This document shows positions 1 through 42,334 of a stretch of DNA of 42,334 nt, one piece after another. The position numbers were made by a program, and so were the translations under genes. The notes beneath the pieces are model-generated. The model did no database searches. It saw nothing but the letters and a program-made list of their open reading frames with translations, and was not told the origin of the DNA. Position 1 is the stretch's first letter. The number at the start of each line of letters is the position of its first letter. Source of the stretch: an uncultured bacterium (GTDB lineage Bacteria > Hydrogenedentota > Hydrogenedentia > Hydrogenedentales > CAILVY01); the NCBI GenBank assembly GCA_937951485.1, contig CALEDJ010000047.1, positions 1-42,334 of the forward strand. Reading direction: 5' to 3'.

Positions 1-2042
1 CTGGAGAGCGCCGTGGGTACAAAGAAGCCCGTTCCGGCCATCGCGTCGAGGCGTTTTTGCGCCTCGACCGGGTCGCGATGTTTGAACAGCGCGACCGCGG
101 CGGCCTCGTACTCGCGCGAAAGGTCCGTGGCGTCGCAGGCATGCATTTGCTCAAAGGCAACTGCCATTTCTTCAAGTTTGTTTTGGGAACCGAGCGCAAT
201 TGCAAGGGCGAGCCATCCCATCACATAGCGTTCGCGGATACGCAGACATGCGCGCGCCGCCGCTTCGCCGAGGTCGGGGTGACCCTCGCCGGTCAGAAAC
301 AGACTGAGGATCGCCAAGTGAAACGGGCCGGAATAGAAAGGCATGTCTATGGCCCGGTTGAGGGCCGCCAGCAGTGATTCGCGTGCGTATCCTTCTGTCC
401 GGTCGAGATTCAGCCTCTGCAATACCGTCTCATAATCGGTCTCGGCGGCCATGGCCGGGATAGGGGCGATGTCCCTGCCGGGGGTCCGGACTATTTCGTA
501 CACGCGGATGCCGTTCATTCCTGAAATGTCTTTCCGTTTCCAGGTGAGATTCATTGTGTCCAGCGCTTTCTCCAATTCACCCGGGGGCGGAAACCGGTAA
601 ACGAAATCTTCCAGCAGTACCCAGGTTTTTTGCACAGGGTTTGCCTCAAGGTGGCGGGCGGTTCGTTCGCACACGCTCCGGTAGGAGGAAACCAGCAGCA
701 CAGGCCCCGGAAGGTCGCCGTACAGGCCCAGCATCTGGTCGGACAGAATCATGCCGCGAAGGAGAATCAGGTCCCCCGCAGCCGCGCGTTGCTGCAACAG
801 CCGCGCCGCCGACCGCCAGTCCGTGCGCGTTGTCGCCGGTAGCGACACGGAAATCTGGTATGCGCAGGTCATTGCAAGCGCCAACACAAGCGGCAATCGG
901 GCGGGTTTCGGCGTCGCCCGAGCAATGATCCAGCCGATGAACATGTAGAGGCTGAATGAACAATAACTCGCATAACGCGGCAGAATGCACGGCCGCAAAA
1001 ACAGGGACAGCAAGACCATCGCCGCCATGGGAACAAACAGGACGAAAAGCGGAAACAGCGCCTCACGCCGCGCAAAGAATGTCTCCCGTCGGGGTTCCTG
1101 CAAAAAGGTGTATATCAGGCAAGCAGTAATCCCCGCAGTGGCGCCCACCGAAAACAGCACCACGGCCCAATCAAAAAGAACATGCAGGCGCAACAGGTCT
1201 TGACCGATCCGCTGTCCCAGGAATTCCCACGTTTGCCCCTGGTAAAGAAACGGCTCGGTCGTCATGGCGGCGTCATACCCGAAAAACGTAAACAGCGCCT
1301 CCCGCAGAGACGGCAGTTGCATAAAGAAATCGTCTTCCGCCGAGTGGACCTGTTCCATGTGGGGCCGGATCCACAGGTATGGCGACAGGCATATTGCGGT
1401 GTTTGTCGTCCACCAGGCGAGGGTTATGCGGCGCCACTTTCGTATGCCCGCGTCCCCATCGAACCAGAACAAGGCCACATAGACAAACTCGGCCATGATG
1501 AACAACAGGCCGAAGAAATAACTCCACGCCAAGCCAAGGTTGGCCGCGCCGGCCAAGGCAAGCCAACCGCGATGGCGCTCGGAACAGCCCCGCGCCACCG
1601 CATACATTGAGACCACAACCAGGAGTTCCATCAGTGCGTTGGGCCGGATGCTCTGTCCTAGCCAGATGTGCGACGGCGACACCGCAAAGCAAGCCGCCGC
1701 TATCAGCCCCGCCTTCACTCCAAAAACACGCCGCCCCAGCGCGAAGAGCAACGGGATTGATGACAGCGCCGCAAAAACGCTCAACAAGCGCATCCAGAGG
1801 ATATTGTCCGGGCCGAACAGACGGGTCCAGAGGTACAACACCACGTAATAAATGGGCACATTGTCCGGAATCAGGAACTGAACGCGGGCCAGGTATCCGC
1901 CCAATGTGGCGGCGCGCAATGCCCGCCCGCCCGCCATGTATTCATCCCACCAGATGGATTGCTCATCGAGCCGGTAAAGACGCAACAACGCACCCGCAGC
2001 CACAATGACCGTGAGCGCCAGAAAGACATGCCAAGACTTCAT
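1..2042 (-). CDS. Membrane GT-C glycosyltransferase (GT39/PMT-like), 3' end beyond window
   Basis: An open frame of about 680 codons starts at the ATG at 2042-2040 and is still open at the left edge, so the C-terminus is missing. The N-terminus is a hydrophobic helix followed by LYRLDEQSIWWDEY (residues 22-35), the acidic first-loop motif of GT-C polyprenyl-phosphate-sugar glycosyltransferases (PMT/ArnT type). Further on, SPSHIWLGQSIRPNALMEL resembles the conserved second loop of this class, and many hydrophobic segments follow. Family knowledge suggests transfer of a sugar from a lipid-phosphate donor at the outer face of the inner membrane; the acceptor is unknown. The last 150 or so visible residues are soluble and helical (MGWLALAIALGSQNKLEEMA), possibly a TPR-like tail. 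The GntP-type permease lies 262 bases upstream on the same strand. No strong ribosome site precedes the start. Confidence 0.8.
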   Translation of the reverse strand, partial: MKSWHVFLALTVIVAAGALLRLYRLDEQSIWWDEYMAGGRALRAATLGGYLARVQFLIPDNVPIYYVVLYLWTRLFGPDNILWMRLLSVFAALSSIPLLFALGRRVFGVKAGLIAAACFAVSPSHIWLGQSIRPNALMELLVVVSMYAVARGCSERHRGWLALAGAANLGLAWSYFFGLLFIMAEFVYVALFWFDGDAGIRKWRRITLAWWTTNTAICLSPYLWIRPHMEQVHSAEDDFFMQLPSLREALFTFFGYDAAMTTEPFLYQGQTWEFLGQRIGQDLLRLHVLFDWAVVLFSVGATAGITACLIYTFLQEPRRETFFARREALFPLFVLFVPMAAMVLLSLFLRPCILPRYASYCSFSLYMFIGWIIARATPKPARLPLVLALAMTCAYQISVSLPATTRTDWRSAARLLQQRAAAGDLILLRGMILSDQMLGLYGDLPGPVLLVSSYRSVCERTARHLEANPVQKTWVLLEDFVYRFPPPGELEKALDTMNLTWKRKDISGMNGIRVYEIVRTPGRDIAPIPAMAAETDYETVLQRLNLDRTEGYARESLLAALNRAIDMPFYSGPFHLAILSLFLTGEGHPDLGEAAARACLRIRERYVMGWLALAIALGSQNKLEEMAVAFEQMHACDATDLSREYEAAAVALFKHRDPVEAQKRLDAMAGTGFFVPTALS

Positions 2043-2185
2043 CGTATCGGGTGCGTCTTTCCCGAAAATGCACGCCTTTTGTCTCGATTCCATTCGCACG
2101 AGTATACCTTGCCCTGCCATACGCCACAACCGATACCACCCGGTGGCGCGGGCGTTCTTTTGGGGCAATCGCACCTTTGGGCGCG

Positions 2186-2262
2186 TCCCCGGGGGCATGT
2201 CGTGGGCCGCCCTGTCGGTGTCTTCACGCCGTATCCTTTGGCTGCATCCCCGGGGGCATGTC
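2186..2262. repeat. Direct repeat of a 16-base CG-rich motif
   Basis: TCCCCGGGGGCATGTC occurs at 2186-2201 and again, identical, at 2247-2262, a spacing of 61 bases. It lies between the permease stop and the glycosyltransferase start. Each copy contains the palindrome CCCCGGGG. It could be a pair of operator sites or a remnant of a dispersed repeat; the sequence alone does not decide. Confidence 0.5.
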
Positions 2263-2304
2263 CCTGTTCGGCATTAAAAGCGACAGCCGCATACCCCCCG
2301 GATA

Positions 2305-3654
2305 CTACAGAATCATCGCAGCAATCACGGCGATGGCAAGGGCGGCGGCAAAACCCTGCACAAAGGTGCCGAGGGTTTGCAGGCGATAGCCCTGGTCCAT
2401 GCTCATGCCGGAGAACTGCGTGACAACCCAGAAGTAACTGTCGTTGGCGTGGGAAACCATCATGCCGCCCGCCCCGATGGCGACCACGCACAGCGCCGTC
2501 GCGCTGGGACTGTCCAGCCCCAGCGCGGGCAGCAACGGCGCGACAAGCCCCGCCGTCGTGATCATCGCCACGGTGGAGGACCCCTGGGCGGTCTTGATGC
2601 CGGCGGCGATCCCCAGCGGCAGCCATACGCCGACGCCCTCATAGCCGGCCAGGCCCGACCCGATAACGTCGGCGATGCCGGACTCCTGGAGCACTTTTCC
2701 GAATGCGCCGCCCGCCCCTGTGATGACGATAATCGGCGCGGCGGCCGCCACGGCCTGGCCCACCCACCCCGACACAGACAGCAGTCCCCAATCGAAACGT
2801 TTCGGGAGCAGAAACGCGGTAAGCGCGCCGCTCATCAGCGCGACCACCGGCTGGCCCAGGAATCCAATGACCGCCGCCACCTCCCCCGCGCCCAGCGGCC
2901 TGGCCGGCAGTTCGGCGATGGACCGCGCGAGGATCAGCAACAGCGGGAGCAGAATCGGCAGCAGGGCCTTGGGGGTGGACGGCGGTTTCGCAGCCTGTTC
3001 CGGTAGTGCCGTCAGGTCGGCATCGGGGGCGTTCCCATCCGGGGCAATGTTGACCCGGGCCGCCACGATCGCCGCGAAGCCCCACCCCGCCAGAGCGGCG
3101 ATCATGGCCACAATCGCCCCCCACAAAATGACCAGACCCAGATCGGCGCCAAGTACGCCCGCCGCGCCCACCGGACCCGGCGTCGGCGGAATCATCGTGT
3201 GTGTGGCATACAGCCCCAGGCTCAGGGCGATGGCGCCCGCCGCGAGCGTGCTTTTCGCGCGGCGCGCAAGCGCCTTATTGACCGGGGAAAGCAGCACGAA
3301 CGCGGAGTCGCAGAAAACCGGAATGGAAACGACATAGCCGACAAGGGTCATGGCCAACGGGGTGTGCCGGGGGCCGGTGAGCGCCAGCGCGCTCTCGGCG
3401 ATCCGCATGGCGCCGCCGGATTTTTCCAGAAATACACCAATAATCGCCCCAAACAGAATGACGAGACCGATGCTGCCGATGGTCCCGCCGAAGCCCGCAT
3501 TGACCGCTGCGATCACCGCGCCGGGCGACATGCCGCCCAGAAGACCGTAGGCAACTGCGGTCACGATCAGGACCAGCAACGGGTGCGCCTTGAAGCGGGC
3601 CGTCATGCCGATGATAAAAAGCACCGACAGCACCAACAACACAAGCAGCCGCAT
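2305..3654 (-). CDS. GntP-family gluconate/organic-acid:H+ permease
   Basis: 449 residues, the usual length for the family. The chosen ATG (3654-3652) is preceded by GGGAGGAATC, a good ribosome site; a longer in-frame start at 3744 lacks one and adds a hydrophilic stretch. Almost the whole protein is hydrophobic, with about 12 membrane segments. Typical GntP features are visible: AYGLLGGMSPGAVIAAVNAGFG near residues 25-47, FGAIIGVFLEKSGGA, the segment SIPVFCDSAFVLLSPV, and a C-terminal half with SHANDSYFWVV. Family members import gluconate or related sugar acids (or D-serine, as DsdX) with protons across the inner membrane. No kinase or dehydratase gene for gluconate lies next to it, so the substrate is open. 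Confidence 0.88.
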   Translation of the reverse strand: MRLLVLLVLSVLFIIGMTARFKAHPLLVLIVTAVAYGLLGGMSPGAVIAAVNAGFGGTIGSIGLVILFGAIIGVFLEKSGGAMRIAESALALTGPRHTPLAMTLVGYVVSIPVFCDSAFVLLSPVNKALARRAKSTLAAGAIALSLGLYATHTMIPPTPGPVGAAGVLGADLGLVILWGAIVAMIAALAGWGFAAIVAARVNIAPDGNAPDADLTALPEQAAKPPSTPKALLPILLPLLLILARSIAELPARPLGAGEVAAVIGFLGQPVVALMSGALTAFLLPKRFDWGLLSVSGWVGQAVAAAAPIIVITGAGGAFGKVLQESGIADVIGSGLAGYEGVGVWLPLGIAAGIKTAQGSSTVAMITTAGLVAPLLPALGLDSPSATALCVVAIGAGGMMVSHANDSYFWVVTQFSGMSMDQGYRLQTLGTFVQGFAAALAIAVIAAMIL

Positions 3655-4192
3655 GATTCCTCCCTTGACAGCGCCGCCGCATTCGTCACCACGCGACGCT
3701 GCGCTTCTGGATAAGACAGGAAACATTTTAACCGACTGAAGCAATCACGTCGCGTAACCCTGACTAATGCATGGATGCAGGACGGACGCGCTGATAATGT
3801 ACATTGTATAGGCTCCCCATAAGGATCAGCACTGATTTGGAATGCGCCGCTGTGCAGCACGATTGACATGGCCTTTATGTGCTCCTTTGTTCGATCCCCT
3901 CATTACCCCGCAGGAGCGGGATAACGAGGGAAAAAAACAATCTTCTTACAAAAATCCATAACCTGAGTGCCTGCAGCCAGAAGACGGGTTATGCGCTTCC
4001 ACGGGTGACAAGAAAATCCGGACCCCGGAAATCAGGGAGGTATTTAGTTGACTTTTTTCCCCTTATCCAGCAAACTAAAGGGGAGATTGGGGTTATGGGT
4101 CCCCGTCCTGGATAAAGATGGGGGCGTGTGCGGAGCCTGGTCACATGCTTAAGATGTCGAAACGCGGATAACAGAGGGAAGGATCATTTTCC
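3655..4192. other. Divergent intergenic region, 538 bases
   Basis: This lies between the permease (minus) and the large lipoprotein (plus). I see no convincing gene. It holds three hairpins: the long one at 3897-3930, CATAACC/GGTTATG at 3957-3963/3987-3993, and CCCCTT/AAGGGG at 4059-4064/4078-4083, the last preceded by six T. A GCGGATAACAGAGGG string just before the lipoprotein start (4164-4178) nearly repeats the right arm of the long hairpin. Promoters for both flanking genes are expected here, but no clear -35/-10 pair was found. Confidence 0.5.
3897..3930. repeat. 15-bp inverted repeat with 4-base loop
   Basis: Arm 3897-3911 (CCCTCATTACCCCGC), loop AGGA at 3912-3915, arm 3916-3930 (GCGGGATAACGAGGG). 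The arms pair over 15 positions; the two differences become G-U pairs in a minus-strand transcript and A-C mismatches in a plus-strand one. A run of seven A follows on the plus strand, so this is not a standard terminator for either neighbour. It is either an RNA structure or a dispersed palindromic repeat. Confidence 0.6.
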
Positions 4193-7100
4193 ATGTCGCG
4201 CGTCTGCGGTCCCATTCCAGCACTGTGTGCCCTACTGGCTTTGGTGATTTTGGCTCCGGGGTGTCCGCCGGTTCCGCCGGGTGACAAACCGAACGCCGCG
4301 TTTACCGCATCGCCGGTGGAAGGTTATGTCCCGCTGGAAGTGCAATTCAACGATACATCGTGGGCGGGGGCGTCGCCGATTGTCGCCTGGCGGTGGGACT
4401 TCGGCAACGGCCACACCAATACGCACCAGCGCAGCCCCAAGATCACTTACCTGGAACCGGGCGAATACACGGTGTCGCTGACGGTGACGACGGCGCGCGG
4501 CGGCAGCACGCTCACGAAAGAAAGATACATTGTGGTGCGCGAGCGCACCAGTTTCCAGGCGATTGGCCCGGAGGGCGGTTCGGTGGAATCGCGCGGGCTG
4601 CGGCTGACCGTATTGCCTGCGGCGTTGGAGCACGAGGTCGTCTACGGGCTGCGCGAAGAGCGCGACCCCTTCCTGGCAAACGCCTTTGAACCGATGATCA
4701 TCGTTTCCAGCGCTTTTACGTTGACGCACAATAATGCGTCGCCGCGCGTGTTCGCGTCGGTGCTCGGCGATGCCGTGCGCCCCGCCATTCTGGAAATCCC
4801 GTTTGTGCCCGACGGTGTGCCCCCGGCGGACCGCATTGCTGCGAAAATTCAGATTCTGGCGCGGTTGGAAAACGGACTGGTTGTGCCGATTCCCGGCGAA
4901 GTGATCGGCAACAAGGTGGTGGCGCGCGTGATGCGGTTGCCCGGCCGGGCCACCTATGCCGTGGCGTACCGACCCGACTGCGAGATGATCGTGCTGGCGG
5001 TCCCCGAAGGGGAGAAAGCCCCGACCTTGTTTGACTGGGCCGACAATTGGCGGATTTTTGTGAGCCGCGAAATGGGGCAACAGTTGACCGCGTTGCGCTT
5101 GGGCACGATCGAAAACACCGCGCCATACTACCGCAGGAACTTCTCGGATACGCAATTACAGGCCACTGCGCAGGCGGTCGGCGAGGGCATGGCGGCCATC
5201 CATGCGGGGTATGCCGGCGCCGGGATGCGCAGTCCCGCCCTGGTGACCGATGCCGGCGCCTATACCCTGATACTCTACAACATGAGTGAAACTTACCCGG
5301 AGACGTTTCCGAGTTTCCAGAGGTTGGCGTGTCGCGACACTTTCTTCGGGCATATCGTGGTGGACCCCCGGCAATTGATTGCCGTCTCCGCGCGCAACGC
5401 GCGCGACGCCGCCGCCGATGAAGGCAAAGACCTGGCGCAGGAGTACAATTTCGCCAATGCATTCGCCCAGACCCTGATGGAAGCGTGCTTTGACGGCTAT
5501 GACTACCCGAAGATTGCCGGGATGAGTCCCGGCGACCGCGATCCGCGCGGCAATCCCACGCCCGTGGACTTCCTCGCGGGGCTGCGCACCGGATTGGGTG
5601 TCTATGCGGGCCAGGTGGCCGACGGTCTGCCCGTCGCGCGGGGCTTTGAGCCGAATGAATATGTGTTGCTTTCCCATCCCCTGTTCTTCCCCTTTGATTT
5701 CGTGTTGCCGGGTTACGCGGCCGCTGGACAGGAATTCTTTTTCTATGTGCAGAACCGTTACGCCGGGGAGCAGCCACTGCAATGGATTGCACAGCGCGCG
5801 CCGCTTTCCAGGGGGATTCTGGAGGAAATTCGCGCCTCCTTCGCTGCAATGCCGCACGGCGGGGCGCGGCTTTCCTTCGAGAAAGCGCTGGAGGAAAGCG
5901 CCAAGGCCGTTGATCGCGCCATGCGCAATAATCTCGGCATATCATTGTCCAAGGCCTATTGGGATTTTGCGCGGGACAGGGCGGTGGAAAACATGCCCGA
6001 GGCGAGGCTGCGCCCCAGCGATGCAGCGCGTGACATGTTTGCCCTCAAGGCCGATCGATTTGCCCCACCGGCCGTGATCACCAAGGCACTGCCTGCGCCT
6101 TCCGACCGGTTGCTCGTGACACCCGCGTCCGAACAGGCCCTGCGCGATATTGCGCCCCTGTCCAGCCGCGCCGTGCGCATCCAAGTCAACCCGTTGGCCA
6201 CCGAACTCATCCTGCGCTTCAATGCAGACGAGTGGGAGCCGGACGCGCATGGGAACAGCCTCGGCGTGGCGGTGTATCTTGAGGGCATGCCCGGCCTGGA
6301 ACTGGCCACAAACGGCTTGGATGAAGATGAGGACGGCATTCCCGAAACGCTGATTGTCAACGGATTCACCCCGCATCCTGAAGACTGCTACGACACGGTC
6401 ACCGTGCTCGTCAGCAATCTGAGCCTGACCGCGCGCAATTCCGTCAGTATCCTGGCGCATAGTTTTGCGGAACTGTCGGTTGACGAGTCCGATGTGTTGG
6501 ACTTGTACGTAAACACCTGTGACCCGAATTACGATTATTTTCTGGAAAGTTCCGCGAGCCTGCCGACGGCCGGCGTCACCAGTTATGTGCTCAACATGAC
6601 CTCCGGCGCGTGGCGCGGCGCGCACGAAGTGGTGCAGCCCCTGCTGTGGCGCCATTACGTCACCATCGTGGAGCCTCCCGTGGTCCTGTCCGACACGGCG
6701 CTGCTGATGGTCACCGGCGGCAGCGTCACGGCGATGCCGTCGCCGGCCTTCGCCCAGTTGATGCTGCCCTTCAGCCTTTCCACCGGGTCCGTGGTGGCGG
6801 TCATTCAGACCGTGCCGAACCAGCCGACGCTGTTTGTCGGCGAGACCCGCGGCCGTTCCGAGGACGCGATCATCGCCTACAGTTATGACAAGTATATGAA
6901 CGGTTTCGCGGAAGGCCGTGCGGACATGACATGGCCCGCGTTGCTGCCCATGACCCGCGCCGCCGTGCGCGCCATGGACAGCATCCAGGATTTCATGCTC
7001 AATCAAAAGCCGGGCGCACCGGTGCGGATTAACAATTTCGTAGTCACCGGCGCTTCCAAGCGCGGCTGGACGACATGGCTCAGCGCGGCGACCGATCCCC

Positions 7101-7954
7101 GGGTCACCGCCATCATGCCCATCGTGATTGACGTGCTGAACATGGAGGTGCAGATGGCGCACCACTACAGCGCCTACGGCTTCTACTCCAGCGCCATCCA
7201 GGACTATGTGGACATGCAGATTTTTGAGCGTTTCGGACTCCCGGAAGGCGATTCCCTGCTCAAGATCGTGGACCCCTACCAGTACCGCCGGCGACTGACC
7301 ATGCCCAAGATGATTATCAACTCCACCGGAGACCAGTTCTTCCTGCCGGACTCCTCCCGGTTTTATCTGGGCAATCCGGACCCGGCGGCCAACGTTCCCG
7401 GGGAGAACAACCTCTACTATGCGCCGAATACGGATCACGGTCTGTCCTCCAGCGACCGGCTCAGCGCCGATGTTGGCGCGTACAACGCCATGCTGGCCTT
7501 CTACAATTCCTTCTTGCGCGGCGTGGAACGCCCGACCTTCCACTGGACCGTTGATAAGGCCAATGGGACCATCACCGTGTACACCGAGAAACCGCCCAGG
7601 ACGGTGAAATTATGGCAGGCAACCAACCGAAGTGCGCGCGACTTCCGCCTGGCCACCATCGGCGAAGCATGGAGCAGCATAGAACTCACTCCTTACTGCG
7701 AGGAAGAAAAAGGCGAAGAAGAGGGCGAAATGGAAGAAACAGCGGTGAAACAGACCGAGGGTGAGGAAGAAGAATGCGACAGCGGCGTATATGTCGGCAC
7801 GGTCGAGATTCCCGAGGAGGGCCAGGGATGGACCGCATTCTTCATCCAGTTAATCTACCCCGGCCCGGACCGCAATCTGGAAGATGTGGACTTCGCCTTC
7901 TCCACCGAGGTGGTTGTTGTTCCCGACGTGTACCCCCCGACGGAATCCCGCTGA
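4193..7954 (+). CDS. Lipoprotein: PKD domain plus PhoPQ-activated-pathogenicity-related hydrolase domain
   Basis: 1253 residues. A signal peptide ends at a lipobox-like LAPGC, placing the lipidated Cys at 24. Residues about 32-115 form a PKD domain (PNAAFTASPVEGYVPLEVQF, then WRWDFGNG and YLEPGEYTVSLTV), an extracellular Ig-like fold. Residues about 780-1190 match the PhoPQ-activated pathogenicity-related (PqaA) alpha/beta-hydrolase family. Likely triad: Ser955 in GASKRGW, Asp1047 in STGDQFF and His1082 in NTDHGL. The roughly 650 residues between are not recognised. Residues about 1165-1195 form a Glu/Gly-rich tail (EEEKGEEEGEMEE). GGAAGG stands upstream of the ATG at somewhat long spacing. 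Family members have no settled substrate; a surface or periplasmic esterase or peptidase role is inference. It stands alone, not in an obvious operon. Confidence 0.85.
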   Translation: MSRVCGPIPALCALLALVILAPGCPPVPPGDKPNAAFTASPVEGYVPLEVQFNDTSWAGASPIVAWRWDFGNGHTNTHQRSPKITYLEPGEYTVSLTVTTARGGSTLTKERYIVVRERTSFQAIGPEGGSVESRGLRLTVLPAALEHEVVYGLREERDPFLANAFEPMIIVSSAFTLTHNNASPRVFASVLGDAVRPAILEIPFVPDGVPPADRIAAKIQILARLENGLVVPIPGEVIGNKVVARVMRLPGRATYAVAYRPDCEMIVLAVPEGEKAPTLFDWADNWRIFVSREMGQQLTALRLGTIENTAPYYRRNFSDTQLQATAQAVGEGMAAIHAGYAGAGMRSPALVTDAGAYTLILYNMSETYPETFPSFQRLACRDTFFGHIVVDPRQLIAVSARNARDAAADEGKDLAQEYNFANAFAQTLMEACFDGYDYPKIAGMSPGDRDPRGNPTPVDFLAGLRTGLGVYAGQVADGLPVARGFEPNEYVLLSHPLFFPFDFVLPGYAAAGQEFFFYVQNRYAGEQPLQWIAQRAPLSRGILEEIRASFAAMPHGGARLSFEKALEESAKAVDRAMRNNLGISLSKAYWDFARDRAVENMPEARLRPSDAARDMFALKADRFAPPAVITKALPAPSDRLLVTPASEQALRDIAPLSSRAVRIQVNPLATELILRFNADEWEPDAHGNSLGVAVYLEGMPGLELATNGLDEDEDGIPETLIVNGFTPHPEDCYDTVTVLVSNLSLTARNSVSILAHSFAELSVDESDVLDLYVNTCDPNYDYFLESSASLPTAGVTSYVLNMTSGAWRGAHEVVQPLLWRHYVTIVEPPVVLSDTALLMVTGGSVTAMPSPAFAQLMLPFSLSTGSVVAVIQTVPNQPTLFVGETRGRSEDAIIAYSYDKYMNGFAEGRADMTWPALLPMTRAAVRAMDSIQDFMLNQKPGAPVRINNFVVTGASKRGWTTWLSAATDPRVTAIMPIVIDVLNMEVQMAHHYSAYGFYSSAIQDYVDMQIFERFGLPEGDSLLKIVDPYQYRRRLTMPKMIINSTGDQFFLPDSSRFYLGNPDPAANVPGENNLYYAPNTDHGLSSSDRLSADVGAYNAMLAFYNSFLRGVERPTFHWTVDKANGTITVYTEKPPRTVKLWQATNRSARDFRLATIGEAWSSIELTPYCEEEKGEEEGEMEETAVKQTEGEEEECDSGVYVGTVEIPEEGQGWTAFFIQLIYPGPDRNLEDVDFAFSTEVVVVPDVYPPTESR

Positions 7955-8170
7955 ACCACAGCAGAAAAGCGCGAGATGGAAAGCGTTTCAGGTCTCCGAA
8001 GCGGATGAAGAAGGTCGGAGGGGTTCAGGTTTTGGGCGTTCTTGTTTCTACTCGCGAGGGGGCAAGTCCGGGGGTGGTTGTATCGCCCTGCATATCAAAG
8101 AAAAAAGTTCGCCCATAAACGGGAAACACACCTGATTTATCCCCATTGTTCCGGTGACGGTTAACGGTTA

Positions 8171-8896
8171 TCAGGAGGACATTCGTTTTCGGTCCGCTAC
8201 GCCGGCATGCCCGTGCGCAATGCCGAGACCGCCGAGCCGCGCCAGATACTCCAGGTCAAGGATAATCAGCCTTCGCCTTCCGGAGGCCCGGACCGCCCCG
8301 TCCTGCTCGAACCGGGTGAAGGTGCGCGAGAGGGTTTCCGGGGTCGCGCCGAGCAGGGTGGCCAGTTGTTTCTTGGACATGTCGAGATCGATCGCCGCGC
8401 CCGGGGGCGCGTGCCGGTGCAGGTGCAGGAGGTAGGCGGCGAGCCGGTTGGGGATTTCCTTGAGCGACAGTTGCTCCACCAGCGCGGCAAACTGCATCAA
8501 TCGTTTTGCGAGCGTGGCCAGCAGGCCCAGGGCAACGGTGGGCCGCGATTCCAGCAGCGCGATGAAGGCGTCACGCGGGAAATACAACACAGTGGTGCTC
8601 TCAAGGGTTTCCGCATGCGCGGGATAGGGCGCGCCCGCGAACACGGCGGCCTCTCCCACGGGCTGCCGGGGGCCAAAGACATGCAGGGTCTGTTCCTTGC
8701 CTTCCGCGGAAATTTTGAAGATACGCACCTTCCCATCAAGAATGATGTGAAATCCCTCGGAGGGGTCCCCCTCTGAAAACACCGTGGCGCCGCGCGGGTA
8801 TCTCTTGGTGACAGCGATTGCCGCCACTTGCTTGAGGTCCGCGCGCGTCAGGGCCGAGAACATGGGGATGGCGCTCAGCGATGGCGTGCCGATCAT
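8171..8896 (-). CDS. Crp/Fnr-family regulator, DNR-like
   Basis: 241 residues. The start at 8896 is chosen because the cyclic-nucleotide-binding fold begins directly after it; GGAAT lies about 11 bases upstream. Residues 10-130 form the sensor beta-roll (RGATVFSEGDPSEGFHIILDG and GPRQPVGEAAVFAG). Residues 145-215 are the winged helix, with MSKKQLATLLGATPETLSR: Glu187, Ser190 and Arg191 form the E-x-x-S-R recognition-helix pattern known from FNR and DNR, which read TTGAT half-sites. The N-terminal region has no cysteines, so it cannot carry an FNR-type Fe-S cluster; a heme/NO or redox cue as in DNR is plausible. It is divergent from ferredoxin-nrfH-nrfA, with a matching operator 22 bases upstream of its start, so it probably controls both directions. 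Confidence 0.88.
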   Translation of the reverse strand: MIGTPSLSAIPMFSALTRADLKQVAAIAVTKRYPRGATVFSEGDPSEGFHIILDGKVRIFKISAEGKEQTLHVFGPRQPVGEAAVFAGAPYPAHAETLESTTVLYFPRDAFIALLESRPTVALGLLATLAKRLMQFAALVEQLSLKEIPNRLAAYLLHLHRHAPPGAAIDLDMSKKQLATLLGATPETLSRTFTRFEQDGAVRASGRRRLIILDLEYLARLGGLGIAHGHAGVADRKRMSS

Positions 8897-8917
8897 CGGT
8901 GATAAATTCCTTTTGTC

Positions 8918-8931
8918 TTGACACAGATCAA
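8918..8931. promoter_or_regulatory. FNR/DNR-type operator in the nrf divergent promoter
   Basis: TTGACACAGATCAA fits the FNR consensus TTGAT-N4-ATCAA with one change (TTGAC); read on the other strand it is TTGATCTGTGTCAA. Candidate -10 sequences on the plus strand are AAAATA (8955-8960) or TACTAT (8959-8964), putting the box centre near -42 to -47 of a start at about 8967-8971, the class II activator position. On the minus strand it lies within 22 bases of the regulator's start codon, which would suit autorepression. Confidence 0.72.
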
Positions 8932-9013
8932 GGTTTTTCGCGCCGTGCTGCGGCAAAATACTATCATATTCGACCCCATAGACAATCAAATCAACCCTGG
9001 CGTGGGAGACACT

Positions 9014-9802
9014 ATGAAAGCAACGCGCAAAATCATTGAAATTGACGAGGCGCTGTGCAACGGCTGCGGCGACTGCGTATCGTCCTGCCATGAAGGCGCG
9101 ATTCAGATTGTGGACGGCAAGGCGAAACTGGTGGCCGACCGCTATTGCGACGGCCTGGGCGCGTGCCTGGGCGAGTGTCCCACCGGCGCGCTGAAAATCG
9201 TGGAACGCGAAGCGGAGGCCTTCGACGAGGCCGCCGTTGCGGCCCATTTGCAGGGGATTGCGTCCAGGCAGGCGGCCCCTGCCGCGCCTGCGGCGCATCA
9301 ATGTCCGGGCGCGCAGGTGAAGCAGATTACGCCTCAGCCCGCGCCCCAGTGTCCGTCGGCGCGCATCAAGCAGTTCACGCCCGCGGTGGGCGCCGGACAG
9401 GACGCCGCGCCGACGCCGTCCGCGCTCTCCACCTGGCCGATTCAAATTCGGCTCGTACCGCCCACCGCGCCGTTTCTTGAAGACGCGCACCTGCTGGTGG
9501 CAGCGGATTGCGTGCCGGCGGCCGCGCCGAATTTCCACCGGGATTTCCTGCAGGGCCGCGTGCTGATGATGGGCTGTCCGAAGTTTGATGATGCAGGGCC
9601 ATATGTGCAAAAGTTCTCGCAACTGTTCGCCTCGGCAACCGTCAGGCGTGTGACCGTGGCGGTGATGCAGGTGCCATGTTGCCAAGGGTTGCCGGCCATT
9701 GTCCGCAAGGGGATGGAACTCGCGGGCAAGACCGTGCCGGGCGAAACGGTGATTCTCAGTCTTCAGGGCGAAGTGTTGGAGCGGCGGGAATGGCAGGATT
9801 GA
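9014..9802 (+). CDS. Ferredoxin-like 4Fe-4S protein with C-terminal Cys-containing domain
   Basis: 262 residues; the ATG at 9014 is preceded by GGGAG. The first cluster motif is C15-x2-C18-x2-C21-x3-C25 (CNGCGDCVSSCHEG). The second is C45-DGLGA-C51-LGE-C55-P, in which the usual second cysteine is Leu48, so it may hold a 3Fe cluster or none. The linker carries a short duplicated motif, QCPGAQVKQITP then QCPSARIKQFTP. The C-terminal half (about 140-262) has VLMMGCPKFDDA and VPCCQGLPAIVRKG. I recognise this as a ferredoxin family often found near nitrogen-oxide or hydroxylamine detoxification genes; its exact reaction is not known to me. It is first in an operon with nrfH (17 bases downstream), suggesting a redox or assembly role in nitrite stress. 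Confidence 0.8.
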   Translation: MKATRKIIEIDEALCNGCGDCVSSCHEGAIQIVDGKAKLVADRYCDGLGACLGECPTGALKIVEREAEAFDEAAVAAHLQGIASRQAAPAAPAAHQCPGAQVKQITPQPAPQCPSARIKQFTPAVGAGQDAAPTPSALSTWPIQIRLVPPTAPFLEDAHLLVAADCVPAAAPNFHRDFLQGRVLMMGCPKFDDAGPYVQKFSQLFASATVRRVTVAVMQVPCCQGLPAIVRKGMELAGKTVPGETVILSLQGEVLERREWQD

Positions 9803-9819
9803 CGGGGAGTGGCAGGCAG

Positions 9820-10293
9820 ATGCGGCAACGGCGGCTGCGCGGAATGTTCTGGCTGGGCGGGGCGGCGGCGCTGGGCGTGAGCGCGGGCCTGGCCGCGGGC
9901 ATCGGCGGATACACGTTCATTTACGCGCATGGCGCTTCCTACCTGACGGACGACCCGGCGGCCTGCGCCAACTGCCACATCATGCACGACCACTACGATG
10001 CCTGGCTGAAATCCAGCCACCACACCGTCGCTGTGTGCAACGATTGCCACACCCCCGCAGGCTTTTTCGGCAAATATCTCACCAAAGGCTTGAACGGATA
10101 CCACCATTCGATGGCGTTCACCCTGCAGAATTTCCATGAACCCATTCAAATCACGGCGCGCAACCGGGAGATTGCCGAGAGCGCCTGCCGAAAATGCCAT
10201 CAGGACATTGTGGATGCGATAGACCACGGGGGCGGGCGGGGAGAGCACCTGGCGTGCATCCGCTGCCATGCCCACGTAGGCCATCTGGAGTAA
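9820..10293 (+). CDS. nrfH: NrfH, tetraheme quinol dehydrogenase subunit of nitrite reductase
   Basis: 157 residues, close to known NrfH proteins. It has an N-terminal signal anchor (FWLGGAAALGVSAGLAAGIGG, interrupted by no charges) followed by a periplasmic domain with four CXXCH motifs at 49-53, 73-77, 123-127 and 146-150. The first is followed by Met55 (CANCHIM), the pattern that supplies the unusual Met ligand of heme 1 in NrfH. NrfH oxidises menaquinol at the inner membrane and passes electrons to NrfA. A start at 9790, overlapping the ferredoxin, is also possible; the ATG at 9820 leaves a short basic N-terminus (MRQRRLRG) ahead of the helix. nrfA follows 49 bases downstream. Confidence 0.92.
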   Translation: MRQRRLRGMFWLGGAAALGVSAGLAAGIGGYTFIYAHGASYLTDDPAACANCHIMHDHYDAWLKSSHHTVAVCNDCHTPAGFFGKYLTKGLNGYHHSMAFTLQNFHEPIQITARNREIAESACRKCHQDIVDAIDHGGGRGEHLACIRCHAHVGHLE

Positions 10294-10342
10294 GGGGCCG
10301 CCGCCCCAGCGGCGCGCGGAAACAAGGAAAGGGAATCAGACC

Positions 10343-11788
10343 GTGAGCATGTCGGAAAAGAACCAGGGAGGCGCACCGGGTGCGCGCGGCGTTGCGATCA
10401 TTATCAGCGTGACCGCCGTGGTTACTGCCATCGTCGCCTTTGGCGTCGCGGCGCTGCTGGTGAACATCTTCGAACGCAAGGTGGAAGCGAGAAATCCTTT
10501 CTTCCGCGTGGTGGACATCACGGACGACACAGTGGACCCGGCCATCTGGGGGAAGAACTTCCCGCTGCAATACGATGCCTACACGAGGACAGTGGACATG
10601 GAGCGCACGCGCTTCGGCGGCAGCGAAGCCATGCCGCGCACACCCACGGAGGCCGACCCAAGGTCCGTCGTGTCGCAATCGAAACTGGAGAAAGACCCGC
10701 GCCTCAAGGCCATGTGGGCGGGCTATGCCTTCGCCATTGACTTCCGCGAAGAACGCGGCCACGCCTACATGCTGGAGGACCAGACCTTCACGCAGCGCCA
10801 TCAGCGGCCGCAGCCGGGTACCTGCCTGCACTGCCATTCCTCGGTCTATGTGGCCTACAAAAAACTCGGCGACGGCGACATCTTCAAGGGCTTCGAAAAA
10901 ATGAATGCCATGCCCTACCAGGAAGCGGTCAAGTTTGTGGACCATCCGGTCACCTGTATAGACTGCCACGACCCGCAGACCATGCAACTACGGATAACGC
11001 GGCCGGGATTCATTGAGGGCATCCGCGCATACAAGAAGCATCTCGGTATCAAGGACTACGACGTCCACACCATGGCCACCCGCCAGGAAATGCGGTCTTT
11101 CGTGTGCGCGCAGTGCCACGTCGAGTACTACTTCAAAGGCGAGGAAAAACGGCTCGTGTATCCCTGGCACAAGGGCCTGAAAGGGGACGAGGTGCTCGCC
11201 TACTACGACGAAATCGGATTTCATGACTGGATACATGCGGAGACCGGGGCGCGCATGCTCAAGGCGCAGCATCCGGAATTCGAGTTGTGGAACCAGGGCA
11301 TCCATGCACGGGCGGGCGTCGCCTGCGCCGACTGCCACATGCCCTACATGCGCGTCGGCGCAATGAAGATCAGCGACCACCATGTGCGCAGTCCGCTCCT
11401 GAACATCAATAACGCCTGCCAGACCTGCCACAAGGCCCCGGAGGCGGAATTGAAGGCGCGCGCGGAGACCATCCAGGAACGGAACTACGAAATGCGCAAC
11501 ATGGCCATGGACGCGCTCATGGACCTGATTGACGCGATCAAGGCGGCGCAGGCCGCCGGCATGGACGAGGCGCGGCTCAACGCGGCGCGCGAATGCCAAC
11601 GCCGCGCCACGTTTCTTATTGATTTTGTGGAAGCCGAAAACTCAATGGGCTTTCATGCGCCCCAGGAAGCCGCGCGCATCTTTTTCAAGGCGATGGACCA
11701 CCTGCGGCACGGCATGGCCGCCTTGAAGGACCCCGTGATTGCGGCGGCGAAGGAACCGGCGGATATGGAGGCAGAGCCGTCGGTTTGA
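10343..11788 (+). CDS. nrfA: NrfA, pentaheme cytochrome c nitrite reductase (CXXCH heme-1 variant)
   Basis: 481 residues. The start is a GTG ten bases after AAGGAAAGGG; an ATG two codons on is an alternative. An N-terminal helix (GVAIIISVTAVVTAIVAFGVAALL, split here as VAIIISVTAVV and AIVAFGVAALL) exports or anchors it. Five heme motifs are seen: C161LHCH, C205IDCH, C255AQCH, C328ADCH and C359QTCH. NrfA normally binds its catalytic heme through CXXCK at the first motif; here it is CXXCH. Other active-site signatures are intact: HVEYYF (Glu261, Tyr262), the calcium-site string MLKAQHPEFE, and WNQGIHARAGVACADCHMPY. Product: ammonium from nitrite (six electrons), periplasmic, with NrfH as partner. 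Regulation is probably from the operator at 8918. A GGACA-repeat follows the stop. Confidence 0.94.
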   Translation: MSMSEKNQGGAPGARGVAIIISVTAVVTAIVAFGVAALLVNIFERKVEARNPFFRVVDITDDTVDPAIWGKNFPLQYDAYTRTVDMERTRFGGSEAMPRTPTEADPRSVVSQSKLEKDPRLKAMWAGYAFAIDFREERGHAYMLEDQTFTQRHQRPQPGTCLHCHSSVYVAYKKLGDGDIFKGFEKMNAMPYQEAVKFVDHPVTCIDCHDPQTMQLRITRPGFIEGIRAYKKHLGIKDYDVHTMATRQEMRSFVCAQCHVEYYFKGEEKRLVYPWHKGLKGDEVLAYYDEIGFHDWIHAETGARMLKAQHPEFELWNQGIHARAGVACADCHMPYMRVGAMKISDHHVRSPLLNINNACQTCHKAPEAELKARAETIQERNYEMRNMAMDALMDLIDAIKAAQAAGMDEARLNAARECQRRATFLIDFVEAENSMGFHAPQEAARIFFKAMDHLRHGMAALKDPVIAAAKEPADMEAEPSV

Positions 11789-11826
11789 CAGGGACGCGGA
11801 CGGACAAGGACAAACACGGACAAACC
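11786..11826. repeat. Irregular GGAC(A) repeat
   Basis: Directly after nrfA the sequence contains five GGAC units, at 11792, 11798, 11802, 11808 and 11818, including ACACGGACA. A similar stretch sharing ACACGGACA lies at 31909-31945. Function unknown; possibly a dispersed intergenic repeat. Confidence 0.45.
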
Positions 11827-11847
11827 CCATAAGAAGAGGCGGGGGGC

Positions 11848-12591
11848 ATGGAAGCATTTGAACGCGGCGCAGCCTATTATGAAGTCTTTGCCAACAGCGT
11901 CAAGCGCCTCGAGCGCGAAGGGCCTTTCCTGTTGGATCGGTTCCGGCGCGCACCGGGAAACCGTGTTTTGGACCTCGCCTGTGGCACCGGGCCGCATGCC
12001 CTGTTCTTTGCGGAACACGGCGGCATGGTCACGGCGGTGGACGCGGGCGAGGGCATGATCGCCTTCGCGCAGCGCGCGCGCCCACACCCCAACATCGAAT
12101 ACCGCGTGGGCGACATGCGCCGCGTCGAGGGCGGACCGTGGGATTTCGCCCTGTGCCTGGGCAATTCGCTTTCGCTCATTGATTCCGGGGAAGGATTGCG
12201 CGATGTCTTCAAATCGCTTTCCGCGACATTGACGCCGGGCGCGATCTTTGTCATTCAGGTGCTCAACCACGCCGCCGAAGCGGCCCGCGTTCCTCGGCAT
12301 CGCATCGAGCATGGCCGCCTCGAAGATGCGGAGATCGTCGCCGTGAAAAACCTCGTGCCCCACGGCGAGCATACCCTGCTGTCGCTGAATTATTTTGTCT
12401 TTCAGGGGGAGACCATTGACGCGGTGTCGGAGACTGCGGTGCTCCGCCACTGGACGCAGGGGGAACTCACCGACACCGCCGCAGCCCATGGCTTTGTCAT
12501 GGCGGAATGTTTCGGTGGGTTTGACGGCCGCGCATGGGAAATGGAACAGGCGCCCGACCTGGTTATCGTTTTCAAGAAAACCATCGCCTGA
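11848..12591 (+). CDS. Class I SAM-dependent methyltransferase
   Basis: 247 residues; the ATG follows a purine-rich GGCGGGGGGC. Motif I is VLDLACGTG (residues 40-48), with an acidic motif II region TAVDAGEGMIAFAQ and motif III/IV around WDFALCLGNSLSLID. The fold is the Methyltransf_25/11 type acting on a small molecule; no substrate-specific feature was recognised. The C-terminal half is beta-rich (LLSLNYFVFQGETIDAV). It lies 59 bases after nrfA and 149 before aceE; co-transcription with nrf is possible but the GGACA-repeat intervenes. Soluble and cytoplasmic, since no signal or membrane segment is present. Confidence 0.82.
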   Translation: MEAFERGAAYYEVFANSVKRLEREGPFLLDRFRRAPGNRVLDLACGTGPHALFFAEHGGMVTAVDAGEGMIAFAQRARPHPNIEYRVGDMRRVEGGPWDFALCLGNSLSLIDSGEGLRDVFKSLSATLTPGAIFVIQVLNHAAEAARVPRHRIEHGRLEDAEIVAVKNLVPHGEHTLLSLNYFVFQGETIDAVSETAVLRHWTQGELTDTAAAHGFVMAECFGGFDGRAWEMEQAPDLVIVFKKTIA

Positions 12592-12669
12592 CATGCTGCC
12601 CAAACACACGCTTCTCTTGTATTTCCCCTGTGCTTTTCGGGAATTCGCGAGGGGAAAAGCATGTTGCTT

Positions 12670-12698
12670 TTGCAAGGGTTTCGGGGGTACGCTGTACT
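12670..12698 (+). promoter_or_regulatory. Possible sigma70-type promoter for aceE
   Basis: TTGCAA (12670-12675), a 17-base spacer and TGTACT (12693-12698) lie about 40 bases upstream of the proposed aceE start, in the gap after the methyltransferase. Spacing is ideal; the hexamers are imperfect. Confidence 0.35.
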
Positions 12699-12740
12699 CT
12701 TGATCCGGTGTGGAACCATGTATGCCGATCAGGTGGATGG

Positions 12741-15482
12741 ATGGGATATGATGCGCAAGATGGCGCAAATGAGAGGGATGCGCGGACAGTGAACGAAGGC
12801 GAAGCAAAGAGCCCGAATGACGGCGCATTGATGTCGGGCGCGGATGCGTCCGAACAGGACTGGCTCGACGCCGTTGACGCTTTGATCGAAGACCAGGGTC
12901 CGGATGCAGCGGCGGCGCTGTTGCGCAGGCTGCATCTGCACGCATATATGTCAGGGGTGCGCTGTTGTCTATCGTTGACCACGCCGTACATCAACACCAT
13001 CCCCGTGGAGGAACAGCCGCCGTATCCCGGCAACCGGGAACTGGAACGGATTAACAAATCCATCATTCGCTGGAATGCAATGGCGATGGTGGTGCGCGCG
13101 AACCGGGACTCGGACGGCATCGGCGGGCACATCTCCACCTATGCATCGGCGGCGACATTGTACGAGGTGGGCTTCAATCACTTTTTCCGCGCGCGCAGCG
13201 AAAACTATGGCGGAGACCAGATTTACGTGCAGGGCCACGCCGCGCCGGGCATCTACGCCCGCGCCTTTCTGGAAGGACGCATCACCCGCGCACAACTGGA
13301 GAATTTCCGCCGGGAACTCCGCAAGAGCGGCGGGCTGCCGTCGTACCCGCATCCCTGGCTGATGCCGGACTTCTGGCAATTCCCCACCGTTTCGATGGGC
13401 CTGGGGCCGATCATGGCGGTCTATCAGGCCCGCTTCAACCGCTATCTCGAAAACCGCGGCCTGAAACCACACAATGGCGGGCGCGTATGGGCGTTTCTGG
13501 GCGATGGTGAATGTGACGAGCCGGAATCGCTGGGGGCCATTGGCCTGGCTGCACGCGAGCGTCTGGACAACCTCATTTTCGTGATCAACTGCAACCTGCA
13601 ACGGCTCGACGGTCCCGTGCGCGGCAATGGCAAGATCATCCAGGAACTGGAGGGGATTTTCCGGGGGGCGGGTTGGAATGTCATCAAGGTCATCTGGGGC
13701 AGCGACTGGGACCCGCTCCTGGCCAAGGACAGAGACAACGTTCTCGTGCATGCCCTGGGCGAGTGCCTTGACGGCGAATATCAGAAGTTCACGGTTTCTT
13801 CAGGGGCGTATATCCGCAAGCGTTTCATCGAACATGACCCGCGCCTTGGTGAAATCATCGCCGATCTCACTGACGAACAATTGCGCAAACTCAAGCGCGG
13901 CGGCCATGACCCGCTCAAGGTCTATGCGGCCTATCACGCAGCAGTGAACACCCAGGGCGCGCCGACTGTCGTGCTCGCAAAAACCGTCAAAGGCTACGGG
14001 CTGGGCGAAAGCGGCGAGGGCAAGAACGTCACTCACCAGCAGAAGAAGATGAACGAAGACGAACTGCGTGAATTCCGCGGGCGCTTTGGCATTCCCATCT
14101 CGGACGACGACGTGGCTTTCGCTCCTTTCTACAAGCCGCCGGACGACAGCCCCGCCATGCGCTATCTTAAAGAACGGCGGGAACAACTCGGCGGCTATCT
14201 GCCGCGACGGGAGATGTTGGCGCCACCGCTGAAAACACCGCCGGAGTCCATTTTCGACGACTTTTTTGCGGGTAACGAGCGACCCGTGTCCACGACAATG
14301 GCCTTTGTCTCCATGCTGCGCAAACTGCTGGCGGACCCCGAAGTGGGTCGCCTGATCGTACCGATTGTCCCTGACGAGGCGCGTACTTTCGGCATGGAGG
14401 GCCTGTTCCGGCAGGTCGGCATCTACTCCGCCATCGGGCAGGCCTATGAACCGGTGGACTCCGACGCGCTGCTGTATTACAAGGAGGCGCAGGACGGCCA
14501 GATTCTTGAGGAGGGCATTACAGAAGCGGGTTCCATCGCGTCGTTTATGGCCGCCGGCACCGCCTACGCCACCCACGGCATCAATACCATCCCTTTCTTC
14601 ATCTTTTATTCCATGTTCGGCATGCAGCGCGTCGGCGATTTCGTGTGGGCGGCGGGCGACATGCGCTGCAAGGGTTTCCTGATCGGCGGCACTGCCGGCC
14701 GCACAACCCTGGCGGGGGAGGGGTTGCAGCACCAGGACGGCCACAGCCACATTCTGGCAAGCGTCGTGCCGAACCTTAAATGCTACGATCCGGCCTTCGC
14801 CTACGAGATGGCCGTCATTATCCACGACGGCATCCGCCGCATGTACGAAGAACAGGAGGACATCTTCTACTACCTCACCGTGGGCAATGAAAACTACCCG
14901 ATGCCGCCCATGCGGGACAACAGGAACATTCGGGAAGGCATTCTGAAAGGGATGTACAAATTCAGTGCGTCGCCGCGCGGCGACCTCGAATATCACGCGG
15001 AACTGCTGGGCAGCGGCGCTATCATGAATGAGGTGATCAAGGCGCAGAAACTGCTTGAAGAATACGGCGTCTCGGCGGATGTCTGGAGCGTCACCAGTTA
15101 CAAGGAACTGCGGCGCGAAGCCCTTGAAGTGGAACGATGGAACCTGCTCCACCCCGGCGCAAAACCGCGCGTGCCTTATGTAACCCGTTGTTTCAACCGG
15201 GAGGACGGAGTCGTCGTGGCCGCCTCAGATTACATGAAACTCCTGCCTGACGGCATCCACAAGTGGGTGCCGAACGGCCTGACCAGTCTCGGCACAGATG
15301 GTTTTGGCCGCAGCGAATCGCGTGAGTCGCTGCGCGATTTCTTCGAGGTGGATGCCCGGTACATCACGCTGGCCGCCTTGAGCGCCTTGGTCAAGCACGG
15401 GCGCATGAGCGCCGCCGTGGCGCAGAAGGCCATGCGCGAACTGGATATTCCGCCGGACAAAATCAGCCCGATGACCGCCTGA
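12741..15482 (+). CDS. aceE: Pyruvate dehydrogenase E1 component, homodimeric type
   Basis: 913 residues from the ATG at 12741 (AGGTGG just upstream); a GTG at 12789 after GAGAGG is an alternative, since the first 40 residues are poorly conserved in style. E. coli AceE is 887 residues. The body begins WLDAVDALIEDQGPDAAAALLRRL. The TPP motif is GDGECDEPES from residue 254, ending in NLIFVINCNLQRLDGPV. The central pyrimidine-binding domain contains PDEARTFGMEGLFRQVGIYS and GAIMNEVIKAQKLL follows in the C-terminal domain. It decarboxylates pyruvate and reductively acetylates the lipoyl group of E2. aceF follows 31 bases on, then lpd with an ATGA overlap, giving a complete PDH operon in AceE-AceF-Lpd order. 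Confidence 0.95.
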   Translation: MGYDAQDGANERDARTVNEGEAKSPNDGALMSGADASEQDWLDAVDALIEDQGPDAAAALLRRLHLHAYMSGVRCCLSLTTPYINTIPVEEQPPYPGNRELERINKSIIRWNAMAMVVRANRDSDGIGGHISTYASAATLYEVGFNHFFRARSENYGGDQIYVQGHAAPGIYARAFLEGRITRAQLENFRRELRKSGGLPSYPHPWLMPDFWQFPTVSMGLGPIMAVYQARFNRYLENRGLKPHNGGRVWAFLGDGECDEPESLGAIGLAARERLDNLIFVINCNLQRLDGPVRGNGKIIQELEGIFRGAGWNVIKVIWGSDWDPLLAKDRDNVLVHALGECLDGEYQKFTVSSGAYIRKRFIEHDPRLGEIIADLTDEQLRKLKRGGHDPLKVYAAYHAAVNTQGAPTVVLAKTVKGYGLGESGEGKNVTHQQKKMNEDELREFRGRFGIPISDDDVAFAPFYKPPDDSPAMRYLKERREQLGGYLPRREMLAPPLKTPPESIFDDFFAGNERPVSTTMAFVSMLRKLLADPEVGRLIVPIVPDEARTFGMEGLFRQVGIYSAIGQAYEPVDSDALLYYKEAQDGQILEEGITEAGSIASFMAAGTAYATHGINTIPFFIFYSMFGMQRVGDFVWAAGDMRCKGFLIGGTAGRTTLAGEGLQHQDGHSHILASVVPNLKCYDPAFAYEMAVIIHDGIRRMYEEQEDIFYYLTVGNENYPMPPMRDNRNIREGILKGMYKFSASPRGDLEYHAELLGSGAIMNEVIKAQKLLEEYGVSADVWSVTSYKELRREALEVERWNLLHPGAKPRVPYVTRCFNREDGVVVAASDYMKLLPDGIHKWVPNGLTSLGTDGFGRSESRESLRDFFEVDARYITLAALSALVKHGRMSAAVAQKAMRELDIPPDKISPMTA

Positions 15483-15513
15483 TGGACAATCACAACATGG
15501 AAGGTGACTGATC

Positions 15514-16821
15514 ATGGCGTTTATATTCAAATTACCTGAACTGGGCGAAAACGTCAGTTCCGCGACCGTATCCAGGGTCTTGGTTTCGGTCGGCGACACG
15601 GTGGCCGTGAATCAGACGGTGCTGGAAGTGGAAACCGACAAAGCGCTGGCGGAAATCCCCTGCCCTGTTGCAGGGGTGGTCAAAGAAGTGCGGGTCAATG
15701 CCGGGGGATCTGTCAAGGCGGGCATGGTCGTGATGGTCATAGAGGAATCCAATGCCGCTGCCGCGCCCGTGTCACCAAAAGCCCTTGAATCTGCGCCGGA
15801 AGCGCCGTCCGCGTCGCCCAAGCCCCCCCCGGCATCCGCCCCATCCACGCCGCCATCCGCCTTGCCAAAACCGCGCGCCGCAGGCGCGCCAGTGCCGGCG
15901 TCGCCGTCGGTGCGCCGTCTGGCGCGGGAATTGGGCGTGGACTTGAATGCTGTGCCCACTGCAGACCCCACAGGCCGCATTACAGCGCATGACGTCATGG
16001 CGTTCGCGCAGGGAAAAACCGCCGTCACGCCCGGCATTGAACCCGCTCAGGCGGCCGAGGCGCCAACGCCCGCCAAGCCGCCAGGCGAGGAAGGGCAGGA
16101 CGCCTACGGTCCGGTGATCTATGAGCCGATGAACGCCATCCGCCGCAAGACGGCGGAGCATCTGGCGCATGCCTGGTCGAGCATCCCGCATGTGACGCAT
16201 TTTGAAAAGGCCGACATCACCGAATTGGAAGAAGCGCGCAGACGACATGCCAAAAAGATGGAAGCCGCCGGCGGGCGCCTCACGCTGATTTGTTTCGTGT
16301 TGAAGGTGTTGGTGGAGGCTTTTCGCAGATTCCCGAAATTCAACGCCACAGTGGATCTGGAAAATCAGCGCCTTGTGCTGAAGCGTTATTACCACATCGG
16401 CGTGGCGGTGGACACACCCGCAGGACTGGTGGTGCCGGTACTGCGTGACGTGGACAAGATGAGCATCGCGGAACTCGCAGTGGCATTGCCCGCCCTCGCT
16501 GAAAAGGCGCGCGCGCGCAAACTGGCCCTCGAAGACATGCAGGGCGGCGGTTTCACCGTGACGAACCTCGGCGGGCTGGGCGGCGTGGGTTTCACCCCGA
16601 TCATCAACGCGCCGGAAGTGGCGATTCTCGGCATGTCGCGCTCCGTAATAGAGCCGGCTTACCGGGAGCACGCCTTCGCGCCGCGTCTGATGCTGCCCCT
16701 CAGCCTGTCCTACGACCATCGGGTCATTGACGGCGCGGACGCGGCGCGGTTCATGCGTTTTGTCGCTGAGGCGCTCGAAAATCCCTGGAGCATGTGGCTG
16801 GAGAAAGGGAATATGCCATGA
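15514..16821 (+). CDS. aceF: Dihydrolipoamide acetyltransferase, E2 of pyruvate dehydrogenase
   Basis: 435 residues, with GGAAGG upstream of the ATG. Domain order: one lipoyl domain (1-75) with the lipoylated Lys in VETDKALAEI; an Ala/Pro-rich flexible linker (about 85-130); the peripheral-subunit-binding domain (about 130-168, SPSVRRLARELGVDLNAVPT); a second linker; and the catalytic acetyltransferase domain (about 200-435) ending in SYDHRVIDGADAARF, with catalytic His402 and Asp406. It has a single lipoyl domain, where E. coli AceF has three. It forms the core of the PDH complex and passes acetyl to CoA. It sits between aceE and lpd; the stop codon overlaps the lpd start. Confidence 0.95.
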   Translation: MAFIFKLPELGENVSSATVSRVLVSVGDTVAVNQTVLEVETDKALAEIPCPVAGVVKEVRVNAGGSVKAGMVVMVIEESNAAAAPVSPKALESAPEAPSASPKPPPASAPSTPPSALPKPRAAGAPVPASPSVRRLARELGVDLNAVPTADPTGRITAHDVMAFAQGKTAVTPGIEPAQAAEAPTPAKPPGEEGQDAYGPVIYEPMNAIRRKTAEHLAHAWSSIPHVTHFEKADITELEEARRRHAKKMEAAGGRLTLICFVLKVLVEAFRRFPKFNATVDLENQRLVLKRYYHIGVAVDTPAGLVVPVLRDVDKMSIAELAVALPALAEKARARKLALEDMQGGGFTVTNLGGLGGVGFTPIINAPEVAILGMSRSVIEPAYREHAFAPRLMLPLSLSYDHRVIDGADAARFMRFVAEALENPWSMWLEKGNMP

Positions 16822-18239
16822 GTGAAACAATGACGGCGCATGTTGCGGTGATTGGCGCGGGACCGGGCGGATATGCGGCGGCCTTCATGGCGGCGGACCT
16901 GGGGATGGACGTCGCCCTGATTGATGCCGAGTCGAATCCTGGCGGCACCTGCCTCCTGCGGGGGTGCATTCCGTCCAAGGCGCTCTTGCACATGGCGAAA
17001 ACCATCCACGAAGCGCGCGAAGCCGCCGCGTGGGGGGTGCGGTTCGGCGAACCCAAACTGGACCTCAAGAAAATCCGCGAAAACACGCAATCTGTCGTCA
17101 AGCAATTGACCGACGGCCTGAGCAAACTCGCTGCAGCGCGCAAGATCAAGTACATCCAGGGGCGGGCAAGTCTGTTCGACGCACAGACCCTGACCATTTT
17201 CCACGAAGATGGGTCGGAAGACCGGCTGAAAGCGGAATACATCATCATCGCGGCGGGTTCGCGACCGGCCATTTTTGGCCCCCTCATTGACTCGCCACGC
17301 ATCATGAACAGCACTTCCGCCCTGTTATTGCCGGATATTCCGAAAAGCCTGCTCGTCATTGGCGGCGGATACATCGGCCTGGAACTGGGCTTCGTCTATG
17401 CCACGCTCGGATCTCGCGTGACCGTTGTGGAACTGACCGACGGTCTGCTCCCCGGCGTGGACCGCGACCTGGTAAAACCCCTCGCCGCGCACATCGAGGG
17501 GCATTTCGAGAACATCTTCCTCAACACACGCGTCACTGACATGAAACTTCAGAAGGATGGCATCCGCGTCAGCATGGAGGGGCCGGAGGTGAAAAAGCCG
17601 ACGCGCGTGTTTGAGAAAGCGCTGGTGGCCGTGGGACGCAAGCCGAATGCCAGCGGCCTGGGCCTGAAAAGCACCCGCGTGGAAATAGACGAACACGGCT
17701 TCATCCAGGTGGACGCGCAACGCCGCACCGCCGAACCCAACATCTTCGCCATCGGCGATGTGGTCGGCGGGGCTATGCTCGCGCATAAGGCCACCCACGA
17801 GGGGCGCATCGCCGCCGAAGTCATCGCGGGCGCCAACGCCGCCTTCGAGCCGCGGGCCGTCCCTGCCGTCGTCTTCACCGACCCGGAAATCGCCTGGTGC
17901 GGCCTGACGGAAACGGAAGCGCAAAAAGCCGGGCGCAAGGTCACCATATCGCGTTTTCCCTGGGCGGCTTCCGGGCGCGCCGCCACGCTGCGCCGCACCG
18001 ACGGACTCACGAAGATTCTCTGCGATCCGGAAACCCGCCAAGTGCTCGGCGTCGGCGTCGTCGGTCATGGCGCGGGTGAACTGATTGCGGAGGGCGCGCT
18101 CGCCATTGAGATGGGCGCGCTCGCCGACGATTTGGACATGACCATTCATCCCCACCCCACCCTCAGCGAGACGATCATGGAATCCGCCGGCGCCATCCTC
18201 GGGCAAAGCACGCATTTCCACCGCCCCAAGAGGGGATGA
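16818..18239 (+). CDS. lpd: Dihydrolipoamide dehydrogenase, E3
   Basis: 473 residues. The start ATG overlaps the aceF stop (ATGA) and follows AAAGGGAAT; a start 24 bases upstream lies inside aceF and is less likely. FAD-binding GxGxxG is VIGAGPGGYAA (residues 11-22); the redox-active disulfide is Cys45-Cys50 in GGTCLLRGCIPSK; the NAD site is LLVIGGGYIGLELG; the second FAD motif is EPNIFAIGDVVGGAMLAHKA; and the C-terminal catalytic His-Glu pair is in HPHPTLSETIMES. It reoxidises the E2 dihydrolipoyl group with NAD+. Being last in the operon, it may also serve other 2-oxoacid complexes. Confidence 0.95.
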   Translation: MSETMTAHVAVIGAGPGGYAAAFMAADLGMDVALIDAESNPGGTCLLRGCIPSKALLHMAKTIHEAREAAAWGVRFGEPKLDLKKIRENTQSVVKQLTDGLSKLAAARKIKYIQGRASLFDAQTLTIFHEDGSEDRLKAEYIIIAAGSRPAIFGPLIDSPRIMNSTSALLLPDIPKSLLVIGGGYIGLELGFVYATLGSRVTVVELTDGLLPGVDRDLVKPLAAHIEGHFENIFLNTRVTDMKLQKDGIRVSMEGPEVKKPTRVFEKALVAVGRKPNASGLGLKSTRVEIDEHGFIQVDAQRRTAEPNIFAIGDVVGGAMLAHKATHEGRIAAEVIAGANAAFEPRAVPAVVFTDPEIAWCGLTETEAQKAGRKVTISRFPWAASGRAATLRRTDGLTKILCDPETRQVLGVGVVGHGAGELIAEGALAIEMGALADDLDMTIHPHPTLSETIMESAGAILGQSTHFHRPKRG

Positions 18240-18279
18240 GCAGGCCGGCCGCTGGACGGTGCAAGGCAGACGCCTTCCC

Positions 18280-18298
18280 CGCTCGCCGCAGGCGAGCG
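18280..18298. terminator. Perfect 8-bp hairpin between convergent genes
   Basis: CGCTCGCC-GCA-GGCGAGCG lies 41 bases after the lpd stop and before the stop of the minus-strand hydrolase. There is no T-run directly after it; a weaker hairpin AGAAAG-GCG-CTTTCT (18319-18333) leading into CTCTTTT may finish termination on the plus strand. This is suggestive of a two-part terminator region only. Confidence 0.4.
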
Positions 18299-18350
18299 TA
18301 GCGCATCGATGCCGAAGAAGAAAGGCGCTTTCTCTCTTTTCCCCACCACG

Positions 18351-20567
18351 CTACGCGCTGCGGGCGCGCAGCCACTGCTCGGCGGTCAGATAGCGCTTGG
18401 GTCGGCCGCGATCGAAAGTGCGGTGCTCGGTATCGAAGCGCGCAACAATGGTCAGGGCATCGTCGCCGGCCTGAATGGACCGGCGCAGGCGCGGGCCGCC
18501 CGCGAGCGTGTCGAAGTGTTTCTCCCACTGCAGTTCACCGGGGTGTTCTCGCTGCACGGCGCAGAGGATGGCGATGGCGGTGGTGAAGGCGCGGACCTGC
18601 TCCGGTTGCTCCACATGGATGCGCAGCCCGTGGCAGGGCAAGTCTTTGTAGCGCGGGCTGGTCGCCTTGCCGGGGATGGCGCGCGGCGTATAGGTCACTG
18701 CTTCCAGTCGGCATCCGGGGTGTTCTTCACTGCCGAGCATGTCCAATATTCGTTCGGCACGAAGCCAGGGCGCGCCGACAATCAGGAACGGCGTGTCTGT
18801 GCCGCGTCCTTCGTTCATGTTCACGCCTTCGAAGAGACAGGTACCCGCATAGACCAACGCGGTTTCCGGCGTGGGGATGTTGGGCGAGGGCGGCGTCCAC
18901 GGCAGCGAGCAGTCCATGAAGAGCCGGTCGCGGAACCAATTGTCCGCCTGGACGATGGTGAGGTTTAAATGCGTTTTGTTGAAAACCGTCTGACGGAAGA
19001 AGAGGGCGATTTCGCCGAGGGTCATGGCGTGCCGCGCGGGAATCGGTGCGCAACACACAATGGAACCGGTCTCCCGGGCGATGCCGCCTTCCATAATCAC
19101 GCCGCCGATGGGGTTGGGCCGGTCCAGGACCATCACCGGTACGCGCGCTTGCGCGCATGCTGTCATGCATTCTTTCATGGTGGCCATATAGGTGTAGTAT
19201 CTCGACCCGATGTCCGGCAGGTCCACGACAAAAAGGTCCACACCGCGCAGTTGTTCCTGCGACGGGCGTTGCTGACCGCCGTAGAGACTGATCACGGGGA
19301 TGGGTCCTGCCTGGGCCTGCACCTTCTCGCCTGCCTCGGCCTGCGCCCACAGCCCGTGCTCCGGGCTGTATAGCCGCGTCAGCGCGATATCCGGACAAAG
19401 CGCGATCACGTCGAGGATGGAACGGCCCGTCTGGTCCGTTGCGGCGTGATTGGCGAGCAGCGCGATGCGCTTGCCGCGCAGCGGCGCGAAGTCGTCCCAC
19501 ATCACGCGGTCGAGACCGGTGTGCGTGTTGATGCGCCTGGGATAGAGGCGGGCGGCGACCGGCGCGTGGAACACACGCCGCAGTGCGCCGTTGTTGCGCG
19601 CGGCCCGCGACGGATGGCAGGTGTTGCTGAGGAGAATGACGAAATTCCCCGCGTCGTAATCGAGCCACAGGCTGGTTCCGGTCCATCCGGTATGGCCGAT
19701 GACCGTGCGCGCGGGCAGAAACCCTGAACTGCCTGCCATCCACGGGTCCAGTTGCCAGCCAAGCCCCTGCCACGGATAACACGGCAACTGGCCAATACGC
19801 GCCATTTCCTCGAGGGTTCGGCGCGCGAGGATGCGCCCCTCTATCAGGGCGCGGCAGAAACGCGCCAGGTCTTCCGCCGTGCCGAACAGGCCCGCGTGGC
19901 CGGAGACCCCGCCGACGGCGTAGGCATTCTCGTCATGAACTTCGCCGCAGATGACGCGGCCGCGCCAAGGGCAATGCTCCGTGGCGGCGCACATCTCGCG
20001 CCACGCCTCCGGGGGACGGAAGCCGGTGTGGGTCATGCCGAGCGGCGCAAAGATGCGCCGCGCACAAAAAGCGTCGAGGGAATCCATTGCGGCGAGTTCC
20101 ACCACCTTGCCCAGAATGATGTAGCCGAGATCGGAATAGCGGCGACGGCTGCCCGGCGCCCACAGGAGCGGCGCCGCCGCGATCCGTTGCAGCGCCTCGT
20201 TGACAGTGCTCACGCTGCGGTAGAGCGGGAGGATGGCGGACAGACCGGCACTGTGCGTGAGCAGATGGCGTATGGTGAACGCGCGGAAGGCCGGCACCGG
20301 CACGATTTCCGCCACGGGTTGATCGAGGTCCAATACGCCGTCATCGCGCAGCAGCATGACGGCGGTGGTGGTCGCCACGACCTTGGTGATCGAGGCCAGA
20401 TCGTAAATCGTGTCTCTCGCCGCCGGCAACGGCTGCGGGACTGACTGGCGCAACCCCGCCGCCCCGTGATAAAGCACGACATCGTTCGCGGCGACATATG
20501 CCGCCGCACCCGGCGCCTTTGCCGCCCGCACCGCGCCCTCCAGCGCATGCTGCCATTCCTGGATCAT
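18351..20567 (-). CDS. Fused AmiE-like serine hydrolase and NamZ-like (DUF1343) exo-muramidase
   Basis: 738 residues with two full domains. Residues 1-345 are a class-C beta-lactamase-fold hydrolase: Ser59-x-x-Lys62 (SITK), Tyr144 in YSDLGY (Asp where Asn is usual), and His292-Thr-Gly replacing KTG. The stretch HDENAYAVGGVSGHAGLFGTA is typical of the B. subtilis YbbE/AmiE group. Residues 350-738 match DUF1343/NamZ (YbbC): LYSPEHGLWAQAEAG, DLPDIGSRYYTY, LDRPNPIGG, PSPNIPTPETALVYAGT and EGVNMNEGRGTDTPF. In B. subtilis the two enzymes are separate neighbours that recycle muropeptides (peptide release and MurNAc trimming). No signal peptide is seen, so it may act in the cytoplasm on imported fragments. 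The start has no clear ribosome site. Confidence 0.88.
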   Translation of the reverse strand: MIQEWQHALEGAVRAAKAPGAAAYVAANDVVLYHGAAGLRQSVPQPLPAARDTIYDLASITKVVATTTAVMLLRDDGVLDLDQPVAEIVPVPAFRAFTIRHLLTHSAGLSAILPLYRSVSTVNEALQRIAAAPLLWAPGSRRRYSDLGYIILGKVVELAAMDSLDAFCARRIFAPLGMTHTGFRPPEAWREMCAATEHCPWRGRVICGEVHDENAYAVGGVSGHAGLFGTAEDLARFCRALIEGRILARRTLEEMARIGQLPCYPWQGLGWQLDPWMAGSSGFLPARTVIGHTGWTGTSLWLDYDAGNFVILLSNTCHPSRAARNNGALRRVFHAPVAARLYPRRINTHTGLDRVMWDDFAPLRGKRIALLANHAATDQTGRSILDVIALCPDIALTRLYSPEHGLWAQAEAGEKVQAQAGPIPVISLYGGQQRPSQEQLRGVDLFVVDLPDIGSRYYTYMATMKECMTACAQARVPVMVLDRPNPIGGVIMEGGIARETGSIVCCAPIPARHAMTLGEIALFFRQTVFNKTHLNLTIVQADNWFRDRLFMDCSLPWTPPSPNIPTPETALVYAGTCLFEGVNMNEGRGTDTPFLIVGAPWLRAERILDMLGSEEHPGCRLEAVTYTPRAIPGKATSPRYKDLPCHGLRIHVEQPEQVRAFTTAIAILCAVQREHPGELQWEKHFDTLAGGPRLRRSIQAGDDALTIVARFDTEHRTFDRGRPKRYLTAEQWLRARSA

Positions 20568-20930
20568 CCGGAGTATGCCATTCCCTGTGTTTTTTCTTGT
20601 GCGCCGAATCGTCTGTCGCCCGTACAGGGGCTGCCATGTGTCGTCCGACGCGCCAAAGGGAGCCTACCCCGGCTTTCCCGCAGGGATCAAGATCGAAAAA
20701 ATAATAGGGATCCCCATTACTGCATCGAGGATCCCTTTGATGGCACGCCATGGAAACCGGAACCACCCGTTCATCGGCGCTCCGGTCCGTCCTTCGCCCG
20801 CACCGCCTCCGGAAGCCCTCGTCGCGTCACGCAATTCCACCATGACGCCGCGCGGGCATCCGCAGCACCCCCTGACAAAATCAGGGTTTCGCGGGCCAAG
20901 GCTCGGCAGCAAGCCAAACGGAAAAGGCGC
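20568..20930. other. Intergenic region, 363 bases, between microprotein and hydrolase
   Basis: No convincing gene. It contains the terminator-like hairpin at 20695-20736 and a smaller hairpin CCCTGA-CAAAA-TCAGGG (20870-20886). The 190 bases between the microprotein stop and the terminator would be a transcribed 3' region of unknown function. Confidence 0.45.
20695..20736 (-). terminator. Rho-independent terminator, minus strand
   Basis: On the minus strand AGGGATCC (20736-20729) pairs with GGATCCCT (20713-20706) around a 15-base loop, and is followed by TATTATTTTTTCG. The 8-bp perfect stem plus T-rich tail fits a terminator that ends the transcript of the 23-residue microprotein and insulates the downstream hydrolase gene. 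The long loop lowers confidence. Confidence 0.55.
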
Positions 20931-21002
20931 TTACTTCTTCTTCGCTACCTTCTTCTTGGCGGCCGGCTTCTTCTTCGCGGCTGCTTTCTTCGCAACTGCC
21001 AT
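20931..21002 (-). CDS. 23-residue Lys/Ala-rich basic microprotein
   Basis: The ATG at 21002-21000 is preceded by GAAAGGAGAAAGAC, one of the best ribosome sites in the window (AGGAG, spacing 8). The product begins MAVAKKAAAKKKP and ends AAKKKVAKKK: 12 Lys, 8 Ala, 1 Pro, and no acidic or aromatic residues. The composition is that of histone-H1-like or HU-tail DNA-binding peptides. It would be cytoplasmic and bind nucleic acid non-specifically; that is inference from composition. A longer reading start at 21182 gives an Arg/Gly-rich leader without a ribosome site and is less likely. A terminator lies about 200 bases downstream, so it looks like its own transcription unit. Lysine codons are nearly all AAG. 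Confidence 0.7.
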   Translation of the reverse strand: MAVAKKAAAKKKPAAKKKVAKKK

Positions 21003-21269
21003 GTCTTTCTCCTTTCGTTCCTTCACCTGACTGCTTCTATCTACGGGCTGCATCGCGACTACTGGTCGCGACCCCCGGCCCCCCGCGCCCCATGCGTGGA
21101 GAGCCGCTTCACCGGGCCAGCCCCGGAAAGCGCGATTGCTGATGCGTCGTCGGCGACCGCATTCGGGCATCGCCTGGCGCAATAGAAATACCGTGTCCTA
21201 TGTTATTGATACTGCCATAACAACACCACAATATTTCTAACATGCATCTCCTGATTCTCTCCGTTGACC

Positions 21270-21290
21270 GCCGCACGCATCGCGTGCGGC
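21270..21290. repeat. Perfect 9-bp hairpin with 3-base loop
   Basis: GCCGCACGC (21270-21278), loop ATC, GCGTGCGGC (21282-21290). It is a GC-rich stem inside an AT-rich region, far from either gene start. It could be a REP-like element or the end of an unannotated RNA; there is no T-run. Confidence 0.5.
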
Positions 21291-21641
21291 ATCGCAAAGA
21301 ATTTGTCACTTCGCGTCGCTTATCGTCAGGTTGATGCGCTTTGTGTTCAAATTCAACTTTCTGGCCGGATTTGTGTAACAAACAAACACCAAAAACGCAA
21401 GCATTTTTTTTGCTTCTGTCGCTTTTTTTCGCTTGCTCTGTATCTACAGACATCGTAGGCGGCGTCAAGAAAGATGCCGCGTCTTACGCACAATTCTGCT
21501 TCGATCGCAGATCAGCCTGTAAAAATGGGCATAAAATGCATATGTGTGATTTGTGCCAAAGCGCAAACCGGTGCGCATCGCGGTTTTATGCGCCCTCGTC
21601 AGGGCATGAAATGGATTCGCATTCGGGGCCTTGCAACGCGC

Positions 21642-21802
21642 AAAAAACGATGCCGATTTTTTGATCAGCGGTGAACATTTTTTGATCAGCCGCGCACGTT
21701 TTGCGAAAGAGCGGATTCTGCACGGCGCATTTTTCGTTGCCCGCGACGAGAAAATTTTCGCGATCAACGACGCACATTTTCGAACAGGCGCGCGCCATTT
21801 TT
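21642..21802. promoter_or_regulatory. Helically spaced A/T-tracts, likely intrinsically curved DNA
   Basis: A/T-tracts start at 21642 (A6), 21657 (T6), 21678 (T6), 21699 (T4), 21730 (T5), 21751 (A4T4), 21777 (T4) and 21798 (T5). Most spacings from 21657 on are near 21 bases (two helical turns), with one of 31 (three turns). Two consecutive units share TTTTTTGATCAGC. Phased tracts bend DNA and often lie upstream of promoters or at nucleoid-protein sites. Position: just upstream of the radical SAM gene. Confidence 0.5.
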
Positions 21803-21944
21803 CAGGCGTGATCGAGTGGCGCATGGCGCCTGAAGGCGGGTAACATAGTGCATCATGAACCGATCGTTGTCGGCTGTGCGTGCACAACGGCAACTCCTCG
21901 ACGCCGGCAAACGGGAGATGACATCGGATAGGAAGGCGTGCATT

Positions 21945-23081
21945 GTGGACGACAGAAAATCCGTGACAGACCAGGAGGAGAACGGATACCGCGGCTTTGA
22001 ACAAGGCCCGATCCGCCCGCCGAGCGAGGCGCAGAGTCTGTTGATCCGCGTCACGCGGAACTGTCCCTGGAACCGCTGCGCGTTCTGCCCGGTGTACAAG
22101 GGCGCGTCGTTCTCCATTCGCCCCCCGGAGCATGTCAAACGCGACATTGACGCGGTGCACCGGTGCCTGGCGCTGCTGGAAGCGGGCGGCGACATTGCGG
22201 CTGGACCCGCGGACATGGAGGCGCTTCGGGCCGCGGCGCACTGGCGGGCAATGGGGATGCGTTCGGTGTTTCTGCAGGACGCCAACTCGCTGCTGGTAAA
22301 ACCGCGCGATCTTGCGGGGATTCTTCGCCATCTCCGCGAACGTTTCCCGTTCGTGCGCCGCGTCACGTCCTATGCCCGGTCGCACACCCTGGCGGTGCGG
22401 CGGGAAGAAGACCTGCATATGCTGCGGGCGGCGGGGCTGGACCGCGTGCATATCGGCCTGGAATCCGGGTCCGACGCCGTGCTGGCGCGGGTCGCCAAAG
22501 GATGCACCAAAGCGCAGCACATCCTTGCGGGACAAAAAGCGCGCGCCGCAGGTTTCGAGGTATCGGAATATTACATGCCGGGGCTGGGCGGACAGGACCT
22601 CTCGCGGGATCACGCCGTCGAGTCCGCCGATGCGCTCAATCAAATCAACCCGCATTTCATTCGACTGCGCACGCTGGCCATCCCGAACCACACCCCGCTT
22701 TTTGCCGAATGGTCCTCAGGCCGCTTCCAGAAATGCACCGACCGCATGGTCGCCGAAGAAATCCTCCTCTTCCTGGAACACCTCCAGGGCATCACCAGCG
22801 TGGTGAAAAGCGATCACATCCTCAACCTCTTCGGCGAACTGGAAGGCAGACTGCCGGAGGACAAGCCCAAAATGATCGCGTTGGTCCGGCGGTTCCTTGA
22901 TATGACGCCGGAGGACCAGATGTTGTATCAGGCCGGGCGCAGAATGGGGGTCTTCTCCCGCCTCGACGACCTGAACGACCCGCGCAAGCGCGCATTCGCT
23001 GCAGCAACCTGCCGCAGGATCGGCATCACTCCCGACAACATTGACGAAATGATTGACGAGGTGATGAAACAATTCATCTGA
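21945..23081 (+). CDS. Radical SAM protein with CX4CX2C cluster motif
   Basis: 378 residues from a GTG at 21945, chosen because AGGAAGG stands eight bases upstream; an ATG at 21855 would add 30 residues but has no ribosome site. The conserved part starts GYRGFEQGPIRPPSEAQSLL. The cluster motif is CPWNRCAFC (Cys40, Cys45, Cys48 from the GTG), spaced CX4CX2C instead of the classical CX3CX2C. Radical-SAM-core strands follow: SVFLQDANSLL (the GGE-like region), VRRVTSYARSHTL, and LDRVHIGLESGSDAVLARVAKG, typical of the fold. The C-terminal 90 residues are helical with no extra cluster cysteines. I recognise the general family but not the reaction; no substrate genes adjoin it. Confidence 0.85.
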   Translation: MDDRKSVTDQEENGYRGFEQGPIRPPSEAQSLLIRVTRNCPWNRCAFCPVYKGASFSIRPPEHVKRDIDAVHRCLALLEAGGDIAAGPADMEALRAAAHWRAMGMRSVFLQDANSLLVKPRDLAGILRHLRERFPFVRRVTSYARSHTLAVRREEDLHMLRAAGLDRVHIGLESGSDAVLARVAKGCTKAQHILAGQKARAAGFEVSEYYMPGLGGQDLSRDHAVESADALNQINPHFIRLRTLAIPNHTPLFAEWSSGRFQKCTDRMVAEEILLFLEHLQGITSVVKSDHILNLFGELEGRLPEDKPKMIALVRRFLDMTPEDQMLYQAGRRMGVFSRLDDLNDPRKRAFAAATCRRIGITPDNIDEMIDEVMKQFI

Positions 23082-23594
23082 TTCAGCAACATTTTGGCCA
23101 GCGGGCGCAACCTTTTGAATCAACACACATAACATTCTCTTTTCGTCATTGCCAGCCCCTCACCTCCTTCGGCGGCGATTCGCAGAAAAAAGGAAGCACC
23201 CTTTTCTGGCAATACAGCAACTTGAATTTGCCCGTCAACCCTGAATCCTCGTCATCGAGCGAAGCAAAGCCATCTCGACAAGACTGAATGCGATCGCCTG
23301 TTCCAGATTGTTTCACTGCGTTCGCAATGAGGGGGTCATGGATGTGTGTGCCATCGTCATTTTTTGTGGTGGATTCCGCTGCGTTTCACCCACCCTGCAC
23401 AACCGGGGCTATCACCCCCTATCGCAACGCCCCAACGGAGCGCGCAATCCCAGCCCATCGCGGCCTTTCAGGCCGCACACACCTGCTGTCATCCCAGCGG
23501 GTTGAGCCGCCGATATGATATGCGCTTGCCTGATGCGGCGGGGATTGATAGGCTGAAGGGCGTACAATCGCGACAGAATAGGGAGACCAAAATC
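23082..23594. other. Intergenic region, 513 bases, with a dispersed-type repeat
   Basis: It lies between the radical SAM gene and the secreted propeller protein, both plus. A possible upstream extension of the latter gene (from 23346) reads as low-complexity repeat translation with no ribosome site and is rejected. An imperfect palindromic repeat fills 23249-23332. A GGCGGCTTTC-type small palindrome GGCCTTTCAGGCC is near 23463. No RNA gene was recognised. Confidence 0.45.
23249..23332. repeat. Imperfect palindromic repeat of the CGTCATTGCGAG type
   Basis: The left arm TCGTCATCGAGCGAAGC and the right arm ending GCGTTCGCAATGA are roughly complementary, and inner parts CATCTCG and CAGATTG also correspond. 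The wording strongly resembles widely dispersed bacterial intergenic repeats that read CGTCATTGCGAGCGAAGCGAAGCAATCTC. Arms have diverged, suggesting an old copy. Confidence 0.5.
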
Positions 23595-25955
23595 ATGTAT
23601 TCGCCGAAAAACCTTCCGATGATGTTCTTTCTGGCTGCGTTGACCTTTGCCGGCGGAGTGGCGGGCGCCGAGGCCGCCCGCGACCCTTATCTCCACGCAC
23701 CAACCGACAGGATGTGGCGTCCAGTGGCGGATGATGTCTATCTGCAGGAGGCGGGGCGGAAAATTCCCACGGACGGCCCGGTGGTCTCCGTAGCGGTCCG
23801 CGATGGCATGCTCCACGCCGTAGTGCATGGGCGCGTGTTTGTCTTGGAAAACACCGCGCTGACCCCCGTCCCCAACGCGCCTTCGGCCGTCCGGCGCGTG
23901 CAAACGCCTGACGGCACGCTGTGGGCGCTGAGCGATAACGGTCTGTATCGCATGGAATCGGATCAATGGGTGCGTATGGATGATCGCGTCTATGTGGATT
24001 TGACCATGCACCGGGGCGTGGTGCACGGCGCAACGAAGGACAACGTGTATCGGTATGAGAATGGGGTGATGGTCTGCATCGAACCCGAAGGGGGCTATCT
24101 CACCACGGACATTACCTACATTATGGAAGACGGTACACAACTGTTGCCGCAACCGGTGCGTTTTGGACCGCTGCAGCGCATCGCCTCATACAGCGAAACG
24201 CTCTATGGCCTGCGCCCCGGCGAATTGGTCCTGTTCGACGGCAAAGCGATTGACCGTGAGTTCATTGACTGGGGCGTGCTGCCTTCCCCGGAGACCCGCG
24301 ATATGCTGCGTATCGGCAGCCGGCTGTACATCGCCACCGCACGCGGCGTCGCGGTGCTGCGCGGTGCTGCGTTGACCGCGTTGCAGGGCAAGGACGGCCT
24401 GCCCTATGAAGATGCGACCTGCCTCGCGCGGGGTTTCGAGGACGAACTCTGGATCGGCACGACGCGCGGCGCCATCCGCCAAGTCGGCGATCAATACCAC
24501 TATTTTGGGGCGTATCACTGGTTGCCCGCCGACCGCGTACATGACATCGTCGCGGGCGACAGCGTAGTCTATATCGCCACCGACGGCGGTCTCGCAATCA
24601 TCGAGTACCAGCCGTTCACGTTGCAGAAAAAGGCCGCGTATTACGAACGTCACCTGGAGGAATGGGGGCACAAGCGCCTGGGGTTTACGCATAAACTGTA
24701 TTGGGCGGACGATGAACTCGGCTGGGTGCGCGAAATCAGCGACAACGACGGCGGATACACCGCACATTATCTCGCGGCCATGTGCTACAAGTATGCCGTC
24801 ACAGGCGACGAGGCGGCCCGCCGCGAGGCGCTCGACGCCTTCGAAGCGATGGTCTGGCTGGAGGAAATCACGCCGATTCGCGGTTTCCCCGCCCGCGCCA
24901 TCTGGTCGGTCGTGGCGGACAAGGGCCACAAATCCGAACATGGTTCCGGCGGACTGCCTGCGAAGTGGTATCCCACGCCCGACGGCTTGTGGGAGTGGAA
25001 AGGTGACACCTCGAGCGACGAGGTGAACGCGCACTTCTACGCCGTGTCGCTCTTTCACGACCTCGCGGCGCGCGGCCCTGAAAAAGACCGCGCCAGGGAA
25101 CACATCACCCGCATCACCGACCACATCATCGAGAACGGCTGGAAGTTGCGCGACGCCGACGGCCGGCCGACCCGCTGGGGGCGCTGGGACCCGGAATATC
25201 TGCTTCGCCCCTATGGCATGTATGCGCGCGGACTTAACGGCATGGAAGCACAGACCTACGCCATCACCGCCCTCGGCCTCTCCGGCGACAGCCGCTATGC
25301 GGACGCCCTGCAACAACTGCTCGACTGGGGCTACCACCACTACACCGTCCGCCAGAAGATCGTCTTTCCGCCAGGCGATGTCGTGCCGTGGGACGATCGC
25401 CTCGCCTTTATGTGCTACTTCCCGCTTTTCCGCTATTGTCGCGCATTCCCCAACCCGGACCTCCACGCCATCTATATGCGCAGCCTTGAACGCAGTTGGG
25501 AAGTCAAGCGCATGCAGCAGGTCCCCTGGTATAACTTCATCTATGGCATCGTCACCGGAAACGACTGCGAAGTCGCGCAGGCCGTGGCGCATTTGCGGGA
25601 ATGGCCGCTTGACCTGGTCAGCCACAGTTACACGAATTCACATCGGCTTGACCTGGGTCCGCAGCCCGGCTACGTTCCGTATGGCGGCGGCACCCGCGCC
25701 ATGTCGCCCCGTGAAACGGAGGCCAAGCGCTCCAGCCGCTCCGCGCTGCCCTATGACGGCGGCAGCGGCGGACGGGCGGTGACCGAGCCGACCGGCTGGC
25801 TGGAAGACTATTGGATGGGCAGGTACTATGGGTTCATCGAAGCCCCCACCGCGACCGACCCAAAACTGATTACGGTGTCCCGCCGTTTGCGCGAACATCT
25901 CGGCGCCGCGCCCTATGACGGGCCGCCCCGGCCGCCCATACTTGGGGGCAGGTGA
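23595..25955 (+). CDS. Secreted protein: beta-propeller plus helical (alpha/alpha-barrel-like) domain
   Basis: 786 residues; the ATG at 23595 follows GGGAG at nine bases. A Sec signal peptide is visible (MFFLAALTFAGGVAGAEA). Residues about 50-345 repeat short blades such as LWALSDNGLYRM, LYGLRPGELVLFDG, LYIATARGVAVL, LWIGTTRGAIRQ and VYIATDGGLAII, the style of two-component-regulator-type propellers. Residues about 355-760 are rich in paired helices (HYLAAMCYKYAVTGDEAARREALDAF, shown here only in part) with aromatic and acidic residues, like the six-hairpin barrels of glycan-active enzymes. No catalytic motif was recognised, so the function is open; a periplasmic or surface carbohydrate role is inference. 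It appears monocistronic. Confidence 0.75.
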   Translation: MYSPKNLPMMFFLAALTFAGGVAGAEAARDPYLHAPTDRMWRPVADDVYLQEAGRKIPTDGPVVSVAVRDGMLHAVVHGRVFVLENTALTPVPNAPSAVRRVQTPDGTLWALSDNGLYRMESDQWVRMDDRVYVDLTMHRGVVHGATKDNVYRYENGVMVCIEPEGGYLTTDITYIMEDGTQLLPQPVRFGPLQRIASYSETLYGLRPGELVLFDGKAIDREFIDWGVLPSPETRDMLRIGSRLYIATARGVAVLRGAALTALQGKDGLPYEDATCLARGFEDELWIGTTRGAIRQVGDQYHYFGAYHWLPADRVHDIVAGDSVVYIATDGGLAIIEYQPFTLQKKAAYYERHLEEWGHKRLGFTHKLYWADDELGWVREISDNDGGYTAHYLAAMCYKYAVTGDEAARREALDAFEAMVWLEEITPIRGFPARAIWSVVADKGHKSEHGSGGLPAKWYPTPDGLWEWKGDTSSDEVNAHFYAVSLFHDLAARGPEKDRAREHITRITDHIIENGWKLRDADGRPTRWGRWDPEYLLRPYGMYARGLNGMEAQTYAITALGLSGDSRYADALQQLLDWGYHHYTVRQKIVFPPGDVVPWDDRLAFMCYFPLFRYCRAFPNPDLHAIYMRSLERSWEVKRMQQVPWYNFIYGIVTGNDCEVAQAVAHLREWPLDLVSHSYTNSHRLDLGPQPGYVPYGGGTRAMSPRETEAKRSSRSALPYDGGSGGRAVTEPTGWLEDYWMGRYYGFIEAPTATDPKLITVSRRLREHLGAAPYDGPPRPPILGGR

Positions 25956-26010
25956 TGCCCCGACAGCAGTGCGCAGCCCCCGCGCCGTGCGGCGCGCTCG
26001 AACCGGACGG

Positions 26011-26063
26011 AAAAACGACACAGGCGACCCGGCCATGATTAATCATGCACGGGACGCCTGTGT
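26011..26063 (-). terminator. Long hairpin terminator between convergent genes
   Basis: A 46-base near-perfect palindrome (26018-26063): ACACAGGCG, A, CCCG, two mismatched bases, the perfect palindrome CATGATTAATCATG, two bases, CGGG, A, CGCCTGTGT. On the minus strand it is followed by CGTTTTTCC, giving a Rho-independent terminator 23 bases after the TPR-protein stop. It may also stop plus-strand transcription from the propeller gene. Confidence 0.7.
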
Positions 26064-26085
26064 TCCGGCAGCGGTGTCGTCAGGC

Positions 26086-27177
26086 TTATTCGATAGCCGC
26101 CCCTTTTCTGCGCATTTCCTCGGCAATCACGATCATGATGGTGGACAGGATTTTGTCGTGTTTGTTCAGCACATCCACAAAAGTCTTCAAACAAAGCGCC
26201 GCTTCGGACCGCTCGCCAAACCGAAATAACTCAGGCTCTTTTTCAGGCAACTCTTCGACGCCCAACAAGTAGCGCAGCACATATTTGTTGCACTGCATCG
26301 CTTTTTTGAGCGCATTGCGCACTCCGGCTTTGTTATTGGCCAGGATTCTCTCGAAGACGCGCCCCCACATGAATATGGCCGAGAAGTCTTCCTTGTATTC
26401 CTTCATCAACCTGCGCGCCGAGGCGCAGTCGCCGACATAGAGATACAGGGCCAGCAGGTCGTTGCGGATACCCTGGTTGTCGCGCGGATTCAGTTGCAGC
26501 ATGGCCTCGGCTTCGACAATGGCTTCCTCGAAGCGTTCGTCCTGCATGATTACCCTGAAGAGGCTGTTGCGCAGACGCATGTAGGGACGGGTGAAAACGT
26601 TGCTCCAGAAATGCCCTTTGTTTTCTTCCATGAAGGCTTCGCCGAAGCGCGCATCGGCGGCGGCCCTGGCCGCCCGAAGGCGTTCAATCACCTCCTCGAC
26701 GGACTTGGAGTCCCGGAACGCCATCCACACATTGGCATCAGGATTGACGGGATCCAGCGCGTGCGCCTGCGCCACCAACCGGTCGGATTCCTTCCCAGGC
26801 TTCATCACCATGGCCTGAAACATCAACTCCTGGGCTTCTTCAATATCGTCCCAGCCGTCCGCCTTGCTTGCCTCTACGATCTCGTCCGCCTGTTTTCCTG
26901 AAAACAGTTTACCCAGCACCTCGTTGACTTCTTCGATGGACTCCGTCGTATTGCGCTTGAAGTATCGTCCGGCGGCCCGGTTGATCCTTTCCATGTCAAA
27001 ACCGCGCCGAAAATATTCCTCCAGCGAAAACTCCGGCGGCGTTCCATCCAAGTCCGCGTCGTATCCGTCAAAGGAATTGTCATCCTCGCCCGGATTCTCA
27101 TCCGGCGCCTTCCAGGATTGCGAGCGGCCGGCGCCGGCATCGTGGCGCATTTTTCTCTTTCGCGATTTTCGTCCCAT
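26086..27177 (-). CDS. TPR-like protein resembling the ST7 family
   Basis: 363 residues from the ATG at 27177 (GGATT upstream); a longer reading from 27246 adds 23 residues without a ribosome site. The N-terminus is very basic (MGRKSRKRKMRHDA) and then acidic (PGEDDNSFDGYDADLDG). The middle and C-terminal parts are helical repeats, with MLQLNPRDNQGIRNDLLALY and ASARRLMKEYKEDFSAIFMWGRV around residues 225-275, a pattern shared with bacterial relatives of eukaryotic ST7. No catalytic residues are seen; a protein-interaction scaffold is likely. It lies 70 bases downstream of the response regulator on the same strand, so the two are probably co-transcribed, and a strong terminator follows. Confidence 0.7.
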   Translation of the reverse strand: MGRKSRKRKMRHDAGAGRSQSWKAPDENPGEDDNSFDGYDADLDGTPPEFSLEEYFRRGFDMERINRAAGRYFKRNTTESIEEVNEVLGKLFSGKQADEIVEASKADGWDDIEEAQELMFQAMVMKPGKESDRLVAQAHALDPVNPDANVWMAFRDSKSVEEVIERLRAARAAADARFGEAFMEENKGHFWSNVFTRPYMRLRNSLFRVIMQDERFEEAIVEAEAMLQLNPRDNQGIRNDLLALYLYVGDCASARRLMKEYKEDFSAIFMWGRVFERILANNKAGVRNALKKAMQCNKYVLRYLLGVEELPEKEPELFRFGERSEAALCLKTFVDVLNKHDKILSTIMIVIAEEMRRKGAAIE

Positions 27178-27247
27178 AACGCACAATCCTTTTTCAGTTG
27201 AACATGGGTGCGTGTCGGTCCTGCGCAACGCCTGGCAGCCGGCCATG

Positions 27248-28141
27248 CTATCGTCGTCGATCTATAAACAAACCGGTAGCCCCGGCGGCCACGGCCTTCT
27301 TTCGCAGCCGGGTCAGCGTCTCAAACAGATCCTGGGCAGTGGCTTGCGAGGCGGCTTCGTGAATTACGCCGCAGAACAGGAGGTCCAAGGAAACATCCCT
27401 GGCGCCGGCAGGCGCGCTTTCCAGGGATTGCAGAAATGCGGGTAAATGCCGGTTCCAGAGTTTCAGCACCAGATTGCAGTACTTTTCAACCTGCTGTGCG
27501 TCCAGAACGGCCATGAAATGCCCCCCTCCCATATGGCCGACCGAGAAGAAATTCATGTTCAACTCTTCTCCGCACAGACGCAAGCCGCGCGCCAGATGCC
27601 GGACGGCCTTCTCGCGGGCTTCTGCGCCACAGGCTCTGACAAATTCGTTTAGACGTATCAATTCAATGTAGAGCACGGCGAAATCCCTGTGGAGATTGAT
27701 GATTCGGTGCACTTCAAGTTTGATATGTCGCGGTCCCGGCAGCGAAGTCGCCTCATCCACCATCCGGTTCGGAGCACACAGCGTCAGCAGGTGTTGTACG
27801 CGATTGATCAAAACATCGCGCTGGATCGGTTTGGTCAGAAAATCATCACCGCCCTGCGCCAGCCCATGGGCAATCTCCTCTTCGCCATTCATGGCGGACA
27901 GAAACAGGATTGGCAAGGTATAGAGATTGGCATTGGCATGGATTCTCCGGCAGATTTCAAAGCCGGACATACCGGGGAACATCACATCCAGTATGAGCAG
28001 GTCCATCTGCTCTTTGTCCAGAATGGCCAAGGCCTGTTCGCCATTGGCCGCGACCGTGCAGGCATGACCCGCCGTTTTCAAATAGCCCGCCACTTCGCGG
28101 GCAAACGGCTGATCATCATCCACTATGAGAATCTTTGCCAC
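27248..28141 (-). CDS. Response regulator with degenerate GGDEF-type output domain
   Basis: 297 residues from a GTG at 28141 that directly precedes the receiver fold (AKILIVDDD); an ATG at 28237 adds 32 residues with no ribosome site. The receiver domain (1-120) has the acidic pocket Asp8-Asp9, phosphoacceptor Asp52 (LLILDVMFPG), Ser82 and Lys104 (FLTKP). Residues 130-290 look like a diguanylate-cyclase fold (DEATSLPGPRHIKLEVHRI resembles the D-LTGLPNR start), but the signature GGDEF is GGGHF, so cyclase activity is unlikely; it may bind a nucleotide or act as an adaptor. No partner histidine kinase is nearby. It is followed by the ST7-like protein, a possible output partner. Confidence 0.8.
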   Translation of the reverse strand: MAKILIVDDDQPFAREVAGYLKTAGHACTVAANGEQALAILDKEQMDLLILDVMFPGMSGFEICRRIHANANLYTLPILFLSAMNGEEEIAHGLAQGGDDFLTKPIQRDVLINRVQHLLTLCAPNRMVDEATSLPGPRHIKLEVHRIINLHRDFAVLYIELIRLNEFVRACGAEAREKAVRHLARGLRLCGEELNMNFFSVGHMGGGHFMAVLDAQQVEKYCNLVLKLWNRHLPAFLQSLESAPAGARDVSLDLLFCGVIHEAASQATAQDLFETLTRLRKKAVAAGATGLFIDRRR

Positions 28142-28449
28142 CGATGAAACCCGGTTTTCCCTTGGACCTGCAATTCGATCGCCCCGATTCAGATGTGGCG
28201 TTGCCGCATGACCAAAGCACACCCACCACGCCAACATACCGCACCGATTACACTACATGGAACTTGTCTGTGTGTCAACCGTCAGCGATTCCGGAAATGG
28301 GAACGGGGGCGCTTCCGGTCTGTTGGGCCATCCCTACGAAGACTCCTCTCCGGATGTCATCCATTGGGGCGAATGCGTTATAATCCCCTCCGTCACACCT
28401 GCAAGATGCCTCCACCTGCACAGGCGCCGCCGCAAGGGGGCGTTGGGAG
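28142..28449. other. Divergent intergenic region with a predicted -10 box
   Basis: 308 bases between the response regulator (minus) and htrA (plus). A perfect TATAAT lies at 28379-28384, 66 bases before the htrA start; the best -35 candidate, TGTCAT at 28355-28360, is weak (spacing 18). No gene is seen. Confidence 0.4.
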
Positions 28450-29859
28450 ATGCGGACATTGAATACCGAAAAAAGACAAGTCGTGAGGAACGTTCGGAAG
28501 GCGGCCGCCTGTGCCGCGTTGGCGCTGCTGGCCGTGGCTGCCGCGGGATGCGTCACGGCGGGCGGCGGTTCGGAACGGGCCGTGATCAGGGCCAAGAACC
28601 GCGTGGCGCCCGCACTGGTGCACATCCGCCCGGTGAAAGAGGTCTACGCGCGGGGCAAGCGCGAGGAGGTCGTGGCCATCGGCAGCGGTTTCATCATCTC
28701 ACCGGACGGCTACGTCTGCACAAACGAGCACGTCATCGGCCAAAGCCGCGCCGTGGCCTGCATTCTGAGTGACAGGAACGAAGTGGAGGCCGAGGTGGTG
28801 GGCGTGGACCCCTACACCGATATCGGCGTGCTCAAACTCAAGACGGAACGGCCCCTGCCTTATGTCACGCTGGGCGATTCGGAAAAGATTGAATCCGGGC
28901 AAACGGTCCTTGCCTTGGGCAGCCCGCACGGACTGGCGCGTTCTGTCTCACTGGGCATCATCAGCGTGACCGACCGCCATCTCGACGCCGCAGAAGCGCG
29001 CACATCGCCCTTTAACAACTGGATTCAGACCGACGCGGCGATCAACCCCGGAAACAGCGGCGGGCCATTGGTGAATCTGCGCGGCGAGGTCATCGGCGTC
29101 AACGCCCGCATGCTGCGCGGCGCGGAGAACGTGGGCTTCGCCATCCCGATCAACGTGGCCAAAGAGGTGATTGATGCGATCATCCGCGACGGGCGCGTGC
29201 GCCGCAGTTGGGTCGGCATCTCCCTGCAGGAGATGATGGCGAAGACGGACGACCCGACGCAACGGGGCGTCGTCATCTCCGACATTGACCCGCTATCCCC
29301 CGCTTCCGAAGCGGCGCTGCGCCCCGGCGACGTGCTTGTCGCCGTGAACGGCACGCCGGTGGACGCGCGCTTCCCCGAAGACCTGCCGCCCATCCGCAAA
29401 CGCATCACCGACCTGCCCATCGGCGAGAAAGCCGTCTTCACCGTTCGGCGCGGCGATGAGACATTGGACCTGGAAGTGCTCACGGAAGATGCCGGGGAAT
29501 TTCGCGGCACCGAACGCGAATTCCCTGACTGGGGATTCACAGCGGGCGAACTGACGCTCGATCAGGTGCGCCGCGCGCAGTTGCCCGCGCGCGTGGGGGT
29601 GATCGTGTCGGGCGTGCAGGTGGGCGGCATCGCCGCTTCGGCGCGGCTCGATCAGGGCGACATTATTCTGGAAATGGATAACGAAGCGATTGAAAACCTG
29701 GCGCATTTCACCCGCCTGTACCAGGCCGCAGTGGAAGCGCGGAAAGGCCTCGTGCTCCTGCGGGTGAAACGCGGCGCACTAACCCGCTTCGTCCTGATAA
29801 GACAAGAGAGCACGGCGACGCCGTTGCTTCCGGAGGACACGGACGGTCATGTGGAATAG
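28450..29859 (+). CDS. HtrA/DegP-type serine protease, lipoprotein
   Basis: 469 residues. The signal peptide ends in VAAAGC, with the lipidated Cys at 34. The trypsin-like domain (about 45-260) has an intact triad: His94 in TNEHVIG, Asp124 in YTDIGVLKL and Ser203 in INPGNSGGPLV. Two PDZ-like domains follow, about 265-360 (WVGISLQEM, then PASEAALRPGDVLVAVNG) and 365-460 (GVIVSGVQVGGIAASARLDQGD). HtrA proteins degrade or refold damaged envelope proteins. As a lipoprotein it would be membrane-tethered, differing from soluble DegP. The ATG has GGGGG eight bases upstream; a TTG nine bases in is also possible. It overlaps the next gene by 11 bases, and the pseudoprotease and a small lipoprotein follow. 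Confidence 0.9.
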   Translation: MRTLNTEKRQVVRNVRKAAACAALALLAVAAAGCVTAGGGSERAVIRAKNRVAPALVHIRPVKEVYARGKREEVVAIGSGFIISPDGYVCTNEHVIGQSRAVACILSDRNEVEAEVVGVDPYTDIGVLKLKTERPLPYVTLGDSEKIESGQTVLALGSPHGLARSVSLGIISVTDRHLDAAEARTSPFNNWIQTDAAINPGNSGGPLVNLRGEVIGVNARMLRGAENVGFAIPINVAKEVIDAIIRDGRVRRSWVGISLQEMMAKTDDPTQRGVVISDIDPLSPASEAALRPGDVLVAVNGTPVDARFPEDLPPIRKRITDLPIGEKAVFTVRRGDETLDLEVLTEDAGEFRGTEREFPDWGFTAGELTLDQVRRAQLPARVGVIVSGVQVGGIAASARLDQGDIILEMDNEAIENLAHFTRLYQAAVEARKGLVLLRVKRGALTRFVLIRQESTATPLLPEDTDGHVE

Positions 29860-31228
29860 TCTGCTGCTTCTTTCTGCGGTCCTGACGGCGACCGGCGATT
29901 TCTTCAGCCAGGCGGCGCTGGAACGCGCCTACAATGACCTGACGCCCGCCATCGGGATCGTCCGCTATTCACTTGAGATAACGGACCCCGCCTCCGGCGA
30001 AGTTTCCCGGCGCGACAACAACGCGCTCGGACTGGTGGTCGCGCCGGACGGACTGGTCATGGCGCTGGGCCACATGGTCATTGAGAACACCCAGCCTTTC
30101 AACATCGTCTTCACGCTCGGACACGGCAGCGAAGAACGCCGATTCGACGCCACCCTCCTCAAGAAGCCCGACGACGTCAATGTGGTGTTCCTGCGACTGA
30201 AAAGCGACGCACCGTTGGACCTGCCGTATGTGCGCTTCTCAAAGGCGAACGATCTTGCCCTGGCCGCCCCGGTGGCGCTCTTCGGCAGGCTCGGCGACAC
30301 CCTGGATTTCGTCCATGCCATTCAGGAGGCGCGCATCGCCGCGATTCTTGAAAAGCCGCGCACCACCTACTGCCTCGACCAGAATGTTCGTTTCGGCTAT
30401 GTGGGCGGACCCGTGATTGACACGGCGGGCCGCGTCGTTGGCGTGGTCGGCTTTGATCTCAGCCGCGCCGAGGGTGGCGACGTTTATTCGCGCAGCGGCC
30501 ATCCCTTGCTGTATCAGGCCGAGTTGTTCCAGAAATACATTGACAATCCCCCCAGCCTGACGGAGGAGCAGAGCGCCGAAGATTACGCATGGCTGGGCGT
30601 TTTCACCCAGCCGCTGACGGACGATTTCGCCGAGTATTGGGGGCTGCCGAAGGAAGGCGGACTGATTGTCAGCACCGTGGTCGCGCCGTCGCCCGCCGTG
30701 GACGCCGGACTGCTTCCAGGCGATGTCATCATTGATTTCGACGGCACGCCAATTCGCAGCAAACTCGACAGCGACGTGCTGAGTTTCACCAAACTCGTGC
30801 GCGAGGCCGGGCCGGGACGTGAGGTAACGATCCGCATTCTCCGCGACGGCCAACCCCGGGAGATCCGCGCGCGCCTCGGCGTGCGCCCGCGCACCGCACG
30901 CGACGCCGGCGAATACGAAGACCCCGTCTTCGGCCTCACCGTGCGCGAAATCACGACGGACATCCGCATCGCCCTCAACTTGTCCGAAGACGTGCAGGGC
31001 GTCATCGTCAGGCGCGTGCGTTCCGGCAGCCCCGCCCAACTCGCCAACATGCGCCCCGGCGTCATCATCATGAGTTTCGGCGACTACCCCGTGAGCACCG
31101 TGGACGAATTCCGGGAGGCCGTGGACAAGGTCGTCGCGCGAAAGCCCGCCGAAGTCTCCATCTTCGCCCGCGTCGGCCCGGCCACAGGATTCTTCCGCCT
31201 CGAGCCACGCTGGCAGAACAACCAATGA
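29849..31228 (+). CDS. HtrA-like pseudoprotease with two PDZ domains
   Basis: 459 residues, starting inside the last codons of the upstream HtrA gene (11-base overlap). A short signal peptide is present (MWNSLLLLSAVLTATGDFF). The trypsin-like fold is recognisable: ALGLVVAPDGLVMALGHMVIEN holds His75 and PDDVNVVFLRL holds Asp109, but the expected GNSGGP is GYVGGP, so the nucleophile position is Val185. Two PDZ-like domains follow, with VVAPSPAVDAGLLPGDVIIDF and RVRSGSPAQLANMRPGVIIMSF. Without the serine it should not cleave peptide bonds; it may bind substrates or regulate the active partner encoded just before it. The tight overlap suggests translational coupling and a fixed ratio. Confidence 0.85.
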   Translation: MWNSLLLLSAVLTATGDFFSQAALERAYNDLTPAIGIVRYSLEITDPASGEVSRRDNNALGLVVAPDGLVMALGHMVIENTQPFNIVFTLGHGSEERRFDATLLKKPDDVNVVFLRLKSDAPLDLPYVRFSKANDLALAAPVALFGRLGDTLDFVHAIQEARIAAILEKPRTTYCLDQNVRFGYVGGPVIDTAGRVVGVVGFDLSRAEGGDVYSRSGHPLLYQAELFQKYIDNPPSLTEEQSAEDYAWLGVFTQPLTDDFAEYWGLPKEGGLIVSTVVAPSPAVDAGLLPGDVIIDFDGTPIRSKLDSDVLSFTKLVREAGPGREVTIRILRDGQPREIRARLGVRPRTARDAGEYEDPVFGLTVREITTDIRIALNLSEDVQGVIVRRVRSGSPAQLANMRPGVIIMSFGDYPVSTVDEFREAVDKVVARKPAEVSIFARVGPATGFFRLEPRWQNNQ

Positions 31229-31289
31229 CGGCTCTGTTACATTGCGCAGCGCCTTCGCTGCACGCTGCGTTAACATAGGTCTTGCGGAT

Positions 31290-31862
31290 ATGTCCATCGC
31301 CGACAAGCGTCTGAGTCACATCGCCGGCCTGCTTCTGATAACGTCTTTGTTCTATGCATGCGGACAACGGGACCAGGAATCGCTGCTGGACCGGGCATAC
31401 CAACTGGGCGAACAGTACCGCTGGCGCGAGGCCATGCCGCTGGTCAAGGCGCATCTCATTGCACATCCCGGCGACCCCGCCGGCCATTACTTGCTTGGCC
31501 GCTGTTATCTTCACGACCCAAATCCGTACCTCGTGATGGCCGAGGGCGAATTCCGCACCGCCCTGTACGCTTTCCAGCGCACCCGCAATCACGGCAGGCT
31601 CGCGCGCTACATGAGCGCCGGGGAGTTCGAGGCGGCCATCCATCGCGAACTCGCCCGCACCGACATGCGCCGCGCGCGCGAAGCCATGACCTTGGGCCTG
31701 TCGCCCCGATTGGTCCGGACGCACCTCGAACGCGCCCTGGAGTCGGTGCGTCAGGGGCGCGCCATCGCCCCCGACGATCCGGCGCTCCGCGAAATGGAGG
31801 AAACACTGGAGGCCGGACTGCGCGACCTTTCCGGGCAAGGCCAAGCCCCAAGAGAACCGTAA
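31290..31862 (+). CDS. Small TPR-like lipoprotein
   Basis: 190 residues from the ATG at 31290, chosen because a lipoprotein signal follows directly (HIAGLLLITSLFYAC, Cys24). The mature part has two TPR-like helix pairs (LLDRAYQLGEQYRWREAMPLV and DPAGHYLLGRCYLHDP, each within the first 100 residues) and then Arg/Glu-rich helices. It has no enzymatic motif. It lies 61 bases after the HtrA-like pseudoprotease; a small hairpin (GCAGCG-CCTT-CGCTGC, 31246-31261) sits in that gap. Together the three make a likely envelope quality-control operon; this role is inferred from context. Confidence 0.7.
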   Translation: MSIADKRLSHIAGLLLITSLFYACGQRDQESLLDRAYQLGEQYRWREAMPLVKAHLIAHPGDPAGHYLLGRCYLHDPNPYLVMAEGEFRTALYAFQRTRNHGRLARYMSAGEFEAAIHRELARTDMRRAREAMTLGLSPRLVRTHLERALESVRQGRAIAPDDPALREMEETLEAGLRDLSGQGQAPREP

Positions 31863-31908
31863 GACAGGGCGGAACCGGACCCTGGGAGAGACGGGCTGGG
31901 AGGGTTCT

Positions 31909-31945
31909 CAAGGACAGCGAAGACAACACGGACAGCAGGGACAAC
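31909..31945. repeat. GGACA-rich stretch
   Basis: GGACA units at 31912, 31930 and 31939, including ACACGGACA, which is shared with 11814-11822. It lies in the 279-base gap between the small lipoprotein and dapB, where nothing else was recognised apart from T-runs (32073-32078, 32091-32097). Confidence 0.4.
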
Positions 31946-32141
31946 GGAACGGCGGGGGAAGCAATGTCGAAGGATCGCTGCAAAAGCGGAACACAACAGG
32001 AGGCTCTGGATTTTCCGCATTGTGCGGCGCGTTACGCCCGAAGCATAATAGGAGCGTTCCGTTACAAATCGTATTTTTTGCCTAAAACAGTTTTTTTGAA
32101 AGAACCCAGTGACCATTTCAACCCAGGGAGGTTCAGGATTC

Positions 32142-32939
32142 ATGAGAATATGCGTGGCGGGCGCATGTGGACGCATGGGCAGGCGCATTCTTGAACTGGC
32201 AATCGCGGACGGCATCGAGATCGCCGGGGTCTTCGACGCGCCGGAAAACACCGGCGTGGAATTGCACGTGGGCGCGGAGAGCGGCAAACCGCAGCGGCTT
32301 GTAACGGCTTCAGACGCGGCGCAGGCGCTGTCTTCCGGCGCGGATACGCTGATTGACTTCACGCAGGCGGACGCCTGCGTGGGCAATGTGCGGGCGGCGG
32401 CGCGTGCTGGCGTTGCGGCGGTCGCGGGCACCACGGGACTGTCTGCTGAACAGCGGGCCGAACTGCGCGCGCTGGCCGGGGACATCGCGATTGTGTATGC
32501 CCCGAACATGAGCGTGGGCGTGAATCTCCTTTTCAAACTCACGGGCGAGGTCGCCCGAACGCTCGGCCTCGATTACAACGTGGAGATCGTAGAGATTCAC
32601 CACAACCAGAAAAAAGATAGTCCCAGCGGCACGGCGGCGCGTCTCGCGGAATGCGCGGCGGAGGCGCTGGGATTGGATCACGCTCAAGATATCGCACACG
32701 GACGCGAAGGGCTGGTCGGCGCGCGGCCTGTCCGGCAGATAGGCATGCACGCGGTGCGTGGCGGCGACGTGGTCGGCGAGCACAGCGTAATGTTCATCGG
32801 CCGGGGCGAACGCATTGAACTGACCCACAAGGCGCAGAGCCGAGACAACTTCGCGCGCGGCGCGCTGGTGGCCGCGCGCTTCGCGGCCAGGGCAGCCCCG
32901 GGACTCTATGACATGCAGGACGTGCTCGGTCTGAAATAG
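32142..32939 (+). CDS. dapB: 4-hydroxy-tetrahydrodipicolinate reductase
   Basis: 265 residues, the normal size. The ATG at 32142 follows GGGAGG. The dinucleotide-binding motif is ICVAGACGRMGRR (residues 3-15). The family signature region is VEIVEIHHNQKKDSPSGTA, with the catalytic His and Lys and the substrate-binding SGTA. It reduces hydroxy-tetrahydrodipicolinate with NAD(P)H in the lysine/meso-diaminopimelate pathway, feeding both peptidoglycan and lysine. No other dap gene adjoins it. A T-rich tract (TATTTTTTGCC at about 32070) is upstream. Functional by all visible residues. Confidence 0.95.
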   Translation: MRICVAGACGRMGRRILELAIADGIEIAGVFDAPENTGVELHVGAESGKPQRLVTASDAAQALSSGADTLIDFTQADACVGNVRAAARAGVAAVAGTTGLSAEQRAELRALAGDIAIVYAPNMSVGVNLLFKLTGEVARTLGLDYNVEIVEIHHNQKKDSPSGTAARLAECAAEALGLDHAQDIAHGREGLVGARPVRQIGMHAVRGGDVVGEHSVMFIGRGERIELTHKAQSRDNFARGALVAARFAARAAPGLYDMQDVLGLK

Positions 32940-33310
32940 GCGCGGGAAGAATGCCAGGGTGTCGCTTCGCTGCAACAACCCTGCCGATAATCAACGCAAA
33001 GGCGCAAAGACGCGGAGAGAAGGGTTCCAAGGCCCGACAGCAAGGCTCCATATGCAGGTGTATTTTCTGTCACTGTCTGGCTTTTTGTGACGTTCCAGCG
33101 GAATGGCGTGCAAAACGGCATACAGCACGCCCTGACAACCCACGCCATCCCGCTGAAGTGTTACGGCTTTTTCTATTGTCTGACGGGCACGAGTATCACA
33201 TGATGGCGGAATAACAGCATGTATCGCGTGGCCGCACCAGATCCAAAACGCTTCTTTGCGCTTTCGCGTCTTTGCGCCTCTGCGTCGAGAAATCCCCAAA
33301 GGAAACGGCG
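32940..33310. repeat. Nested inverted-repeat element between dapB and the oxidoreductase
   Basis: 371 bases without a gene. The outer inverted repeat has 21-base arms at 32994-33014 and 33265-33285 (20 of 21 matching; core GGCGCAAAGACGCG). The inner inverted repeat has 15-base arms at 33096-33110 (CAGCGGAATGGCGTG) and 33141-33155 (14 of 15). A competing hairpin pairs GGCGTGC (33105-33111) with GCACGCC (33125-33131). The outer core resembles intergenic repeats seen in many environmental genomes. It looks like a non-coding mobile or palindromic element, and it separates convergent genes. Confidence 0.6.
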
Positions 33311-34492
33311 CTAAAACACACGAATCGGGGTTTCCAGGCCGCCACGTTCCGCGGAGACATAGGCGCTGTAAATGGTGGAGATGGTATCGGCGGCAAGGCG
33401 GCTGTCGCTTTCCGGCGGGTCGCCGTAGGCGACGGTGCGATAGAACGCCTCGATTTCCTGCGGGTATCCCGTGAACCAGTCCTCATCCGGCGGCATATTG
33501 GTCCAGCCCTGTTTGGTGCCGATTTTCTCCACGGTATAGATGTCGCGGAAGTTTTCCTCGCGGGCGTTATAGACCTGCATCGCCGTGTTGGGATTGATAT
33601 TGCAGATGGTGCGGTGATTGTTCGCGGCCACCTCCAGCCAGTTGTGGATGCCGCCGAGGATGATGTCCGAGGCAAAGACCGTGGCCGCGGTGCCGTCCTC
33701 GAAGGTCACATGCATCATGGAGAAATCGTCAATGTCATAGTAATCGCGGCGGATGTGGCCTTCATCGCGGAAGTTCGGCATGCGCGTAAAGGCGTGCGTT
33801 CGCGCCGATACGGTTTTCGGCCGGATGGGCTTGCCGTCGCGCGCACGGCCTTCCACCCGCTTGAGATAGAGCGCGGCGCTCAGCGGGTGGCAGCCCTTTC
33901 CGATCATCACGCCGCCGCCGGAGTACTTCCAATAGGCGTAGGTCGGGTTGTGCGACCCGGAATGCGCCTCTTCGCCGTGAATCCACAGAATTTGCGCCCC
34001 GGTCTTCTCGATGATTTCCCGTTCCTTCTGGATGGACGGCGCATAGACCCAGTTCTCCGCGTAAAGGATGCGGCCCTTGCTCTTGCGTTCCGCTTCGAGC
34101 ATCCGTTCCACGCTCGCCAGCCCGTGGCGAAGCGCGTCTTCCTTCGGGAAACGGTCACCGTGAAAGTCCTCCGTTCCATCGCCCAGGTAGCCCGTCAGCG
34201 GTTTCTCCACGATGGCGAACTTGTCGCGTTCGAGCGCGGCCACCGTCACCTCCTCATGCCCCGCCACCAGCACGCAGCAATGAATCACGTCCACGTCATC
34301 CAGCAGCGCCTCCAGTGAGTCATACACGCGGATGCCGCGCTTCGCGGCATACGCTTCCGCCTGCGGCCGGTCCAGCGCATAGACCCCCATCACCGCCACA
34401 TCCGTCCCATAAACGCGGCGGATGGCCTCATAATGAAACGTCGCGGAAAACCCCGCGCCGACAATGCCCGAACGAACCTTCTTTTTTCCCAT
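33311..34492 (-). CDS. Gfo/Idh/MocA-family NAD(P)-dependent oxidoreductase
   Basis: 393 residues; the ATG is preceded by GGGAAGGGATCGTC. The Rossmann fold has SGIVGAGFSATFH (residues 8-20), the strand VDVIHCCVLVAGHEE, and the family Glu-Lys-Pro motif in FAIVEKPLTG near residue 98. The C-terminal alpha/beta domain includes AENWVYAPSIQKERE, EEAHSGSHNP and GGGVMIGKGCHPLSAAL, the last with the His typical of the active site. Such enzymes oxidise or isomerise sugars, inositols or glycosides. An insertion around GDGTEDFHGDRFPKEDA is not typical of small family members. It lies 173 bases downstream of the ATP-grasp-like gene on the same strand. Confidence 0.88.
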   Translation of the reverse strand: MGKKKVRSGIVGAGFSATFHYEAIRRVYGTDVAVMGVYALDRPQAEAYAAKRGIRVYDSLEALLDDVDVIHCCVLVAGHEEVTVAALERDKFAIVEKPLTGYLGDGTEDFHGDRFPKEDALRHGLASVERMLEAERKSKGRILYAENWVYAPSIQKEREIIEKTGAQILWIHGEEAHSGSHNPTYAYWKYSGGGVMIGKGCHPLSAALYLKRVEGRARDGKPIRPKTVSARTHAFTRMPNFRDEGHIRRDYYDIDDFSMMHVTFEDGTAATVFASDIILGGIHNWLEVAANNHRTICNINPNTAMQVYNAREENFRDIYTVEKIGTKQGWTNMPPDEDWFTGYPQEIEAFYRTVAYGDPPESDSRLAADTISTIYSAYVSAERGGLETPIRVF

Positions 34493-34665
34493 GACGATCC
34501 CTTCCCGCTACAAGACTCCATATATGGCGTGGTTCAAGAGGAATCGCGTTCCCCCGTCGCGTCGCCATTCATCACGTTCTATGCTATCGCATTTAGTGCC
34601 ATGAATTCCCCGCGCCGGAGACTCCTGCGAGGCCATGCGTATGCGTTGTCGCTTTGCTTTGCGCG

Positions 34666-35559
34666 TCATGTCACGGATTGTGTGACGATGCGGATCGCGG
34701 CGATGGCCTCGCCGGCGCGTGCGTGGGCGATGGCGCGCGTCGGACCGATGGCGATGACCCAGCCGATCCGGTCGCGCGCCGCCGCATCGGCGACATGCCG
34801 GATGACGTCGCCGGGGCGGATGTTGATCGTCACTTCCTCCACGCCCGGCATGGCGCGGGCTGTGTCCGCGCCTTCAATTCCATCCACCACGCCGGAATGC
34901 GGAACAATCCAACGGATGACTGCGGCCATGTCGCGGGTGGGCGCGGCAATGGGTGGCTTACCGGCGGCGACCCGCGCAGCCTCGGCATCGAGGTCCACGC
35001 CCAGCGCCAGGCGCAACAGCCGCGTATGAAACGGATCCGGCGCGGTTCGGCGATGGGCATCAAGCAGCACCGGTCCCCGATCACCCACCGCAAACGCCAT
35101 TTCCATCATCCCCGGCGCTGGCGGCATCGTTCTCACCGCTTTGTACGCCGCCTCCATTGTTTCGGCATATGCGCCTGCGTCAAGCCCCGACGGCGCGGCC
35201 AACATGGACGGCACGCGATAGAATCCCTCCAGATACGACTCTTCCATCGCTTCTACGGGGACATAGGTGAGGTCGAACTGGAATCCGATCAGCCGGCACA
35301 CCGTTCCGTCCACCGCCTGCTGCAACAGCAACGGCACATCCGCCGCGCCGGCGCGTTGCCGCGCCTTGGCGAAGGCAAGGGGCAAATCACCCAAATGGTC
35401 CACCCGCATGCAGAAGGTGCGGTCGTTCCCCATGCTTCGCACCCACAGCGGCGCGCCGAGTTTCTGCGCAACACCTTCCGCTTCCCGCAGGTCCGCGACC
35501 ACCCGCCACGGCGCGGTCCGCATCCCGCTCTCCCCAACATATTCCAGCAACGTCCTCAT
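34666..35559 (-). CDS. Minimal ATP-grasp-like protein lacking the pre-ATP-grasp domain
   Basis: 297 residues. The start at 35559 has GGACGGGAGGC directly upstream; an upstream ATG at 35778 would translate repeat DNA. The protein opens with GMRTAPWRVVADLREAEGVA and GAPLWVRSMGNDRTF, matching the first lobe of ATP-grasp enzymes, and later has GMMEMAFAVGDRGPVLLDAHRR and ALGVDLDAEAARVAAG, like the end of the second lobe. The N-terminal pre-ATP-grasp domain is absent and the usual metal-binding E-x-N appears as D-x-H. The C-terminus (VIRHVADAAARDRIGWVIAIG) resembles the CPSase/PurK-like tail. It may be an inactive or specialised ligase. Gfo/Idh/MocA follows downstream. Confidence 0.65.
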   Translation of the reverse strand: MRTLLEYVGESGMRTAPWRVVADLREAEGVAQKLGAPLWVRSMGNDRTFCMRVDHLGDLPLAFAKARQRAGAADVPLLLQQAVDGTVCRLIGFQFDLTYVPVEAMEESYLEGFYRVPSMLAAPSGLDAGAYAETMEAAYKAVRTMPPAPGMMEMAFAVGDRGPVLLDAHRRTAPDPFHTRLLRLALGVDLDAEAARVAAGKPPIAAPTRDMAAVIRWIVPHSGVVDGIEGADTARAMPGVEEVTINIRPGDVIRHVADAAARDRIGWVIAIGPTRAIAHARAGEAIAAIRIVTQSVT

Positions 35560-35676
35560 GCCTCCCGTCCTTCCCGCAATGCATGAAAACTGCGGCGATG
35601 GTTGTTTTCCCAACGATTCAGTATATACACTTCTGATGACAGAAAACATCGCAGGGTTGAATGCAAGACAGTCGTT

Positions 35677-35740
35677 TGGAGTCCGCGCTTTAGCGTGCGG
35701 GGCATGGTGTTGCCCGGACAGGCTAAAGCCTGTACTCCAG
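35677..35740. repeat. Palindromic repeat element flanked by GGAGT/ACTCC
   Basis: From TTTGGAGT (35676-35683) to TACTCCAG the stretch holds the imperfect palindrome CCGCGCTTTAGCGTGCGG (35683-35700) and the perfect one ACAGGCT-AA-AGCCTGT (35718-35733). It lies in the divergent gap upstream of the peptide-importer operon. Its build resembles the second palindromic element 115 bases downstream. Confidence 0.55.
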
Positions 35741-35794
35741 AACTGCGAGCGCAGGCGCCCCGCCTGAAAAATTTTCACTACAAGGGAAACAGTA

Positions 35795-37633
35795 ATGATA
35801 CTGAACTTCTCTTCGCCGTTGGCGACGATTCGGAACAGAACGGGATTACCAGTCTATGGACTGCGGTGGCTTGCCACCGCTTTTGCGCGTCCAGGATTGC
35901 CTGGACACCCGGGCGGCACGCCGCCCGGCGGAAAGCGCAGGCAAGCCTGCGCACTCCAAAGCCTTCAGTGTTGTTTTCCCACAGTGTCCCTGATTGTTTT
36001 GATTGGCTTCGCGCTGATCACCGCCGGAACACTGCCGGGCTGCGGCGGGCCGGGCGATCCCGCCGGCCCGTTTCCAACACCGCCGCCTGGAGCCGCACCG
36101 GACGCCGATGTTCCGGTGGATGGCGACTGGATTGTTGCGCGGATGCCCTATGAGATGGCGACACTGAACCCGCTGCTGTCCTCCCACTGTGCACTCGCCA
36201 AGACCCTTACCGATTTAATCTACGAGGGACTGCTCAAGCGCGACAATGAAACCTGGGAAATGAAGCCCAACCTTGCGGAATCCTACGAGGAATCCGAGGA
36301 TCATCTGACCTATACGTTCCATCTGCGCAAGGATGCGGTCTTTTCCGACGGGACCCCCTTCACCGCCGAGGACGTGAAGTTCTGCTTCGACACCCTGATG
36401 AATCCCGAAACGGACGCCATGCCCCTGCGCAACTATTTCGCCAACGTGGACCGGTGTGAAGTTGTGGACGATCACACCGTGAGATTCGTCTGCAAGGAGC
36501 CATATTTCAAAACGCTCATCACCATCAGCGAGGACTTGAGAATCCTGCCCAAACACATTTTCGGCGAGGGCGATTTCAACCGCCACCCCAACAACCGCCG
36601 CCCGGTCGGCACGGGACCCTATGTGTTTGATCGGTGGGACACGAACCAGCAAGTGATCCTGCTGCGCAATGAGCGTTACTGGGGCAAGAAGCCGCATATT
36701 CTCAAACGATATTACAAGATCATCACTGATGACAACGCGGCGCTCCAGTTGCTGGAGCGCGGTGAACTCGACCTGATGGGCCTCACCCCCGACCAGTGGA
36801 TCAAGCGCGCCTCACGCCCGGAATTCGAGGCAAGATTCAACAAACTCACCTACTACACGCCCAGTCACGGCTACATCGGCTGGAATATGCGCCGTCCGCA
36901 GTTCGCCGACAAGCGCGTCCGACAGGCCATGACCATGCTGCTCGACCGCGATCTCATCCTCGAAACCATCTTTCACGGACTCGGCAAACCCGTCACCAAC
37001 TGCTTCTTCGTGGATTCCATCGAGTACAACCACGACCTCGAACCGTGGCCCTTCGATCCGCCGCGCGCACGCGCCCTGCTCGACGAAGCCGGATGGCGCG
37101 ACAGCGACGGCGACGGCGTCCGCGACAAGGACGGCGCACCGCTGCGCTTCGAGTTCCTCGTGCCGTCGGGTTCACCGGAAACCGAGGCGCTTGCGACGGT
37201 CTTCAAGGAGGAACTGGTCAAGGCGGGCGTGCGCATGGACATCCGCCTCCTGGAATGGGCCACGTTCATTGAAACCGTGCACAACCTCAATTTCGACGCG
37301 ATGATCATGGGTTGGCAACTCGACCCTGAACAGGACCCCTATCAAATCTGGCATTCCAGCCAGTCCGGCTCCGGATCGAATTATCCCGGATTCGTCAACG
37401 AAGAGGCCGACCGTATCATCGAGGAAGCCCGGCGGGAATTCGACCACGAAAAACGCGCCGCCATGTACCACCGCCTCAGCGAAATCATCCACGAAGAGCA
37501 GCCCTACACGTTCCTGTTCTGCATGATGGGCCGCGTGGCCGTGGACAAACGGTTCCACAACGTGAACGTCTATCCGCTCGGCCTCGACGCCCGCGAATGG
37601 TATGTGCCCAAATCCCTGCAACGGTATCAATAA
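35795..37633 (+). CDS. Dipeptide/oligopeptide ABC transporter substrate-binding lipoprotein (DppA/OppA)
   Basis: 612 residues from the ATG at 35795, which has AAGGGA eight bases upstream. The lipoprotein signal (SLIVLIGFALITAGTLPGC) starts only at residue 65, so a GTG at 35984 (549 residues, no ribosome site) may be the true start, or the first 63 residues may include a palindromic repeat inserted in frame. The mature protein is a family-5 solute-binding protein: PYEMATLNPLLSSH, LAESYEESEDHLTYTFHLR and DAVFSDGTPFTAEDVKF are typical, as is GRRPVGTGPYVF-like RRPVGTGPYVFDRW. It binds peptides outside the membrane and delivers them to the permeases encoded next. First gene of a five-gene importer operon. 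Confidence 0.9.
   Translation: MILNFSSPLATIRNRTGLPVYGLRWLATAFARPGLPGHPGGTPPGGKRRQACALQSLQCCFPTVSLIVLIGFALITAGTLPGCGGPGDPAGPFPTPPPGAAPDADVPVDGDWIVARMPYEMATLNPLLSSHCALAKTLTDLIYEGLLKRDNETWEMKPNLAESYEESEDHLTYTFHLRKDAVFSDGTPFTAEDVKFCFDTLMNPETDAMPLRNYFANVDRCEVVDDHTVRFVCKEPYFKTLITISEDLRILPKHIFGEGDFNRHPNNRRPVGTGPYVFDRWDTNQQVILLRNERYWGKKPHILKRYYKIITDDNAALQLLERGELDLMGLTPDQWIKRASRPEFEARFNKLTYYTPSHGYIGWNMRRPQFADKRVRQAMTMLLDRDLILETIFHGLGKPVTNCFFVDSIEYNHDLEPWPFDPPRARALLDEAGWRDSDGDGVRDKDGAPLRFEFLVPSGSPETEALATVFKEELVKAGVRMDIRLLEWATFIETVHNLNFDAMIMGWQLDPEQDPYQIWHSSQSGSGSNYPGFVNEEADRIIEEARREFDHEKRAAMYHRLSEIIHEEQPYTFLFCMMGRVAVDKRFHNVNVYPLGLDAREWYVPKSLQRYQ
35856..35961. repeat. Cluster of four short perfect palindromes
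   Basis: Four hairpins in about 100 bases: GCGGTGGC-TT-GCCACCGC (35863-35880), GTCCAGG-ATTG-CCTGGAC (35889-35906), CCGGGCGGC-AC-GCCGCCCGG (35909-35928) and GCGCAGGC-AA-GCCTGCGC (35935-35952). The block is bounded by TGGACTGC and GCACTCCA. Every stem is perfect and loops are 2-4 bases. It lies inside the 5' end of the substrate-binding-protein reading frame. Similar CGGTGGCTTGCCACCG strings occur as dispersed repeats in several bacterial phyla. Confidence 0.65.
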
Positions 37634-37696
37634 GATGGTGGATTCCATTACGCTGCACCCACCCGACATTGGGACTCGAAAACCGGGCGATTATTC

Positions 37697-38698
37697 GTGA
37701 AGACGTATCTCATACGGCGATTCCTGCTGATCATCCCGACCTTCATCGGAATCAGTTTCATCACGTTTCTGGTGGTGCAACTGTCGCCGGGCAATCCGCT
37801 GCTGGAACGGATGCGGCGCGGCGGCGAAGGCGGCGGTGTGGCCGCGGCGACGATCCCCCCGGAATATGTCGAGGCAATGAAACGCCTCTACGGCCTCGAC
37901 AAGCCGGTGCACATCCGCTATGTGCTCTGGCTGAAACGGCTGGTTACGCTGGATTTCGGCGATTCCTACAAAGACCACCGGCCGGTTATCACGAAGATCG
38001 CGGAAACGCTCCCAATCACCCTGCAACTGAGCGTCATCTCGATCCTGATCGTTTATCTGCTCTCCATCCCGCTCGGCGTTTTTTCGGCAACGTATCAATA
38101 CTCCTGGACGGACACATTCGTTACCTTCATCCTCTTCGTGCTGTACAGCCTGCCGAGTTTCTGGGTGGCGATGCTGCTGATGTATTTCTTCGGCGGCGGC
38201 CAGCATTTCAACTGGTTCCCGATCTATGGCATGAACAGTCCCGGCGCGAACCAGTGGCCCCTGCACTGGTGGCTGCTCGACCGCGCATGGCACCTCTTCC
38301 TTCCGGTGGTCTGCCTGAGCTATGCCGGACTGGCCGGGCTGTCGCGCTACGCGCGCGCCGGCATGATCAACGAAATCCGCCAGGACTACATCCGCACGGC
38401 GCGCGCCTATGGCCACGCCGAAGGCGTGGTGGTCTGGAAATACGCCATGCGCAACTCGCTGATCCCCATTATCACGTTGCTGGGCACCATCCTGCCGTCG
38501 CTGATCGGCGGCAGCGTCATTATTGAAAGCATCTTCTCCATTCCCGGCATGGGGCGGCTGACCTTCGAGGCGATCCTGTCACGGGATTACCCACTGATCA
38601 TGGGCATCCTCTCGATCTCGGCGTTGTTGACCCTGCTGGGACTGATTCTCTCCGATATTCTTTACGCCATCGCGGACCCCAGGATACGCTTCGAATGA
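37697..38698 (+). CDS. Peptide ABC transporter permease, DppB-type
   Basis: 333 residues, starting with GTG (37697); the ribosome site is weak (GGGCGA). The N-terminus MKTYLIRRFLLIIPTFIGIS and the following LSPGNP are hallmarks of DppB/OppB. Six membrane segments are expected. The binding-protein-dependent-transport EAA loop is around IRTARAYGHAEGVVVWKYAMRN near residue 235 (key residues RTARAYG), contacting the ATPases. GSVIIESIFSIPGMGRL lies near the C-terminus. It forms the inner-membrane channel with the DppC-type subunit, whose gene overlaps by four bases (ATGA). Confidence 0.93.
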   Translation: MKTYLIRRFLLIIPTFIGISFITFLVVQLSPGNPLLERMRRGGEGGGVAAATIPPEYVEAMKRLYGLDKPVHIRYVLWLKRLVTLDFGDSYKDHRPVITKIAETLPITLQLSVISILIVYLLSIPLGVFSATYQYSWTDTFVTFILFVLYSLPSFWVAMLLMYFFGGGQHFNWFPIYGMNSPGANQWPLHWWLLDRAWHLFLPVVCLSYAGLAGLSRYARAGMINEIRQDYIRTARAYGHAEGVVVWKYAMRNSLIPIITLLGTILPSLIGGSVIIESIFSIPGMGRLTFEAILSRDYPLIMGILSISALLTLLGLILSDILYAIADPRIRFE

Positions 38699-39708
38699 CG
38701 ACGGCGAAAACAAAAAGCACACCCCGGAAACAGGGCTACTGGCGCCTGGTGTGGCGGCAATTCCGCCGCAGCCGCCTCGCCGTCGTTGCACTGGGCATCC
38801 TGATCTTTCTTGCCGGCGTGGCGCTGTTCGCGCCGTTTCTGGCGGGCGAACGGCCCATCTTCATGGTCAAGGACGGCAAGCAGTACCTTTTCCCAAATGT
38901 TCTGACCTACCGTGACCTGGTCTCCTTTGATTTCGTCGCCTGGGAACGCGCTGCGGGCGACTGTGCCCTGATGCCGCCGGTACCTTATGCCCCGGAACGG
39001 TCCAACCTGCGCCACCGCCTCCAGGGACCAAGCCGCGACCACTGGCTCGGCACCGACGACCGCGGCCGCGACGTGCTCAGCCGCATGATCTGGGGCACGC
39101 GCATCTCCATGTCCATCGGCTTCATCGCGGTGGGCATCTCGGTGGCCATCGGCGTAATCATCGGCGCGCTTGCGGGCTATTACGGCCGCGTCGTGGACAT
39201 GCTCGCCCAGCGCCTCATCGAAATCATGATGTGCATCCCGGTCTTCTTCCTGATCATTGCGCTGATCGCCTTTCTGCCGCCCAGCATCTACAACATCATG
39301 GTTGTGATCGGCATTACGGGCTGGACCGGTGTGGCCCGGCTGGTGCGCGGCGAGTTTCTCAAACTGCGCGAAGCGGACTTCGCCACCGCCGCGCGCGCCA
39401 CCGGCCTGCGCGACCGCCGCGTCATCTTCCGCCACCTGCTGCCCAACGCGCTCGCGCCGGTGCTGGTCAGCGCGACCTTCGGCGTGGCCGGCGCGATCCT
39501 CACCGAGTCCGCGCTGAGTTTCCTGGGATTCGGCGTGCCGCCGCCTACCGCCAGTTGGGGCGAAATCCTCTCGCAATCAAAACGCTACATTGATTTTGCG
39601 TGGTGGCTGGTCACATTCCCCGGCCTGGCTATCTTTATTACCGTCACGTCGTTCAACCTCGTCGGGGAGGGGCTGCGCGACGCCATGGACCCGAGGTTGC
39701 GGCGATGA
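38695..39708 (+). CDS. Peptide ABC transporter permease, DppC-type
   Basis: 337 residues; the ATG overlaps the previous stop. The N-terminal region [20 protein letters not shown] and [21 protein letters not shown] are typical of DppC/OppC. The EAA loop is [22 protein letters not shown] (key residues AARATG). A periplasmic insertion after the first membrane helix (about residues 50-105) is longer than in E. coli DppC. It pairs with the DppB-type subunit to form the import pore; the ATPase gene follows with another ATGA overlap. Confidence 0.93.
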
Positions 39709-40778
39709 GCGGCCTGATGCCACATACTGAAGCGGAGAGTGCATACACTCACGATGCGGCCTTGCTCTCCGTGAAAAACCTGCGCACCTTCTTCCACACC
39801 GACCAGGGCGTGGCCCGCGCCGTGGACGGCATCTCCTTTGACCTGCCCCCCGGCAGAACCCTTGCCCTGGTGGGTGAGAGCGGCTGCGGCAAGAGCGTTA
39901 CCGCCTTGTCCGTGCTGCGGCTCGTGCCGTCCCCGCCCGGCGTGGTGCAGGCCGACGCGCTGCATTTTGCCGCTAAGGACCTGCTCGCCATGAGTCCGCG
40001 CGAAATGCGCCGCATTCGCGGCAACGACATCACCATGATCTTCCAGGAGCCGATGACTTCGATGAATCCCGTGTTCCGGGTGGGCCACCAGATCGCCGAT
40101 GTGCTGCGGCTGCATCGCGGTCTGGACGCCGCCGCCGCGCGCCGCGAGTGCATCGCGCTGCTGGATCGGGTCGGCATCCCGGCGGCGGCGCGCCGCGTGG
40201 ACGACTACCCGCACCAGATGTCCGGCGGCATGCTCCAGCGTGTCATGATCGCCATGGCGCTCGCCTGCAACCCCAAACTGCTCATCGCCGATGAGCCGAC
40301 CACCGCGCTCGATGTGACCATCCAGGCGCAGATTCTCGACCTGCTGAAGGAACTCCAGCGGGAGACCGGCATGGCCATTTTACTCATCACGCACGACCTC
40401 GGCATAGTCGCCGAAACCGCCGACGAGGTGGTCGTCATGTACGCCGGGAAGAAGGTGGAGCAGGGTTCGGTCAAGGCGATATTCACCGCGCCGATGCATC
40501 CCTACACGCGCGGCCTCTTCGCGTCGTTGCCCGCGCTCCAGCCGCGCAAACAGCGCCTCTACACCATTCGCGGCAGCGTGCCCGCCGCCACGGCCTTTCC
40601 GCAGGGATGCCGCTTCCATCCGCGCTGTCCCTACGCGCTGGAACGCTGCAAAACCGACGACCCGCCCATGCTGGAAGGCGAGCCCGGGCATGGATCGGCC
40701 TGCTGGCTTCATGACCGCGACACGATGACAGCGCTGGGCCGCGCGCCCGGCATCCCGGAGAACGGAGGCGACTCATGA
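39705..40778 (+). CDS. Peptide ABC transporter ATP-binding protein, DppD-type
   Basis: 357 residues from the ATG at 39705, overlapping the DppC-type stop. Walker A is GESGCGKS, the signature is MSGGMLQRV (as in DppD/OppD) and Walker B is [12 protein letters not shown]. The C-terminal extension carries the Cys-rich oligopeptide-transporter motif [15 protein letters not shown], which in this family can bind a 4Fe-4S cluster. It hydrolyses ATP in a heterodimer with the next gene product to drive peptide uptake. An N-terminal tail of about 15 residues precedes the nucleotide-binding fold. Confidence 0.94.
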
Positions 40779-41770
40779 TCAAAGACCTCCTGATCGTGCG
40801 TGATCTGGTCAAACACTTCCCCGTGCGCAAGGGCGTCTTTTCCCGCATCACCGGCCACGTCCGCGCGGTGGACGGCGTCAGTTTCCGGATTCCGCACGGG
40901 GCCACCCTGAGCCTTGTGGGCGAGAGCGGCAGCGGCAAAACCACGGCGGGCCGCACCATCCTGCGCCTGATCGAACCTACCTCCGGCGAAGTCGTTTTCG
41001 ATGGAATCCATCTCCTGCAACAGCCGCGCGCGACCATGCGCGCGCTGCGCAAACGCATGCAGGTCATTTTCCAGGACCCCTACGGTTCGCTCAATCCGCG
41101 CATGACCGTCTATTCGGTGCTTGCCGAGGCGCTGGCCGCGCACCGCATTGCGCCGCGCGCGGCGCGCCGCGACCGGGTCTATGAACTGCTTGACCTCGTC
41201 GGGCTGCCGCCCGAAGCCGCCTACCGTTATCCCCACGAATTCAGCGGCGGCCAGCGCCAGCGCATCGGCATCGCCCGCGCCCTCGCCGTCGAACCCGACC
41301 TTATCGTCGCCGACGAACCCGTCTCCGCCCTCGACGTCTCCATCCAGGCGCAGATCCTAAACCTGCTCGAAGACCTCCAGCGGAAACTCGGCCTGACCTA
41401 CCTCTTCATCGGACACGACCTCAGCGTGGTCCGGCACATCTCCGACACCGTCGCCGTGATGTACCTCGGGCGCATCGTCGAAATGGGGCCGGTGGACGCC
41501 ATCTTCGAGCGCCCCGTCCATCCCTACACCCGCGCCCTGCTCGCCGCCGTGCCCGTGCCCGACCCCATGCGCGGACGCCGGCGCATCGTGCTCCGAGGCG
41601 AAACCCCCAACCCCCTGAACCCGCCCTCCGGCTGCCCCTTCCATCCCAGATGCCCCGATGCCCGTCCCCAATGCGCCCAGCGCCCCGCCCCGCTCATCGA
41701 ATTCGCCCCCGGCCACCATGCCGCCTGCCCCATCCACGCCCCGGCGCCGGCGCCAGAGAAAGGACTTTAG
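40775..41770 (+). CDS. Peptide ABC transporter ATP-binding protein, DppF-type
   Basis: 331 residues, overlapping the DppD-type stop by ATGA. Walker A is GESGSGKTT, the signature is FSGGQRQRI and Walker B is [12 protein letters not shown]; the C-terminal family motif [15 protein letters not shown] is present. [21 protein letters not shown] near the N-terminus is typical of DppF/OppF. It completes the importer set of binding protein, two permeases and two ATPases. No peptidase gene follows; transcription ends near the insertion sequence at 42020, with no clear terminator seen. Confidence 0.94.
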
Positions 41771-41868
41771 CCGACCAGCACAATCGTTCCCCTCTCCTGC
41801 CCTTGCCGGATGACACCCGATTGATCGCGTGCAAACAGGGAACGTTGGCACAGAAATAAACAAGGTAG

Positions 41869-41885
41869 CATTCCAGCGGAATGGC
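41869..41885. repeat. Small palindrome sharing 15 bases with the 33 kb element
   Basis: CATTCC-AGC-GGAATG (41869-41883) is a perfect 6-bp hairpin. TTCCAGCGGAATGGC (41871-41885) is identical to 33093-33107 inside the nested repeat element. It lies between the importer operon and the transposase, and may be a dispersed repeat or part of the element's end. Confidence 0.5.
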
Positions 41886-42019
41886 ATAGAATCGTAGGGG
41901 CGCACCTCAGTGATCCCCAGTTTTCACAGATGAAGGGATAGACAAAAGGCGCGCATGGTCTTTTTTGCCTTAAAACGGTCTCAAGTTGAGAAATCGAGTT
42001 CCATTTGGAGGGAAAGACC

Positions 42020-42334
42020 ATGTACGCCACGAGCAGGATTCTGACACGGATAGTGGCCAATGTACAAGACATGCGTTTGTCGCTGGCCGGGACGTTGGCG
42101 GCCATCGTAAGCGCCGCGCTGTTGATGAAGGGGGTTGGGGTATTGGCGTCAGGACGGGTCATGTCGGGGGAAATAGCGGCAAAACACCGCATAAAACGCG
42201 TCTGGCGTCTTCTGCGCAACGGACAATCTCGCCGCGGAAAGGGAGGTGCTGGAGATGTTGGCGCGGATTTGTCCCGGGAATACTCAGCCTGTCCTTATTG
42301 CGGACCGCGGCTGCGGGCATCCGCGCCGGCTGCG
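42020..42334 (+). pseudogene. IS4-like transposase, N-terminal part, frameshifted and cut by window end
   Basis: The ATG follows GGAGGGAAAGACC, a strong ribosome site. The first frame reads TLAAIVSAALLMKGVGVLAS and IAAKHRIKRVWRLLRN, the N-terminal helical region of IS4-type DDE transposases. After codon 67 (at 42221) the family-like sequence continues one base further on: DNLAAEREVLEMLARICPG then VLIADRGCG, where the Asp is the likely first DDE residue. Staying in the first frame gives an unrelated Cys/Gly/Arg-rich tail. A one-base insertion in a G-G pair explains this; a sequencing error or programmed shift cannot be excluded. Terminal inverted repeats could not be defined because the right end is outside the window. 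Confidence 0.7.

Follow-up and report, generated by a model that had tools for sequence, protein, structure and literature searches.

Why should a bacterium encode, directly beside an HtrA protease with a complete catalytic triad, a second protein of the same build in which the catalytic serine has been replaced? This question is raised by a locus in a window of 42,334 nucleotides (the whole stretch of DNA analysed, contig CALEDJ010000047.1) from an uncultured member of the Hydrogenedentota. Three genes, here called A, B and C, lie next to each other on the forward strand:

28450..29859, + strand: A, predicted catalytic HtrA lipoprotein, 469 aa; signal peptide, protease domain, PDZ1, PDZ2
29849..29859, + strand: overlap of 11 bases in which A ends and B begins, from the ORF coordinates
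29849..31228, + strand: B, predicted exported HtrA-like pseudoprotease, 459 aa; protease domain, PDZ1, PDZ2
30392..30412, + strand: pseudo-active-site loop FGYVGGP of B, residues 182-188, at the position of GNSGGP in HtrA
31290..31862, + strand: C, predicted small lipoprotein, weakly TPR-like, located 3' of B in most Hydrogenedentota

Gene A carries the lipobox AAGC34 at its signal peptide, and its Pfam domains are Trypsin_2 (116.8 bits) and two PDZ domains. In the orthologue alignment, the catalytic positions are occupied by H94, D124 and S203. Both marks of an HtrA-type serine protease, a triad with the GNSGGP loop and a Trypsin_2 domain followed by PDZ, are therefore present. Among the Hydrogenedentota orthologues, His and Ser are invariant wherever they can be read, and the single exception in the triad is the replacement of Asp by Val at one locus (L009). 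The AlphaFold model of A has a pLDDT of 82.

Gene B has a signal peptide, lacks a lipobox, and matches Trypsin_2 at 47 bits (cutoff 27.6) together with two PDZ domains. Its triad positions hold H75, D109 and V185, the last within GYVGGP. Across 59 aligned Hydrogenedentota orthologues, the Ser position is filled by Val (48), Ile (8) or Leu (3) and never by Ser. Phe or Tyr mostly stands in place of the Asn of GNSGGP, Gly183 and Pro188 do not vary, and the C-terminal tail FRLEPRW is conserved. The intact triad of an HtrA-type serine protease is missing from B in all lineages that bear it and, judged by these residues, B is non-catalytic. The HtrA arrangement of a chymotrypsin-like domain with PDZ is present in B according to both Pfam and structure comparison. 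The best solved-structure matches of the B model (pLDDT 84, pTM 0.52) are H. pylori HtrA, AlgW and DegQ, with Z of about 19-20, and its fold is therefore that of an HtrA.

The residues, the shared protease-PDZ-PDZ build and the 11-base overlap agree with the reading given in an earlier note on this DNA (His94/Asp124/Ser203 in A; His75/Asp109/Val185 in B), as checked against the ORFs, the alignment and the Pfam domains. The suggestion of a conserved catalytic/non-catalytic pair also holds, with Ser absent from every aligned Hydrogenedentota B and kept in A. Neither of the two observations named as speaking against it, relatives retaining Ser in B and a pair that is not conserved, is borne out: in Hydrogenedentota the former count is 0/59, and the pair occurs in the order and in three other phylum-level lineages.

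The selection acting on the two genes is similar. Five pairs of closely related genomes give dN/dS values of 0.10-0.17 (B) and 0.11-0.19 (A), and B evidently evolves under purifying selection. A recent single mutation or a decaying pseudogene is ruled out by these values and by the occurrence of Val, Ile or Leu throughout the order. The distribution of constraint is different. The mean top-residue frequency in B is 0.63 for the protease domain and 0.68 for the PDZs, compared with 0.77 and 0.65, respectively, in A. Constraint in B is shifted from the protease domain to the PDZs, and the reverse is observed in A.

How closely the two genes are held together can be seen from their distribution. 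B is present in 61 of 68 Hydrogenedentota genomes; G018 has the first part of B, at the edge of a contig, and the six genomes without B are each less than 90% complete. A and B adjoin by coordinates in 62 genomes. In a co-occurrence survey of 386 genomes, in which the A subfamily was counted at a profile score above about 430 bits or as a contig-edge or split match, the A subfamily and B occur together in 65 of 66 genomes, and in the remaining one B is cut off by the contig end. About 60 genomes of the order keep the pair, far beyond chance, and B is evidently co-inherited, usually as a neighbor, with one specific catalytic A subfamily. Overlaps of 8-14 bases between A and B are found in 38 of 56 orthologous loci, and this recurrence suggests translational coupling. 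Beyond A-B-C in Hydrogenedentota, the wider neighborhood contains no constant gene that could hint at a substrate; other recurring neighbors are lineage-restricted. A scan of named genomes returned Hydrogenedentota and a few weaker HtrA matches in Geobacter, Geomobilimonas, Desulfuromonadales and Deltaproteobacteria-labelled records.

The A-B pair recurs in three phylum-level lineages besides Hydrogenedentota, four in all, and the A triad is retained in each of the three. In lineage 2 (G141 and relatives), B is found in 32 and A in 31 of 40 genomes, and all eight genomes without B also lack A. One genome (G159, 62% complete) has B with no A detected, and in family f92 the two genes are parted by an intervening gene or found on separate contigs. 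The B proteins of lineage 2 have lost the His throughout, and at their Ser position Ala or another residue is usual; Ser itself is retained there only in L058, L106 and L107. In lineages 3 and 4, the pair occurs in single families (G302/G424 and G278/G431), and B has Ile or Leu at the Ser position, with a one-residue deletion beside it in lineage 4. Outside Hydrogenedentota, B has degenerated along different routes.

In the tree, the B proteins of all four lineages cluster in a single clade and the A proteins all in another (SH-aLRT 100 each), apart from other HtrAs, which points firmly to a single origin for each subunit. Long-branch attraction could inflate the pseudoprotease clade, whose deep branches are long.

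A second, rearranged pair, A2-B2, lies on another contig of the genome from which the window comes (G000; the window is its contig C47):

G000 contig C28:14113-17038 (L204:1518-4548): A2-B2, second predicted catalytic/pseudoprotease HtrA pair; four-PDZ active HtrA and bare pseudoprotease domain

A2 is a long catalytic HtrA (713-aa open frame) with four PDZs, and B2, which follows it, is a stand-alone Trypsin_2 protein without the catalytic His or Ser. The two are adjacent in 45 genomes, the majority Hydrogenedentota and seven outside the order; in G406, an eighth genome outside the order, an A2 fragment precedes B2. For 26 A2 genes no adjacent B2 was found; some of these lie at contig ends, and for some others, in family f10, there is a more distant copy at another place. 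The tree of protease domains joins B2 to B (SH-aLRT 100) and A2 to A (99). In the PDZ tree, PDZ1-2 of A2 group with the PDZs of A, and PDZ3-4 with those of B (98, then 100/99.5). An origin of PDZ3-4 by internal tandem duplication is rejected (p-AU 0.002), and their placement with A is disfavored (p-AU 0.03). Therefore, the domain set of the pair was kept while the gene boundary moved. Such a moved boundary may be read as Rosetta-stone type evidence that the A and B chains work together, and it makes the regulated envelope protease complex suggested earlier a more likely interpretation. A third B2-like pseudoprotease domain is located on another contig of the same genome (C11:115382-116149; L244:4320-5210), where the 8 kb inspected contain no HtrA gene, and similar stand-alone copies are present in G038 and G009.

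HtrA proteases are mainly described as self-sufficient homo-oligomers. This includes DegP and DegQ (Do family, TIGR02037), which have the same protease-PDZ-PDZ architecture as A and B and are usually described as homo-oligomers built from active chains. Against TIGR02037, A scores 330.5 and B 127.7 bits, both under the cutoff of 416.2; on its sequence, A is an HtrA outside the Do-family model. In the open-access literature searched, MamE/MamO was the only bacterial active/pseudo HtrA pair found, and nothing closer was found for hetero-oligomeric or inactive HtrA subunits. This pair from magnetotactic Alphaproteobacteria resembles A/B in combining an active HtrA with an HtrA-derived pseudoprotease that has a degenerate nucleophile loop, and MamO, itself non-catalytic, promotes proteolysis by MamE (PMC4794232). 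B is not a member of the MamO family (19.9 bits against the NCBIfam NF040961 cutoff of 800), and A reaches 168.6 bits against the MamE model (cutoff 800). MamO has a C-terminal TauE-like transporter domain, whereas B ends after PDZ2, with only Trypsin_2 and PDZ recognized by Pfam. Unlike MamE/MamO, A-B spans four phylum-level lineages and is accompanied by a paralogue with rearranged domains. Most likely, A-B resembles MamE/MamO in its working while standing outside that family. Arabidopsis Deg5 and Deg8 are likewise two HtrA paralogues in one compartment, the thylakoid lumen, and Deg5 lacks a PDZ, as does B2. However, each plant protein keeps its catalytic Ser, which was mutated to Ala for crystals (PMC3640471), and the likeness may be one without orthology.

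We propose, with somewhat better than even confidence, that A and B are two kinds of subunit in a single proteolytic system of the cell envelope, with B as the dedicated non-catalytic partner. Lipid-anchored A would do the cutting. Secreted B, with Val, Ile or Leu at the nucleophile position, usually behind Phe or Tyr, would serve A without catalysis. Its two PDZs may bind substrate or signal peptides and then deliver or gate these to A. The protease-fold domain of B would probably dock on A, or enter into mixed oligomers, and switch A on allosterically. We infer the physical contact between A and B, the direction of regulation and the nature of the substrates. Activation of A by B seems more likely than inhibition because the MamO-MamE precedent is one of activation. 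A more general form, an obligate two-subunit HtrA with a built-in pseudoprotease, present in at least four phylum-level lineages with two PDZs per chain and also in a rearranged version with four PDZs on the catalytic chain beside a bare pseudoprotease, is a possibility that we place just short of even.

Only A of the two is a lipoprotein, so they could also work apart. B might be an independent periplasmic holdase or chaperone that lost proteolysis but still binds substrates through its PDZs and the surface of its protease fold; its place in an operon with A would reflect no more than a common role in envelope stress. Chaperone activity is known in the HtrA family, constraint on B falls more on its PDZs, which retain the carboxylate-loop motifs WLGV and FGLTV, and the lipid anchor of A is missing from B. 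We nevertheless consider this unlikely: co-inheritance is nearly complete with one specific A subfamily and not with any HtrA, and the second pair, in which the catalytic chain bears B-type PDZs, likewise speaks for one common complex.

It is also conceivable that the pseudo-active site of B has been repurposed for a ligand or metal, as in MamO, with ligand sensing as its main role. Several residues remain conserved in the Hydrogenedentota B proteins despite the lost catalysis (H75 53/59, D109 58/59, N111 and R171 59/59, H218 51/59). However, H75 is Phe or Tyr in six of these and is lost throughout lineage 2, and the site of the metal-binding His148 of MamO, beside the Asp, is variable in B (D40/E9/K3/G2 and others). 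No conserved di-His pair equivalent to H148/H263 of MamO was seen in the 59 sequences, and we regard this role as quite improbable. Pseudoenzymes often inhibit, and adjacency and co-inheritance would fit equally well with B as an inhibitor or decoy, a pseudo-substrate or substrate competitor that keeps A off until stress displaces it. The known HtrA precedent, MamO acting on MamE, is activation, and B-type PDZs on a catalytic chain fit assistance better, which makes an inhibitory B very improbable. The pair is widespread, old and co-inherited, and its paralogue carries the same set of domains, divided between the two genes at a different point. The idea of a pseudoprotease as a protease subunit is directly testable with two small soluble proteins.

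The third gene, C, described in the earlier note as a TPR-like lipoprotein, is the weaker part of that reading. The gene exists, and a lipobox-like Cys after the signal peptide, found in 45 of the 49 orthologues and as FYAC in the copy of the window, predicts a lipoprotein. The TPR scores are below the Pfam cutoffs (TPR_19 20.3 against 25 bits; TPR_14 18.3 against 23.5). The start listed for C, TTG 31242, probably lies too far upstream; ATG 31290, directly 5' of the signal peptide MSIADKRLSHIAGLLLITSLFYAC, is the likelier one. C was not found in Hydrogenedentota family f7 or in the three other A-B lineages; A-B is therefore the core, with C as an accessory seen in Hydrogenedentota alone.

Elsewhere in the window, upstream of the pair, a 386-aa protein without a Pfam match (26086-27246, - strand) adjoins a response regulator (27248-28237, - strand). 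An 869-aa ORF (23346-25955, + strand), with no Pfam match at E 0.001, lies downstream of a radical SAM protein (21855-23081). A single ORF at 18354-20567 (- strand) combines a beta-lactamase-like domain with the exo-muramidase NamZ (Pfam Beta-lactamase, NamZ_N and NamZ_C).
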